A stretch of DNA of 40,675 nucleotides from a virus. Below, piece by piece: positions 1-40,675 of the stretch (positions are counted from its first letter, which is position 1; the number at the start of each line of letters is the position of its first letter). The position numbers and the translations under genes are program-made. The stretch lies in the IMG/VR virus record IMGVR_UViG_3300048930_000266, positions 1 through 40,675 of that record. The stretch is one strand, 5' to 3'. The notes below the pieces were generated by a model. That model was given only the letters and a program-made list of their open reading frames with translations, was not told the DNA's origin and did not search any database.

Positions 1-143
1 TCTCCCCGGAGACGACGAAATCGACCCGGAACAGCCCTTTTAGCCCCGGCGCCGTGCACGCGGCGCCACGGAGGATTCCCCATGGCCAACAGTTCCGTTG
101 CCACCATCAACCCCAGCGACATCATCACCCCGGCCGGGTTCGC
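1..143. repeat. Left copy of terminal direct repeat (circular overlap)
   Basis: These 143 bases recur at 40533-40675 with a single mismatch: G at 17 here, T at 40549. Bases 18-143 are identical in both copies. The repeat contains the end of the last plus-strand gene, a hairpin, a ribosome-binding site and the start of the bet gene. The simplest reading is that a circular or circularly permuted molecule was assembled with an overlap, and that a variant base was resolved differently at the two ends. A physical 143-bp terminal redundancy is possible but less likely, because a gene is split across it. Confidence 0.9.
48..74 (+). promoter_or_regulatory. Hairpin and RBS in front of bet
   Basis: GGCGCCG (48-54) and CGGCGCC (61-67) form a 7-bp stem with a 6-nt loop. 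It is followed directly by GGAGG (70-74), which lies 7 nt before the ATG at 82. There is no U-tract, so this is probably an intercistronic RNA structure (processing, or shielding of the bet RBS) rather than a terminator. This is the only clear gap, about 60 nt, between the 39865 gene and bet on the circle. Confidence 0.5.
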
Positions 144-954
144 CGAATCGGTGGAGCTCATCCGCCAAACCTACGCCAAGGATCTGAACGCCGAAGAACT
201 CTCGCTCTTCATGGCCGATGCCCATCACCGGGGCCTGTCGATCGTCAAGCGCCAGATCTACGCCGCGAAGTATTCCGGCAAGATGACGATCATGGTCGGC
301 ATCGATGGCTACCGCAGCCAGGCCGAATCCCACCCCGAGTACGCCGGCCAGGACGGACCCTACTATTGCGGCCCGGACGGCCAGTGGTCGGAGATCTGGC
401 TCGGCGGGAGCGACAAGCCTCCGGTTGCCGCCAAGGTCGGCATCTACCGCAAGGGCTTTGCCGCCCCGATCTACGAGATCGCCCTCTGGTCCGAATACAA
501 CAACACCAGCAACGGCATGTGGAAGAAGTTCCCGACGGTGATGTTGGCGAAGTGTGCCGAGGCGCGCGCCATTCGCAAGGCGTTTCCGGCCCAGCTGGGC
601 GGCACCTACATCGCCGAGGAAATGGACCAGGCCCGCCGCGATGCGATTGAGACCAGTGGGAGCGTTCGCCCCGCACAGCGTGAATCCACCCCGCGCCAGG
701 CGACGGCGACCGTCTCCAATCCGGAACGGGACGAAGCCAGCAAGGCCCTCTGGGACCAGGCGCACAATCGCTACGGCTGGAGCAAAGACACGCTCGACGC
801 GGTGGCTGTCAACGAAACCGGCAAGCACCTGACCGAGCTGAACGCCCAAGGGCTCCGGGAACTGACGATCACCATCACCACCAACGATCCGGAGACGCTC
901 GTTGCCAAGGCCACGGCGATTGAAGCGCCGCAGCTGGCAGGCATGCAGCCATGA
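82..954 (+). CDS. bet: Bet/RecT-family single-strand annealing protein
   Basis: A 290-residue protein with the Bet (Red-beta/RecT) core. The segment around residues 35-75 has LNAEELSLFMADAHHRGL, then VKRQIYAAKY, then the family signature MTIMVGIDGYRSQAE. An AEARAIRKAF helix follows near residue 160. Family members bind ssDNA and anneal complementary strands in phage recombination. The C-terminal 100 residues are polar and variable, as usual in the family, and may contact host SSB. Start: ATG with GGAGG 7 nt upstream. The stop overlaps the next gene's ATG by 4 nt. No lambda-type exonuclease partner is next to it; the VRR-NUC gene at 7708 is the only nuclease-like neighbour in this operon. Confidence 0.9.
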   Translation: MANSSVATINPSDIITPAGFAESVELIRQTYAKDLNAEELSLFMADAHHRGLSIVKRQIYAAKYSGKMTIMVGIDGYRSQAESHPEYAGQDGPYYCGPDGQWSEIWLGGSDKPPVAAKVGIYRKGFAAPIYEIALWSEYNNTSNGMWKKFPTVMLAKCAEARAIRKAFPAQLGGTYIAEEMDQARRDAIETSGSVRPAQRESTPRQATATVSNPERDEASKALWDQAHNRYGWSKDTLDAVAVNETGKHLTELNAQGLRELTITITTNDPETLVAKATAIEAPQLAGMQP

Positions 955-2594
955 CCGGCATCCAGCTTCGTGACTACCAGCAGGAGGCGGTCGCCGCCGT
1001 GGAAGGTGCCCACCGCGCTGGCATGCACCGTCCGGCCCTGGCGATCCCGACCGGCGGGGGCAAGACGATTGTCTTCGCCGAGATCATCAAGCGCTCACCG
1101 GAGCGCACCCTGGTCATCGCCCACCGGAAAGAGCTGATCGAGCAGGCTGCCCAGAAGATGTCGTTCGTCGGCATCGACCGGGACGATATCGGCATCGTCA
1201 TGGCCAACCGCAACGAGGTCGACCGCCCGATCGTCGTGGCCTCCCTGCCCACGATCGTCAACCCGAGGCGCCTGGCCCAGCTGGGCCAGTTCGGCCTGGT
1301 GGTCTATGACGAAGCGCACCACAGCGTGTCGCCGACCGCGATCCGGGTCCTGAACGGTCTCGGCGTGGGTCCTGGACTGCCGACGAATGCGCTCGGCGTT
1401 ACCGCCACCTGGGACCGGCTCGACAAGGTCGGGCTCGATGCGATCTGGGACCAGATCGTCTACCAGCTCTACATCGAGCAGCTGATCGCCGCTGGCCACC
1501 TTAGTGACATCCGGGCGCTCACGATCGAGACGCACCTCGACACGGCCAGCATCGCCACCAAGCGGGGCGAGTACGACATGGGGGAAGTTGAGCGCCGCAT
1601 CGTCGATTCCGACTACGCCGACACGCTCGCCCACGCCGTCCTCGAACATGCCAGCGATCGCACGTCGCTGGTCTTTGCCCCCAACGTAGCCACCGCCTTC
1701 GTCTACCGCGACGCCCTGCGCGGGGTCGGGATCTCGTCCGAGGTCGTCTCCGGGGAAACGCCGGCGCTGCAACGGTCCGAGATTCTCGGGCGCTTCCAAT
1801 CGGGGCACCTGCGGTCGATCGTGAACGTCGGCGTCTTCACCGAAGGCACCGATATTCCCCGCGTCGATTGCGTCGTCATGGGCCGTCCGACCCAGAGCCG
1901 GGCGCTCTACCAGCAGATGGCCGGTCGCGGGCTCCGCACCTTCCCCGGCAAGAGCGACTGCCTGGTCATTGACCTGGTGGGCATGACGGAAGACCACAAG
2001 CTGCAGAAGGCGGCGTCCCTGATCGGGCGCAAGGTGAAGGCCGGGACGAAGGATGTCCGCTCGTTCAAGGAGTGGATCGAAGGCGACATAAGTCATGACG
2101 AGCCCGGCACGACCATGGTCGAGGTGCGGGGTGCGTTGGGACAGACCTTCCGGCAGCAGGCGCGGGTAGTCGACTTGATCGATCGCAAGCGTCTCGCCTG
2201 GACCCAGGTCGAACTCAACGCCTTCTCCCTGCCGGCGGGCGAACAGGGGAGTGTGGTCATCACCGAGCAGCGGGACCGCACCTGGAGCGTGGTCCAGTTC
2301 GGCCGGGACAACAGCACCACCGAGATCGCCCGGGGCCTCGACTTTGGGTACGCCCAGGGTGTCGCCGAACAGCAGGTGGTCGAGGCGGAAGCGAAGGTGC
2401 TGGCCGATCCGAAGGCACGGTGGCGGTCGAAGCCAGCTAGCGAGAAGCAGCGGACCACGCTCACCAACATGCGCATCACTCACGAGCCGACCATCACCGC
2501 CGGCGAAGCGTCCGACCTGATCAGTGCCCGGTTCAATCGCAGCACCCTCCGCAAGTACCGGAAGGAGGCCGACCTTGAGCGCGCAGCGTCCTGA
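951..2594 (+). CDS. DEAH-box superfamily 2 helicase
   Basis: A 547-residue SF2 helicase. A Q-tip-like LRDYQQEAV starts at residue 6. Walker A is PTGGGKT (about 33-39), and Walker B/motif II is DEAH at 120-123 in VVYDEAHH. Motif III-like VTAT follows, and motif VI QQMAGRGLR lies near residue 320. This arrangement (RecA1, RecA2, then about 200 extra C-terminal residues) matches the short helicases common in phage replication operons. It probably remodels DNA during replication or recombination together with Bet. It overlaps bet (ATGA) upstream, and the next gene starts inside its 3' end. Confidence 0.9.
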   Translation: MTGIQLRDYQQEAVAAVEGAHRAGMHRPALAIPTGGGKTIVFAEIIKRSPERTLVIAHRKELIEQAAQKMSFVGIDRDDIGIVMANRNEVDRPIVVASLPTIVNPRRLAQLGQFGLVVYDEAHHSVSPTAIRVLNGLGVGPGLPTNALGVTATWDRLDKVGLDAIWDQIVYQLYIEQLIAAGHLSDIRALTIETHLDTASIATKRGEYDMGEVERRIVDSDYADTLAHAVLEHASDRTSLVFAPNVATAFVYRDALRGVGISSEVVSGETPALQRSEILGRFQSGHLRSIVNVGVFTEGTDIPRVDCVVMGRPTQSRALYQQMAGRGLRTFPGKSDCLVIDLVGMTEDHKLQKAASLIGRKVKAGTKDVRSFKEWIEGDISHDEPGTTMVEVRGALGQTFRQQARVVDLIDRKRLAWTQVELNAFSLPAGEQGSVVITEQRDRTWSVVQFGRDNSTTEIARGLDFGYAQGVAEQQVVEAEAKVLADPKARWRSKPASEKQRTTLTNMRITHEPTITAGEASDLISARFNRSTLRKYRKEADLERAAS

Positions 2595-2994
2595 CCCTCT
2601 GGTGAAGCCTGAACGAGTGAGCGAACGAAATTGGCAGATCTTTACCGGTCGATATGTAGCCGGTGCGAAGTTCAATAAGCTCGCAAAGCAGTTCTCCCTC
2701 TCTCAAGGCCGTGTCGTTCAGGTTTGCGAAGACGTGTATCGAAAGCTGCTCAAGGCCGAGGTGGAAGCAAAAGGTAAGTCTGCGCTGAGAGACCTTGTTC
2801 GACTTGCGCGACCTATCACCAAACAGATGTGGGAGGCAGCGTACTTCCTCGCTCCCGAGTACTTTTCGGGCATCGAACCAACCCAAAACGATGAGCTAGG
2901 TCACGAGTACTTCTGTGCTGGGCAATATGACGCCACGGACTTCGCCTGGGCGTTTTCGCTCTCCGGCCTGCAGGAACCGGAGGCGCAGCCATGA
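2575..2994 (+). CDS. Small protein with sigma-region-4-like helix-turn-helix
   Basis: 139 residues from a TTG at 2575, chosen because AAGGAGG (2562-2568) sits 6 nt upstream. No in-frame ATG has such a site. It overlaps the helicase 3' end by 20 nt. Residues about 28-56 (FNKLAKQFSLSQGRVVQVCE) resemble the HTH of sigma-70 region 4 (LAxxxxxSxxRVxQ). The rest is unrecognised. Base composition in the first half is less GC-rich than its neighbours, hinting at separate acquisition. Possible roles are a DNA-binding replication accessory or a transcription regulator; the sequence does not decide between them. Confidence 0.7.
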   Translation: MSAQRPDPLVKPERVSERNWQIFTGRYVAGAKFNKLAKQFSLSQGRVVQVCEDVYRKLLKAEVEAKGKSALRDLVRLARPITKQMWEAAYFLAPEYFSGIEPTQNDELGHEYFCAGQYDATDFAWAFSLSGLQEPEAQP

Positions 2995-3629
2995 CCGCCA
3001 TCCAGACACTCCACCCCGGCCAGCGGGTGACGCCCCACCTCCTGCCCTACACCCGGATGCGGATCGTTGACGGCGAGATCGTCTCAACCTTCGATGAGGA
3101 CGCCTACCAGCGCGACCAGCAGGACATGTTCCTGACACCAACCGCCGACCTGCTCGACAAACTGGAGGTCTATCGCTACCTCGCCGCCGAATTCGCCGAG
3201 ACGCCCGGTGCCGAAACGAACCTGGCGGTCGCCGAGATCCGCATTGAGGCCCTGCTGGCTGAACTGAAACGCCGCAAGCGTCTCACCGAAAGCGGCTACC
3301 ACCTGGCCCCCCGCTTCCCGCAGCGACGTGACCTCCAGGACCGCATCGCCGCCGTGAAAACGGCCTGGCCGATCGACCGCATGGTCACCGAGCTGATGAA
3401 CGTGCAGCTGGTCCGGACCGGGCCCAACCGGCTCAAGGGCTGCTGCCCCCTGCATGACGAGCGGACGCCGTCGTTCTACATCGATACCACCAAGCAGACG
3501 TTCCACTGCTTCGGCTGTGGCGAGGGCGGGGACGTCCTCGACCTGATTGGCTACCAGCTCAACCTCACTCGCCCGATCGAGCAGATCGAAGCGCTGGAGC
3601 GCTGGGCGAGGACTGGACTTTCCGCGTGA
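2991..3629 (+). CDS. CHC2 zinc-finger primase domain protein
   Basis: A 212-residue protein. The first 130 residues are helical and unrecognised. A DnaG-type CHC2 zinc-binding domain follows at about 150-205: CPLHDERTPSF, then FHCFGCGEGGDVLDL, giving the C-H-C-C ligand set. In DnaG this module reads template ssDNA. No TOPRIM catalytic domain is present here or in the next gene, so this is a free-standing zinc domain that must work with another polypeptide. It overlaps the next gene as GTGA. This split resembles primase-helicase systems in which zinc-finger and helicase parts are separate genes. Confidence 0.85.
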   Translation: MTAIQTLHPGQRVTPHLLPYTRMRIVDGEIVSTFDEDAYQRDQQDMFLTPTADLLDKLEVYRYLAAEFAETPGAETNLAVAEIRIEALLAELKRRKRLTESGYHLAPRFPQRRDLQDRIAAVKTAWPIDRMVTELMNVQLVRTGPNRLKGCCPLHDERTPSFYIDTTKQTFHCFGCGEGGDVLDLIGYQLNLTRPIEQIEALERWARTGLSA

Positions 3630-5239
3630 CCGATGGCCTGGATTCCTTTCTCCGCGAGATCGATGACACCTACGGCGACGCCCATCACGGCGAACCCGTG
3701 CAGCCCCGCCGATCCCGCAAGAAGGATGATCCCCGGCTCTTTCGCAAGATCCTGATCAATGGGGAGCTCCCTCGCATGACACTCCAGGCCTGGAACGCGT
3801 TGACCGCGTTCAACAACCCACCGTCCCTCTTCACCGTCGCCGACCACCCGGCCCGGATCAAGCAGAGCCGCTCTGGCGCGGCGACCGTTGAAGAGCTCAC
3901 GGTCGATTCCATGACCCGGTATGCCGCCCGATCGGCCTACTGGTACAAGCTGAACTCCGGTGGCCAGCTGGGGCCAATGGAGATCGAGCAGCCACCGCCG
4001 CAGATCGTGATGCGCGACATGCTGACCGACCCGGAACCACCTCTGCCCAACCTCAAGCGCATCACCCGGGCGCCGATGTTCGGCCACCAGGGCCAGCTCG
4101 AGACGCATCCCGGCTACCAGCCCAGCACCGAGCACTACTTCCACGCCAGCGGCTTCGACCTGCCGGCCATCCCCGACCAGCCAACCCAGGCTGACGCGCA
4201 GGCCGCAGCGGAGTGGATCTTCGATGAACTCTTCGTCGACTTCCCGTTCAGTGGTCCGCACAACGGGCTGGCCGAAATTGCCCACGCCTACAGCTGCCTG
4301 ATCAATCCGTTCGTCCGCGACCTGATCGACGGACCCACGCCGATGTACCTGATCGAGGCCCCGAGCCCAGGCGCCGGCAAGGGCCTGCTGGCCCACGCCC
4401 TGACCTATCCCGCGCTCGGCGCGCCGCCGGTCCTGATGCCGGACGCCAGCAACGAGGAGGAGCTCCGCAAGCGGCTGATGGGGTCGCTGATGGCGTTGCC
4501 CGAAGCCCTGGTGCTCGACAACATCGCCACCAGCCTCGATTCCCCGAGCCTGGCCTCCGCACTCACCGCCCGGGAGTTCACCGACCGCGTCCTGGGCCGC
4601 TCGGAGATCCGCACGATCCCGGTCACCTGCACCTGGCTGGCGACCGGGAACAATCCCAGCAAGTCCGGAGAGATGGCCCGGCGCACGATCCGGATACGCC
4701 TCGATCCCGGGGTCGAGCGCCCGGAAGAGCGGACGTCGTTCCGGCACGCCGACCTCGAAGAGTGGATCCACGATCACCGGGCGGAGATCGTCGGCAAGAT
4801 CCTGACGATGGTGCGCGGCTGGGTCGCCGCCGGCATGCAGCCCGGGAACCAGACGCTGGGATCGTACGGCTCCTGGGCGCGGGTCCATTCCGGGATTCTC
4901 GACTTCCTCGCCATTCCCGGCTTCCTGCAGAACCGTTCGGAGGATCGGCTCCTGACCGTCTCCGAAGATGCCGCCTGGACCGCGTTCGTCGCCACTTGGT
5001 GGGAAACGTTCAGGGATCGGCCGGTCAACGTCACCGAACTCTACGACATCGCCCGCGAGGTCGACGGCTTCAATCTTGGCCGCGCGCCTGACGCCCGGGG
5101 TCAGCGCAACGCGCTCGGCCAGCAGCTCTCCCGCAACCGCGAAAAGATCTACGACGGCAAGGCGGTGCTGTTCGCCGGCAAACCCAAGAACGTTTCGCAC
5201 TACCGGCTCCGTGACACCGAGGAGCACCCCGACTTCTAG
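3626..5239 (+). CDS. AAA+ replicative helicase-like protein (D5/primase-helicase type)
   Basis: 537 residues from a GTG that overlaps the upstream stop. Walker A is SPGAGKG near residue 250. An ALVLDN Walker B lies near 294, and sensor-1-like WLATGNNP near 337. Arginines follow in RRTIRIRLD near 353. This is the pattern of SF3-like/D5-type phage helicases that load at origins. The N-terminal 200 residues contain proline-rich linkers and no recognisable primase active site. The C-terminal 45 residues (RGQRNALGQQLSR, then HYRL) look like a small winged-helix domain, and a related segment ends the 35608 gene. It probably forms the replication initiator/helicase with the preceding CHC2 protein. 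Confidence 0.75.
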   Translation: MTDGLDSFLREIDDTYGDAHHGEPVQPRRSRKKDDPRLFRKILINGELPRMTLQAWNALTAFNNPPSLFTVADHPARIKQSRSGAATVEELTVDSMTRYAARSAYWYKLNSGGQLGPMEIEQPPPQIVMRDMLTDPEPPLPNLKRITRAPMFGHQGQLETHPGYQPSTEHYFHASGFDLPAIPDQPTQADAQAAAEWIFDELFVDFPFSGPHNGLAEIAHAYSCLINPFVRDLIDGPTPMYLIEAPSPGAGKGLLAHALTYPALGAPPVLMPDASNEEELRKRLMGSLMALPEALVLDNIATSLDSPSLASALTAREFTDRVLGRSEIRTIPVTCTWLATGNNPSKSGEMARRTIRIRLDPGVERPEERTSFRHADLEEWIHDHRAEIVGKILTMVRGWVAAGMQPGNQTLGSYGSWARVHSGILDFLAIPGFLQNRSEDRLLTVSEDAAWTAFVATWWETFRDRPVNVTELYDIAREVDGFNLGRAPDARGQRNALGQQLSRNREKIYDGKAVLFAGKPKNVSHYRLRDTEEHPDF

Positions 5240-5252
5240 AGGAGGCCCGGCG

Positions 5253-5468
5253 ATGGTCAAGCGCATCTTTCGCTCTCCACCATCCCGCGCCGGGACGAAA
5301 TGGCGCTGCGCGGTCTGCCGCAAAACCGCGTACAGCACCTGGAAGCATGCCGCCTGGGACGCCGAAGAGCAGGCCCGCAAGGGCAACCGTCGCGAACGCG
5401 CCTACTGGTCACCGAAATGCCGAGCCTTTCACGTCGGCTCGAAACCCAAACGAAGGAAAGACCCATGA
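5253..5468 (+). CDS. Small basic Cys-containing protein
   Basis: 71 residues from the ATG at 5253, with GAGGAGG (5238-5244) upstream. It contains CAVCRK, then a Trp/His-rich stretch, then CRAFH, which could ligate one zinc ion. It is strongly basic at both ends, consistent with nucleic-acid binding. It overlaps the next gene as ATGA. No family recognised. Confidence 0.65.
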   Translation: MVKRIFRSPPSRAGTKWRCAVCRKTAYSTWKHAAWDAEEQARKGNRRERAYWSPKCRAFHVGSKPKRRKDP

Positions 5469-5635
5469 AACGACTCTTGATGCCAATCTCCTGGCTCACC
5501 TGGAAAGCTGCTGACCTCACGGCGTGGGGATGCGAGCACAATCTCTGGCCTTACAAGGTCTACAACGTCACCTGCCGCTTTGCCTTCTGGTTCGATGAGC
5601 GGTTCGACCTGGGCCAGACCAAGGTGATCTCATGA
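5465..5635 (+). CDS. Hypothetical small aromatic-rich protein
   Basis: 56 residues from the ATG at 5465, preceded by AAGGAAAG. It is rich in Trp/Phe (TWKAADLTAWGCEHNLW, then FAFWFDERF). The N-terminus is moderately hydrophobic but too short and interrupted for a clear membrane segment. Overlapping ATGA junctions on both sides place it in the early operon. Function unknown. Confidence 0.6.
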   Translation: MKRLLMPISWLTWKAADLTAWGCEHNLWPYKVYNVTCRFAFWFDERFDLGQTKVIS

Positions 5636-5871
5636 GCTACCCCGTCATCGACGAAGCCCACCTCAGCGACGAGAGCCGCGCCATGCTGGCCGACATCCGG
5701 CAGCATGGGTTCACCGTCACCCTCGACAAGCTGGCCGATGCCCACACGGTCCGCATGCGCGTCCACCACGGTCGCACCCTGGTCAGCCGCTCGACCTGCA
5801 CCGCTGGTCCCGACAACGCCGTTCGCGCTGGACATACCAAGTGGCTTCGGGATGTGGAGGTGCTGGTGTGA
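5632..5871 (+). CDS. Hypothetical early protein
   Basis: 79 residues, overlapping the previous stop by 4 nt and the next start by 4 nt. An acidic N-terminal helix (AHLSDESRAMLADIRQ) is followed by a short beta-rich part with VRMRVHHGRTLVSRS. No family recognised. Confidence 0.6.
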   Translation: MSYPVIDEAHLSDESRAMLADIRQHGFTVTLDKLADAHTVRMRVHHGRTLVSRSTCTAGPDNAVRAGHTKWLRDVEVLV

Positions 5872-6269
5872 AAAGCATCTCTTTCGCCTGGACGACTGAC
5901 GCCCTGCTGGCAGGTCGCAAGACCTCGACTCTGCGGCAATGGAAAGACACCTACGCACAGCAGTTCAAAGCAGGCGAGCTGGTCACCGCGTACGACAAGC
6001 AGGCCCGGTTCGGTGGAAGGCCTGTCGCCATCATCCGACTCACCCACGCCCCAACCAAAGGCGACATCAACCAGATTCTGGACGACGTCTACGAGGCCGA
6101 AGGGTTCGCCTGGTACGACGAGCAGTCCGCCCAGGGCAGTCTCGTCGGCCAGAAACTACGCGCAGAACTGGGAGTCGCGAAGGATCAGACGATACGGGAG
6201 TGGCTTGCAGGTGGCGCACTTTGGGGCGACTGGGTGATCCGCTTCGAGCTGGTGGAGGTGTTGTCATGA
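5868..6269 (+). CDS. ASCH/PUA-like domain protein
   Basis: 133 residues from a GTG at 5868 that overlaps the previous TGA. The N-terminal half (ISFAWTTDALLAGRKTSTLR, then GELVTAYDKQARFGG, then PVAIIRLTHAP) matches the layout of ASCH/PUA-like RNA-binding domains: an 'xxF...hxxGxKTxTxR' start, a 'G' turn and strands ending in I-R-L. Such domains occur in phage genomes and are proposed to bind RNA or modified nucleotides. Family assignment is by pattern; no experimental role is implied. Confidence 0.6.
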   Translation: MKSISFAWTTDALLAGRKTSTLRQWKDTYAQQFKAGELVTAYDKQARFGGRPVAIIRLTHAPTKGDINQILDDVYEAEGFAWYDEQSAQGSLVGQKLRAELGVAKDQTIREWLAGGALWGDWVIRFELVEVLS

Positions 6270-6592
6270 GCGCTAGCTGCAATGCCTGCATGGGTAAGGG
6301 CGTCATCCTTTACGACACCGATGAAGGCGAGGTGCCGTGGCGCACGGATGACACCGTGGCAGAGACTCCATGTCCGATTTGTCAGGTGACAACCACGCTC
6401 GACATCAATGTCGGAACTCTCGCCTACCTGGCCTATGACTACTTTCACGAGGTTCTTGATTCAGCCGAGGCAAGTCGTCTGTCGGCAGTGTTTGCCACTG
6501 CACTGACGCATAGCGCGGTAATGATAAGGATTCCGGCCACCGAAGAAATGGTTGACCAGTTCGAAGAATTCGTGGAAGGGGCGCGGCCATGA
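6266..6592 (+). CDS. Hypothetical protein with putative zinc ribbon
   Basis: 108 residues. The first 40 carry CNACMGKG and CPIC, a two-CxxC arrangement suited to one zinc. The remainder is helical and acidic (EMVDQFEEFVEGA). ATGA overlaps with both neighbours. Codon usage is visibly less GC-biased than the flanking genes. Function unknown. Confidence 0.65.
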   Translation: MSASCNACMGKGVILYDTDEGEVPWRTDDTVAETPCPICQVTTTLDINVGTLAYLAYDYFHEVLDSAEASRLSAVFATALTHSAVMIRIPATEEMVDQFEEFVEGARP

Positions 6593-7017
6593 CTGGCCTG
6601 ATCCTCCCCGACGAACTGACCCCGCTCGAAAAGCTGCTGCTCAACGCCGGGCAACTCTCGTTTCCCGGTCCCGGCAAGGAAGCCCGCGCCGTGGCGCTCG
6701 CCCTCACCGCCCTGGTTGATGAGGCCGGGACGATCGGCGCGGTGGGCACGGGGTATCTCACCGATGACATCACGCTTCGCATCACCGCAGACGAGTTCGT
6801 GGGCAGGCTCAAGCTCACCAAGCCCATGCTCCTGCAGGCGCTCGACATGCTCATCTGGTCCGACGAGTTCCTCACCATCGACGAGATCGCGCCCGGTGTG
6901 CCGTACACGGTCCGCACCGCCTGCAAGCTGCCCCAGCGCCACATGCACCCCGACGACTGCGCCGACGAGGGCCGCCAGTTTCCCCAGTACATCTTCCCGA
7001 TTGGAGACCTGCCGTGA
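6589..7017 (+). CDS. Hypothetical early protein
   Basis: 142 residues beginning with an acidic helical region (LTPLEKLLLNAGQLSF), then a mostly helical core that might be a winged helix (ITADEFVGRLKLTKPMLLQA). A short C-terminal Cys/His segment (CKLPQRHMHPDDC) may bind metal. It overlaps the next GTG start. No family recognised. Confidence 0.6.
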   Translation: MTGLILPDELTPLEKLLLNAGQLSFPGPGKEARAVALALTALVDEAGTIGAVGTGYLTDDITLRITADEFVGRLKLTKPMLLQALDMLIWSDEFLTIDEIAPGVPYTVRTACKLPQRHMHPDDCADEGRQFPQYIFPIGDLP

Positions 7018-7316
7018 GCTACACCCCAACTCCAGAGGCCGTGGAGGCGGCGGCAAGAGAATTGGTGCCGGGCGACTGGAGGATCGTTCCGGAGCGATCA
7101 ATGATTCACTACCGAAGTGACGCCACCAAAGCGCTGATCGCCGCCGCGCCGTTCATGCGTGATGCGCTACTTGAAGAACTGAGCCAACTTTCAGGTGGGT
7201 TGGTGGTTGGTTACCTTGATGATGATGCTCCGGACGAAAACGGAATGATCCTATTCCATGAGGAGAATGATCTCTGTACCTGGCTTGAGGATCAGAAAGG
7301 CGGTGAGTCATGGTGA
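7014..7316 (+). CDS. Hypothetical early protein
   Basis: 100 residues from a GTG overlapping the upstream stop. The N-terminus PTPEAVEAAARELVPGDW is followed by an ATKALIAAAPFMRDALLEEL helix, a pattern seen in many small phage proteins of unknown role. The C-terminal half is acidic (DDDAPDENG). Overlaps the next gene by 7 nt. Confidence 0.6.
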   Translation: MSYTPTPEAVEAAARELVPGDWRIVPERSMIHYRSDATKALIAAAPFMRDALLEELSQLSGGLVVGYLDDDAPDENGMILFHEENDLCTWLEDQKGGESW

Positions 7317-7708
7317 CCGCCCTCCAGACGTTCGAGTTCCACCGCAAGGCGTTCGCCGGTGCCGACGCCACGCTTCAGGAGCTGATCACCGACAACCTGG
7401 AACGCGATCGCAAGCCGTGGCAGTCGCCACACATGAAGCGCTACTACGTCCAGGTCGCCCGCCTCCAGAACCGCATGATCCTGAGCAACCGCCGCCGACT
7501 CGTGGCCATGGCGCAGGGTGCCGACATCCCACGCCCCGCCCGCAGGCCCTACGTGCCCAAACCGCGCCGCGCTCCGGAGCAACCGTTCGCCAACCTCACG
7601 CCACTGGAGATCGCCCTGGCCCAGGAGGCACCTGCACCGGCTCCGCTGACGCCACTGGTGCCGACGCCGTGGCCGGAGGGTGAGCTGGTGCAGGGAGCGC
7701 TGTTCTGA
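7310..7708 (+). CDS. Hypothetical basic protein
   Basis: 132 residues. The first 70 are helical and basic (NLERDRKPWQSPHMKRYYVQ, NRRRL). Pro/Ala-rich low-complexity sequence follows (PAPAPLTPLVPTPWP). The stop shares its last base with the start of the VRR-NUC gene. It may be a DNA-binding partner of the next gene's nuclease, inferred only from adjacency. Confidence 0.6.
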   Translation: MVTALQTFEFHRKAFAGADATLQELITDNLERDRKPWQSPHMKRYYVQVARLQNRMILSNRRRLVAMAQGADIPRPARRPYVPKPRRAPEQPFANLTPLEIALAQEAPAPAPLTPLVPTPWPEGELVQGALF

Positions 7709-8034
7709 TGCCCAGCCTACTTGACCCCTACGTCTCGGAGGCGGACCTGCAGCGCACGATCGAGGACATGGCGGCGCGCCTCGGTTGGTGGACCTGGCAC
7801 GACAACGACAGCCGCCGGAACGAAGCTGGCCTGCCCGACCTGCTGCTGGTCCACCCCGAGCACGGCACGCTCTGGTTCGAACTGAAAACGATGAAGGGGC
7901 GGGTCCGGAAAGAGCAGGTGGGCGTGCTGGACCTGTTTCGCCGGGCCGGAAACCGGGTCTACCTGATCCGCCCCTGCCACATGGATGACGTCGAGGTGCT
8001 GCTGAACGGCGGCACTGTTGAGATTGAGGAGTGA
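7708..8034 (+). CDS. VRR-NUC domain nuclease
   Basis: 108 residues, essentially one VRR-NUC (PD-(D/E)XK superfamily) domain. It has an early E (SEADLQRTIEDMA), a G-x-P-D motif (AGLPDLLLV, catalytic Asp), then E-L-K (WFELKTMKG, catalytic Glu and Lys) and a Q in the following helix. Free-standing phage VRR-NUC proteins are thought to act as structure-specific or Holliday-junction-type nucleases. Here it may supply the nuclease step for Bet-mediated recombination or resolve branched DNA before packaging. Confidence 0.85.
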   Translation: MPSLLDPYVSEADLQRTIEDMAARLGWWTWHDNDSRRNEAGLPDLLLVHPEHGTLWFELKTMKGRVRKEQVGVLDLFRRAGNRVYLIRPCHMDDVEVLLNGGTVEIEE

Positions 8035-8234
8035 GCAGCATGCCGACCTACGACCTCTATACGCTCACTAGCTGGCATGAACTAGATCACCGGATTGCGG
8101 AGGACATTGAGACGTTGGAAGAGGCGCTCGATCAGGCCCAAGCACAGGCAAACGATCGCGACCGTCCCATCCAAATCCTGTACGACGGTGATGGCAGCCG
8201 CTTCGAGACGGTCTACCCGGAGATCCAATCATGA
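8031..8234 (+). CDS. Hypothetical small acidic protein
   Basis: 67 residues from a GTG at 8031 that overlaps the VRR-NUC stop; an ATG at 8040 is an alternative. It has an acidic helix rich in Glu/Asp/Gln (EDIETLEEALDQAQAQ) and a short beta-hairpin-like end (IQILYDGDGSRFETV). The layout resembles small DUF-type proteins common in phage early regions, with no assigned role. ATGA overlap downstream. Confidence 0.6.
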   Translation: MSSMPTYDLYTLTSWHELDHRIAEDIETLEEALDQAQAQANDRDRPIQILYDGDGSRFETVYPEIQS

Positions 8235-8800
8235 CCGCCACGCCCCGCACCATCCTCCGCTCGTGGATCCGGGAACAGATCGATGCTGGCGTGGACCGGG
8301 ACGCCGCGATCGAGCATGCGGTCCACCGGGCGATCGGTGACGACCAGCTGGTCGCTGGCCTGGTGACACAGGTCGCTCGGCACGAAGCCAGCGGCATCCT
8401 CGTCAAGACGCACAGCCTGCCCCGCCGCCATAAGGAACCAAAAGCAGCACAGGAGGCCATCGCCGAGGAAGTGGCCGCGCTGCCGGCGGACTCGCCTTTG
8501 GCCAAGCTCACTCCGCAGTTCGACAGCACCCGCGCATCCCGCATCCTGGTCGACCTGTCCGCCATGACGAAGCCGCAGGTACTCAACATGGCGAAGGAGT
8601 TCGAGGGCGCGGCCCAGAAGAACGAAGAGCTCGCCGCCTTTTGCCGGGCCGTCGCTGACCAGCTGCGTGATGGGCAGACCGTCAGTGAGGTGTTCGACCG
8701 GTCAGGCCTGCTGACCCTGCGCTCACGCATCACGACCCACACCACCACCCGCGTCTTCCGCGGTCAGACCCAGATCGCCCTGACCGAACGCACGAATTGA
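8231..8800 (+). CDS. Hypothetical early protein
   Basis: 189 residues, predominantly helical, with no Cys and no recognisable motif. The middle has a low-complexity Ala/Glu part (KAAQEAIAEEVAALPA). A C-terminal segment (TLRSRITTHTTTRVFRGQTQ) is basic and Thr-rich. Last tightly overlapped member of this run; the next gene has its own RBS after a 12-nt gap. Confidence 0.6.
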   Translation: MTATPRTILRSWIREQIDAGVDRDAAIEHAVHRAIGDDQLVAGLVTQVARHEASGILVKTHSLPRRHKEPKAAQEAIAEEVAALPADSPLAKLTPQFDSTRASRILVDLSAMTKPQVLNMAKEFEGAAQKNEELAAFCRAVADQLRDGQTVSEVFDRSGLLTLRSRITTHTTTRVFRGQTQIALTERTN

Positions 8801-8811
8801 AAGGACCCACC

Positions 8812-9582
8812 ATGGCCGCTACCGCACCATCCCTCGCCGTCATCGAACCCGCCCTCACCCCGGTCGTTGGTCTCTGGGCGGAAGAGCGCAGCAAGCTCTT
8901 CGCCCGCTACCGGGCCACCATCCAGTTCACCGGCCGCGTCATGGGTGGCGTGCCCCAGAAACCGGAGATCATTGAGTCCTGGCTCCGGCAACGCATCATC
9001 GGCGGCGACGAGGAAATCCGCCTCCAGATGCTCCGGACGATGGACGAACTCGGCTACGACGTGTCGAACGACATGAGCCACGAGGAGCTGCTGGCGATGT
9101 CCAAGCAGTTCGCCCAGGAGCGGAGCGGCAACACCTTCCGCCGCGACGAGACAGGTCTGTTCATCGCCGACTACCAGGTCAAGGCGATGCTGAAAGAGAA
9201 CGTCTCGATTCTCTACCCGTACAACGAGCCAACCTATCGGATGGGGTTGACGAAGAAAGCCGCCAAAGCCTTCTGGGCGGAGCGGGTGTTCGTGGACGAA
9301 TACAACATCCACCTCTGCCGCGATGGCGTGCCTCTGACCGAGCCGGACGGCAAGCACCTGCAGATCGGCCACGTACCGTCACCGAAGGGCCCCAAGTCCA
9401 CCCTGACCTACTACGACTACTGCATCCAGCCGGAGCTCACGTTCACGATGTCGAGTGCCGAGGACCGGATCGAAGGGGAGATGTGGCAACGGGTGCTGCT
9501 GCTGGCCGAACGGAATGGCCTCGGGGCCATCCGGTCGCTGAGCTCAGGGCAGTTCACGGTGACGGCATTCGACAAACTCTGA
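8812..9582 (+). CDS. Conserved-looking phage protein, unknown function
   Basis: 256 residues from the ATG at 8812, preceded by AAAGGA 7 nt upstream; an in-frame TTG at 8797 lies inside the previous gene's end. The first part reads GRVMGGVPQKPEIIESWLR. The middle has aromatic and acidic patches (ILYPYNEPTYRMGL). The C-terminus ends in a beta-rich GAIRSLSSGQFTV. I recognise the general look from other phage genomes but cannot name a function. It is the last gene before the 5-nt periodic element, so it is a reasonable first candidate for a protein that interacts with that element; this is adjacency only. Confidence 0.7.
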   Translation: MAATAPSLAVIEPALTPVVGLWAEERSKLFARYRATIQFTGRVMGGVPQKPEIIESWLRQRIIGGDEEIRLQMLRTMDELGYDVSNDMSHEELLAMSKQFAQERSGNTFRRDETGLFIADYQVKAMLKENVSILYPYNEPTYRMGLTKKAAKAFWAERVFVDEYNIHLCRDGVPLTEPDGKHLQIGHVPSPKGPKSTLTYYDYCIQPELTFTMSSAEDRIEGEMWQRVLLLAERNGLGAIRSLSSGQFTVTAFDKL

Positions 9583-9626
9583 TTATTTGCCACAGGCGCA
9601 CACGACTCCCCGTCGAAGCGTGGGAT

Positions 9627-10186
9627 AGACAACCCAATTCGCGCCGACTTACCGACTCAGACCTGACCTCTCCACCGCGACCAGCCAACACTGAACAGGA
9701 CAATCCTTACCGTCACGACCAGCCAAACCAAACCAGGTCCCACCAGTACGACTACCCTGCCAAAGCCGTGCCACGCCAAGACGACTGGCCATCTCCAGAC
9801 AGGACTCCCCAACTCATGACGACCAGCCTAACCCACTCCCAACTGGCCACCGCGACTATCCTACCCATCCCGAACCCGTTCGTATCGACTAGCCAACCCG
9901 AGCCACGCCTTCCCGAGTTGCCACGACTACCCACACCTCCGCATGCCAGCACGTCACGACTACCCTTCACTGACCCGACCGTGACAACCCGCCACGACTT
10001 CCCATTCCTTCTCCAGCCGAGACCCACCGCTACGACTATCCGACCCTCGCCTATCCGCCGCCCACCGCGACGACTACCCAATCCCTGCCGAACCTTCCCG
10101 ACGCAACGCGACCGACCTTGCCGTCCCTGATCATCCCTGATCGACGTACCTAGCCACGGCATCACTCGCCTCGCCATATCACTGCT
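9627..10186 (+). repeat. 5-nt periodic C-phased element with 33/38-nt superperiod
   Basis: This long gap holds no credible gene. Read in 5-nt steps it is a run of about 103 pentads, NNCCN in consensus, with C at position 4 in 101 of 103 by hand count (exceptions GCCAA in the 9749 block and AGTTG in the 9886 block). Fifteen blocks begin CGACY (once CGACG): 9645, 9678, 9716, 9749, 9782, 9820, 9853, 9886, 9924, 9957, 9995, 10033, 10071, 10109 and 10142. Spacing is 33 or 38 nt only, seven of each. Each block is CGACY plus five or six pentads plus a 3-nt phase reset. Sequence outside the phased positions is not conserved between blocks. The last block runs eight pentads into the extended -10 of the int promoter. 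Five is not a multiple of three, so coding does not explain the pattern. Confidence 0.9.
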
Positions 10187-10207
10187 AGAATGCGAACACA
10201 TGTTCGC
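10183..10207 (+). promoter_or_regulatory. Integrase promoter with overlapping SOS box
   Basis: Extended -10 TGC-TAGAAT (10183-10191) with no good -35. Immediately downstream is GCGAAC-ACAT-GTTCGC (10192-10207), a perfect match to the GAAC-N4-GTTC LexA site of Gram-positive and actinobacterial hosts. The site covers the expected transcription start near 10198, so a bound repressor would block initiation. An ATG at 10200 opens a 62-codon frame out of phase with int; I regard it as fortuitous. Confidence 0.7.
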
Positions 10208-10215
10208 GTATGAGT

Positions 10216-10247
10216 CGAGAGCTCTTGCAAATATGCAGGGGCTCTCG
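10216..10247 (+). promoter_or_regulatory. RNA hairpin in the int leader
   Basis: CGAGAGC (10216-10222) pairs with GCTCTCG (10241-10247). The intervening bases continue the stem through G-U wobbles to TGCA/TGCA, closing an AATA loop, so about 14 pairs in RNA. Wobble pairs rather than perfect DNA symmetry argue for an RNA role. It lies between the promoter and the int RBS (GGAGG, 10271-10275), with GGTTTTGG after it, so attenuation or RNA stabilisation of the int message is plausible. Confidence 0.55.
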
Positions 10248-10281
10248 GCCGTGATACGTGTTGTGGTTTTGGAGGTGCAGG

Positions 10282-11508
10282 GTGCCAAAGCAAAAGGACC
10301 GGGGACTACGGCGCGGGCAGGGGTACACCGAGCGGCGCGTCGGGAAGGATGGCGCGGTGTTCTACGTCGCCCGGTGGCTGGAAGGTGAGGCGTACCGATC
10401 AAAGGTCTTCCGAGATCCCGATGCGGATACTGCCCTGGAAGCCGCCGAGCAGTTCATCCGCGACCGCGACCGGGCGCTTCGGGTAGGGCGACATATCCCG
10501 CCAGCGGAGATGACGGTGATGGATCTGGTCAACCAGTACCTCGCCCGGGGCGAATCCCGCTGGTCACCCAACACCTACGCCACCTACTGTCAGCGAACCC
10601 GGGCCTGTATCGAGCCGCGTCTCGGCAGCGTCCGGCTGCAATCCCTCACCACGTCGCAGATTCAGCACTGGATCGATCAGCTAGTGCGGGACGGCTGGTC
10701 TCCAGAGGTGGTGGTCAGCTCGTCGCTGCTGCTGGGTTCGGCGTTCAAAGAGGCGGTGCGGCTGGGGATCCTCTCGGCCAATCCAGCCGCTGGCGTCCGT
10801 CGGCCGAAGATCGCTCGCAAGCACCACGTCACCTGGACCGCCGAGGAAGCCCGCCTGGCCCTTGCCGAGGTCGCCGACGAGCCGCGCTGGAATGCGGTCT
10901 ACCGCCTGGCGCTGGCCACCGGCATGCGCCCGGGCGAACTCCGTGCCCTGAAGTGGAAGGACGTCACGCTCAATGCCCCTGCCGGCGCCAGCGTCACGAT
11001 CCGGCGGACCATGACCAAGGATCGCAACGGTCGACCGGTCCTCGGGCAGGATACGAAGACGTCCGGAGCCCGGGAGGTCGCGATTCCCACGTCCGTGGCG
11101 CAGGCGCTCCAGAGGTGGCGTACGGCCCAGAAGGAAGTGCGGCTCCGCTCCAAAACCTGGCAGGAACTTGATGCGGTGTTCACCGGCGTGGGTGGGGTTC
11201 ACCTGTCACTCAGCACCTGGCAGAACCGGCACCGGAAGCTGTGCGATGCGGTCCAGGAGCGGATGTCGGACGGGCAGACGTTCCCGCGCCCGACGCTCCA
11301 TGAGCTGCGGCACACCGCCGCCACCCTGATGCTGGCCAACAACATCCACGTCAAGATCGTGTCCGACATCCTGGGGCACCGCAAGATCGAGACGACGCTG
11401 AACATCTACCAGCACGTCTCGGCCGACCTGCAACGGGCTGCCAGTGAGCGGCTCGACGCCTCCCTGAACGCGACAACATCACTCCCGGATCGGGCCGAAA
11501 ACGGCTAG
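10282..11508 (+). CDS. int: Tyrosine-family phage integrase
   Basis: 408 residues from the GTG at 10282 (GGAGG 6 nt upstream). A basic N-terminal arm-binding region (RRGQGYTERRVGKDGA) comes first, then a core-binding SAM-like domain (about 85-175), then the catalytic domain. Catalytic residues are visible: Arg in TGMRPGEL (about 216), HELRH (about 341-345, His and Arg), His in LGHRKIETT (about 365) and the nucleophile Tyr376 in NIYQH. It catalyses attP-attB integration and, with an excisionase, excision. It is convergent with the late operon; an attP candidate lies directly downstream, the usual int-attP order. Confidence 0.95.
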   Translation: MPKQKDRGLRRGQGYTERRVGKDGAVFYVARWLEGEAYRSKVFRDPDADTALEAAEQFIRDRDRALRVGRHIPPAEMTVMDLVNQYLARGESRWSPNTYATYCQRTRACIEPRLGSVRLQSLTTSQIQHWIDQLVRDGWSPEVVVSSSLLLGSAFKEAVRLGILSANPAAGVRRPKIARKHHVTWTAEEARLALAEVADEPRWNAVYRLALATGMRPGELRALKWKDVTLNAPAGASVTIRRTMTKDRNGRPVLGQDTKTSGAREVAIPTSVAQALQRWRTAQKEVRLRSKTWQELDAVFTGVGGVHLSLSTWQNRHRKLCDAVQERMSDGQTFPRPTLHELRHTAATLMLANNIHVKIVSDILGHRKIETTLNIYQHVSADLQRAASERLDASLNATTSLPDRAENG

Positions 11509-11519
11509 ATTTCGGCCGT

Positions 11520-11704
11520 TTCCCAACGCCTTTCCCAACCGGGTAACACAAAACCCCCGGAACCCTTGAGGAATCAAGGGTTCCGGGGGTAAGGGTGCCG
11601 ACGAGAGGATTCGCACTTTTCCCTCAGATCCGGTCATTATGGCCCGGATTCAGGCACATTCGGTCGGTTCGGGCGCTCACAATTCCCAACGCAATTCCCA
11701 ACCG
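11520..11704. other. Candidate attP with arm-type repeats
   Basis: The probable core is 11594-11616. Its reverse complement ends CGAATCCTCTCGTCGGCACC, which looks like the T-loop, T-stem and acceptor 3' strand of a tRNA, a classic attB target. On the left (11520-11541) and right (11683-11704) sit two 22-bp repeats differing at two positions. Each is a pair of TTCCCAAC units about 11-12 bp apart, as expected for integrase arm sites. A terminator-like hairpin lies within. The tRNA identity cannot be assigned from 20 bases. Confidence 0.7.
11553..11590 (-). terminator. Intrinsic terminator of the late (minus) operon
   Basis: A perfect 17-bp inverted repeat with a 4-nt GGAA loop (stem ACCCCCGGAACCCTTGA and its complement). 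On the minus strand it is followed by TTTTG, giving a U-tract; the plus strand has no U-tract. It therefore ends minus-strand transcripts arriving from the holin/lysin genes. It abuts the tRNA-like core, so it may instead have been captured with a host tRNA terminator and restore that terminator after integration. Confidence 0.8.
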
Positions 11705-11965
11705 CTACAGCTTCACCTGCGGGGCGGGATCGATGTCGGGTTTCGCTTGGTACGCCTCGTTGACGAGTTGCCGCGTGCTGGCTGGCGAGAACACGAACTG
11801 TCGCGCAATGAGGGCCAGCACGATCGGGGCCAGCACGGCGACCAGTCCGCGAATGGCGTCCTGTTGGGCGTCAGTGATCGACACGCCGAACGACTGCAGG
11901 AAGGCGAGGATGGCCGCGACGATCGCGGTGATGGTGCCGACGGTAATGACCGGTTCCCTGTTCAT
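11705..11965 (-). CDS. Small two-TM membrane protein, holin candidate
   Basis: 86 residues with two hydrophobic segments (about 7-27 TVGTITAIVAAILAFLQSF and 40-58 GLVAVLAPIVLALIARQF) joined by a short polar turn. The C-terminal tail is charged. It follows the endolysin directly and is the last late gene, the usual holin slot. Size and topology fit a class II holin. Without sequence motifs this stays inferential; a plain accessory membrane protein is the alternative. Confidence 0.6.
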   Translation of the reverse strand: MNREPVITVGTITAIVAAILAFLQSFGVSITDAQQDAIRGLVAVLAPIVLALIARQFVFSPASTRQLVNEAYQAKPDIDPAPQVKL

Positions 11966-12001
11966 GGTGATCGTTTCTCCAATCTTGCAATCTATCGATG
12001 A

Positions 12002-13165
12002 TCAGGCGAGCTTCAGTGGATCCCCATTCACCGACCGGATGATCCGGGAGAGGTTGAAGTCCGGACCCGGGCAGTAGCTCCGGCCCTCGGAATCGATGTC
12101 GGCGTGCCGGCCGAGGAAGCCGCGAATCTTCTTGATCGATTTGCCATAGACATCGGGATGCGTGAAGTACTTGGTCCACGCCTCAAGCGTCTTGTACTGG
12201 GCTTCGGTTGGCGGAACAGAGGGCGTGGCCACGGTCTCGATCGTGATGCTGCCGTTGTTGAAGTTGACGCCGCGCCGGCGCATCTCCTGGACGTAGCCGA
12301 TGTTCAGGTTGGGAGACCGGACGACACCATTCGTCCAGGGCACGTTCTTCGAGCTCACGCACTGGTAGGTCTTGCCGTCCCGATCGATGACCAGCGTGGA
12401 GCTGGCGTTCGAATTCGGGTTCAGGAACCAGCTGAGCGTGTTCTGCAGGTTCAGGTCATCGGTGCAGTGGTAGATGATCGCGATCGGGTCCATGCCTCGG
12501 GCGTGGTAGTTCGGGGAGCCGACCCAGATCACCGGCGGCATCGTCGCCTTGATGATGTCCGGGATGGTCGGGTCCTCTTCCGTCCCCTCGTCGGGCGGTA
12601 CCGGCTGGGCAGCGCCCTGGATCTCCGCCATCAGCTTGAGGATCGCCGTGGCGTAGAGGGAACTGGCCTGCGTGGCCCACTTGCCGGATCCGAGATCCTC
12701 GACCGTGCGCACGGTGCCCATCATCCGGGATTCAAGGAGCGCCACCCAGCGCGGGTCGAGGTACTTGTAGATCGTGTATTCGAGCCAGCCCTGAGCCGGT
12801 CCCTCGATGTAGCCGCCCATGTGGACCGTATGGACCCGCGCGGCGTCGACCCCGTCATGGAAGGGGCGATAGTCCTGCTTGCCAGCATCGGTCGCCCCGA
12901 TGCCAGCCGGGTTGAGGTCGTTCTTCCAGAGCTCCGATTCGAATGGCCCCTTGCCCGGCACGCCCGTCTCGTAGGCCGCCTGGGCGAAAAGCACGACCGG
13001 ATCGTAGCCGACCGCCGTGCAGAGGCGCCACAGTTCGGCGGCGTAGGTGAGGACGTCGGATTCCCGCTGCGGCTGGGTGTTCTTCACCCAGGTGACAGCC
13101 TGTTCGAGCGTGGCGGACGGTGCGCGCTTGATGGGCGTGGTGGTCTTGGTTGCAGTGGTGACCAT
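12002..13165 (-). CDS. Endolysin: glucosaminidase-like plus N-acetylmuramoyl-L-alanine amidase
   Basis: 387 residues, two domains. Residues about 20-195 resemble the lysozyme-like endo-beta-N-acetylglucosaminidase fold (LFAQAAYETG, then NPAGIGATD, with catalytic-type Glu). A linker with PVPPDEGTEEDPTIP follows. Residues about 220-387 are an Ami_2/PGRP-type zinc amidase: IIYHCTDD supplies the first His, GRHADID the second and CPGPDF the Cys/Asp end. The two activities would cut glycan and stem peptide. No signal peptide, so export through the holin is expected. The upstream gene ends 2 nt before the start. Confidence 0.88.
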   Translation of the reverse strand: MVTTATKTTTPIKRAPSATLEQAVTWVKNTQPQRESDVLTYAAELWRLCTAVGYDPVVLFAQAAYETGVPGKGPFESELWKNDLNPAGIGATDAGKQDYRPFHDGVDAARVHTVHMGGYIEGPAQGWLEYTIYKYLDPRWVALLESRMMGTVRTVEDLGSGKWATQASSLYATAILKLMAEIQGAAQPVPPDEGTEEDPTIPDIIKATMPPVIWVGSPNYHARGMDPIAIIYHCTDDLNLQNTLSWFLNPNSNASSTLVIDRDGKTYQCVSSKNVPWTNGVVRSPNLNIGYVQEMRRRGVNFNNGSITIETVATPSVPPTEAQYKTLEAWTKYFTHPDVYGKSIKKIRGFLGRHADIDSEGRSYCPGPDFNLSRIIRSVNGDPLKLA

Positions 13166-13167
13166 CG

Positions 13168-13526
13168 TCAGTCTTCCTTTGTTGCTACCGCGTGCATCTG
13201 AGAGATGAACGCCTTGCTCTCTGCCCGGTCGGCGGTCAGGACCCGGCGTACCGTCCGGGCGACGGGTCCGATCACCGGGACCGTCTCAATCGCCGGCGAA
13301 TCCGGTGGCGCTGCCTGCGACTCCGCTCCGCCCGTTCGGCGATGAGCGCTCGACGTCGCCAGTACACAAGCCGGGCCTGCAAGGTCCCGGTCGCCCCACG
13401 GGCTGCCTCGCGCTCGCGATCGCGCTGCTTGAGCATGTGCGCGACCAAGAGGGCCACGGACGGGCCGAGCACGACCGCGAGCGCGGCCGCCAGTTCGCCA
13501 AGTTCCCCCCAGGCCGCCGACTGCAT
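13168..13526 (-). CDS. Small membrane/coiled-coil protein, apparently frameshifted
   Basis: The ATG at 13526 has an excellent AGGAGG 7 nt upstream and opens MQSAAWGELGELAAALAVVL, a membrane segment, then a basic coiled coil ending near RALIAERAERS. That frame stops at 13272 in a run of arginines. A sensible continuation (SQAAPPDSPAIETVPVIGPV, then a charged end) sits one base back and stops at 13168, next to the endolysin start. A -1 shift at about 13305-13325 gives one 119-residue protein. No slippery heptamer is visible at the junction, so a sequencing or assembly indel, or a real mutation, is more likely than programmed frameshifting. The position suggests a lysis-cassette role. Confidence 0.6.
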
Positions 13527-13613
13527 CAGGCACCTCCTGGGGGTCTGGAATATTGAAAGTCATGATCATTGGTCACCACCTTGTCCCTTCATTGGCGCTG
13601 TTGCGCTCTCGGT

Positions 13614-15101
13614 CTACACCTGCACCCATGCGGACGCGGCCCGGATCAGGGTGATCGCCTCGTTGTCGGCCAGCGTGTTGTCCGCGCCGCCGATGAGCAC
13701 CAGGTTGCTGTTGTGCTGAATCGTGGTGTTCGCGGCGTCCGCGCCGATGATGGTGACGCGCTGCCCCGCCACCCCGCCCAGCAGATTGGTCACGGTCGTG
13801 GGCGTGAAGTTCCAGGTGCGGTAGGTGGTCTGGTTGAGCACGCTTGGGGTCGCCCCGGCAAGCTCCCGCAGCCCGCCCGGCGTGATCAGCACGCGGGACC
13901 GGTCCACGTTGTAGAAGCCAGCGTCTCCGGTTTGACCGGCGGGGTCGTAATAGGTGTTGGCAAAATCCGGATTTCCGGCCTGATCGTGAATGCAGTAGCG
14001 CACCGTCTTGCCGCCGTCCCCGAAGAACGGTAGATGGAAGTGGTTGTTCACCACACCGCCGCTGGGGATATGGATGTGATCGTAGGTGTCTTCCTCAGCG
14101 TAGGAGTTCCGGTTGAACTGCCCGCCGGTAAAGGTGTTGAAAACTGCATCTCCGACACCGATCAGGCCGTGCCCGGCGTTGGTGTCGATCCGGTACCCGA
14201 CGAAACGGTTTTGCTGGCCGCCCGCCAGTGAGAGGCCTACGTCACCGGTCTGGAACACGGTCGTGTCGAACACGCTGTGCGAGCAGAGGAGGTGGGCAGC
14301 GGCGGCGTAAAGGTCTTCCGAGGAGACGGCTTCGTAATCCGGACCGGTGAACTCCATATGGCTCACCTGATGGTCCACGCCATCGATCACGCTGGCCCCG
14401 GAACGACTGGACAGTCCGCCCACATAGGATGCCGAGCGCAGCCCTTGAATCAACGCGTAGGCCAGCCGGGCGTTCTGCCCGCCCAGAATCAGCCCTTCCA
14501 TGCCGAAGTGGTAGCCGAAGAAGCTGGACAGCACGAATTCCCCGGTATCGGGGAAGTAGAGACCACCCGACTCGTTGGTTGTGTCGCGCCCCTCCATGGT
14601 GATACCGACGATCCCGGCGTTCATTAGCCGTACGGCAGGGTTTTCCTGCGATATGAGCCAGTCGCCGGTGCCCACTTCGTTGGGTCCATCAGTGACTGGA
14701 ATAATGCGAACAGGACCGTAGACGTAGCCCTGGCCCATGATCCGGCCGCCGGCATACAGCACCACTCCATCACGATGCAGGAGAGGTCCCGAGGCGTAGA
14801 CGCCGGGTGGCATAAAGACGATGCCCCCGTAGGGTTGGCCAGAGGCGGCACGGTCGTGCGCGTCGTCAATCGCATCTTGCAGAAACGTGGTGTTGTCCTG
14901 GATGATGTCGCCCCGGGCCCCGTATTTGCGAACGTTGCCCCATTCCATGGCGTAGGCGATTTCGTCCTGGGCATCCGTCCACTCCGGCCCGGTGGGGGCA
15001 CCATCGAGCTGTTTGGCCACGGCGATCAGTTTGGCGATGTCTTCCGGGTCGATGGTGTTGCCGACCTGCCTGGTTGTGAGCGACGGGACCGAAATGGGCA
15101 T
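13614..15101 (-). CDS. Tailspike-like protein with pectate-lyase-type beta-helix
   Basis: 495 residues from the ATG at 15101 (AGGAGGTGATCTC upstream, a near-perfect RBS). After an 80-residue N-terminal adaptor, VRKYGARGD is followed by TTFLQDAIDDAHD, then GGIVFMPPGVY. This is the standard entry to Pectate_lyase_3/tailspike beta-helices. Many short G/N-rich turns follow, and the C-terminus is beta-rich. Such spikes bind, and often cleave, host surface polysaccharide. It is last among the tail tip genes, consistent with the receptor-binding protein. Confidence 0.85.
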   Translation of the reverse strand: MPISVPSLTTRQVGNTIDPEDIAKLIAVAKQLDGAPTGPEWTDAQDEIAYAMEWGNVRKYGARGDIIQDNTTFLQDAIDDAHDRAASGQPYGGIVFMPPGVYASGPLLHRDGVVLYAGGRIMGQGYVYGPVRIIPVTDGPNEVGTGDWLISQENPAVRLMNAGIVGITMEGRDTTNESGGLYFPDTGEFVLSSFFGYHFGMEGLILGGQNARLAYALIQGLRSASYVGGLSSRSGASVIDGVDHQVSHMEFTGPDYEAVSSEDLYAAAAHLLCSHSVFDTTVFQTGDVGLSLAGGQQNRFVGYRIDTNAGHGLIGVGDAVFNTFTGGQFNRNSYAEEDTYDHIHIPSGGVVNNHFHLPFFGDGGKTVRYCIHDQAGNPDFANTYYDPAGQTGDAGFYNVDRSRVLITPGGLRELAGATPSVLNQTTYRTWNFTPTTVTNLLGGVAGQRVTIIGADAANTTIQHNSNLVLIGGADNTLADNEAITLIRAASAWVQV

Positions 15102-15112
15102 GAGATCACCTC

Positions 15113-15502
15113 CTAACTGATGGACCCGTAGACCGGGATGAAGCCGAGGCTGTCCCCGGCGGCGTCGAAGACTTCGATCTTGTGCGTCACGCTGCCCGGC
15201 GTGGTGGCCGCCACGGACGTGCCGAGTTCCAGGCTCTGGGTGACAGTCGTACTGCGCTGGATCGGGCCGAGAATGACCGGCTTGCCGTTCACGGGCAGGC
15301 ACAGCACCTCATCGTCGGCCGCCAGGTGCCAGCCGGGAATGCGCGCCCGGAGTTCCGTCTCCCCGGTGGCCGCTTCCAGCCGCCGGATGGTGACCATACC
15401 GCCATCGATGCCCGTCACGATCGCCCGGAACGGATCGCGGGTCCGGAGCCGGTCCTCGATCATCTCGGTGAGGCGCTGCATGATGGTGTTGAGGTGGCTC
15501 AT
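15113..15502 (-). CDS. Tail tip accessory protein
   Basis: 129 residues from the ATG at 15502, overlapping the previous stop by 4 nt. An N-terminal helix (NTIMQRLTEMIEDRLRTRD) is followed by a beta-rich domain with G-W-H turns (RIPGWHLAADDEVLCLPVNG), similar in style to small OB-like domains of baseplate/tail tip proteins. Position between the hub and the spike supports a virion role. Family not named. Confidence 0.6.
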   Translation of the reverse strand: MSHLNTIMQRLTEMIEDRLRTRDPFRAIVTGIDGGMVTIRRLEAATGETELRARIPGWHLAADDEVLCLPVNGKPVILGPIQRSTTVTQSLELGTSVAATTPGSVTHKIEVFDAAGDSLGFIPVYGSIS

Positions 15503-16632
15503 AGGGTGATTCCTGCCAGCTGATCGGTGACGCGGTTGAGTTCGATGCGGGGCCCGGCCGTGTCTGGCGTGAAGCCGACCGTCGCGGTCCGGATCCACCA
15601 GCGCCCGTTGAGCGGGACCAGCGACCCGGTCCCGTTGAGCTCGATCGTCTGGTGGGGCGTGAGCACATCGGGATCCGGCAGCAGCTTCGAGGTGGCGATC
15701 TGGTAGTAGGTGCGGCCCTCGGAGAGCAGCCGGGCCGCCAGGGCGTCGACCGCCGCCTGGTCGGCGAGGTCGGAGCGCTTCTCGACCCGGGTGATGACCC
15801 CGATGTTGGCCGTGCTGGTCGGTGAGCCAGGATCGTCGTTGCGGGCCAGGGCGGTCAGCGGCTCTTCGTTGAGGTTGTCCTTGACCACCACCACCACGTT
15901 AGCCACGCTGGTGTCCGTCGGCTGGGTGACGACTGGTTCCATCAGGTCGGAGGCCGTGACGATCCGGTACGGCTCGGTGTAGGCGAGGGCGCTGGTTGGC
16001 TGGCTCACCAGGCGCCCGTCCCGGGCCATGGCCAGGTGGTAGTAGCCGATCGCCCCCAGCAGCGTGTTGGCGGCGTCCAGGTAGGTAGTGCCCACCGGGA
16101 AGGAAAGGTCAGCGGCCAGCACGTCGGTCGTGGCCACGATGTTGTGGCGGGTAATGCCGGCCAGGGCGAGGATGGCAATCACGGCCGTGACCCGGTTGGT
16201 GCCGGCCGCGATGTTGTAGGTGTCGGTGAAGGCGTACCGGGCCAGCACGGCGGTCAGGTCGTTGCCGGTGAACGCCACCTCCGACCGCTCGACCGTGTGG
16301 GTGCCGGGCGGCACCTTCGTCGTGTAGAGACCCATCTGGTCGCGGGTCCACGCTTCCCCGTCCCGGAACTGACGGACCATGAAGACGGCCAGGTAATCGA
16401 CGTAGGGCGTCACAGCGTCCATGTCGGAGATGTTGAACGTCGCCTGGTGCTTGATCGCCCGGTCATGGTTGAGTGACACCGAACCCCCGGTGAAGAGGTG
16501 GCTGATGTCTTCGACCATCTGGTTGTCGATCGTCGCCCGCCACAACTCCCAGTCCACGACGATGTTGCCCCCGGACCCCACCCGGTGGCCGTAGACGTCC
16601 ACGCCATAAATGCCGGCACCGTAGAAGGCCAT
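15499..16632 (-). CDS. Minor tail protein, probable tail hub component
   Basis: 377 residues. The start MAFYGAGIYGVDVYG overlaps the upstream stop by one base. The middle contains two related beta-alpha modules and a segment (DAANTLLGAIGYYHLAMARDG) typical of hub proteins of the gp27/gpJ class, where a helix precedes a 'dG' beta-hairpin. ARLLSEGRTYYQIATSKLLPD also fits hub proteins. Assigned from size, order (tape measure, FN3 protein, this, accessory, spike) and pattern. Confidence 0.65.
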   Translation of the reverse strand: MAFYGAGIYGVDVYGHRVGSGGNIVVDWELWRATIDNQMVEDISHLFTGGSVSLNHDRAIKHQATFNISDMDAVTPYVDYLAVFMVRQFRDGEAWTRDQMGLYTTKVPPGTHTVERSEVAFTGNDLTAVLARYAFTDTYNIAAGTNRVTAVIAILALAGITRHNIVATTDVLAADLSFPVGTTYLDAANTLLGAIGYYHLAMARDGRLVSQPTSALAYTEPYRIVTASDLMEPVVTQPTDTSVANVVVVVKDNLNEEPLTALARNDDPGSPTSTANIGVITRVEKRSDLADQAAVDALAARLLSEGRTYYQIATSKLLPDPDVLTPHQTIELNGTGSLVPLNGRWWIRTATVGFTPDTAGPRIELNRVTDQLAGITL

Positions 16633-19220
16633 CAGACCGCACCTTCCACGAAGCGCTCGGCCCTGAGGCCCAGGTCCGCCTCGTACCAGTCCGGGACGCG
16701 GTCGGCCAGCCGGTACTTGCTCATGGTGCAGAAGAGCTTCCGGCCGTGGTTGTCGCGGTAGCAGAGCGTGTGGGCGCTGCTGTCGATCGCCTCCAGTTCG
16801 TCGCGCCGCACGGCCGCCGTGGCTGCCGCATCGTCGAAGATCTGGGCCATGAAGTCCGGTTCGCGGATCCGCGACGATGAGCGCACCGTGGTGGGCTCCT
16901 CGCCCGAGAGCGGCACGTAGACCGCCTCATCGATCTTGCGGTTGAAGTCACGGTCGCGGGTGTGGCGCAGGGTGGTGCGGAGCGTGGCCGGGGATGCGGT
17001 GCTGCAGAGCACGACGCCACCCAGGGTCACGGTGGCGCTGGCCGTCGCGGGCACGCTGATGATCGTGTCGACGCCTTCCAGGATCGACTGGGTGATGCTG
17101 TAGATGTACTCGTGCCCCGACGCCGGCAGGTAGTCGATGAAGACGACGCTCGAAGGCGAGGAGAGGCGGGCCAGGATGACGGTGCCCGCGTCGGGGCCGG
17201 ATTCAGCGGTGCGGGTGATGGTGTATTCCTGCCAGACGTCGGTGCCGTACCCGGTCTGGTCCCAGGTCAGCCGGACGCCTGACTCCCAGATGTCGGTGCC
17301 GAACTTGACCGTCTCAGCGGCGAAGTTGGCGACGGTGTCGGGCGGGGTGTAGGCGACCGTGAACGGGACCGGAGCGGAGACGCCGACGTCCAGGGTGGCG
17401 CTGAGGACCGCGACGACCACGGTGTACTCGCCACCGTTGAGGATCGCCGGGCTGTCCGAAATTGTGTAGGTGGTCAGGGTGGGGCTCAGGCCCAGGGAGA
17501 CGCTGGTTTCGGCATAGACCTCGACCCCGTCCGCATCGTAGACGCTAATTGCCCATGACACCTGCGTGCCGCCCACCACGTTCCAGGTGACTGTCAGGTC
17601 GCTGGAGGTGAGCACCTGGTCTTCGGTCGGGCTGGAGGTGGTGACGCTGATCCCGTCGACGTACGTGAACGTCGCCTCGGCGCTCTTGACCGCGTTGCCC
17701 TCGACCGTCTGCTCCCCGGAATAGAGGGTGCCGTCGTAGCTGTAGGCATCCCACTTGTAGGTATCGAACGTCGCCAGCTCGGTGGCCGTGGTCTGGAACT
17801 CCCACTTGCCGGTGCCGCTGTTGTAGGTCATGTCCTCGGTGGCGATCACCGCCCCGGCATCGTCCTTGATCCGGCACGTGACCACGAAGCCGGTGCCGAT
17901 CGTGTCGTCGGCGTCACTGGCCAGGCAGGTCAGCAGCGGGTAGTCGGTAATGGTGAACAGGGTACTGTTGGGCGAAAGGCCGGTCGGAACCGACGGCGCG
18001 GCGTTCGTGTTGAACGTCCGGGCAGCGCTCCAGTCGGACCAGAGGCCGTCTTCGTCCTTGCCCCGGATCTGGTACTGGTACCCGGTGCCCCAGGCGAGGG
18101 TGGTCAGGCCCGCGCTGGCCCAGGGGATCGTGAAGCTGGTGCCCGGGCTGGCGGAGCTGGCGACGTCGGTGAGGTCGTACTCGGCGCCCGTCTGCAGGAT
18201 GGTGGTCCCGGCAGCGTTGAGGACGCGCGCCTGGGCGTGCGTCATGTCGTCGCCGTCCTGATGCGTCCAGCGGCCCTCGAAGTCCGGCGTGTTGTCCTCG
18301 ATCTTGCCGGTCGGGTCCTGGTCGAGCGTGACGTAGCCGAGCGCCACCGGCGTGAAGGCGGTCCAGGCCGTCCACGCCGACCACTCGCCGAAATGGTCGG
18401 ACATCTGGGTCCGCCACTCGTAGGCGGTGCCCCGGACCAGCGTCGTGCCCGCGTAGGCGCGGCTGAAGGCATCGGCCGTCTGCTCGGCACCGGAAGCCGT
18501 CAGGGTGGTGTTCCAGAACGATGTGAGGTCGGAGACGCGCCGGACCTGAATCCGGAACTGGTTGAGATAGTCGCCCCGGTTCTCGTTGTCGTCGGCGAAG
18601 TCGGCGCTGAAGGTCGGCGCGGTCTCGGTGATGTTCCCGGATGGGCTGAGGTTGGACGGCTGTTCCGGCGCGACGTTATCGTCCCCGATCGCCCAGATGA
18701 CCAGATGGCCCTCGGTGGACGACGTGTAGGAGCCGAACGGGTTGGGTGGCGGCTGGGAGAGGCCGGAGCGGTTGTAGAAGCGCTCGTTGTCGGCCGTGAT
18801 GCGGGACGCTGCCTGCATGGCGTGGCCCAGCGAGCCGACGGTGCCCAGCACGGCCAGGTGATAGCGCACGCCGGCACTCAGCGGGATGGCCGTTGCCAGC
18901 GGACCGGTGGAGGCTTCGACGGCAGCGGCATTGTCCGCCCCGCCCGCGATGTCGTTCATCACCGTGGTGATGGTCATGGCTGCGGAGTAGCCGAGCCGGG
19001 CGGCCGGGTTCATCGACCCGTCGACGGCGTAGATGGCCACCCGGGCGGTGACGTTGTCGGGATCCTCGGTGGTGTACTTCCCGCCCCGGATCGCCAGCTG
19101 GTAGACCCACATGTGCTGGGTCGCGGCGTTGAAGGTGACGCCGCGCAGCTGGCCCGGCGCGATGAAGCCAAAGTCAACGCGCGGGAGGCTCGATGGGCGG
19201 CCGTAGGTCACGATCGTCAT
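16632..19220 (-). CDS. Tail protein with fibronectin-III-like repeats
   Basis: 862 residues directly after the tape measure gene. The N-terminal 190 residues form a beta-rich adaptor. About four Ig/FN3-like modules follow (APSVPTGLSPNS, WSDWSAARTF, TAYEWRTQMSD, YEYQ-type strands). The C-terminal 150 residues (TTVRSSSRIREPDFMAQ, then RKLFCTMSKYRLAD) contact the hub-like end. FN3 modules in phage tails usually mediate weak, multivalent host contacts. ATG overlaps the tape measure stop by 4 nt. Confidence 0.75.
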   Translation of the reverse strand: MTIVTYGRPSSLPRVDFGFIAPGQLRGVTFNAATQHMWVYQLAIRGGKYTTEDPDNVTARVAIYAVDGSMNPAARLGYSAAMTITTVMNDIAGGADNAAAVEASTGPLATAIPLSAGVRYHLAVLGTVGSLGHAMQAASRITADNERFYNRSGLSQPPPNPFGSYTSSTEGHLVIWAIGDDNVAPEQPSNLSPSGNITETAPTFSADFADDNENRGDYLNQFRIQVRRVSDLTSFWNTTLTASGAEQTADAFSRAYAGTTLVRGTAYEWRTQMSDHFGEWSAWTAWTAFTPVALGYVTLDQDPTGKIEDNTPDFEGRWTHQDGDDMTHAQARVLNAAGTTILQTGAEYDLTDVASSASPGTSFTIPWASAGLTTLAWGTGYQYQIRGKDEDGLWSDWSAARTFNTNAAPSVPTGLSPNSTLFTITDYPLLTCLASDADDTIGTGFVVTCRIKDDAGAVIATEDMTYNSGTGKWEFQTTATELATFDTYKWDAYSYDGTLYSGEQTVEGNAVKSAEATFTYVDGISVTTSSPTEDQVLTSSDLTVTWNVVGGTQVSWAISVYDADGVEVYAETSVSLGLSPTLTTYTISDSPAILNGGEYTVVVAVLSATLDVGVSAPVPFTVAYTPPDTVANFAAETVKFGTDIWESGVRLTWDQTGYGTDVWQEYTITRTAESGPDAGTVILARLSSPSSVVFIDYLPASGHEYIYSITQSILEGVDTIISVPATASATVTLGGVVLCSTASPATLRTTLRHTRDRDFNRKIDEAVYVPLSGEEPTTVRSSSRIREPDFMAQIFDDAAATAAVRRDELEAIDSSAHTLCYRDNHGRKLFCTMSKYRLADRVPDWYEADLGLRAERFVEGAV

Positions 19221-22090
19221 GACGGCTTCCCTCCATACATGGCGATCTCGGGCCCGAACTCACGCGCCAAGGTGCCGCCAGCCATGGCGTTCTCGAGGAA
19301 TTCTTTCCACTTGCCCGGTTCGAGCGTGATGATCTGAATCGTTTGGCCAGCACCGGTGCCGTTCGCTGCAAACGAGCCATCGCCGACACCGGAGACGGTG
19401 GGTACGTACCCACTCAACTGGCGGCTCACGTCCTGCCAGCCGTCTTCGAGACCCCGGCTCAAGCCGCCCATGATCAGGCGACCGGCGGGGAACAGCAGCT
19501 TGGCGTCTCGTTCTGGCGGGCCCTTGATGTCCGGAATCATGCTGGTGATCGTGGCGAGCAGAGACTCAAGTGGCCCAAGCATGGCGTTGATCCCGTCCAT
19601 CAACCCTTGAATCAGGCTGGTGCCGGCGTTGTAAAGAGTGGAACCCAGCGACCCGACCGCGCTGACGGCCTTCCCGGACAATCCTGAGAGCCAGCCGCTC
19701 ACCTCGACCCATTTCGCCGTCGCGCCGACCAGGAACCCGGTGATCAGGTCACGGCCCTTGGGGAGCAGCGTTTGACCCAGGGCGCCGACATGGCTGAATG
19801 CCTGGCTCCCACGATTCTTCAGGAACGGCAGGACGTCGAAGCTCCACTTGTCCACCGCTCCGAGCAGGAACCCCTGGATCAACTCGGTGCCCCGTGCAAC
19901 GAGCGTCGCGGCGAGGTCACCCACGGCGGTGAATGCCCGCATCGATGTCAGTGCCAACCAGACGACGATGGCAGGCCACCGCTGATCGAGTCCGGTCAGG
20001 AAGCCGCTGATCAGCTCGATACCCTTCGCCAGCAGCGTGGTACTCAAGTCTCCGATCGCCGCGAGTGCCGCGTCCTTGACCAGTAGCAACCACGCCTGGA
20101 TGGTGGGCCAGTGCTGGTTGAGACCATCCAGCAACCCCTGCAGGAGCTCAATACCCTTGGATAGCAACGTGATCGAAAGATCGCCGACCGAATTCAGCAG
20201 CTTCATGGGCATCGTGATCATCCACATGGAGACCAGATACCAGTTGATGTCGAGACCGGTGACGAAGCCCTGCAGGAACTCCAGTGCCTTGGGAGCCAGC
20301 GTCATGCCGACGTAGCCGATAGCGACGGGCAGGGCGAGCATCAGGGTGAGCAGGGCCATGCCGATGCCAGCCCAGAGGCCAGGATTCGAGACGGCCGTCA
20401 GGAAGCCTTGGATCAGTTCGCCGGCCTTCGGTACCAGCGTGCGCGTGAGGTCGCCGATCTTGGTGCCGATGGTCTCGCCCATGCCGGCCCAGTTGACCGA
20501 ATCGATCGCGGTGTCATACCAGGTCTTCAGGCTGGTGCCGAGATCACCCAGCTTCTCGATGATCTTGGTAACCACATCGCCCACCGCGATAGCGGCCGAC
20601 AGCACGTCACCCCAGGGAATGGCGCTCGCCGCATTCCACAGCCAGACGAAGAGGGCGGCACCGAGATTGCCCAGCTTGCTCACGATGGTGGCGGTGATGT
20701 CACCAGCAGCGGACGCGGCCCGGCCGATCACTCCGCCCCAGTCCACCGACGACGCCTGCTCCCACAGCCAGGATCCGAGTGCACCCGCGAGGTCGCCCAG
20801 GCCCGTGAGGATGGCCCCCCAGTTGATGGCACTGAAGGCAGCCTGAATGGCCGCCCAGAGATTCCGCGCGGCGTCCGCGATGAGGGCAAAGCCCTCGCCA
20901 AAGTTGCCATCCATGAAGGCATCGAAGGCGGATTTCAGGTCATCGACCATGGCGATGAGCGGCGTGATCACCGCAGACAGGTCGGGGAAGATGGTCTTCA
21001 GGGCAAGCAGAGCAGCCGTAACCGGGTCGGCTCCATAGGACCGGAAGAAGTTGAACGAATCAACCAATCGACCGAAGGCGTCTATCACCCAGCCAATCGC
21101 GGCCCCGAGCTCGTCGCGGAACACGAAGGCCAACAGGGCTGCGGCGGCAATCACGAGGCCGATCGGGGAGAGCAGGAATCCGATCACCCCAAGCAGGGCG
21201 CTCAGTGCGGGGAGCATCATGCCGATGACAATCAGGAGTGGTCCGAGCGCGGCCGCTGCGGCGGCAATGCCGACAATCCATTTCTGCATGCTGGGCGAGA
21301 GATCATCCAGCCAGCCCAGAAGATTCTCCAGGGCCTCCAATCCCTTGTTGACGAACGGCAGCAGGTGGCGTCCGAACGCAGCCCCAACATTCTGCAGCCT
21401 CGCCTGGAAGATCTTCATGCGGTTGGAGGTCGAGTTTGCAGTGTCGGCGAAGTCACCCTGGGCATCGGTGGTTTCGTCCAGGATGATCTGGTACCGGGCC
21501 ATGGCCTTGTCGGCTTCGGTCAGCTCCGCTGCGGTACCAGCCAGGCCCATCTGAAGCGCTTTGGTTTCGACCGCCGCCGCTGAAACGTCCACACCGTACT
21601 TGCGGATTGCCTCCGTTTCGCCAGCCAACGCTGACGAGATAACGGTGAACGCCTCTTCCGGGTTCAGGTTGTGGAACGAACCAAAGTCAGACGTCAGCTG
21701 GGTCATCGCGACCGACATCTCCATCAGCTGATCGGGACCGCTAGCGATGGTTTTGAACATGCCAGCAAACGATGAGGAGTAGTCCAGGGCAGCCTGCTGG
21801 CTCATGCCCATGGCCTTGTCGCTGGTCGAGGACCAGGCCAGCACAGCGGCGGCGTTCTGCCCAAAGAGCTTGTCTGACTTGTTGATCGACTCGTCGAGAT
21901 CGGCGGCCCAGTTGATGGCTTTCCAGCCCGCTGCGGCCAATGGAAGGGTCACGCCGGCGGTGAGAATGCCGCCCCATTTACGAGCCGATTCGCCGAGACT
22001 GTCGAGGCTGGCGCGCGCCTTCCCGATGCCGCGATCGAACGCGCCGCCTTCCAATCCGAGTTCGACCATGAGCTTTGCGATGGTCGCCAT
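19217..22090 (-). CDS. Tail tape measure protein
   Basis: 957 residues, the longest gene. The start reads ATIAKLMVELGLEGGAFD, then a helical region with an ALDYSSSFAGM/'TSDFGSFHNL' block typical of TMPs. A strong hydrophobic stretch near residues 270-325 (LLIVIGMMLPALSALLGVIG) and a Trp-rich second half follow. At least five internal repeats of about 45 residues carry motifs such as KGIELLQGLLDGL, KGIELISGFLTGL, RGTELIQGFLLG and KGRDLITGFLVG. TMP length sets tail length. It sits after the G/T chaperone pair as expected, though a plus-strand gene now separates them. Confidence 0.93.
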   Translation of the reverse strand: MATIAKLMVELGLEGGAFDRGIGKARASLDSLGESARKWGGILTAGVTLPLAAAGWKAINWAADLDESINKSDKLFGQNAAAVLAWSSTSDKAMGMSQQAALDYSSSFAGMFKTIASGPDQLMEMSVAMTQLTSDFGSFHNLNPEEAFTVISSALAGETEAIRKYGVDVSAAAVETKALQMGLAGTAAELTEADKAMARYQIILDETTDAQGDFADTANSTSNRMKIFQARLQNVGAAFGRHLLPFVNKGLEALENLLGWLDDLSPSMQKWIVGIAAAAAALGPLLIVIGMMLPALSALLGVIGFLLSPIGLVIAAAALLAFVFRDELGAAIGWVIDAFGRLVDSFNFFRSYGADPVTAALLALKTIFPDLSAVITPLIAMVDDLKSAFDAFMDGNFGEGFALIADAARNLWAAIQAAFSAINWGAILTGLGDLAGALGSWLWEQASSVDWGGVIGRAASAAGDITATIVSKLGNLGAALFVWLWNAASAIPWGDVLSAAIAVGDVVTKIIEKLGDLGTSLKTWYDTAIDSVNWAGMGETIGTKIGDLTRTLVPKAGELIQGFLTAVSNPGLWAGIGMALLTLMLALPVAIGYVGMTLAPKALEFLQGFVTGLDINWYLVSMWMITMPMKLLNSVGDLSITLLSKGIELLQGLLDGLNQHWPTIQAWLLLVKDAALAAIGDLSTTLLAKGIELISGFLTGLDQRWPAIVVWLALTSMRAFTAVGDLAATLVARGTELIQGFLLGAVDKWSFDVLPFLKNRGSQAFSHVGALGQTLLPKGRDLITGFLVGATAKWVEVSGWLSGLSGKAVSAVGSLGSTLYNAGTSLIQGLMDGINAMLGPLESLLATITSMIPDIKGPPERDAKLLFPAGRLIMGGLSRGLEDGWQDVSRQLSGYVPTVSGVGDGSFAANGTGAGQTIQIITLEPGKWKEFLENAMAGGTLAREFGPEIAMYGGKPS

Positions 22091-22102
22091 TTATGCGCCT
22101 CC

Positions 22103-22111
22103 TGCTATAAT
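22103..22111 (+). promoter_or_regulatory. Extended -10 promoter of the moron gene
   Basis: TGC-TATAAT, a consensus -10 with extended TGn, in a 75-nt gap of a GC-rich genome. No TTGACA-like -35 at 16-18 bp. It points toward the plus-strand gene at 22166, giving a leader of about 48 nt. It lies in the gap just upstream of the tape measure start codon (22090) and overlaps the region where that gene's RBS (rc of CCTCC, 22099-22103) sits. Confidence 0.7.
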
Positions 22112-22165
22112 CGGCGACGCAAGCGGGTTCCAGTTACAAGTCAATTTCATGGGAGGGAATGCAGG

Positions 22166-22618
22166 ATGAAACGTCTCAGTGCTGTCGTACTTGGCTTGAT
22201 TCTTATGGCAGTCACCGTTATTCCGGGGAGTGCCCAGGGCACGGCGGCGGCGACGTGTAGTGACTTTCAGATCTATTGGGAAACGCTCGTCACGACCATA
22301 CCTGATGATCAGGAAGGGCTGGATGCATTCCTGGAGATCGTCGACGCTGGTCCTCGGACCACTCTCACCGAAGATCAGCAGGTTGCCGCCTACCAGTTCC
22401 TGGGAGCCTGGAGCACCAATATCTCCGGCGTCGACGAAACCGTGATCCCGGCATCCGCGCGCGTCTATCACCAGGAGCTGGTTGACGAGTTCGATATGAC
22501 GGCCAGCCTCATCGAATATGGCGATTTGGTCGACCTTGCCGACACGTTCGCATACTGGTCCGTTGGTATTTACATTCTCCTGATTGACGAGGCCGAAACA
22601 CCGGCCCAGTGCATCTAA
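22166..22618 (+). CDS. Secreted protein, candidate lysogenic-conversion moron
   Basis: 150 residues. The signal peptide is clear: MKR, a hydrophobic core AVVLGLILMAVTVI, then PGSAQG with likely cleavage after Ala23. The mature part is acidic and helical, with only two cysteines (31 and 149) that could form one disulfide. It is the only plus-strand gene inside the minus-strand late operon. It has its own extended -10 promoter and GGGAGGG upstream, and its TAA overlaps the chaperone stop by three bases. This is the classic moron arrangement: an autonomous gene expressed from the prophage. The target is unknown; surface modification or superinfection exclusion are possibilities. Confidence 0.75.
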   Translation: MKRLSAVVLGLILMAVTVIPGSAQGTAAATCSDFQIYWETLVTTIPDDQEGLDAFLEIVDAGPRTTLTEDQQVAAYQFLGAWSTNISGVDETVIPASARVYHQELVDEFDMTASLIEYGDLVDLADTFAYWSVGIYILLIDEAETPAQCI

Positions 22619-23318
22619 CCCGTCGCCTGCCGCTTCCCGGCGAACGCCAGCAGCTTGCCCTTCAGCACCTCGGGATCCTCCGCGTCGGTGACTGGCTCGG
22701 CTTTCTCTTTGAATGGCATGAATTCTTCGACCTTGTGCCATTTCGGGTGCTTTCGCTGCGCCTGGTGCACGTTGTAGATGCCCTGCGTGGTAAGCGCCTG
22801 GCGAATGTCGGCTCGTTCTTCGCCGAACGGCTCGATGATGTAGAACGCCTTCCATTCGCTGAGCTCGTGGCTGCTCATCCGCTGCCCGAGCTCAGCGACC
22901 GTCATGCCCAGGGCCAGCGCTAGTCGGAAGAGGAACCGTCGCTCTGGCCGGGCTCGGAGTTTCCCTCCAGCTCTTCCTCGTCTTCTTCAGTGATGCCGGA
23001 GAGCCGCGCGGCCACGTCGTAAATCCGGTCGATCGGTGCCGCCGACTTCTCTCCGAGTTGCCGAACATCGGCCGGCCCAAAGAGCTGATTGCCAGCTTCA
23101 TCAATCACGGTCAGCGCCACCAGGCGAGCCCGCACGTTCGAGTAGTTCGGCCCCTTCTGCCCTTTGCCCTTTCCGACAATGGAGGCTTCGTAGGCGTCCC
23201 GTTCGGCGGCGTTGAGTCCCTTGACGCGGACGGCACCGCCCCATTCCGGGATCAACACGTCTTCGGTCTGGATATCGGGAGCGCTGAAGATGGCGTCACG
23301 GCCAAGTAGCTGAGCCAA
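22615..23318 (-). CDS. Tail assembly chaperone GT fusion (-1 frameshift product)
   Basis: The downstream chaperone frame is continuous upstream of its own ATG (22905) and overlaps the end of the first chaperone frame. A -1 slip at 22959-22965 joins residue 120 of the first protein to ...RPERRFLFRLALALG and then MTVAELGQRMSSHELSEW, about 234 residues in total. The FRLALALGMTVAEL segment is the conserved T-domain entry of lambda-like GT chaperones and lies partly upstream of the ATG, so it is made only by frameshifting. GT recruits tail tube subunits to the tape measure. ATG 22905 may give a minor product. Confidence 0.85.
22920..23318 (-). CDS. Tail assembly chaperone G
   Basis: 132 residues from a TTG at 23318 (GAAAGG 7-8 nt upstream). 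It has a conserved-looking core (VRVKGLNAAERDAYEAS, then ARLVALTVIDEAGNQLF, then DIRQLGE-like) and a very acidic tail (EEDEEELEGNSEPGQ), exactly as in gpG-type chaperones. It binds the tape measure during tail assembly and is made in excess over the frameshifted GT form. The position between major tail protein and tape measure supports this. Confidence 0.88.
   Translation of the reverse strand: MAQLLGRDAIFSAPDIQTEDVLIPEWGGAVRVKGLNAAERDAYEASIVGKGKGQKGPNYSNVRARLVALTVIDEAGNQLFGPADVRQLGEKSAAPIDRIYDVAARLSGITEEDEEELEGNSEPGQSDGSSSD
22959..22965 (-). promoter_or_regulatory. Slippery heptamer GGGAAAC for -1 frameshift
   Basis: On the minus strand the G frame reads gaG-GGA-AAC, a canonical X-XXY-YYZ heptamer. 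It is nearly identical to lambda's GGGAAAG in G/T. It lies 36 nt before the G stop. After slipping, translation continues in the T frame with no stop until 22615. Confidence 0.9.
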
Positions 23319-23359
23319 CGGAGTGCCTTTCTGGTCGCGTCGGGGCGACGGGTGATCGA

Positions 23360-23779
23360 TTACGAGCTGGTGATCGCGCCGGTGACCATCAGGGTCACAG
23401 AGGCCCGGAAGATGCCCTCCACCGGAGCGGCGTACTCGAACCCGGTGACGTACGCGGCGAACGTCAGGGTCTCCGGGGAGGACAGCGGAATGACCATCTG
23501 GAAGTTGCGCCGCGTCCGGTTGCTCTGCAGGGTGCGCAGCGTGGTCTGAGTGGCGGCCTGGTAGTAGTTGATCTCGAACGTGACCTCGCCGCCTTCCAGG
23601 ATGGTCGGGACCGGCTCACGCCAGCCCTGGGAGTCGTGGTTGGTGGCGTCCTCGGTGTTGAGGGTGGTGCCGGGGCCGGAGATATCCAGGACCTCGGCAA
23701 TCGTGGTGAAGGCTTCGGAGCCGGCGCCGTCGCCGACCTTGAGCAGGGTCCCGTGTGAACTGCGGGCGCTGGTGGCCAT
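23360..23779 (-). CDS. Major tail (tube) protein
   Basis: 139 residues, beta-rich. It has LKVGDGAGSEAFTTIAEV, then GPGTTLNTEDATNHDS, then ILEGGEVTFEINY. These are the hallmarks of lambda gpV-like/siphovirus tube proteins ('sixxpglsxxtid.T.hds.g'). The order fits: directly before the G/GT chaperones. Ribosome site GGAGGG precedes the ATG. Confidence 0.88.
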   Translation of the reverse strand: MATSARSSHGTLLKVGDGAGSEAFTTIAEVLDISGPGTTLNTEDATNHDSQGWREPVPTILEGGEVTFEINYYQAATQTTLRTLQSNRTRRNFQMVIPLSSPETLTFAAYVTGFEYAAPVEGIFRASVTLMVTGAITSS

Positions 23780-23800
23780 GGTGTTCCCTCCAACAGGTGA

Positions 23801-24148
23801 CTAGATCGTGACGACCGCGAATTCGATGGCGGCGTTCTCCGCCTCCAGGTAGAGGTTGCCGTCGGACTGCTGCCAGCCCTCCAGCCGGGTGGGCCCCCAG
23901 ACGACGGTGTCCCCGAACGGGATGTCCACCGCGCTGATGTCTTCGGAGCGGCCGAACGGGTCGTCGACCGAGGTGATGGTGGCGTGGTAGGGCGTGTCGG
24001 CGCTGGTGTTGCGGATCAGGAGGACTTCCCGTCCGGTGACGGTGAACTGCTCCTTGTCGGTCGGGTCGGCGGCGGTCCAGACCACCTCTTCCCACTCCCC
24101 GGCGTAGGCACCGGGCGCGGTCGTCTTCGGGAGCGTCTGCCTAGGCAT
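23801..24148 (-). CDS. Hypothetical virion-region protein
   Basis: 115 residues, beta-rich, with no Cys. FTVTGREVLLIRNTSADTPY reads like a small jelly-roll or Ig-like strand pattern. It sits between the zinc-finger protein and the tail tube. Role unknown; a minor structural or completion protein is likely from position. Confidence 0.6.
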   Translation of the reverse strand: MPRQTLPKTTAPGAYAGEWEEVVWTAADPTDKEQFTVTGREVLLIRNTSADTPYHATITSVDDPFGRSEDISAVDIPFGDTVVWGPTRLEGWQQSDGNLYLEAENAAIEFAVVTI

Positions 24149-24458
24149 CGGTGTCCTCCGATTCGTCTGCGGCCACGATGGCCTCGATCAGCGCGGCCTT
24201 GTTGGGATAGGTGTCGCGGCTCGGGTCTTCGATGCCGAGCTCCAGGGCGCGGGCTTCGAGGTCCTCGCGGCTGGTGCGTTCGGAGATCTCCGGCGCCGGT
24301 TCATTGGCCTTGCCGCCGTCGATGATCTCCAGCGGTGGGTGCATGGTGGCGAAGTGGTGGATGAACTTGGCCTCTTCGAGGGTGTCGAACGGGCAGAGGC
24401 GACAGCGATAGACATCGCGCCCCGCCCAGACGCCCCGGATGGGTGTCGGTTCGGTCAT
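24141..24458 (-). CDS. C2H2-like zinc finger protein with HeH-like C-terminus
   Basis: 105 residues from the ATG at 24458 (AGGAGG 7 nt upstream; the longer in-frame upstream opening is the shadow of the previous gene). It contains YRCRLCPFDT, then HHFATMH, a C-x2-C...H-x4-H finger. The C-terminal 45 residues (SREDLEARALELGIED, then YPNKAALIEAIVAAD) match the HeH/LEM-like helical motif often found at the ends of phage head-tail proteins. Nucleic-acid binding in the connector region is possible. Confidence 0.65.
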   Translation of the reverse strand: MTEPTPIRGVWAGRDVYRCRLCPFDTLEEAKFIHHFATMHPPLEIIDGGKANEPAPEISERTSREDLEARALELGIEDPSRDTYPNKAALIEAIVAADESEDTDA

Positions 24459-24928
24459 GACAGGACCTCCTGTTCGAACGTGACCTGGAAGACCAGCACG
24501 AGGGCCAGCGTCTCGGTGGAATCCCACTCGGACGGCCCGATCTCCCAGGCGATGGGCGGGGTCGCGTTGTTGGAGAGCCGGGGATCGCCCCCGGTGATCA
24601 TGGTTCCCTCAAAGCGGTCGGACTTGAACCCCTCGTAGAGCCGGAGCGGCACGGTGTCGACCATGCGGGTCATGAACGCGAACCCCGCGTCCAGCCCCTT
24701 CGCTCGCGGCGTGTGCATCTCGACCTGGATGTCCACCACGCCAGCCAGCGGACTCGATTCGTCTTCCCGGCCATGACTGGCCAGGTAGTGGTTCCCGCGT
24801 TGCGGCAGGATGATGATGGCCGGCCACTCGTTGACCGAATCCGGCACGTCCTGGTAGGTCCGAACCTCGGGCACGGTCAGCAGGTCGGCGCGAATCGCGG
24901 CGCAGAGGTTGGTGAGGGACTGGCTCAT
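24455..24928 (-). CDS. Tail terminator-like protein
   Basis: 157 residues. It starts with a helix (TNLCAAIRADLLTVPEVR), then WPAIIILPQRGNHYL and VVDIQVEMHTPR strands, then an ARLY-type C-terminal half. Length, alpha-beta order and position between the gp10-like protein and the tail tube fit gpU/terminator proteins that cap the tail tube. Overlaps both neighbours by 4 nt. Confidence 0.7.
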   Translation of the reverse strand: MSQSLTNLCAAIRADLLTVPEVRTYQDVPDSVNEWPAIIILPQRGNHYLASHGREDESSPLAGVVDIQVEMHTPRAKGLDAGFAFMTRMVDTVPLRLYEGFKSDRFEGTMITGGDPRLSNNATPPIAWEIGPSEWDSTETLALVLVFQVTFEQEVLS

Positions 24929-25386
24929 CGGGCGTACGCCACTTCGATCTCCGCTGCCAGGATCGGCACCAGGGACCGCATGAACGGTTCGGCTGCTTCA
25001 GCAGCGGGTCGCATGTACGGTTGCGCCTTCGTGCCGTAGAGGCCGATCTTGCGGCGGACGGCGTACTCACTGACCCCGTGGCGCCTGGCCCAGCCAGCCA
25101 GCGCGCCCGGTGGTGGCCAGTGCGGGCGGGTGCCGGTCTCGACCCATTCGGCGTAGTTCACGTTCGGGCCGATGCGACGACTGCGCACGGTCGGCTTTTC
25201 GATACCGATGCTGTTCCGTAATCGCCCACGATCAACCGGGGCATTCTCGCGGGCGCGCGACTGGGTGAAGATGGAACCACGATCGAGGAAGCGCTGGACC
25301 GGGGCGTCAGCCCGGGCGCTGTGCAGCTTGCGCTTGAGCGGTTCGAGGCCGTGGATCTTGACGGTGATGCCGCCGGAGGTGGCCAT
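24925..25386 (-). CDS. HK97 gp10-like head-tail/tail completion protein
   Basis: 153 residues with the family pattern: ITVKIHGLEPLKRKL at the start, APVDRGRLRNSI, then VNYAEWVETGT and a C-terminal PYMRPAAEAA motif. HK97-gp10 family proteins complete the neck or tail. The stop of the upstream zinc-ribbon gene overlaps this ATG by one base. Confidence 0.85.
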   Translation of the reverse strand: MATSGGITVKIHGLEPLKRKLHSARADAPVQRFLDRGSIFTQSRARENAPVDRGRLRNSIGIEKPTVRSRRIGPNVNYAEWVETGTRPHWPPPGALAGWARRHGVSEYAVRRKIGLYGTKAQPYMRPAAEAAEPFMRSLVPILAAEIEVAYAR

Positions 25387-25652
25387 TAGACACCCTCCTT
25401 GGTAGCCAGAGCTGCCCTGAGATCACCTAACAGCGAACAACAGTCGGCAAGGCTTTTCGTCAACTGATCCCGCTCTTCGACCTCCTCGTCGATCGCCTCC
25501 TGGAGCTGGGCAACCGTCGCTTGCTCAAGCGGAATCCAGATACGGCGATTGTTCTCGCAATCCCAGCAATCGTGATAGTCGCCATCAAAGAGTTCTGGGT
25601 CCTGACCCGTTCCGCCACACCGGGGACATTCCACGGGAATCGTCTTGGCCAT
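25386..25652 (-). CDS. Zinc-ribbon small protein
   Basis: 88 residues. CPRCGGTGQD and CWDCENNR give two CxxC pairs (DnaJ-like rubredoxin knuckle). A C-terminal coiled-coil follows (QEAIDEEVEERDQLTKSLA). It lies among connector genes. The finger could organise a small DNA- or protein-binding adaptor; function unknown. Confidence 0.6.
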   Translation of the reverse strand: MAKTIPVECPRCGGTGQDPELFDGDYHDCWDCENNRRIWIPLEQATVAQLQEAIDEEVEERDQLTKSLADCCSLLGDLRAALATKEGV

Positions 25653-25654
25653 CC

Positions 25655-26239
25655 CTACACCCCCACCAGGCCGAAGCGGCGGTACTGCGAGATCAGCTGC
25701 TTCACATCCGGGTCCATGCCCGGCAACGTCTGCATCTGGCCGTGGTCAGCTGAGCCAGCAATGCCGAAGGGCGCGTCCTTGCGCTTGTAAAGCCGGGACG
25801 TGAGGATCAGACAGGCCTCCCGGATGGCGTGGGGCACGTCGGTGCTGTACCCCCACTCCCCGCTCACCCGCACCCGATTCCGCCCCAGCGGGAAGTAGCG
25901 GGGCGCGTTGGGCACGAGATAGATGGCCTGGTAGGGCGGATGGCCGTCGAACTCGACATTGGAGACGTCCCAGGTCGCTTCGTAGACCCGGTCGCCGTCC
26001 TCATCGGTGGCGATGCCGGTCAGGGAAACCAGGTCCCGGTCCAGCATCAGCTCGCCGGTGAACTCGACGCTCACTGTCCGGGTCGCACTCTCGACGAAGA
26101 ACGTGCGGGCACACCAGCCGTCGATCTGCCGGGACGCTGCCTCGATCATGGATTCGAGGGTGGCGTCCTGCTGATTACCGGTGATGTCGAGCCGCGCTTT
26201 CGCTTCGGCGAGGGTGCAGTACCCGCGATCGATCGCCAT
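25655..26239 (-). CDS. Head-tail connector (gp6-like)
   Basis: 194 residues with the connector layout: YCTLAEAKARLDI near the start, then TLESMIEAASRQIDGWC, mid beta-strands, and VPHAIREACLILTSRLYKR helices. The family forms the dodecameric adaptor below the portal. Two residues before the start is the stop of the previous gene. Confidence 0.85.
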   Translation of the reverse strand: MAIDRGYCTLAEAKARLDITGNQQDATLESMIEAASRQIDGWCARTFFVESATRTVSVEFTGELMLDRDLVSLTGIATDEDGDRVYEATWDVSNVEFDGHPPYQAIYLVPNAPRYFPLGRNRVRVSGEWGYSTDVPHAIREACLILTSRLYKRKDAPFGIAGSADHGQMQTLPGMDPDVKQLISQYRRFGLVGV

Positions 26240-26242
26240 GGC

Positions 26243-26455
26243 CTACGCAGCCCCTCGGTTCTGGGCCTTCGTGACCTGGCGGTTTTGGCGCGGTGCCTGC
26301 TTGCGCTCACCGTCTTCGTCTTCCACCGGCTCGATGACGCCAGCCACGTCACGGAGCAACCAGGCGGCCGTCACGTCGTCGAAGTCGGCGGTGTCGCCCG
26401 TCTTCCACGCGCCGATGCCGCTGGCGTAGTCACTGGTGAAGCGATAGGTCTTCAT
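26243..26455 (-). CDS. Small head-region protein
   Basis: 70 residues from the ATG at 26455 (GGAGGG 10 nt upstream); the longer frame beyond this is a shadow. The N-terminus TYRFTSDYASGIGAWKTGD, then FDDVTAAWLLRDVAGVI, recalls the small DUF-type proteins next to capsid genes. The C-terminus is basic. Function unknown. Confidence 0.65.
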   Translation of the reverse strand: MKTYRFTSDYASGIGAWKTGDTADFDDVTAAWLLRDVAGVIEPVEDEDGERKQAPRQNRQVTKAQNRGAA

Positions 26456-26457
26456 GG

Positions 26458-26883
26458 CTAGATACCCTCCAGGTAGTGGAGGACGTAGATCGTGGCCACC
26501 AGGTCGGCGGATGTGCCGTCCCAGGTGCCGCCGGTGGTGAGTTCGCAGCCGAGCCGAGCGTCGGCCGCAATCGGCGCTGCGCTGCGCTGGATGCGCTTCA
26601 CCACGTTGGTTTCCGTGGTCACGGTCAGCGTGGTGTCCGCGTCTTCGGTTCCGCCAATCGTGGCCCCGATGCTGGCCGTGCCAGCTGTCGCGGCCGCACT
26701 GGAAGTCCAGGCGATAGCTACGATGTCGCCCTTGAAGGGCATCACGTACCCATCGACCGCCTGGGAGGCTTCTGCGGTAGCAGCGGGAAGCTGCACATCG
26801 GTCTGGGAGGCGGCGAGCGCATCCTGGCCGAAGACGTAGGCCACGAGCTGGCCCTTGGAGATATCGAGCGTGATCTGGGTCAT
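26458..26883 (-). CDS. Probable capsid decoration/stabilisation protein
   Basis: 141 residues, Ala/Thr-rich and beta-rich, without Cys clusters. It directly follows the capsid gene, the usual place of decoration or cement proteins. Only position and composition support this. Its RBS (GGAGG) lies in the 3' arm of a hairpin, so expression is probably modulated. Confidence 0.5.
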   Translation of the reverse strand: MTQITLDISKGQLVAYVFGQDALAASQTDVQLPAATAEASQAVDGYVMPFKGDIVAIAWTSSAAATAGTASIGATIGGTEDADTTLTVTTETNVVKRIQRSAAPIAADARLGCELTTGGTWDGTSADLVATIYVLHYLEGI

Positions 26884-26888
26884 GATGC

Positions 26889-26926
26889 CCTCCAGAGGCC
26901 CTGGAGGCGGGGTTCAACGCCCCGCC
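26889..26926 (-). promoter_or_regulatory. Tandem hairpins between capsid and decoration gene
   Basis: Minus-strand order: GGCGGGG/CCCCGCC (stem of 7, 26906-26926), then CCTCCAG/CTGGAGG (26889-26907), sharing the 26906-26907 bases. The second stem contains the GGAGG that serves the ATG at 26883, five bases away. The two stems overlap by two bases and could be mutually exclusive. Lack of a U-tract argues against termination. The likely effect is to separate capsid output from that of the next gene. Confidence 0.65.
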
Positions 26927-26942
26927 CCGATGGCCGAAAACG

Positions 26943-28427
26943 CTAGACCGTAATGTTGTAAATCGTGTCAGCCGACTCAATGCCAGAGGCGTTGCCGGTT
27001 GGCGTGAAGCGTCCGAAGCCGAGCCGCATGGAGGCAACCAGGCGCGTCTGGTCGGTCGCCGGGATGCGCTCGGTTTCGAGTTTGATCCGCCGCCGCCAAC
27101 CAGCCACGAACCCGCGCCGGTTGAAGGTCACCAGCTGGCCCTTGGTGTTGTTGGCCGGGGTATCGAACGACACCTTGCCATCGGCCTCGGTGAGCGGCAT
27201 CGCAATACTGGAGATGACCGGGTAGCCGAGAATCGCGGCCACCTGGCCGGAGATGAGGTCGCGGCCACCGTTGTAGATCCGGGCGTTGAGCACCGGATCC
27301 AGAGCGGAGATCGCATCGGCCGTCGCCGGATCGGCCACGTAGATCAGGTCGTCCGAGCTGGTCGGGTGGCCCCAATCGTGGAGATACGTGCGGTCAACCA
27401 TGCGACCGCGCGCCGCGTTCAGCATGGCGAGGGTGATGGCCCCGGCGGCGTTGAGGCTGTTGGCCGTGTTATCGACCAGGCCGACGTGACGAAGGCCGTC
27501 GAAGGCCAGGAAGTGCTTGGTGTCGGCGGGATCCTCATCATCGCTGTTGATGTTGCCCGTACCCGCGTTCGTGGTATCCCCGTTCAGCACGAGACTGTCG
27601 GTGTAATGGGCCACCGCGATGGCCAGCTGGCGGCGCAGGAAGGGCACGAACGGAATGATCGCGTCCTCTTCCATCTCGCCCGACCACATCTGGTGGAAGA
27701 CGAACTTCTTCGCATCCACCTGGACCCGGTTGGAGCCGGTCTTGACCGTGGCGTAGTTGCTGGAGTTGTTGGCCGTGGACTCACCGACCAGCAGCATCTC
27801 CGGAATGTCGACTTCGACCGGCAGGTACGCGGTCGGGGCGCTCATCTCGAAGGTGTTGATCAGGCCAAAGACGCGAGACTCCGGCCGGGCCGCTTCCCAA
27901 AGGTCACCCACGTACTGGGCGCCGATGAGCTGCTGACCGTAACCGGACTCCGCAGTATCCATGGCGCGGACCGCCGCCTCGAAGGCGCGCTGATTGCGCT
28001 TGGAGACGCGCGGGAAGACATCGTCCAACGCCTGGCGATCAATCGCCCGCACCTCGTCATCGGAGAGGTACTGCGCGTCGGAGATGGCCTTGAACGTGCG
28101 GGTCAGCTCCTCGGATGGTCCCTTGCCCAGCCCGTTGCGGGCCTTGGACACCTGAAGGTCGTACAGGAATTCGACGTCAGCCGGGGTGAGGTTGAAGCGG
28201 GCGAACTTGGAGCCGATCAGGGCCGCGTCCGACGTCCCGAATCGCATCTTGCGCACGATCGGGTCCGCATCGTCCAGGCTGCCCAGGTACTCGGCAACGA
28301 ACGCCCGGAGCTTCTCTGGCGAGACCAGATCCTTCAGCTCCGTGATCTTCGTGTCGGTGTCAGTCTGAATCGCCTGAACGCGCTGATTCACGTCCTGGAT
28401 GAATTGCTCTCGGGATACTTCGGTCAT
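26943..28427 (-). CDS. Major capsid protein, HK97-fold
   Basis: 494 residues from the ATG at 28427 (GGTGGAG upstream). The N-terminal 125 residues are helical and charged (coiled-coil delta-like domain, QAIQTDTDTKITELKDLV), as in HK97 gp5 before cleavage. The rest has capsid features: FEMSAPTAYLPVE, then NYATVKTGSNRVQVDAKKF, then a MEEDAIIPFVPFLRRQL helix and LVLNGDTTN. It immediately follows the protease in the operon, so the delta-like domain is probably cleaved during maturation. Confidence 0.9.
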   Translation of the reverse strand: MTEVSREQFIQDVNQRVQAIQTDTDTKITELKDLVSPEKLRAFVAEYLGSLDDADPIVRKMRFGTSDAALIGSKFARFNLTPADVEFLYDLQVSKARNGLGKGPSEELTRTFKAISDAQYLSDDEVRAIDRQALDDVFPRVSKRNQRAFEAAVRAMDTAESGYGQQLIGAQYVGDLWEAARPESRVFGLINTFEMSAPTAYLPVEVDIPEMLLVGESTANNSSNYATVKTGSNRVQVDAKKFVFHQMWSGEMEEDAIIPFVPFLRRQLAIAVAHYTDSLVLNGDTTNAGTGNINSDDEDPADTKHFLAFDGLRHVGLVDNTANSLNAAGAITLAMLNAARGRMVDRTYLHDWGHPTSSDDLIYVADPATADAISALDPVLNARIYNGGRDLISGQVAAILGYPVISSIAMPLTEADGKVSFDTPANNTKGQLVTFNRRGFVAGWRRRIKLETERIPATDQTRLVASMRLGFGRFTPTGNASGIESADTIYNITV

Positions 28428-29197
28428 GGTTGGCTCCACCAATGGTCGATGTCGTTCTTCACGACAGGCGCGGTCCGGAACAGCTCCGGTACCAGGTCGG
28501 GCTCTCCGGCGAGGAAGAGCCCACGAATCCCCTCCTGGTCGAGGGCGGCGAGGTGGGCAGGGACCTCGGGCGCGGTCTTGCCGAGCCGTTGGTATGCCCG
28601 CGAGAGGCGCCGGTACTGCTGCTGGTCGAAGGAGCCATCGTCGGCGGCGGAGCGGAACAGCCGCGCCATGCGGAGCGCCGTTCCCTCCCAGACCGCCTCG
28701 GCCTCGTCTCCCTGCAGGTCGGCGGGTTCGTCAGTGAGTTCAAGGAGCTTCTCGCCAATGGTGGCCAGGCCCCGGATTTGCCGCTCCATCAGCGCATCGG
28801 GGTCACCCGGCACCGGGACAGCGGAGATGTCGAGCAATTCGTTGCGGGTGACCGTCCCGTCGCGGTGGGTATCCCAGCCAACGGAGACCGTGTTCAGGAA
28901 GCCGCGCCGGTACTTGGATTCGATCTGGCGGGCGAAGTCGTCTTCCGGGTCGAACGTCACGTCCGCCAGGAGCGCCTTGCCATCGATCGAGACGGAGGCC
29001 CGGCCGATCGGCAGGTGCGTGCCCCAGTAGTCGTGGGACCAGAGGACAACCGGGTTCTTCCGGTAGTTGTCGAGGTCCCAGTCCTCGATCCTGAGATCGA
29101 TGCCGTCTCGCTTGATGCCCTCGCCAGAGGCGACGAAGCGGATCGGGCCGGTGTCGGAGTCGTTCGACTGGGCGAGTGCTCGCAGGTAGTTGCTCAT
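28424..29197 (-). CDS. Prohead (caudoviral S78-type) protease
   Basis: 257 residues. His55 in VVLWSHD and Ser105 in LNTVSVGW are the probable catalytic pair of the HK97-type prohead protease family, with AVPVPGDPDALME near 135 as the usual ISxVxxPAxxxA equivalent. The C-terminal 100 residues are extra and acidic/helical (a scaffold-like domain could be fused here). ATGA overlap with the capsid gene. RBS GGAG lies in a large hairpin. Confidence 0.9.
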   Translation of the reverse strand: MSNYLRALAQSNDSDTGPIRFVASGEGIKRDGIDLRIEDWDLDNYRKNPVVLWSHDYWGTHLPIGRASVSIDGKALLADVTFDPEDDFARQIESKYRRGFLNTVSVGWDTHRDGTVTRNELLDISAVPVPGDPDALMERQIRGLATIGEKLLELTDEPADLQGDEAEAVWEGTALRMARLFRSAADDGSFDQQQYRRLSRAYQRLGKTAPEVPAHLAALDQEGIRGLFLAGEPDLVPELFRTAPVVKNDIDHWWSQP

Positions 29198-29209
29198 GTC
29201 GGGGGTGCT

Positions 29210-29282
29210 CCAGAAACAGAAAACGCGTTCCCCTGGACCGGTCTGCCGGTTGGGAACGCGTTGGTTCGCTCACTGTTTCTGG
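29210..29282 (-). promoter_or_regulatory. Three-tier nested hairpin over the protease RBS
   Basis: Nested inverted repeats: CCAGAAACAG (29210-29219) with CTGTTTCTGG (29273-29282), ACGCGTTCCC (29223-29232) with GGGAACGCGT (29252-29261), and ACCGG/CCGGT around 29237-29250. The 3' arm in the minus transcript ends CTGTTTCTGG-AG, so the protease GGAG (about 10 nt before the ATG at 29197) overlaps its stem. The sequence fills the 120-nt gap between the Com-like gene and the protease. Confidence 0.8.
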
Positions 29283-29318
29283 CCCGCGAGGGGCGCTTCT
29301 TCGATTGTGTCCATCCTA

Positions 29319-29489
29319 TCATGCCGCGATCGCCACCGCACTGGTCTGCTTGCACCGCTTGCAATCGACCTTGACGACGCTGCCGGGCGCCGCCTCGGTG
29401 GCCATCTTCCCGCAGTGGGGGCACTTGACCGGCCGCCAGACGATGCGGACGGACTCTGGGAGCGGGGCGGGGTGGGCGGGAGCGTGCAT
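29319..29489 (-). CDS. Com-like zinc-ribbon protein
   Basis: 56 residues, ATG at 29489 with GGGGGAG 6 nt upstream. CPHCGKMATEA and VDCKRCKQTS give two CxxC pairs about 18 residues apart, as in Mu Com-like proteins (a small zinc-ribbon translational activator). It sits directly before the large hairpin in front of the protease, so it may be an RNA-binding regulator of that hairpin. In Mu, Com binds an RNA hairpin upstream of mom. The role here is inference. Confidence 0.75.
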   Translation of the reverse strand: MHAPAHPAPLPESVRIVWRPVKCPHCGKMATEAAPGSVVKVDCKRCKQTSAVAIAA

Positions 29490-29491
29490 GG

Positions 29492-29812
29492 CTACTCCCC
29501 CACCACGGCCACGAGGAATGGCCAGAGCGTTTCAATCATCGTCACCACCTGCTGATCGGTCAGGCTGGTCACGTCCTCCAGTTGGGATTGTTCAGCAGAG
29601 TGCAGGATCATCCGCATGGCGGGCTTTATCGCGAGATCGTTGTCCGCCAGGATCGCCGTGGCCAGGTCGTAGTCGCCTTGCGTCTGCTGGGCTGGAACCG
29701 CGAGGTGTCTGATTCGATAAAGGCTATGCGTGTTGAGCGCACCGGAGACGGTGTCGGCGAACAGGCCCGGTGTCCGGGCGATCTCTTCCCTCGTCGCATA
29801 TGAATAGGCCAT
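29492..29812 (-). CDS. Hypothetical late protein
   Basis: 106 residues, helical. AYSYATREEIARTPGLFADT is followed by a DYDLATAILADNDLAIKPAM region and a hydrophobic end (MIETLWPFLVAVVGE). The stop lies 2 nt before the Com-like ATG. The fold looks like a short helical bundle. No family recognised; a structural or assembly factor near the portal is likely from position. Confidence 0.6.
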   Translation of the reverse strand: MAYSYATREEIARTPGLFADTVSGALNTHSLYRIRHLAVPAQQTQGDYDLATAILADNDLAIKPAMRMILHSAEQSQLEDVTSLTDQQVVTMIETLWPFLVAVVGE

Positions 29813-29823
29813 CGGTGATCTCC

Positions 29824-31302
29824 TTACAGGGTGGTGAGCGTAGACACAGGCACCCAGCCACGGAGCGCCCCCACGATGACGGCGGCGTAGTCGACTGATG
29901 AACTCGTGACCCGCTCGAACGTGTCTTCCACCAGCGTGGCGGCGGCCAGCGTCTTGATCGTGTCGGACGTGGTCGGTGGAGCATTACGCAGGGTGGCGCC
30001 GCCCACGGCAATCTGCCGGTTGGGGTTGAAGGTGTTGGGGATGAGGGTGTTGGCGGCGGCGTTCGCCATGGTCCACGCGGCGGGCATGGCGGAGAGGCGG
30101 GCGATCTCGGCATCGGGCAGGGCAACGGGGTAGATGAGGACAGATTCGATAAGCCCCTGCCAACGAGCACTGACGCCCTGCGCCCCGATCTCAAAATCGG
30201 CTGTTGAGGTGAGGGCATTGGCCTTGAATATCGTCTTCGACAGGTGGCTCAGCAGTGTGGCAATGCTGCCCTGCCACCGAGCCGCCATCCATCCCCAGGT
30301 CGTATCGGCCCACGCACTTGTCTGGTCTCCGATCGTCTGCGGATCACCAAAGATGAGCCGGGGCACGAGCGACGACTGGAGACGACCCAGATAGATGCGC
30401 TGGGGAGTGCCCCCGGCCAGATGGGTGAGCAACCGCTGGTCAGCCCCGTTGTCCGTCCCTGTTTGTGCCCGGATCAGGATCGTGCCAGCAAGATGCGAGA
30501 GGTATCCGGAGGGCAGGGTGAGCCGTCCGGCGCCACCCTGCCACGCCTGACCATACAAGCCGGTGGTCGGCGTCATGGTCCCAACGACTGTCGGGCTCAC
30601 CACCCCGTTGCGGTCAAAGCTCCCGTCAGGCGACAGCAGCAGGCTCGGGTAGACGATCCCCGGTACATCGCGCCATGTGGTGGCGTAGTCGGCATCGTCC
30701 GTCTTGGTGACGGTCTGCCCGTACGTCCCGCCGGTGGGGACGCCAGGCCCCGGATCCCCTTGCGGACCGGGGTCACCCTCAGGCCCGGGAACCGTGGAGT
30801 CTTCTCCAGGAGCCCCTTGGATACCCTGCTCGCCTTGGGGGCCAACCAGCGAGTCCAGCCACTCGGCTTCCGTGCCAACAAAGCCGTCCAGCACCGCGAT
30901 CTCATATGCCGACGCCCCGACCGTGGTGGCCGCGATCTCTTGCAACTCATCGCTGAATGCCGCGAACCCCGCATCCAGCGCCGTCTGCACCGCATTGGTC
31001 AGCACGGGCGGGATGCCCGACACAGCCCGCAGCTCCTCAATGCTGATCGGATCGCCTGCGGGGAGCACGAACATGAAGCCCGGCGTGCCCGGGCAGCTGT
31101 AGACCCAGCGGGTGGCCAGGTCGGCCGCCAGATCGACGGAGTACGTGCCGTCGGAGCCGGATTCGAACGGGACTTCGCCGTCGACCGGGACCGTGGCCAG
31201 GGCGTCGTAGGAGAACGACTCCAGGCGGAAGAGCCCCTTGACGCCCGCGCGGGGCTGGGCCTTGCCGTCCAGCAGCTTGCCGGTGACGGTGCGGGTGGTC
31301 AT
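29824..31302 (-). CDS. Collagen-like/LamG-like structural protein
   Basis: 492 residues from the ATG at 31302 (GGAGAC upstream; overlaps the portal stop by 4 nt). The N-terminal 150 residues are beta-rich adaptor. A short collagen-like Gly-X-Y run comes next (GPQGEQGIQGAPGED, then GPEGDPGPQGDPGPG, about residues 165-200). The C-terminal 260 residues resemble a concanavalin/LamG-type beta sandwich (LIRAQTGTDNGADQRL, RLIFGDPQTIGDQTSAW). This is a fibre-like architecture in the head operon between portal and protease rather than with the tail genes, so a head fibre or capsid-anchored adhesin is plausible. Confidence 0.75.
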   Translation of the reverse strand: MTTRTVTGKLLDGKAQPRAGVKGLFRLESFSYDALATVPVDGEVPFESGSDGTYSVDLAADLATRWVYSCPGTPGFMFVLPAGDPISIEELRAVSGIPPVLTNAVQTALDAGFAAFSDELQEIAATTVGASAYEIAVLDGFVGTEAEWLDSLVGPQGEQGIQGAPGEDSTVPGPEGDPGPQGDPGPGVPTGGTYGQTVTKTDDADYATTWRDVPGIVYPSLLLSPDGSFDRNGVVSPTVVGTMTPTTGLYGQAWQGGAGRLTLPSGYLSHLAGTILIRAQTGTDNGADQRLLTHLAGGTPQRIYLGRLQSSLVPRLIFGDPQTIGDQTSAWADTTWGWMAARWQGSIATLLSHLSKTIFKANALTSTADFEIGAQGVSARWQGLIESVLIYPVALPDAEIARLSAMPAAWTMANAAANTLIPNTFNPNRQIAVGGATLRNAPPTTSDTIKTLAAATLVEDTFERVTSSSVDYAAVIVGALRGWVPVSTLTTL

Positions 31303-33410
31303 ACATTCGTCTCCACATCCAGCACGGCGACCATGCTGCATCTGCATCCGATGTCCTCACTGGCCCGGCCAATCTGGCCCGGCGTTGGTCCCGAGCCGCT
31401 CCCCACCCGGAAGTTGTCGTCCAGCGCCACCACCTGTCCATGGGCGGCGATGTGGCTCTCCCTGGTGCGATCATCCAGCGCGGCCAGCCACCGCTTCTGC
31501 GTCACCACACCCGACTGCTTCCAGCTGGCCATGGTCCCAGCGTTGGCGGCCACGGTGGTCTCGGTCCGGGCGATGGTCTCCTTCGAGGAGCGGATGCGGT
31601 CCCCCATCACCCGCTGGATACGTTCGGCCAGCTGGTCGATCGACTCCCCATCCGCCACCCCTTCCGCCAGCTCCCCGGTCAGCAGGTCCCACGTCGTCTG
31701 GTTGACGCTCTCGGCGAACCGCTGCACCTGCGTCTCGATGGCCCGCAGCACGTTCGGGTCCTGCACATCGAAGGCGAAGTCCAGCGCGAGCTCGTCACGG
31801 GCCAGTTCCCCAGCATCGTTGACCACGCCCGCGATGATCGGCCGCATGGTGACCCGGAAGGTGCGAATCCAGCGGGGCAAGTCGAACGGGTCGAGCAGGA
31901 CATCTTCAGCTTCCCGCTTGCCCCGTTGTCGCAGCCGGGCCAGGATGGATTGCTGCTGGTCCGCCATCAGCCGGGCGGTCTCGGTGCCGATCCGGCGCTC
32001 CCACGGTTCCTGGTCGGCGATCTTCCGCTCCCAGAGGGAACGATGTTCCGGAGATCCGTACTCGATGGTGCGGACCAGGCTACGGCTGCGGGCCGGGTCA
32101 TCCTCGGGCGGGGTTGGGTCTTCGGGATCAGCCACCGTGGGGGCCAGGGCGGGCGGAATGGCGGCGACGGGCTTCTCCGGTGAGTCGATCGGTATCCTGG
32201 AGGAATCGAGCCAGACAACGTCGCCCCAGGGGACGGTCGGCAGACCCTTCTCTTTGCGCCATTCGTTGATCTTGAGCACCCCACGGTCCAGCTGGCCGGA
32301 CTCACGCTCCCACTTGGCCGTCTCCGCCTCGTGCAGTGCATCAATGTCGGAATCGTCGAACTCGGCGACCATGTCGCCACCAAAGAGGCTCAGCAGCTGC
32401 TCGGTGATCTCTGCGGCGATGAAGCGGGCTTCCGGGATGATGCAATCGGCCCAGAACGCCTTCTCCGCCGCGTCGACGTTGGCGTAGGTGCGCTGGCCTC
32501 CGAGCTTGTCGAGGGGCACGGCGTAGGCCCGGGCAATGTCCTCCAGGGACAGCTTCATCATATCGACGAACTGGGCATCCTTCGGGGTCATCGACAGCTG
32601 GCGGACGTTGGCATCGAACTGGAGAATGCCCACCCGATGCGCCTTGTCCACGCCCTTGAACCGCTTGTCGAATCGATCGGCCAGACTGTCCATCTGCTCG
32701 GTCGAGAAGTTCGTCCCCTCTTTCGGCGTGATCAGTGTGTTGAGCTGGATGCCGTTGCGGAACAGGTTGTAGTTCGACTTGCCAGCCGCCGAAGACGTGT
32801 CAGCAGCCAGCCGAGCGGCACCGAGCGGTGAGAGACCGCGGAACTCGTTGCCCACGTTGGGGAACCGGAGCCAGAGGGTTTCGTTCGGCTCGAAGCGGGT
32901 GAACTTCCCGTCGCCGTGGTGCAGGGTGAAGTGGCTGATGTAGTCGGTGCTGTGCGTGTGCACCTCGACCCGGTCAGCCCGGGCCCACCACATCTCGACC
33001 GGCTTGCTCCCCTTCATGGTGTAGAAGGTGAAGGATTCGCCCCACACACAGAGCGACTGCTCGGTCATGTCGAGCCAGCGCTGGAACGTCCAGCGGGGGT
33101 TGATCGAATCGAGGAGGTCCCGGGCCGGGCCGGTCGTGATCTCCTTGCGCTTGCCGTCCGCATCTCGCCGCTTGGAATAGAGCTTGATCGGCAGGCTGGA
33201 GAGCGCTTTCGTCCGGGCGTTGATGCAGGCATAGACGGCATTGCTGGTGGCGACGTAGGTGACGTACTCGGCTGGCTGGTACTCGCCCACCCCGGCGAAG
33301 ACGCCCAGCTCGGAACCGCCAATGAAGCCACGTTGACCGCTGGCCAGGGACCTGGCGACACGCGGATCGTCGACCAGCCAGGAGCGGAGAAACGTGCCGA
33401 GCCCGCTCAT
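31299..33410 (-). CDS. Portal protein fused to MuF/SPP1-gp7-like head protein
   Basis: 703 residues from the ATG at 33410 (the upstream in-frame extension is a terminase shadow). Residues 1-430 are an HK97-type portal: YVATSNAVYACINARTKALS, then LPIKLYSKRR and GLSPLGAARLAADT motifs, and LEDIARAYAVP. A Pro/Asp-rich linker follows at about 450-490. The last 150 residues are a MuF domain: RTETTVAANAGTM, then KRWLAALDDRTRESHIAAHG and DIGCRCSMVA. In most phages these are separate genes. MuF domains line the inside of the head or are ejected. Overlaps TerL by 4 nt. Confidence 0.9.
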   Translation of the reverse strand: MSGLGTFLRSWLVDDPRVARSLASGQRGFIGGSELGVFAGVGEYQPAEYVTYVATSNAVYACINARTKALSSLPIKLYSKRRDADGKRKEITTGPARDLLDSINPRWTFQRWLDMTEQSLCVWGESFTFYTMKGSKPVEMWWARADRVEVHTHSTDYISHFTLHHGDGKFTRFEPNETLWLRFPNVGNEFRGLSPLGAARLAADTSSAAGKSNYNLFRNGIQLNTLITPKEGTNFSTEQMDSLADRFDKRFKGVDKAHRVGILQFDANVRQLSMTPKDAQFVDMMKLSLEDIARAYAVPLDKLGGQRTYANVDAAEKAFWADCIIPEARFIAAEITEQLLSLFGGDMVAEFDDSDIDALHEAETAKWERESGQLDRGVLKINEWRKEKGLPTVPWGDVVWLDSSRIPIDSPEKPVAAIPPALAPTVADPEDPTPPEDDPARSRSLVRTIEYGSPEHRSLWERKIADQEPWERRIGTETARLMADQQQSILARLRQRGKREAEDVLLDPFDLPRWIRTFRVTMRPIIAGVVNDAGELARDELALDFAFDVQDPNVLRAIETQVQRFAESVNQTTWDLLTGELAEGVADGESIDQLAERIQRVMGDRIRSSKETIARTETTVAANAGTMASWKQSGVVTQKRWLAALDDRTRESHIAAHGQVVALDDNFRVGSGSGPTPGQIGRASEDIGCRCSMVAVLDVETNV

Positions 33411-34720
33411 CGGAACAAGTCCCCGTCGAGCCCCGACATCAGCGGGATGGCGATATACCGCCAGGCATCGAGGTAGTGATACTGCTCCTTGTCCACAATG
33501 CCCTCCAGGGGTTCGCCGTGATCGTCCACCGGCCGGCTGTACGTGCCGAGCTGGTCCAGGGTGCCGTGCAGATCGTCGAAGAGGATGAACCGGTCCTGCT
33601 TGATCCCGCCGTAAACGCGATCGATCCCGACCTCGACATCGATGATGGCGGGGGCACTGATGGGCAGGCCGGCGGCGGCGAACTCGTTGCGCCACTGCCC
33701 TTCCGAGCGGGCTCCGCCAAACGCGGTAGGGGTACGCGGTTCCCCCTTGCGCAATTCGATGGCGTGCTCTTTCGCTGTGCGCTCACCGGCCTTGTACTCC
33801 CGATACCCGATGTATCGCCCGGAGGGCTTGCCCTCGTCACTCAGCTCCTTCGCCCAGAAGATGCCGGCCGTGTTGACGCCGCCGAAGTCGAGGCCGAGGA
33901 ACCGATCCCAGTGCTCGGGGATGGTGAAGCGGGGCATGGTGTGCATGGGGCGGTCGAAACACCCGTAGATCATCCCGGCCGGGCGGGTGAACCGGCCCCG
34001 GTAGAACATGTCGAACTTCCACTCCGGCATACTCGCCTGAATGCGGTCGTACTCCTCTTTCGAGAAAGCCGGGTTCATGGTGGAGTCGAAGTTGATGACA
34101 TCGATGTCGGGATGGTTGCCCTTCGCCAGCTGCCAGGGAAGCCAGATCAGGTCGTAGAGCCAGCCGAGGCTGTACGGGGTGGTGGTGAGCAGGGCGCGCC
34201 CCTGATGCAAGGCCAGGCGCCGCTGAATCGCCTCCCACGAGGCCAGCTTGAACGTCTTCTGCCCCACCTCGTCGAGCCAGCCGCCCTTGGCCGTCATGGA
34301 CTCGAGGGAATCCGGGTCCGCCGCATAGCCGAAGCGGACGATGGTCGGCGTGTCCTGCTCGGCTCCGAAGATCTTCCGTTCGCCAGCGGGGGAGAAGGTG
34401 AACTGGCGGGTCGGGCTGGCCTTGTAGGTGCCCAGGTTCAGTTGGGCCTCGAAGAGCCGCTTGAATTCCGGCAGGGCTTTGGCTTCGAGGAGAGGGAAGG
34501 TGGGGGTGGCGACGATGTAGTCGCCAGGGCCCTTGCGCCGAATCTCTTCCAGCAGCCAGTGAGGACCGAACGACGTCTTGCCCGACTGAGAACCGGCGAT
34601 GACGCAGACGAACCGTTTCTTGCTCACCCAGGCCCGTTGCTGGCCCCGGTGCAGGTTGAGTGTCATCTGCCCGTTGTCGACCGTGGCGAGGTCGGTGGGC
34701 CGTGCCAGCTGGGCGACCAT
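33407..34720 (-). CDS. terL: Terminase large subunit
   Basis: 437 residues. Walker A AGSQSGKT (42-49) in CVIAGSQSGKTSFG and GGWLDEVG (Walker B, about 145-152) form the ATPase. FLGLDFGG (about 270) starts the RNase-H-like nuclease domain, with further acidic residues in IIDVEVG and DDLHG. Standard packaging motor; together with the small subunit it translocates DNA into the prohead. The start lies directly after the TerS stop. Confidence 0.95.
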   Translation of the reverse strand: MVAQLARPTDLATVDNGQMTLNLHRGQQRAWVSKKRFVCVIAGSQSGKTSFGPHWLLEEIRRKGPGDYIVATPTFPLLEAKALPEFKRLFEAQLNLGTYKASPTRQFTFSPAGERKIFGAEQDTPTIVRFGYAADPDSLESMTAKGGWLDEVGQKTFKLASWEAIQRRLALHQGRALLTTTPYSLGWLYDLIWLPWQLAKGNHPDIDVINFDSTMNPAFSKEEYDRIQASMPEWKFDMFYRGRFTRPAGMIYGCFDRPMHTMPRFTIPEHWDRFLGLDFGGVNTAGIFWAKELSDEGKPSGRYIGYREYKAGERTAKEHAIELRKGEPRTPTAFGGARSEGQWRNEFAAAGLPISAPAIIDVEVGIDRVYGGIKQDRFILFDDLHGTLDQLGTYSRPVDDHGEPLEGIVDKEQYHYLDAWRYIAIPLMSGLDGDLFR

Positions 34721-35200
34721 CTAGGATTCGCCCTCGACCAGGTCAGGGTCCAGCGTCACTCGGATCGTGGTGATGGGGGTGGCGATCTCGCCGGAGTGAT
34801 GCACCTTCTCGGTGAACTGGCCGTGCGCCTTGCCGATCAGCTCCAGGGACTTCACCTTTGAGCTGAGGTCCATCTTGACCTCGACCTCGTCACCGTCCTT
34901 GTTGCGCTTGATGATCAGGAACTCACGCCATTCGGCCCGGGCGATGTCCGACAACTCGGCCAGCACCTCGTTGGCCGTCATGGCCACCTCGGCCAACCGT
35001 TCGTCAATGCGCGCGCGAACCTGAGCATTTCTGAGCAGGCGGTAGGCTTCCTCGGAAGGGAACTCGTACCCGGCAAGCCGAGCAGCCTCGGTGCCATTGC
35101 CATGCGCTTCGCCCAGATAGAACTCGACAAAGAGCTTGCGCTTTTCAGCGAGATCTTTCCTGGTGGGCTTGGGTTGTTCGGGGGAATCCGGGGTCGCCAT
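34721..35200 (-). CDS. terS: Terminase small subunit
   Basis: 159 residues from the ATG at 35200 (AGGTG upstream). KRKLFVEFYLGEAHGNGTEAARLAGYEFP is the Terminase_2/gp1-type HTH that recognises pac or cos DNA; the next helices (AYRLLRNAQVRARIDERLAE) fit too. C-terminal oligomerisation helix SKVKSLELIGKAHG is family-like. First gene of the late operon. Confidence 0.9.
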   Translation of the reverse strand: MATPDSPEQPKPTRKDLAEKRKLFVEFYLGEAHGNGTEAARLAGYEFPSEEAYRLLRNAQVRARIDERLAEVAMTANEVLAELSDIARAEWREFLIIKRNKDGDEVEVKMDLSSKVKSLELIGKAHGQFTEKVHHSGEIATPITTIRVTLDPDLVEGES

Positions 35201-35607
35201 CGAGCACCTGGGCGCAGTGCGCCTGATGGCCTGACACCGCCAGTGTAGCACTCGACTACAGCCTGAAAAAGGTGGAAGGTTCCAAACCATGAGTAGGGGT
35301 TAGGATCCAAAACCCATCTTGCGGGTGTGCGGGTGCGCACATAACTAATTGAAACCTGTAATACCAATAACGAGAAATGATATTCCACCTGAATAAGCCT
35401 AGAATTCAATGATTTGAGGCGGTGGAAGGTTGCTATTTTTCGAGGAAGGTTTTAGAATTTCAGCAGTGGAAGGAAAGCCTACCCCTGTCTACCCTCCTTC
35501 CTCCGAACATAATATTGGACCCAGCGTTTTCGGCGTTAGTTTTTGGATGCCCCTGCCCCTCAAAAGTGGTGGAAGGTGTGCATCTAGGTGAAAGGCGAAT
35601 CCCGGCT
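35201..35607. promoter_or_regulatory. Divergent control region with GGTGGAAGGTT repeats
   Basis: No credible gene. Copies of GGTGGAAGGTT lie at 35271-35281 and 35421-35431 (identical 11-mers) and at 35568-35577 (10 of 11). Shorter copies are GAGGAAGGTTT at 35442-35452 and GTGGAAGGA at 35466-35474, and an inverted half (TTCCACC) is at 35383-35389. The octamer TGCGGGTG is doubled at 35320-35335. The 35341-35420 stretch is clearly AT-richer than the genome. On the minus strand TGC-TACACT (35242-35250) is an extended -10 for the terS operon, with a repeat copy upstream of its -35 position. Candidate roles: late-gene activator sites, iteron-type origin, or both. Confidence 0.65.
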
Positions 35608-36141
35608 ATGGCTGTAGGCGACACCAAGTCCGGCGATGGCGAAATGATCATGATGACGGTTGGCAACCTTGCGAAAGCCCTTGGCGAGCCGATTTGGTTG
35701 GCGAACTTCATTGACAATCTCAAGCTGCCTGAGGTCAAGGTTCAGCGCAACGCTGATGGACGGCTGGTATATGGACAGCTGACCGACGTGTACCTGGAGG
35801 GTGCAAAAGCTGTGCTGGCGAAGCGGGATCAAGAGCTGTTGCCGCCAACGAAAGAGGAAATGAGGCGGCGGGTACCTGAACTAGAGCGCAAGCTGGTCGA
35901 ACAATGGCATTGGACGTTCGGATTATTTCCGGTCCGTGCCGCCGAGCTCCTGCCCTTTGCAGGCGACCTTGTGGATGAATGGGCCAGCGACCGAGGAAAG
36001 GCCAACGCCCTGGGTCAGCGCCTATCAAGAATGGTTGGCCGGGAATTCAATGGCTTCAAGGTTGTGGAGTCGAGTCGCAAGAAGAACACCGCGATCTATG
36101 CACTGGAGCCCGTCCAGGACGCGAAGGATGGATCAGCATGA
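35608..36141 (+). CDS. Hypothetical protein with winged-helix-like C-terminus
   Basis: 177 residues from the ATG at 35608 (GAAAGG upstream; a longer frame to 35422 runs through the repeat-rich control region and is rejected). The N-terminal part reads MMTVGNLAKALGEPIWLAN, perhaps a helix-turn-helix. The C-terminal 45 residues (RGKANALGQRLSRMVGREFNGFKVVE) share the pattern RGxxNALGQxLSR with the last 45 residues of the 3626-5239 helicase. The position beside the iteron-like region makes an initiator or accessory DNA-binding role attractive, but this is inference. Confidence 0.65.
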   Translation: MAVGDTKSGDGEMIMMTVGNLAKALGEPIWLANFIDNLKLPEVKVQRNADGRLVYGQLTDVYLEGAKAVLAKRDQELLPPTKEEMRRRVPELERKLVEQWHWTFGLFPVRAAELLPFAGDLVDEWASDRGKANALGQRLSRMVGREFNGFKVVESSRKKNTAIYALEPVQDAKDGSA

Positions 36142-36434
36142 GCGACGACCAGGAATACACCTCGATCGTGAACCTGGGCCAACGATTTGGCATCTCCAAA
36201 AAGGCCCAGCTGGTGCTCTCCAACCTCCACATGAAACCGGTTCCCTTCTCCATTGGCGCTGATGGCCTGCCGATCGTGAGCGAAGAAATTCGCCTCCAGA
36301 TCGCTGGGGCGACGCTGGCAGCCGATGAGCCCCACACCAAGCGGCCGCCATTCAAGTCCAAGGAGGAATGGTTGCAAGAGCTCGGAGCCATCGTCCTGGC
36401 AGACGATCCGACGTTCCTTGACTTGCCACAATAG
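36138..36434 (+). CDS. Hypothetical small acidic protein
   Basis: 98 residues from the ATG at 36138, overlapping the previous TGA. An N-terminal segment (SIVNLGQRFGISKKAQLVLSNL) could be a helix-turn-helix; the rest is acidic (GATLAADEPHTK, LADDPTFLDL). Its stop falls inside the next promoter palindrome. Function unknown. Confidence 0.6.
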   Translation: MSDDQEYTSIVNLGQRFGISKKAQLVLSNLHMKPVPFSIGADGLPIVSEEIRLQIAGATLAADEPHTKRPPFKSKEEWLQELGAIVLADDPTFLDLPQ

Positions 36435-36451
36435 AACATATGTTCTATTGT
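36423..36451 (+). promoter_or_regulatory. SOS-box promoter
   Basis: -35 TTGCCA (36423-36428), a 17-bp spacer and -10 TATTGT (36446-36451). The spacer is filled by a perfect palindrome centred at 36439/36440 with core GAAC-ATAT-GTTC (36434-36445), matching the LexA consensus. Binding here would physically block the promoter. A start codon lies 6 nt after the -10, implying a leaderless transcript. Confidence 0.75.
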
Positions 36452-36456
36452 GTAGT

Positions 36457-36519
36457 ATGGAAACTGCCACAAAGAGGGGACTAGGCCAACAGTGGAGGAT
36501 CAGCGCACCATTCACATGA
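36457..36519 (+). CDS. Short leaderless peptide ORF
   Basis: 20 residues (METATKRGLGQQWRISAPFT). The ATG coincides with the predicted transcription start, so it would be translated from a leaderless mRNA. The stop TGA overlaps the ATG of the next gene as ATGA, suggesting translational coupling. Small basic peptide; it may only deliver ribosomes to the next start. Confidence 0.45.
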   Translation: METATKRGLGQQWRISAPFT

Positions 36520-36881
36520 CTGAACGGTCCGTCATCGTCGTGGGGGACGATCCGGGTCGCGACATGTGTCGCGTAGTTCATAAGCGCCTTGATGACGCGA
36601 CTACTACCGAAGCATTACACGTCCCTGGCGACCTAGTGCAGCCGGTGATTCTTTCGTCCAGTCATCCCGAGGTTGTGCGCCACGAACTGCGCAGATACAC
36701 CGCACTGATGAACCAGGAAGCAGCTCTGCGAAGTATTCCGGAATCAGAGCGCCGAACCGAGGAACGCCGGCGGGCAAGGCGGGAGCGCACCATGCGAGGC
36801 CACTGCACGACGTGCGGCGGGAGCAGCTGGAGCGAAGACCATGAAGGCAACTCGATAGCCTGCCCTGAGTGCAATGCCTAG
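36516..36881 (+). CDS. SOS-promoter gene next to the repressor; candidate antirepressor
   Basis: 121 residues from the ATG at 36516, coupled to the 20-aa ORF; a GTG at 36492 is an alternative start. The middle is charged and helical (RSIPESERRTEERRRARRER). The C-terminus has CTTCGGS and CPEC, a zinc ribbon. It runs convergently into the repressor; both end in the shared CTAG (36878-36881). In coliphage 186, a LexA-controlled antirepressor (Tum) inactivates the repressor. This gene occupies an equivalent logical position, but no sequence similarity to Tum is claimed. Confidence 0.6.
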   Translation: MTERSVIVVGDDPGRDMCRVVHKRLDDATTTEALHVPGDLVQPVILSSSHPEVVRHELRRYTALMNQEAALRSIPESERRTEERRRARRERTMRGHCTTCGGSSWSEDHEGNSIACPECNA

Positions 36882-37276
36882 TCGCCTGGATTTTCATGCC
36901 TCGCCCGTGCCCTGCTACGCTCGGCTAAATCCCGAAGCGTAGTTGCCATGTGGCGAGTTAGATCCTCGTTTCGCTCCCAATCTATTGCCTTGACCAATCC
37001 AAGAATCTCGGCGAGGTTGGAATCTGGATCGATCTCCGGATCCTCCGGCCGATGCCCCGCTTTCGTCAACACGACATCGACATCCAGGGCCATAACGTCG
37101 GCAATCCGGTCGGCCATTTCTGGCGTCGGAGTCCGCTGACCAGTCGCCCAGCGCGACACGACCGCGTTCTGCACATCGAGGCGCCTCGCAAGGTCCGCCT
37201 GGGTCCACTCGCGTCGCGCCAATTGCCGCTTTAGCCATAGTGCAAAGGTGCCTTCTGGCACTCTCTCGATACTCAT
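36878..37276 (-). CDS. Phage repressor, Cro/C1-type HTH
   Basis: 132 residues from the ATG at 37276. Residues 13-65 (LKRQLARREWTQADLARRL, then NAVVSRWATGQRTP, ADRIADVMALDVD) form a clear XRE/HTH_3 domain. There is no LexA-like autocleavage peptidase, so induction must come from elsewhere. The C-terminal half is charged and helical (about 75-132). It is divergent from the Cro-like gene and convergent with the SOS-promoter gene. An operator-like repeat lies inside its first codons. No obvious RBS; possibly leaderless. Confidence 0.85.
   Translation of the reverse strand: MSIERVPEGTFALWLKRQLARREWTQADLARRLDVQNAVVSRWATGQRTPTPEMADRIADVMALDVDVVLTKAGHRPEDPEIDPDSNLAEILGLVKAIDWERNEDLTRHMATTLRDLAERSRARARHENPGD
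37248..37261. promoter_or_regulatory. Operator candidate O1 (GTGCC-TTCT-GGCAC)
   Basis: A perfect 5-bp inverted repeat with a 4-nt centre inside the repressor's first codons. It matches the consensus GTRCC-N4-GGYAC shared with 37299-37312 and 37541-37554. The position just downstream of the repressor start fits autoregulation. Confidence 0.6.
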
Positions 37277-37289
37277 ATGGCAATGATGC

Positions 37290-37318
37290 TTGCGCAAAGT
37301 GCCAGACGGTACTACAAT
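37290..37318 (+). promoter_or_regulatory. Early (Cro-like) promoter
   Basis: -35 TTGCGC (37290-37295), 17-bp spacer, -10 TACAAT (37313-37318). The ATG at 37325 is 7 nt after the -10, again a leaderless arrangement. It probably drives the whole early operon, which runs on through the contig join. Confidence 0.75.
37299..37312. promoter_or_regulatory. Operator candidate O2 (GTGCC-AGAC-GGTAC)
   Basis: Fills the end of the spacer between -35 and -10 of the Cro-like promoter and abuts the -10. It matches GTRCC-N4-GGYAC. Occupancy would block that promoter directly. Centre to O1 is 51 bp, close to five helical turns, so the two sites lie on roughly one face. Confidence 0.65.
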
Positions 37319-37324
37319 GGTTCC

Positions 37325-37588
37325 ATGAGAACGATTCAAGCGGGGCGACGCTACTTCGCCACTCACCAGCTCCGAACGCGCATCCTCGAACAGGGTCGCA
37401 GTTTCCGGTGGGTTGCCCAGCAAATCGAGCTGTCCGACAGCCATTTCAATCGCGTCCTGTCCGGTGAACGATGGGTCACTGAGGCGAATGCCCGGATGGT
37501 GGCTGCCATCCTCGGGACTGACTTTGACGTGCTTTGGAAAGTACCAACTGGTACCGAAATGGCACCAAAAGGAGTATTAGTCGCATGA
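37325..37588 (+). CDS. Cro-like HTH regulator
   Basis: 87 residues from the ATG at 37325. RTRILEQGRSFRWVAQQIEL, then SDSHFNRVLSGERW and ARMVAAILGTDFDVLW is an XRE-type HTH. Divergent from the repressor with the operator between them, hence Cro-like. It overlaps the next gene's ATG by 4 nt. Confidence 0.8.
   Translation: MRTIQAGRRYFATHQLRTRILEQGRSFRWVAQQIELSDSHFNRVLSGERWVTEANARMVAAILGTDFDVLWKVPTGTEMAPKGVLVA
37541..37554. promoter_or_regulatory. Operator candidate O3 (GTACC-AACT-GGTAC)
   Basis: Third copy of GTRCC-N4-GGYAC, inside the Cro-like gene near its 3' end and upstream of the 37585 gene. It could be a distal site for repressor looping or for control of the next gene. It is part of coding sequence (VPTGT region), so chance symmetry is possible. 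Confidence 0.5.
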
Positions 37589-37899
37589 GTGAGTTCCCCC
37601 TGGCCGCCCACCGTGCCGGCACGATCCCCCTGGAAGAGGTTGCCGAGTACCTGGGCATCAGTGTCGAGATGGTCAAGCGCTGCATTGCCGACGATGAGGA
37701 CGAGACCCTCGCCGGCGAGACCAAAACGAATCGGAAGCTGGTTCACGCAAAAGCGACAGACGACGTTCGTCGCATTCCCGGTGGTCGCCGACAGGGTGCC
37801 AGCTGCTTCGTCCTTCGCCGTCCCTTTGAGCGCTATGCGGGCATGACGGCCAACTCGCAGCCAACTGACCTCGTTGCGCGCAAGAAACGCAGCGCCTGA
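37585..37899 (+). CDS. Excisionase/MerR-like HTH protein
   Basis: 104 residues; AAAGGAG about 10 nt before the ATG. GTIPLEEVAEYLGISVEMVKRCI is a classic 'HTH_17' entry (helix, AEYLGIS turn, recognition helix), as in excisionases and other small phage DNA binders. The C-terminal half is basic. Xis activity for the integrase is a reasonable guess, given no other candidate in the window. Confidence 0.65.
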   Translation: MSEFPLAAHRAGTIPLEEVAEYLGISVEMVKRCIADDEDETLAGETKTNRKLVHAKATDDVRRIPGGRRQGASCFVLRRPFERYAGMTANSQPTDLVARKKRSA

Positions 37900-37906
37900 T
37901 CGCTTC

Positions 37907-37972
37907 GGGGGAGCGCTTCGCTGCCTGGTCTCCCAGCCGGCCTGACATCCGGGACCACTGAAGCGCTCCCCC
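37907..37972 (+). ncRNA. Long structured RNA element
   Basis: GGGGGAGCGCTTC (37907-37919) pairs with GAAGCGCTCCCCC (37960-37972), 13 perfect base pairs. Inside, a TGGTC-CCC/GGGACCA stem with one bulge and CCGG/CCGG are possible. No U-tract follows, so it is unlikely to be an ordinary terminator. It lies right after the HTH gene and precedes the micro-ORFs, so a leader or small RNA structure is plausible. Confidence 0.6.
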
Positions 37973-38003
37973 GAGCCGAGCACGCAATCGAAAGGAATCC
38001 GCC

Positions 38004-38009
38004 ATGTAA
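38004..38009 (+). other. Start-stop minimal ORF (ATGTAA)
   Basis: ATG-TAA preceded by GAAAGGAAT, about 6 nt away. It would occupy an initiating ribosome without making a peptide. Minigene-like elements of this kind occur in lambda (bar). It may be fortuitous, since no other evidence supports translation here. Confidence 0.35.
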
Positions 38010-38063
38010 CCGCTCATCCAGGACAACAGAAGACATCCCTTCATAGACCACGGAGGCGGGGTA

Positions 38064-38114
38064 GTGAACGGCCCCGCCGCCCAATTCCACAGAAAGGAGA
38101 GAACCAATGCCTGA
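38064..38114 (+). CDS. Candidate 16-aa leader ORF
   Basis: GTG at 38064 with GGAGG (38052-38056) 7 nt upstream, giving a short basic peptide MNGPAAQFHRKERTNA. GGCGGGG (38055-38061) and CCCCGCC (38072-38078) can pair around the GTG. It overlaps the next ORF by 8 nt, so translation could unmask that start. Confidence 0.4.
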   Translation: MNGPAAQFHRKERTNA

Positions 38115-38172
38115 CTTCATCGCCGAATTGATCGCCGTCCTGTTGGCCATTCTCGCCAGCCTCGGTCTGTAG
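38107..38172 (+). CDS. 21-aa hydrophobic micropeptide
   Basis: AAAGGAGAG 6-8 nt before the ATG is one of the best RBSs in the window. The product MPDFIAELIAVLLAILASLG (plus L) is a single transmembrane helix with Asp3 and Glu7 at its start. Size and hydrophobicity recall type I toxin peptides or small phage membrane effectors, but there is no sequence match I recognise. Too short for a normal gene screen. Confidence 0.55.
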   Translation: MPDFIAELIAVLLAILASLGL

Positions 38173-38246
38173 AGGCCAGCGCCCCACTGCCCCAACTGTA
38201 GACCCGCCGACCGTCCCCGCAAATTTGCAGAGAAAGTTCCCCAGAC

Positions 38247-38525
38247 ATGGCATCCAGTCCCCGCAACCATCCCCGCACCACCACCGAGTCTGTCGCTGCG
38301 ATCGAAGCGGCCAAGGACCGGTTCATCGAAGCAATGGCCGACGGCATCGTCACCTACGAAGAGCAGGCCGCGGTGTCGGTCCTGATCGAGGAGTCCTACC
38401 AGATCGCGATGTACGCCGATGAGGGCGTGCGGATTGCCGTCGCCCTGATGCGGGGCGGGGCGGACTCCCCGAATGCCCGGCGCTACGGGTTCGATCCCGC
38501 GACCGTCGACCTGGCCTGCGCATAG
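38247..38525 (+). CDS. Hypothetical small early protein
   Basis: 92 residues from the ATG at 38247 (GAGAAAG upstream). Helical throughout (TTTESVAAIEAAKDRFIEAM, then TYEEQAAVSVLIEESYQIAM). No Cys until the last residues. No family recognised. Confidence 0.6.
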   Translation: MASSPRNHPRTTTESVAAIEAAKDRFIEAMADGIVTYEEQAAVSVLIEESYQIAMYADEGVRIAVALMRGGADSPNARRYGFDPATVDLACA

Positions 38526-38592
38526 CGAAACCGCCTCGTGGCGGACACCACGGGCGGCTTCTCAAAAGTGGTTACCCAGAAGGACACGCGAC

Positions 38593-39198
38593 ATGCCCAA
38601 AGGACTTTACCGACGCCAGTATACCCCGCCAGCGGAACACTTTTGGAAGCATGTTGCGAAAACTGAGGGTTGTTGGAACTGGACCGGCCGCAAGATCAAG
38701 AGTGCCAGGTGTCTGGAATATGGGGGCATCTGGCTCGAAGGCAAGCTACAAGTGGCGCATCGAGTCTCCTACGAACTTCATGTCGGCCCAGTCCCTCCCG
38801 GGCTCCTGGTGCGCCACACCTGTGACAACCCGCTGTGTGTACGTCCCGGCCACCTGGTTTTGGGCGACCACCTCTCCAACCACGGGGACAAAAGCCAGAG
38901 GGGCCGAGTAGTTACCGGATGGGACACCTGTCCCGACCGGATGCATGAACTCCTGGCAATGCGCCAGCGCCCTTTCCCTCCAATCGCTCAAGAGATTCGC
39001 CAATTAGCAGTGGATCTATTCGTCAACCACGGGCTGACACAGTCCTCCATCGCCAAGCGCCTGGGCATCAGTCAGAACGCCGTCTCCGGAATCGTTCGCT
39101 CGGCAGGCGTCACGGTGCCGGTGATGTTTCGCAACCTCGGACCTCAAGAGCGAATCGCTCTTATCCGCGATTTCAACCCAGAAATGAGCAAACCATGA
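38593..39198 (+). CDS. HNH endonuclease with C-terminal HTH
   Basis: 201 residues from the ATG at 38593. An HNH_3-type domain is visible at about 50-100: VAHRVSYELHVGPVPPG, then HTCDNPLCVRPGHL. A resolvase-like HTH follows (LTQSSIAKRLGISQNAVSGI, about 150-175), which would give DNA specificity. This build is typical of free-standing homing endonucleases of phages. No intron or intein is apparent, so it is a solo insertion in the operon. The gene starts about 65 nt after the previous one and overlaps the next. Confidence 0.88.
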   Translation: MPKGLYRRQYTPPAEHFWKHVAKTEGCWNWTGRKIKSARCLEYGGIWLEGKLQVAHRVSYELHVGPVPPGLLVRHTCDNPLCVRPGHLVLGDHLSNHGDKSQRGRVVTGWDTCPDRMHELLAMRQRPFPPIAQEIRQLAVDLFVNHGLTQSSIAKRLGISQNAVSGIVRSAGVTVPVMFRNLGPQERIALIRDFNPEMSKP

Positions 39199-39551
39199 CG
39201 ACTCCCATCACCCATTGCCGCCGCTGCGGCCGTGAGCTCACGGAACTGACCTCCGTCCGGAACGGCATTGGCCCGGAATGCCAGGATCGGGAAACCGCCC
39301 GGGCGGCTGAGCTCGCCCCGTTTACCGAGGGCACCCGCGTCCTGATCACAGCCGGCCCGGCACGCGGATCACTGGCCACGGTCAGCGCGGTCAACCCGCT
39401 GCGGAAAGGGAAGCCGAGCCCGAAACCCGTCCAGGTCATGTACGAGCGGTTCGGTTCCGACTTCTACGCCCCGGACCAGCTGACCGTGGTCACCGACCCC
39501 AGCCTCATGACCGGCGGCACGTTCCTGCAGCTGACGGGCGGTGCTGCGTGA
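39195..39551 (+). CDS. Zinc-finger/KOW-like protein
   Basis: 118 residues. THCRRCGRELTELTSVRNGIGPECQ carries C-x2-C and a later Cys, a finger common in phage DUF6011-type proteins. Residues about 45-85 (FTEGTRVLITAGPARGSLATV) look like a KOW/SH3-like barrel as in NusG/L24, which contacts RNA or RNA polymerase. Overlapping start and stop with both neighbours. Confidence 0.65.
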   Translation: MTTPITHCRRCGRELTELTSVRNGIGPECQDRETARAAELAPFTEGTRVLITAGPARGSLATVSAVNPLRKGKPSPKPVQVMYERFGSDFYAPDQLTVVTDPSLMTGGTFLQLTGGAA

Positions 39552-39868
39552 ATGCCAAGCAGCGCGCCCAAATCCGCAACGTGGGCTGGTGCCTGGTCGA
39601 CGCCCAAATGAACGGTCTGCTTGACGCGGCCATTCAGCGAGTGATCGACCACGTCCGGGAGCACCCGGAAGATGCCAAGGATATGCCGGACGAGGTCAAG
39701 GCCACGCTCTTTGCCCGGGCTACCGATGTTCACGACATGTTCATCACCGCCGAGCGCATCGACTCACTGCACACCGCCTCCCACAAGATCACAGCTTCCA
39801 TGCCTGACCACTCGGAAGCAGACGGCTTGCTCCGCAGCGTGTTCCCGGAAGGCGAGGTGCAGTTGTGA
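39548..39868 (+). CDS. Hypothetical early protein
   Basis: 106 residues from a GTG overlapping the previous TGA. Helical: GWCLVDAQMNGLLDAAIQRV, then DEVKATLFARATDVHDMF. The next gene starts with GTG overlapping its stop. No family recognised. Confidence 0.6.
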   Translation: MNAKQRAQIRNVGWCLVDAQMNGLLDAAIQRVIDHVREHPEDAKDMPDEVKATLFARATDVHDMFITAERIDSLHTASHKITASMPDHSEADGLLRSVFPEGEVQL

Positions 39869-40551
39869 TCGACGCCACCACCTTCGTTGTCGGCGACCGC
39901 GTGAAGCCGATCGGTAGCTTGGAGCCCGGACCGCACTTCATCGTTCAAATCGACCCCAACCATGACCTGCCGTACCAGGTGAGCCGTGGCAAAGGAATAC
40001 CACTGATGCGGCTCGCCGCCGACGAACTGGAGCGCATCGATGTTGACCCGGAAGCCGCCGACGATGCAGCAGTGTCCGCCAGCGTGGAGGGACCATCGCC
40101 TGACGACAGCAGCAGCTCCGGGCCCGCCGCTGAACCTGCGACCAAAGAGTCACCGGTACCGACGGTTGAGGACCTGGCTGCGCAGGTTGCGGCGCTGACG
40201 GGGCGGGTCAAGCATCTGGAGACGATTGCCCAATGGCAGCGCGGGACGAACGATGGCGTCCTGTCGTGCCTGGGGCTGCTGGGAATCCAACCCAGTCCGT
40301 TCGCCGGCGAACCGCCATACCGAACCGCTCAAGCCAGCACCCCTCGCACCACGCGCCGCGTCCACACCAAGGTCGTGAAGGGCGCAAAGGATTACCGGCA
40401 CGAACTCTCGGTCGAAGTGACCTCTGATGACCCGACCTGGAGTGTCACCAACGACGTCGCCGACTTGCTCGAAATCGCAGACAAGGATGCCCGACGTCAC
40501 ATCCTCGACGCCGAATATCTCGATGCCAACGGTCTCCCCGGAGACGACTAA
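39865..40551 (+). CDS. Hypothetical protein with KOW-like N-terminus
   Basis: 228 residues from a GTG. The first 60 (VVGDRVKPIGSLEPG, then YQVSRGKGIPLMRLAADELE) form a small beta-barrel-like part related to the 39195 gene's pattern. A disordered Ser/Pro/Glu linker (about 70-105) and a coiled coil (VEDLAAQVAALTGRVKHLE) follow. The C-terminal 60 residues are unrecognised. The stop codon depends on the variant base 40549; without it the protein gains eight residues at the circular junction. Confidence 0.65.
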   Translation: MIDATTFVVGDRVKPIGSLEPGPHFIVQIDPNHDLPYQVSRGKGIPLMRLAADELERIDVDPEAADDAAVSASVEGPSPDDSSSSGPAAEPATKESPVPTVEDLAAQVAALTGRVKHLETIAQWQRGTNDGVLSCLGLLGIQPSPFAGEPPYRTAQASTPRTTRRVHTKVVKGAKDYRHELSVEVTSDDPTWSVTNDVADLLEIADKDARRHILDAEYLDANGLPGDD

Positions 40552-40675
40552 ATCGACCCGGAACAGCCCTTTTAGCCCCGGCGCCGTGCACGCGGCGCCA
40601 CGGAGGATTCCCCATGGCCAACAGTTCCGTTGCCACCATCAACCCCAGCGACATCATCACCCCGGCCGGGTTCGC
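40533..40675. repeat. Right copy of terminal direct repeat
   Basis: Second copy of the 143-bp overlap, including a partial duplicate of bet from the ATG at 40614. The T at 40549 creates the TAA stop of the 39865-40551 gene. In the left copy the G at position 17 removes that stop, and the frame would run on for eight more residues (EIDPEQPF) to the TAG at 41-43. Confidence 0.9.

Follow-up and report, generated by a model that had tools for sequence, protein, structure and literature searches.

A five-nucleotide-phased element beside a Cas7/Csm3-like gene of a temperate phage as a very probable VIPR guide array

What could account for a stretch of phage DNA in which C recurs in a five-nucleotide register, lying between a gene of no confident name (8797–9582) and the integrase gene int? 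The stretch belongs to a virus sequence of 40,675 nt (IMG/VR record IMGVR_UViG_3300048930_000266, hereafter the window), a temperate tailed phage by its RecT, helicase, DNA polymerase/primase-like protein, tyrosine integrase, portal, capsid and tape measure. A DNA similarity search against known phages gave a single match at chance level, no relatives of the integrase were found, and Chloroflexia genomes held no close relatives beyond one locus (L347). A sequence-only reading of the element had counted 103 pentads, 101 of them with C at position 4, and 15 CGACY anchors, all of which we reproduced to within one or two: an independent dynamic-programming trace over 9630–10185 gave 103 phased C and 15 resets, and C occupies position 4 in 75 and position 3 in 55 of the 77 non-anchor pentads. 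The claim that the anchors are spaced at 33 or 38 nt, with no other distances, holds throughout an unbroken chain of 14 CGACY anchors (9645, 9678, 9716, 9749, 9782, 9820, 9853, 9886, 9924, 9957, 9995, 10033, 10071 and 10109). The autocorrelation of C at lag 5, proposed as a check against shuffled sequence, reached z = 6.8 (9.5 at lag 33 and 9.8 at lag 38), and the register lies far above that of 1000 dinucleotide-preserving shuffles (best phase score 31.7 versus 10.9; longest anchor chain 14 versus 3 at most). A coding reading was rejected; the element is non-coding because the 38-nt spacing, not being a multiple of 3, breaks the frame, and because the overlapping ORFs encode low-complexity, frame-inconsistent peptides. 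Rfam gave no matches, and the suggestion that its last block runs into an extended -10 of int found no support in a consensus scan.

The adjoining gene offered a way into function. Searches of Pfam, PHROGs, NCBIfam and PADLOC returned no confident name for its product, only weak Csm4/Cas6 matches; its AlphaFold2 model (pLDDT 79.6), however, matched CRISPR RAMPs in every case among the Foldseek matches listed (best E-value 9.6e-7), and aligned to Csm3 (9ash_F) with a VIA Z of 13.7 over 168 residues at 3.7 A. An alignment of homologs showed a RAMP-like glycine loop (G-loop), conserved in 38 of them. The protein models as a CRISPR Cas7/Csm3-type RAMP. The gene immediately upstream (8231–8800) aligns with genes upstream of the RAMP gene in related loci, where a start-overlapping neighbour is conserved. 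No CRISPR array or Cas partners were seen by the window RAMP, and a tandem-repeat finder gave no repeat-spacer array.

The sequence-only reading could name no family for the element; one has been described in a 2026 preprint (PMC13142463), in which VIPR systems consist of phage-encoded RAMPs together with vrRNAs of alternating GGY/NN pentads. Through its NN letters a vrRNA recognises dsDNA with one base skipped, in most cases the wobble base, and the systems are directed against competing phages and against other VIPR systems (PMC13142463). We conclude that the element at 9631–10185 is very probably a guide array belonging to a VIPR system of the phage, and accordingly refer to the RAMP gene as vipr. 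This reading draws on three computed results, namely that a RAMP gene lies beside the array, that related phages show the two side by side again, and that relatives' arrays decode to phage genes; the mechanism is inferred from published VIPR experiments. The element almost certainly functions through its minus strand. Read on this strand, what had been seen as an anchor plus a 3-nt reset becomes a GTC inserted between pentads every 6–8 pentads, the pentad ahead of it usually ending in TA or TG to give GGNTAGTCG, and the 16 resulting blocks rebuild the minus strand verbatim (Table 1). The earlier proposal of selection on a 5-nt register agrees well with the data, but the positions it regarded as free would be guide letters, and the strand to be read is the minus strand. 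The GG/NN pentads of the window follow the VIPR pattern, while the Y of GGY is kept only in part, position 3 being a pyrimidine in about half of the pentads (Y 53%), which corresponds to a "related consensus"; on the G-rich strand, 14% of the window's pentads have A as their second base.

Table 1. Features of the putative VIPR locus in the window (positions are those of the window; a dot marks a feature assigned to neither strand).
Feature	Position	Strand	Remarks
Candidate vipr-accessory gene (vap), 189 aa	8231..8800	+	Stop overlaps vipr start
Vipr-like RAMP protein, 261 aa	8797..9582	+	Predicted Cas7/Csm3 fold, C-terminal G-loop NGLGAIRSLSSGQF; conserved part ~residues 27-261
vipr site matched by the 3'-terminal block of L361	9277..9300	+	Codons AERVFVDE, 16/16, eight pentads, 1-nt skip at wobble
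Candidate 3' end/tail of array transcript	9583..9630	-	No significant fold; stability not above that of shuffled sequence
Putative VIPR vrRNA array	9631..10185	-	16 blocks of GG(N)NN pentads, most of 6-8 pentads, GTC between; shuffle and RAMP-linkage tests
Array RNA ends (predicted)	5' end 10185, 3' end 9631	-	
GTC punctuation	9646..10145	-	+ strand GAC of CGACY anchors (14 chained anchors plus 10142)
Perfect LexA/Cheo-type palindrome CGAACACATGTTCG	10193..10206	.	8 nt upstream of array 5' end, between array and int

We then asked how constant the association between vipr and pentads is. In a first survey, 12 further viral loci had a homolog of the window protein adjoining a pentad array. Our first pattern searches of viral contigs were too loose and mixed real arrays with chance matches; a search by protein alone yielded 92 loci, namely 11 from genomes, 80 viral ones and the window itself. 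Counting as linked those whose pentad signal within ~1.5 kb of the RAMP gene exceeded the 99.9th percentile for distant windows, 77 of the 92 loci have an adjacent array, and the signal occurred elsewhere in 4 loci; related phages thus keep the phase, whose loss the sequence-only reading would have counted against it, and the register is retained in dozens of relatives. The consensus over 63 loci has G at position 1 (97%) and position 2 (68%) with positions 4–5 nearly uniform, and at the third base one clade is rich in C and another in G. Resets in these 63 loci are marked by GTC (844 8-nt steps and 298 9-nt steps), and in 61 of the 63 the G-rich strand is antisense to the RAMP gene, for upstream and downstream arrays alike. 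Arrays in related loci range from a few hundred to >1800 nt. Between phages whose vipr genes are 90–96% identical some guide blocks are common and others unrelated, blocks having been replaced while vipr remained 92% identical; this turnover is by whole units, with the GG retained.

These results bear on two other accounts. The plus strand of the array is C-rich and G-poor and lies upstream of int, as a neutral degenerate minisatellite or a C-rich spacer (Rho utilisation or terminator-like) could be; however, the register statistics, the linkage to one protein family and the turnover of blocks with GG retained would be surprising in a decaying repeat or in rut sites, and we give this account next to no weight. 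Spacing of 5 nt is the hallmark of TRAP sites, and the sequence-only reading had drawn a conceptual parallel to TRAP; attenuation by a ring protein on phased triplets, controlling int or early transcription, would share this spacing, but the linked protein has a RAMP rather than a TRAP fold, the phased motif is GG rather than NAG, and the arrays vary widely in length and lie on either side of vipr, all of which makes such attenuation extremely unlikely. The more general idea of that reading, an oligomeric or filament-forming protein contacting ~5 nt per subunit, agrees well with the adjacent Cas7/Csm3-like RAMP and the register kept in relatives, although it foresaw neither the partner gene, nor the minus strand, nor RNA-guided recognition of DNA. 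The G-quadruplexes that it also proposed are not required to explain the element.

To decode the arrays we took positions 4–5 of the pentads in relatives' blocks and searched 7.8 Mb of DNA on both strands with skips of 0, 1 and 2; this DNA was gathered partly through vipr, and the evidence for targets consists of two guides from relatives. Nine-pentad matches of 18/18 letters were found for these two guides at skip 1, whereas skips of 0 and 2 yielded none; when the pentads of the guides were shuffled, 55 runs produced 3 guides with such a match, or 0.055 per run (Poisson estimate P ~0.0015). The 3'-terminal block of L361 matches the vipr codons LAERVFVDE of three other loci (L387, L436 and L219) at 18/18, in frame and with the wobble base skipped. 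The vipr of L361 itself matches at 14/18, using TTG, AGA and TGC at this site, the AGA being the only one in the gene; this suggests synonymous self-escape, in one case, and with 14/18 not unusual among homologs. The second guide, a block of L407, matches terminase codons VRGPHGLGK (Walker A) at 18/18, first in four loci and then, across varied wobble bases, in ~50 of 80 terminase loci, the latter not being independent because these loci were gathered on account of the match; the L407 contig itself is without such a terminase. Each decoded match fits a single GTC-delimited block without extension into its neighbour, and a block is therefore most likely one guide of, in the window, 6–8 pentads.

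In addition, block 6 of the L404 array matches L581 (6584) and L592 (6283) on the minus strand at 16/16 over eight pentads with a skip of 1; these two phages have related terminases (75% and 73% identity), and the homologous region of L404 itself differs at the site.

The strongest competing account is that a RAMP coats the RNA without any guide role, for RNA protection, as a decoy of CRISPR or other RAMPs, or in control of the int leader, with the NN letters free. The 16 blocks of the window had no significant target in local DNA, nor did blocks paired across GTC at various offsets, and block 1 searched against viral contigs gave 17 matches, in AT-rich unrelated contigs, where ~20 were estimated by chance; the window blocks are also shorter than published guides. 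Against this, relatives' blocks decode in frame to phage genes at skip 1 only, and blocks turn over as units, so that we regard a non-guide RNA as improbable. On the guide-array reading, and by analogy with the SUSP1 experiments, the minus strand would be transcribed into (GGNNN)n blocks with a GTC between one and the next; on this RNA Vipr subunits would polymerise, one per pentad, gripping the GG; letters 4–5 of each pentad would pair with dsDNA, one target base per pentad being skipped, usually at the codon wobble; and the complex would silence genes of competing phages or prophages.

How does this locus relate to described systems? SUSP1-type VIPR (type II; phiSUSP1, KT454805, our L439) likewise has a phage RAMP adjoining tandem pentads in which GG is fixed and NN varies, and its 1-nt skip rule is the one that decodes the window's relatives, some guides of which aim at other VIPR genes. 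As we read the SUSP1 locus, its tracts of GGTNN pentads end in GGGTAG, similar to the GGNTAG ending of window blocks. However, SUSP1 vrRNAs are separate RNAs of ~100 nt with 9–16 GGT/GGY pentads and a structured 3' tail each, on the same strand as vipr, whereas the window has one continuous, GTC-punctuated array of 6–8-pentad blocks, antisense to vipr and with a relaxed third base. The published range of 9–16 repeats per vrRNA is stated for the SUSP1 and P. fulva clades (PMC13142463); most window blocks fall below it, while relatives such as L361 have 9–11. The preprint gives seven VIPR types, some with related consensus or staggered arrays (PMC13142463), and the architecture of its supplement S18 is probably the published counterpart of that in the window, the decoded matches here differing in their use of single GTC-delimited blocks. 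Sequence similarity between RAMPs is in general insignificant (PMC13142463), and so it is between the window Vipr and SUSP1 Vipr (profile comparison, probability 2–16%, aligned over the G-loop region). The Cas7/Csm3 backbones of class 1 CRISPR (types III and VII) resemble the window protein in fold, G-loop and an oligomeric RNA-binding backbone, predicted for the window, but have a period of 6 nt rather than 5 and a contiguous rather than non-contiguous guide. The sole match to the window Vipr in the phage collection was to Microcystis phage Mae-JY09 (PP395641; 44.5% identity), where a C-rich, CGAC-anchored array lies downstream of the Vipr homolog; the homolog is annotated as hypothetical and the array is unannotated. 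The window array is very probably a new VIPR member, and may be of a type set apart by short GTC-punctuated blocks, a relaxed third base and an orientation antisense to vipr.

The unannotated VIPR locus at the right end of Mae-JY09 (L438, PP395641.1 37713–38976) is of the window type. A second array-linked protein family (A6; L084:7515–8369, L145:1585–2178, L191:5078–5956 and L208:90–767), with the G-loop GIGDFRQEKGKGNYGQF, matches the SUSP1 Vipr at an hhalign probability of 96.4%. In L348–L352 (Streptosporangiales) the vipr-proximal array end carries a common hairpin-like GCGACGCCGT...ACGGCTAGCC, identified by eye, a candidate single 3' tail.

The palindrome between the array and int (Table 1) is of a kind for which none was expected by shuffling, and no such palindrome is conserved beside relatives' arrays. 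Judged by its sequence it may be an SOS operator, placing the array under SOS control. We tentatively speculate, as a possibility less likely to be right than wrong, that the locus represents a VIPR type of its own, where numerous short guides (6–8 pentads, 12–16 specified letters) lie on a single transcript antisense to vipr and lack individual tails, nothing but a GTC handle (GGNWW-GTC-G) standing between them, the block being the minimal guide unit and the whole SOS-switched through a LexA-type box perhaps shared with int. A second site, GAACNNNNGTTC, at 36434 has a Cro/CI-type HTH gene (36878–37444) a few hundred bases away, and SOS or repressor control is possible there.

The VIPR model gains independent support here from sequence alone, through the linkage seen across 92 loci in the protein-first sample and through the in-frame targets that skip 1 recovers in vipr and terminase. 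It appears that phages direct guides against one another's VIPR genes, and one case hints at synonymous self-escape. GTC punctuation makes such arrays machine-readable, and as phage proteins of the window Vipr family are annotated as hypothetical, many systems are being missed.

Other pentad arrays also came to light. In L157 (7651–10170) and L227 (571–3060) arrays of GACNN pentads are broken by a conserved insert containing GTTTATCACTCAGACAAGGAGGCTGTTTTTCCTGAC; the L157 array had no match in Rfam, and these arrays probably represent another VIPR-like architecture. Degenerate pentad arrays with other fixed letters (CGCNN/GCGNN, GTCNN, GTTNN and CA-type) occur in L196, L141, L188, L145, L140, L237, L208 and L213, several of them with interspersed conserved or hairpin-like segments.

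Follow-up and report, generated by a model that had tools for sequence, protein, structure and literature searches.

A candidate LexA-controlled induction module built on an undescribed zinc-ribbon-like protein in a phage of probable Chloroflexota hosts

The virus record IMGVR_UViG_3300048930_000266 comprises 40,675 bases with a G+C content of 64% and was analyzed over its entire length, referred to below as the window. A tRNA scan found none, and a DNA search of phages with the region described here gave no match. This region carries, from left to right, a promoter overlapped by a long palindrome, a short open reading frame (ORF), a gene that we call P1, an oppositely oriented repressor gene, and the beginning of a rightward early operon; a second copy of the core of the palindrome is found upstream of the integrase gene. 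For comparison we used the two closest-related contigs, L004 (terminase 83% identical) and L005 (terminase 70% identical), the latter reached via terminase relatives. The features are as follows.

10194 to 10205, no strand: second perfect copy of the GAAC-N4-GTTC core, GCGAACACATGTTCGC, ahead of the integrase gene
10282 to 11508, plus strand: tyrosine integrase (Phage_integrase, 4e-24; ORF taken from 10258)
36423 to 36451, plus strand: sigma-70-type promoter TTGCCA-N17-TATTGT, 9 of 12 consensus matches
36427 to 36452, no strand: perfect 26-bp palindrome CACAATAGAACATATGTTCTATTGTG with a GAAC-N4-GTTC core, candidate host LexA site (SOS box)
36457 to 36519, plus strand: 20-codon ORF from the first ATG past the -10, possibly non-coding, possibly a coupling leader
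36516 to 36881, plus strand: P1, 121 amino acids (aa), C-terminal CxxC...CxxC zinc-ribbon-like motif, candidate antirepressor
36878 to 37276, minus strand: C1-type repressor, 132 aa, with HTH_3 as its only domain, near the N terminus, and no S24 domain
37248 to 37261, no strand: candidate repressor operator GTGCCTTCTGGCAC
37299 to 37312, no strand: candidate repressor operator GTGCCAGACGGTAC, between the -35 and -10 of the cro promoter TTGCGC-N17-TACAAT
37325 to 37588, plus strand: cro-like HTH gene, opening the rightward early operon, with its ATG 6 bases past the -10
37541 to 37554, no strand: candidate repressor operator GTACCAACTGGTAC, toward the end of the cro-like gene
37585 to 37899, plus strand: second early gene, with a homologue in L005

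A preliminary description of this DNA had placed a GAAC-N4-GTTC palindrome between the -35 and -10 hexamers of a promoter, and this arrangement was confirmed: the core, GAACATATGTTC (36434-36445), sits within a larger perfect palindrome of 26 bp that occupies the spacer and the -10. It is the longest palindrome in the window, the runner-up measuring 18 bp; in 200 third-order Markov sequences of window length, the longest palindrome had a mean of 16 bp and a maximum of 26. The bare core occurs twice in the window versus a Markov mean of 0.98, with 25% of the simulations holding two or more copies. The bare core is therefore not beyond chance, while the 26-bp palindrome is unusual. An 18-mer of the box is present in 26 viral contigs, L005 among them, which by appearance are mostly AT-rich and unrelated; this points to a motif in wide use and is no evidence for a spread of this particular module. 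In two unrelated viral contigs, L022 and L035, the same core extends into perfect palindromes 34 and 40 bp long, and L022 holds a second GAACATATGTTC immediately beside the extended palindrome.

The promoter, with its -35 (TTGCCA) at 36423-36428, a spacer of 17 bp and its -10 (TATTGT) at 36446-36451, likewise stood up to reanalysis; sites of this quality were found at 2 per 3 kb scanned versus 0.7 in shuffles. Also present, as had been described, are a first ATG shortly after the -10 (at 36457, 5 bases downstream) and the coupling of its ORF to the gene at 36516-36881, the ORF ending in an ATGA that overlaps the P1 start codon at 36516 (an alternative start, GTG at 36492, would lengthen P1 to 129 aa). 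In both phages, cro begins 6 bases after a -10-like hexamer, which makes a leaderless start plausible. The short leaderless peptide itself, which had been put forward as a conserved or coding element, has no counterpart in L005, and codon scoring places its frame with non-coding sequence: 98.6% of in-frame windows of 60 bases score higher than its -0.64, a value that is usual for out-of-frame windows. The 20-codon ORF is possibly a coupling leader rather than an effector.

P1 resembles no described protein family. Neither P1 nor its L005 homologue met a curated cut-off or scored convincingly against described families, and the weak hits of P1 in Pfam and PHROG (E of 0.01 to 1) were set aside because the L005 homologue lacks them, with the exception of a sub-threshold GRXCR1-2_C zinc stretch, the only one common to both. 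The single match of a PDB profile search (E of 0.4) was disregarded, and the predicted structure, with a mean pLDDT of 55, is of too low quality for a fold search. Neither protein matched a described antirepressor or DinI family, and P1 is accordingly not classed as a Tum homologue. The residues that P1 shares with the L005 protein cluster in a central stretch and in the C-terminal GxCxxCGG...DxEGNxIxCxECN, which looks like a zinc ribbon (the label is our own). The codon score of P1 is -0.24 versus +0.47 for typical in-frame 60-base windows of the phage, and its two other frames score lower still (-0.69 and -0.88); such a low score that nevertheless exceeds those of its own alternative frames is consistent with an acquired gene. 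We searched for relatives in viral contigs, with P1 alone, a two-row alignment and the L005 homologue as queries, and also in a phage collection and 400 Chloroflexota genomes; across all three, L005 was the only one found. One weak genome match (E of 8.6e-4) was rejected, the listed ORFs around it including no CxxC protein.

The P1 and repressor genes converge with a tail-to-tail overlap of 4 bp. This shared stop region had been read as part of the switch, but its significance is not supported, because the two genes lie about 1 kb apart in L005. The claim that the repressor lacks an autocleavage domain was upheld: it carries an HTH_3-type domain only, and Peptidase_S24 was found in neither the window record nor the L005 record (0 of 2) even at an E of 0.1, whereas the same search was positive in 12 of 14 control genomes. 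Lambda-type CI repressors cleave themselves, which couples DNA damage to induction in a C1/Cro organization. As no protein of the phage, its repressor included, shows an S24 peptidase domain, a self-cleavage route of this type is unlikely in the window and L005 phages, and if the phage is SOS inducible, an indirect route would be needed.

The window holds four perfect GTRCC-N4-GGYAC sites, three of which surround the repressor-cro region (37248, 37299, and 37541). As those sites served to define the pattern, evidence comes only from how they cluster and from their geometry, and a search allowing one mismatch showed no enrichment over Markov sequences (5 seen, mean of 7). The cro promoter of the window, with its operator in the spacer (37290-37327), has the same layout in L005 with another operator sequence: at the equivalent places, L005 reads TTACC-N4-GGTAA with the same geometry. 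Within the early operon, positions 38473-39198 encode an HNH endonuclease with a C-terminal HTH region.

Comparison with L005 provides a stronger argument for the box than the palindrome statistics do. At position 6391, L005 carries AATAGAACATATGTTCTATT, which has the same 20-bp core as the window's box and precedes a P1 homologue (34% identity over 86 residues, E of 1e-6), followed in the same order by homologues of the repressor (37-38%), cro (28%), and the next early gene (35%, or 41% by alignment). A blastn comparison of the whole window with L005 returned two aligned stretches only, in or near the terminase genes, and none at the flanks of the box; these 20 bp were thus kept while their surroundings changed. 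Repressor and operators changed together while the box stayed identical. In L005, P1 starts 32 bases past the palindrome of the box core, with GGGGAG before the start, and is ATGA-coupled to a further gene of 136 aa (5585-5992, minus strand) that matches no family and would belong to the same SOS operon. The simple promoter scan did not recognize the box promoter of L005. The two closest-related contigs differ in this respect, as neither a box nor P1 was found in L004 within the stretch examined; with only two P1 sequences found, the conservation of P1 and box comes from one relative.

A terminase profile search led to 15 genome loci, 11 of which belong to Chloroflexota by record title, with a best identity of 59%. 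The groups of this phylum named in the titles include Herpetosiphon, Caldilineaceae, Anaerolineae, and others. The host is therefore probably a Chloroflexota bacterium. In the 260 bases before the lexA match of 35 Chloroflexota loci, a perfect GAAC-N4-GTTC was present in 20 versus none for the reversed pattern that served as control, and with up to one mismatch in 28 versus 3. The lexA profile had matched 59 of 61 genomes, and these counts refer to the loci listed, omitting L057 and L058 (near-copies of L056) and L064 to L066 (below the curated cut-off). Perfect copies are missing from 15 of the 35 regions, so use of the motif is not uniform within the phylum. Several to many lexA regions read TTGACA-N2/3-GAAC-N4-GTTC, which places the box between -35 and -10, the same anatomy as in the phage. 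Allowing up to two mismatches, we found the phage 20-mer in 71 of 400 Chloroflexota genomes; its reversed control was counted in 3 genomes among those listed.

Taken at the level of motifs, these results favor the SOS-box reading of the preliminary description: the box matches the Chloroflexota lexA motif, is identical in L005, and would suit the LexA of the predicted, rather than observed, host very well. We regard it as very probably a LexA site. At the level of search results, the literature yielded neither a characterized prophage switch nor a dedicated LexA motif study for Chloroflexota. Two observations concern the bacterial genomes themselves. In one Herpetosiphon genome (L095/L064, G007 contig 3), a protein of 263 aa partially matches the LexA profile and has an HTH gene next to it; a box that differs from the phage 20-mer at two positions stands 17 bases ahead of this protein, which is perhaps another LexA-linked regulator. 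In L070, L073, and L074, all Chloroflexota, a box stands at the start of proteins of about 140-155 aa that look similar by eye and are candidate SOS genes of the phylum.

Given a LexA-type box in front of P1, it is tempting to propose an induction module of the functional type found in coliphage 186 and the Gifsy prophages. In the lysogen, LexA bound between -35 and -10 would keep P1 silent, and the small non-cleavable repressor would shut the early promoter via the GTRCC-N4-GGYAC operators. Upon DNA damage, active RecA would trigger self-cleavage of LexA, the box promoter would open, and P1 would be made; P1 would then inactivate the phage repressor, most simply by binding to it, and the early operon would start. 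We infer LexA binding, the damage response, and the action of P1 on the repressor from this arrangement, and consider the chances of such a module to be evenly balanced; the same holds for the candidate role of P1 as an antirepressor. The earlier view of the locus as an induction switch is thus retained in its motif, conservation, and non-cleavable repressor, and loses the short peptide and the shared stop region.

Alternatively, the box could be a LexA site and P1 could have another job in damaged cells, such as host takeover, blocking of a host or phage process, or protection of phage DNA, with induction following a different route. The SOS boxes of SPbeta that sit before genes of unclear role, in the available text of PMC8270828, provide a precedent, and both the lack of a family for P1 and the ATGA coupling to a further 136-aa gene in L005 would fit. 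Yet both phages show P1 in synteny with a non-cleavable repressor, and nothing else turned up as a candidate device for induction, with no S24 protein encoded in either record; as a whole, we consider this reading rather unlikely.

Another possibility is that the box is a LexA site and that induction results from transcription rather than from P1, with antisense read-through from the box promoter lowering repressor synthesis and continuing into cro and the early genes without need of the repressed early promoter. Box promoter, P1, antisense repressor gene, and cro follow in the same order and direction in both phages, and no terminator-like site was seen on that strand between box and cro in the window or L005. 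With the promoter pointing toward cro, such read-through is a real alternative or addition. However, scans for terminators have little power (chance alone yields about 2 sites per 3 kb, and real terminators can be missed), and the model does not require the conserved zinc-ribbon residues of P1. We therefore regard transcription as the sole route of induction as distinctly unlikely.

Still less probable, and in our estimate very much so, is that the palindrome is a non-SOS operator of the phage's repressor, Cro, or another phage regulator. Long perfect palindromes are typical of operators, and the box does overlap a promoter; but the switch operators read GTRCC-N4-GGYAC, or TTACC-N4-GGTAA in L005, while the box is identical in both phages and equals the Chloroflexota lexA motif. 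Because the operators of the two phages diverged while the box did not, it is probably read by the host's LexA. A chance palindrome before a P1 that is not an expressed gene, for which one could cite the expectation of about one bare core per window and the atypical codon usage of P1, is hardly credible given that a phage whose DNA has otherwise diverged carries these 20 bp unchanged in the same position, ahead of a homologous protein.

The LexA-controlled module might extend to a second site. GCGAACACATGTTCGC lies about 76 bases before the integrase start and 2 bases past a TAGAAT hexamer, which makes LexA control of excision possible, while by count alone this copy could be a chance occurrence. 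We rejected a general occurrence of SOS boxes at the integrases of Chloroflexota: a perfect box was found upstream of 0 of 29 related integrases (one of 30 loci was too short), and a box with up to one mismatch upstream of 3 of 29 versus 2 of 29 in the control. One could further speculate that damage sensing has been handed wholly to LexA at two boxes, one at the zinc-ribbon antirepressor operon and one at the integrase promoter, so that derepression and excision would start together, with antisense read-through as a protein-independent second arm; taken as a whole, we judge this extended scheme doubtful.

If the module proposed here operates as outlined, the LexA-controlled induction logic of enteric phages would have been built independently, with an unrelated protein, in Chloroflexota phages, and P1 would represent a third kind of protein in the antirepressor class. 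The combination of box and short repressor would then be predicted to mark SOS-inducible phages in Chloroflexota, whose prophages are hardly culturable. A full-text literature search returned no paper joining antirepressor, zinc ribbon, LexA, and phage.

The phage resembles lambda in its C1/Cro organization and in its induction by DNA damage, as proposed here, and differs from it by the absence of an S24 cleavage domain. In GIL01 of Bacillus thuringiensis, SOS boxes of the GAAC-N4-GTTC type in a phage promoter are likewise read by the host's LexA; according to the available text, that phage lacks a stress-sensitive repressor of its own and relies on LexA together with gp7 (PMC4551915), whereas the phage studied here has its own C1-type repressor and operators. 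In SPbeta, several AGAAC-type boxes likewise stand in front of phage genes whose role is unclear, but the host is a Bacillus, and the accessible part of the source does not describe the SPbeta SOS-box genes as repressor neighbors (PMC8270828). The functional likeness is to 186, N15, and the Gifsy prophages, where a host LexA motif also precedes a small phage gene. The available text of PMC3121763 lists Tum (coliphage 186), AntC (N15), and GfoA/GftA (Gifsy prophages) as LexA-controlled antirepressors, and describes the Gifsy-1 and Gifsy-2 repressors of LT2 as proteins of 136 aa without a cleavage signature that are inactivated by such antirepressors, as in 186 and N15. The repressor studied here, at 132 aa and without a cleavage domain, is similarly small. 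Unlike in Gifsy, where the same text places the antirepressor genes outside the immunity region (PMC3121763), the P1 gene adjoins the repressor; and unlike Tum, AntC, and GfoA/GftA, P1 matches no described family and ends in CxxC...CxxC. The analogy to 186 drawn in the preliminary description therefore extends to the logic of the circuit, that is, the LexA motif and the non-cleavable repressor, and not to homology of P1. LexA-controlled induction with a non-cleavable repressor is of a known kind, while to our knowledge there is novelty in the protein, in the host phylum, and possibly in the second box.
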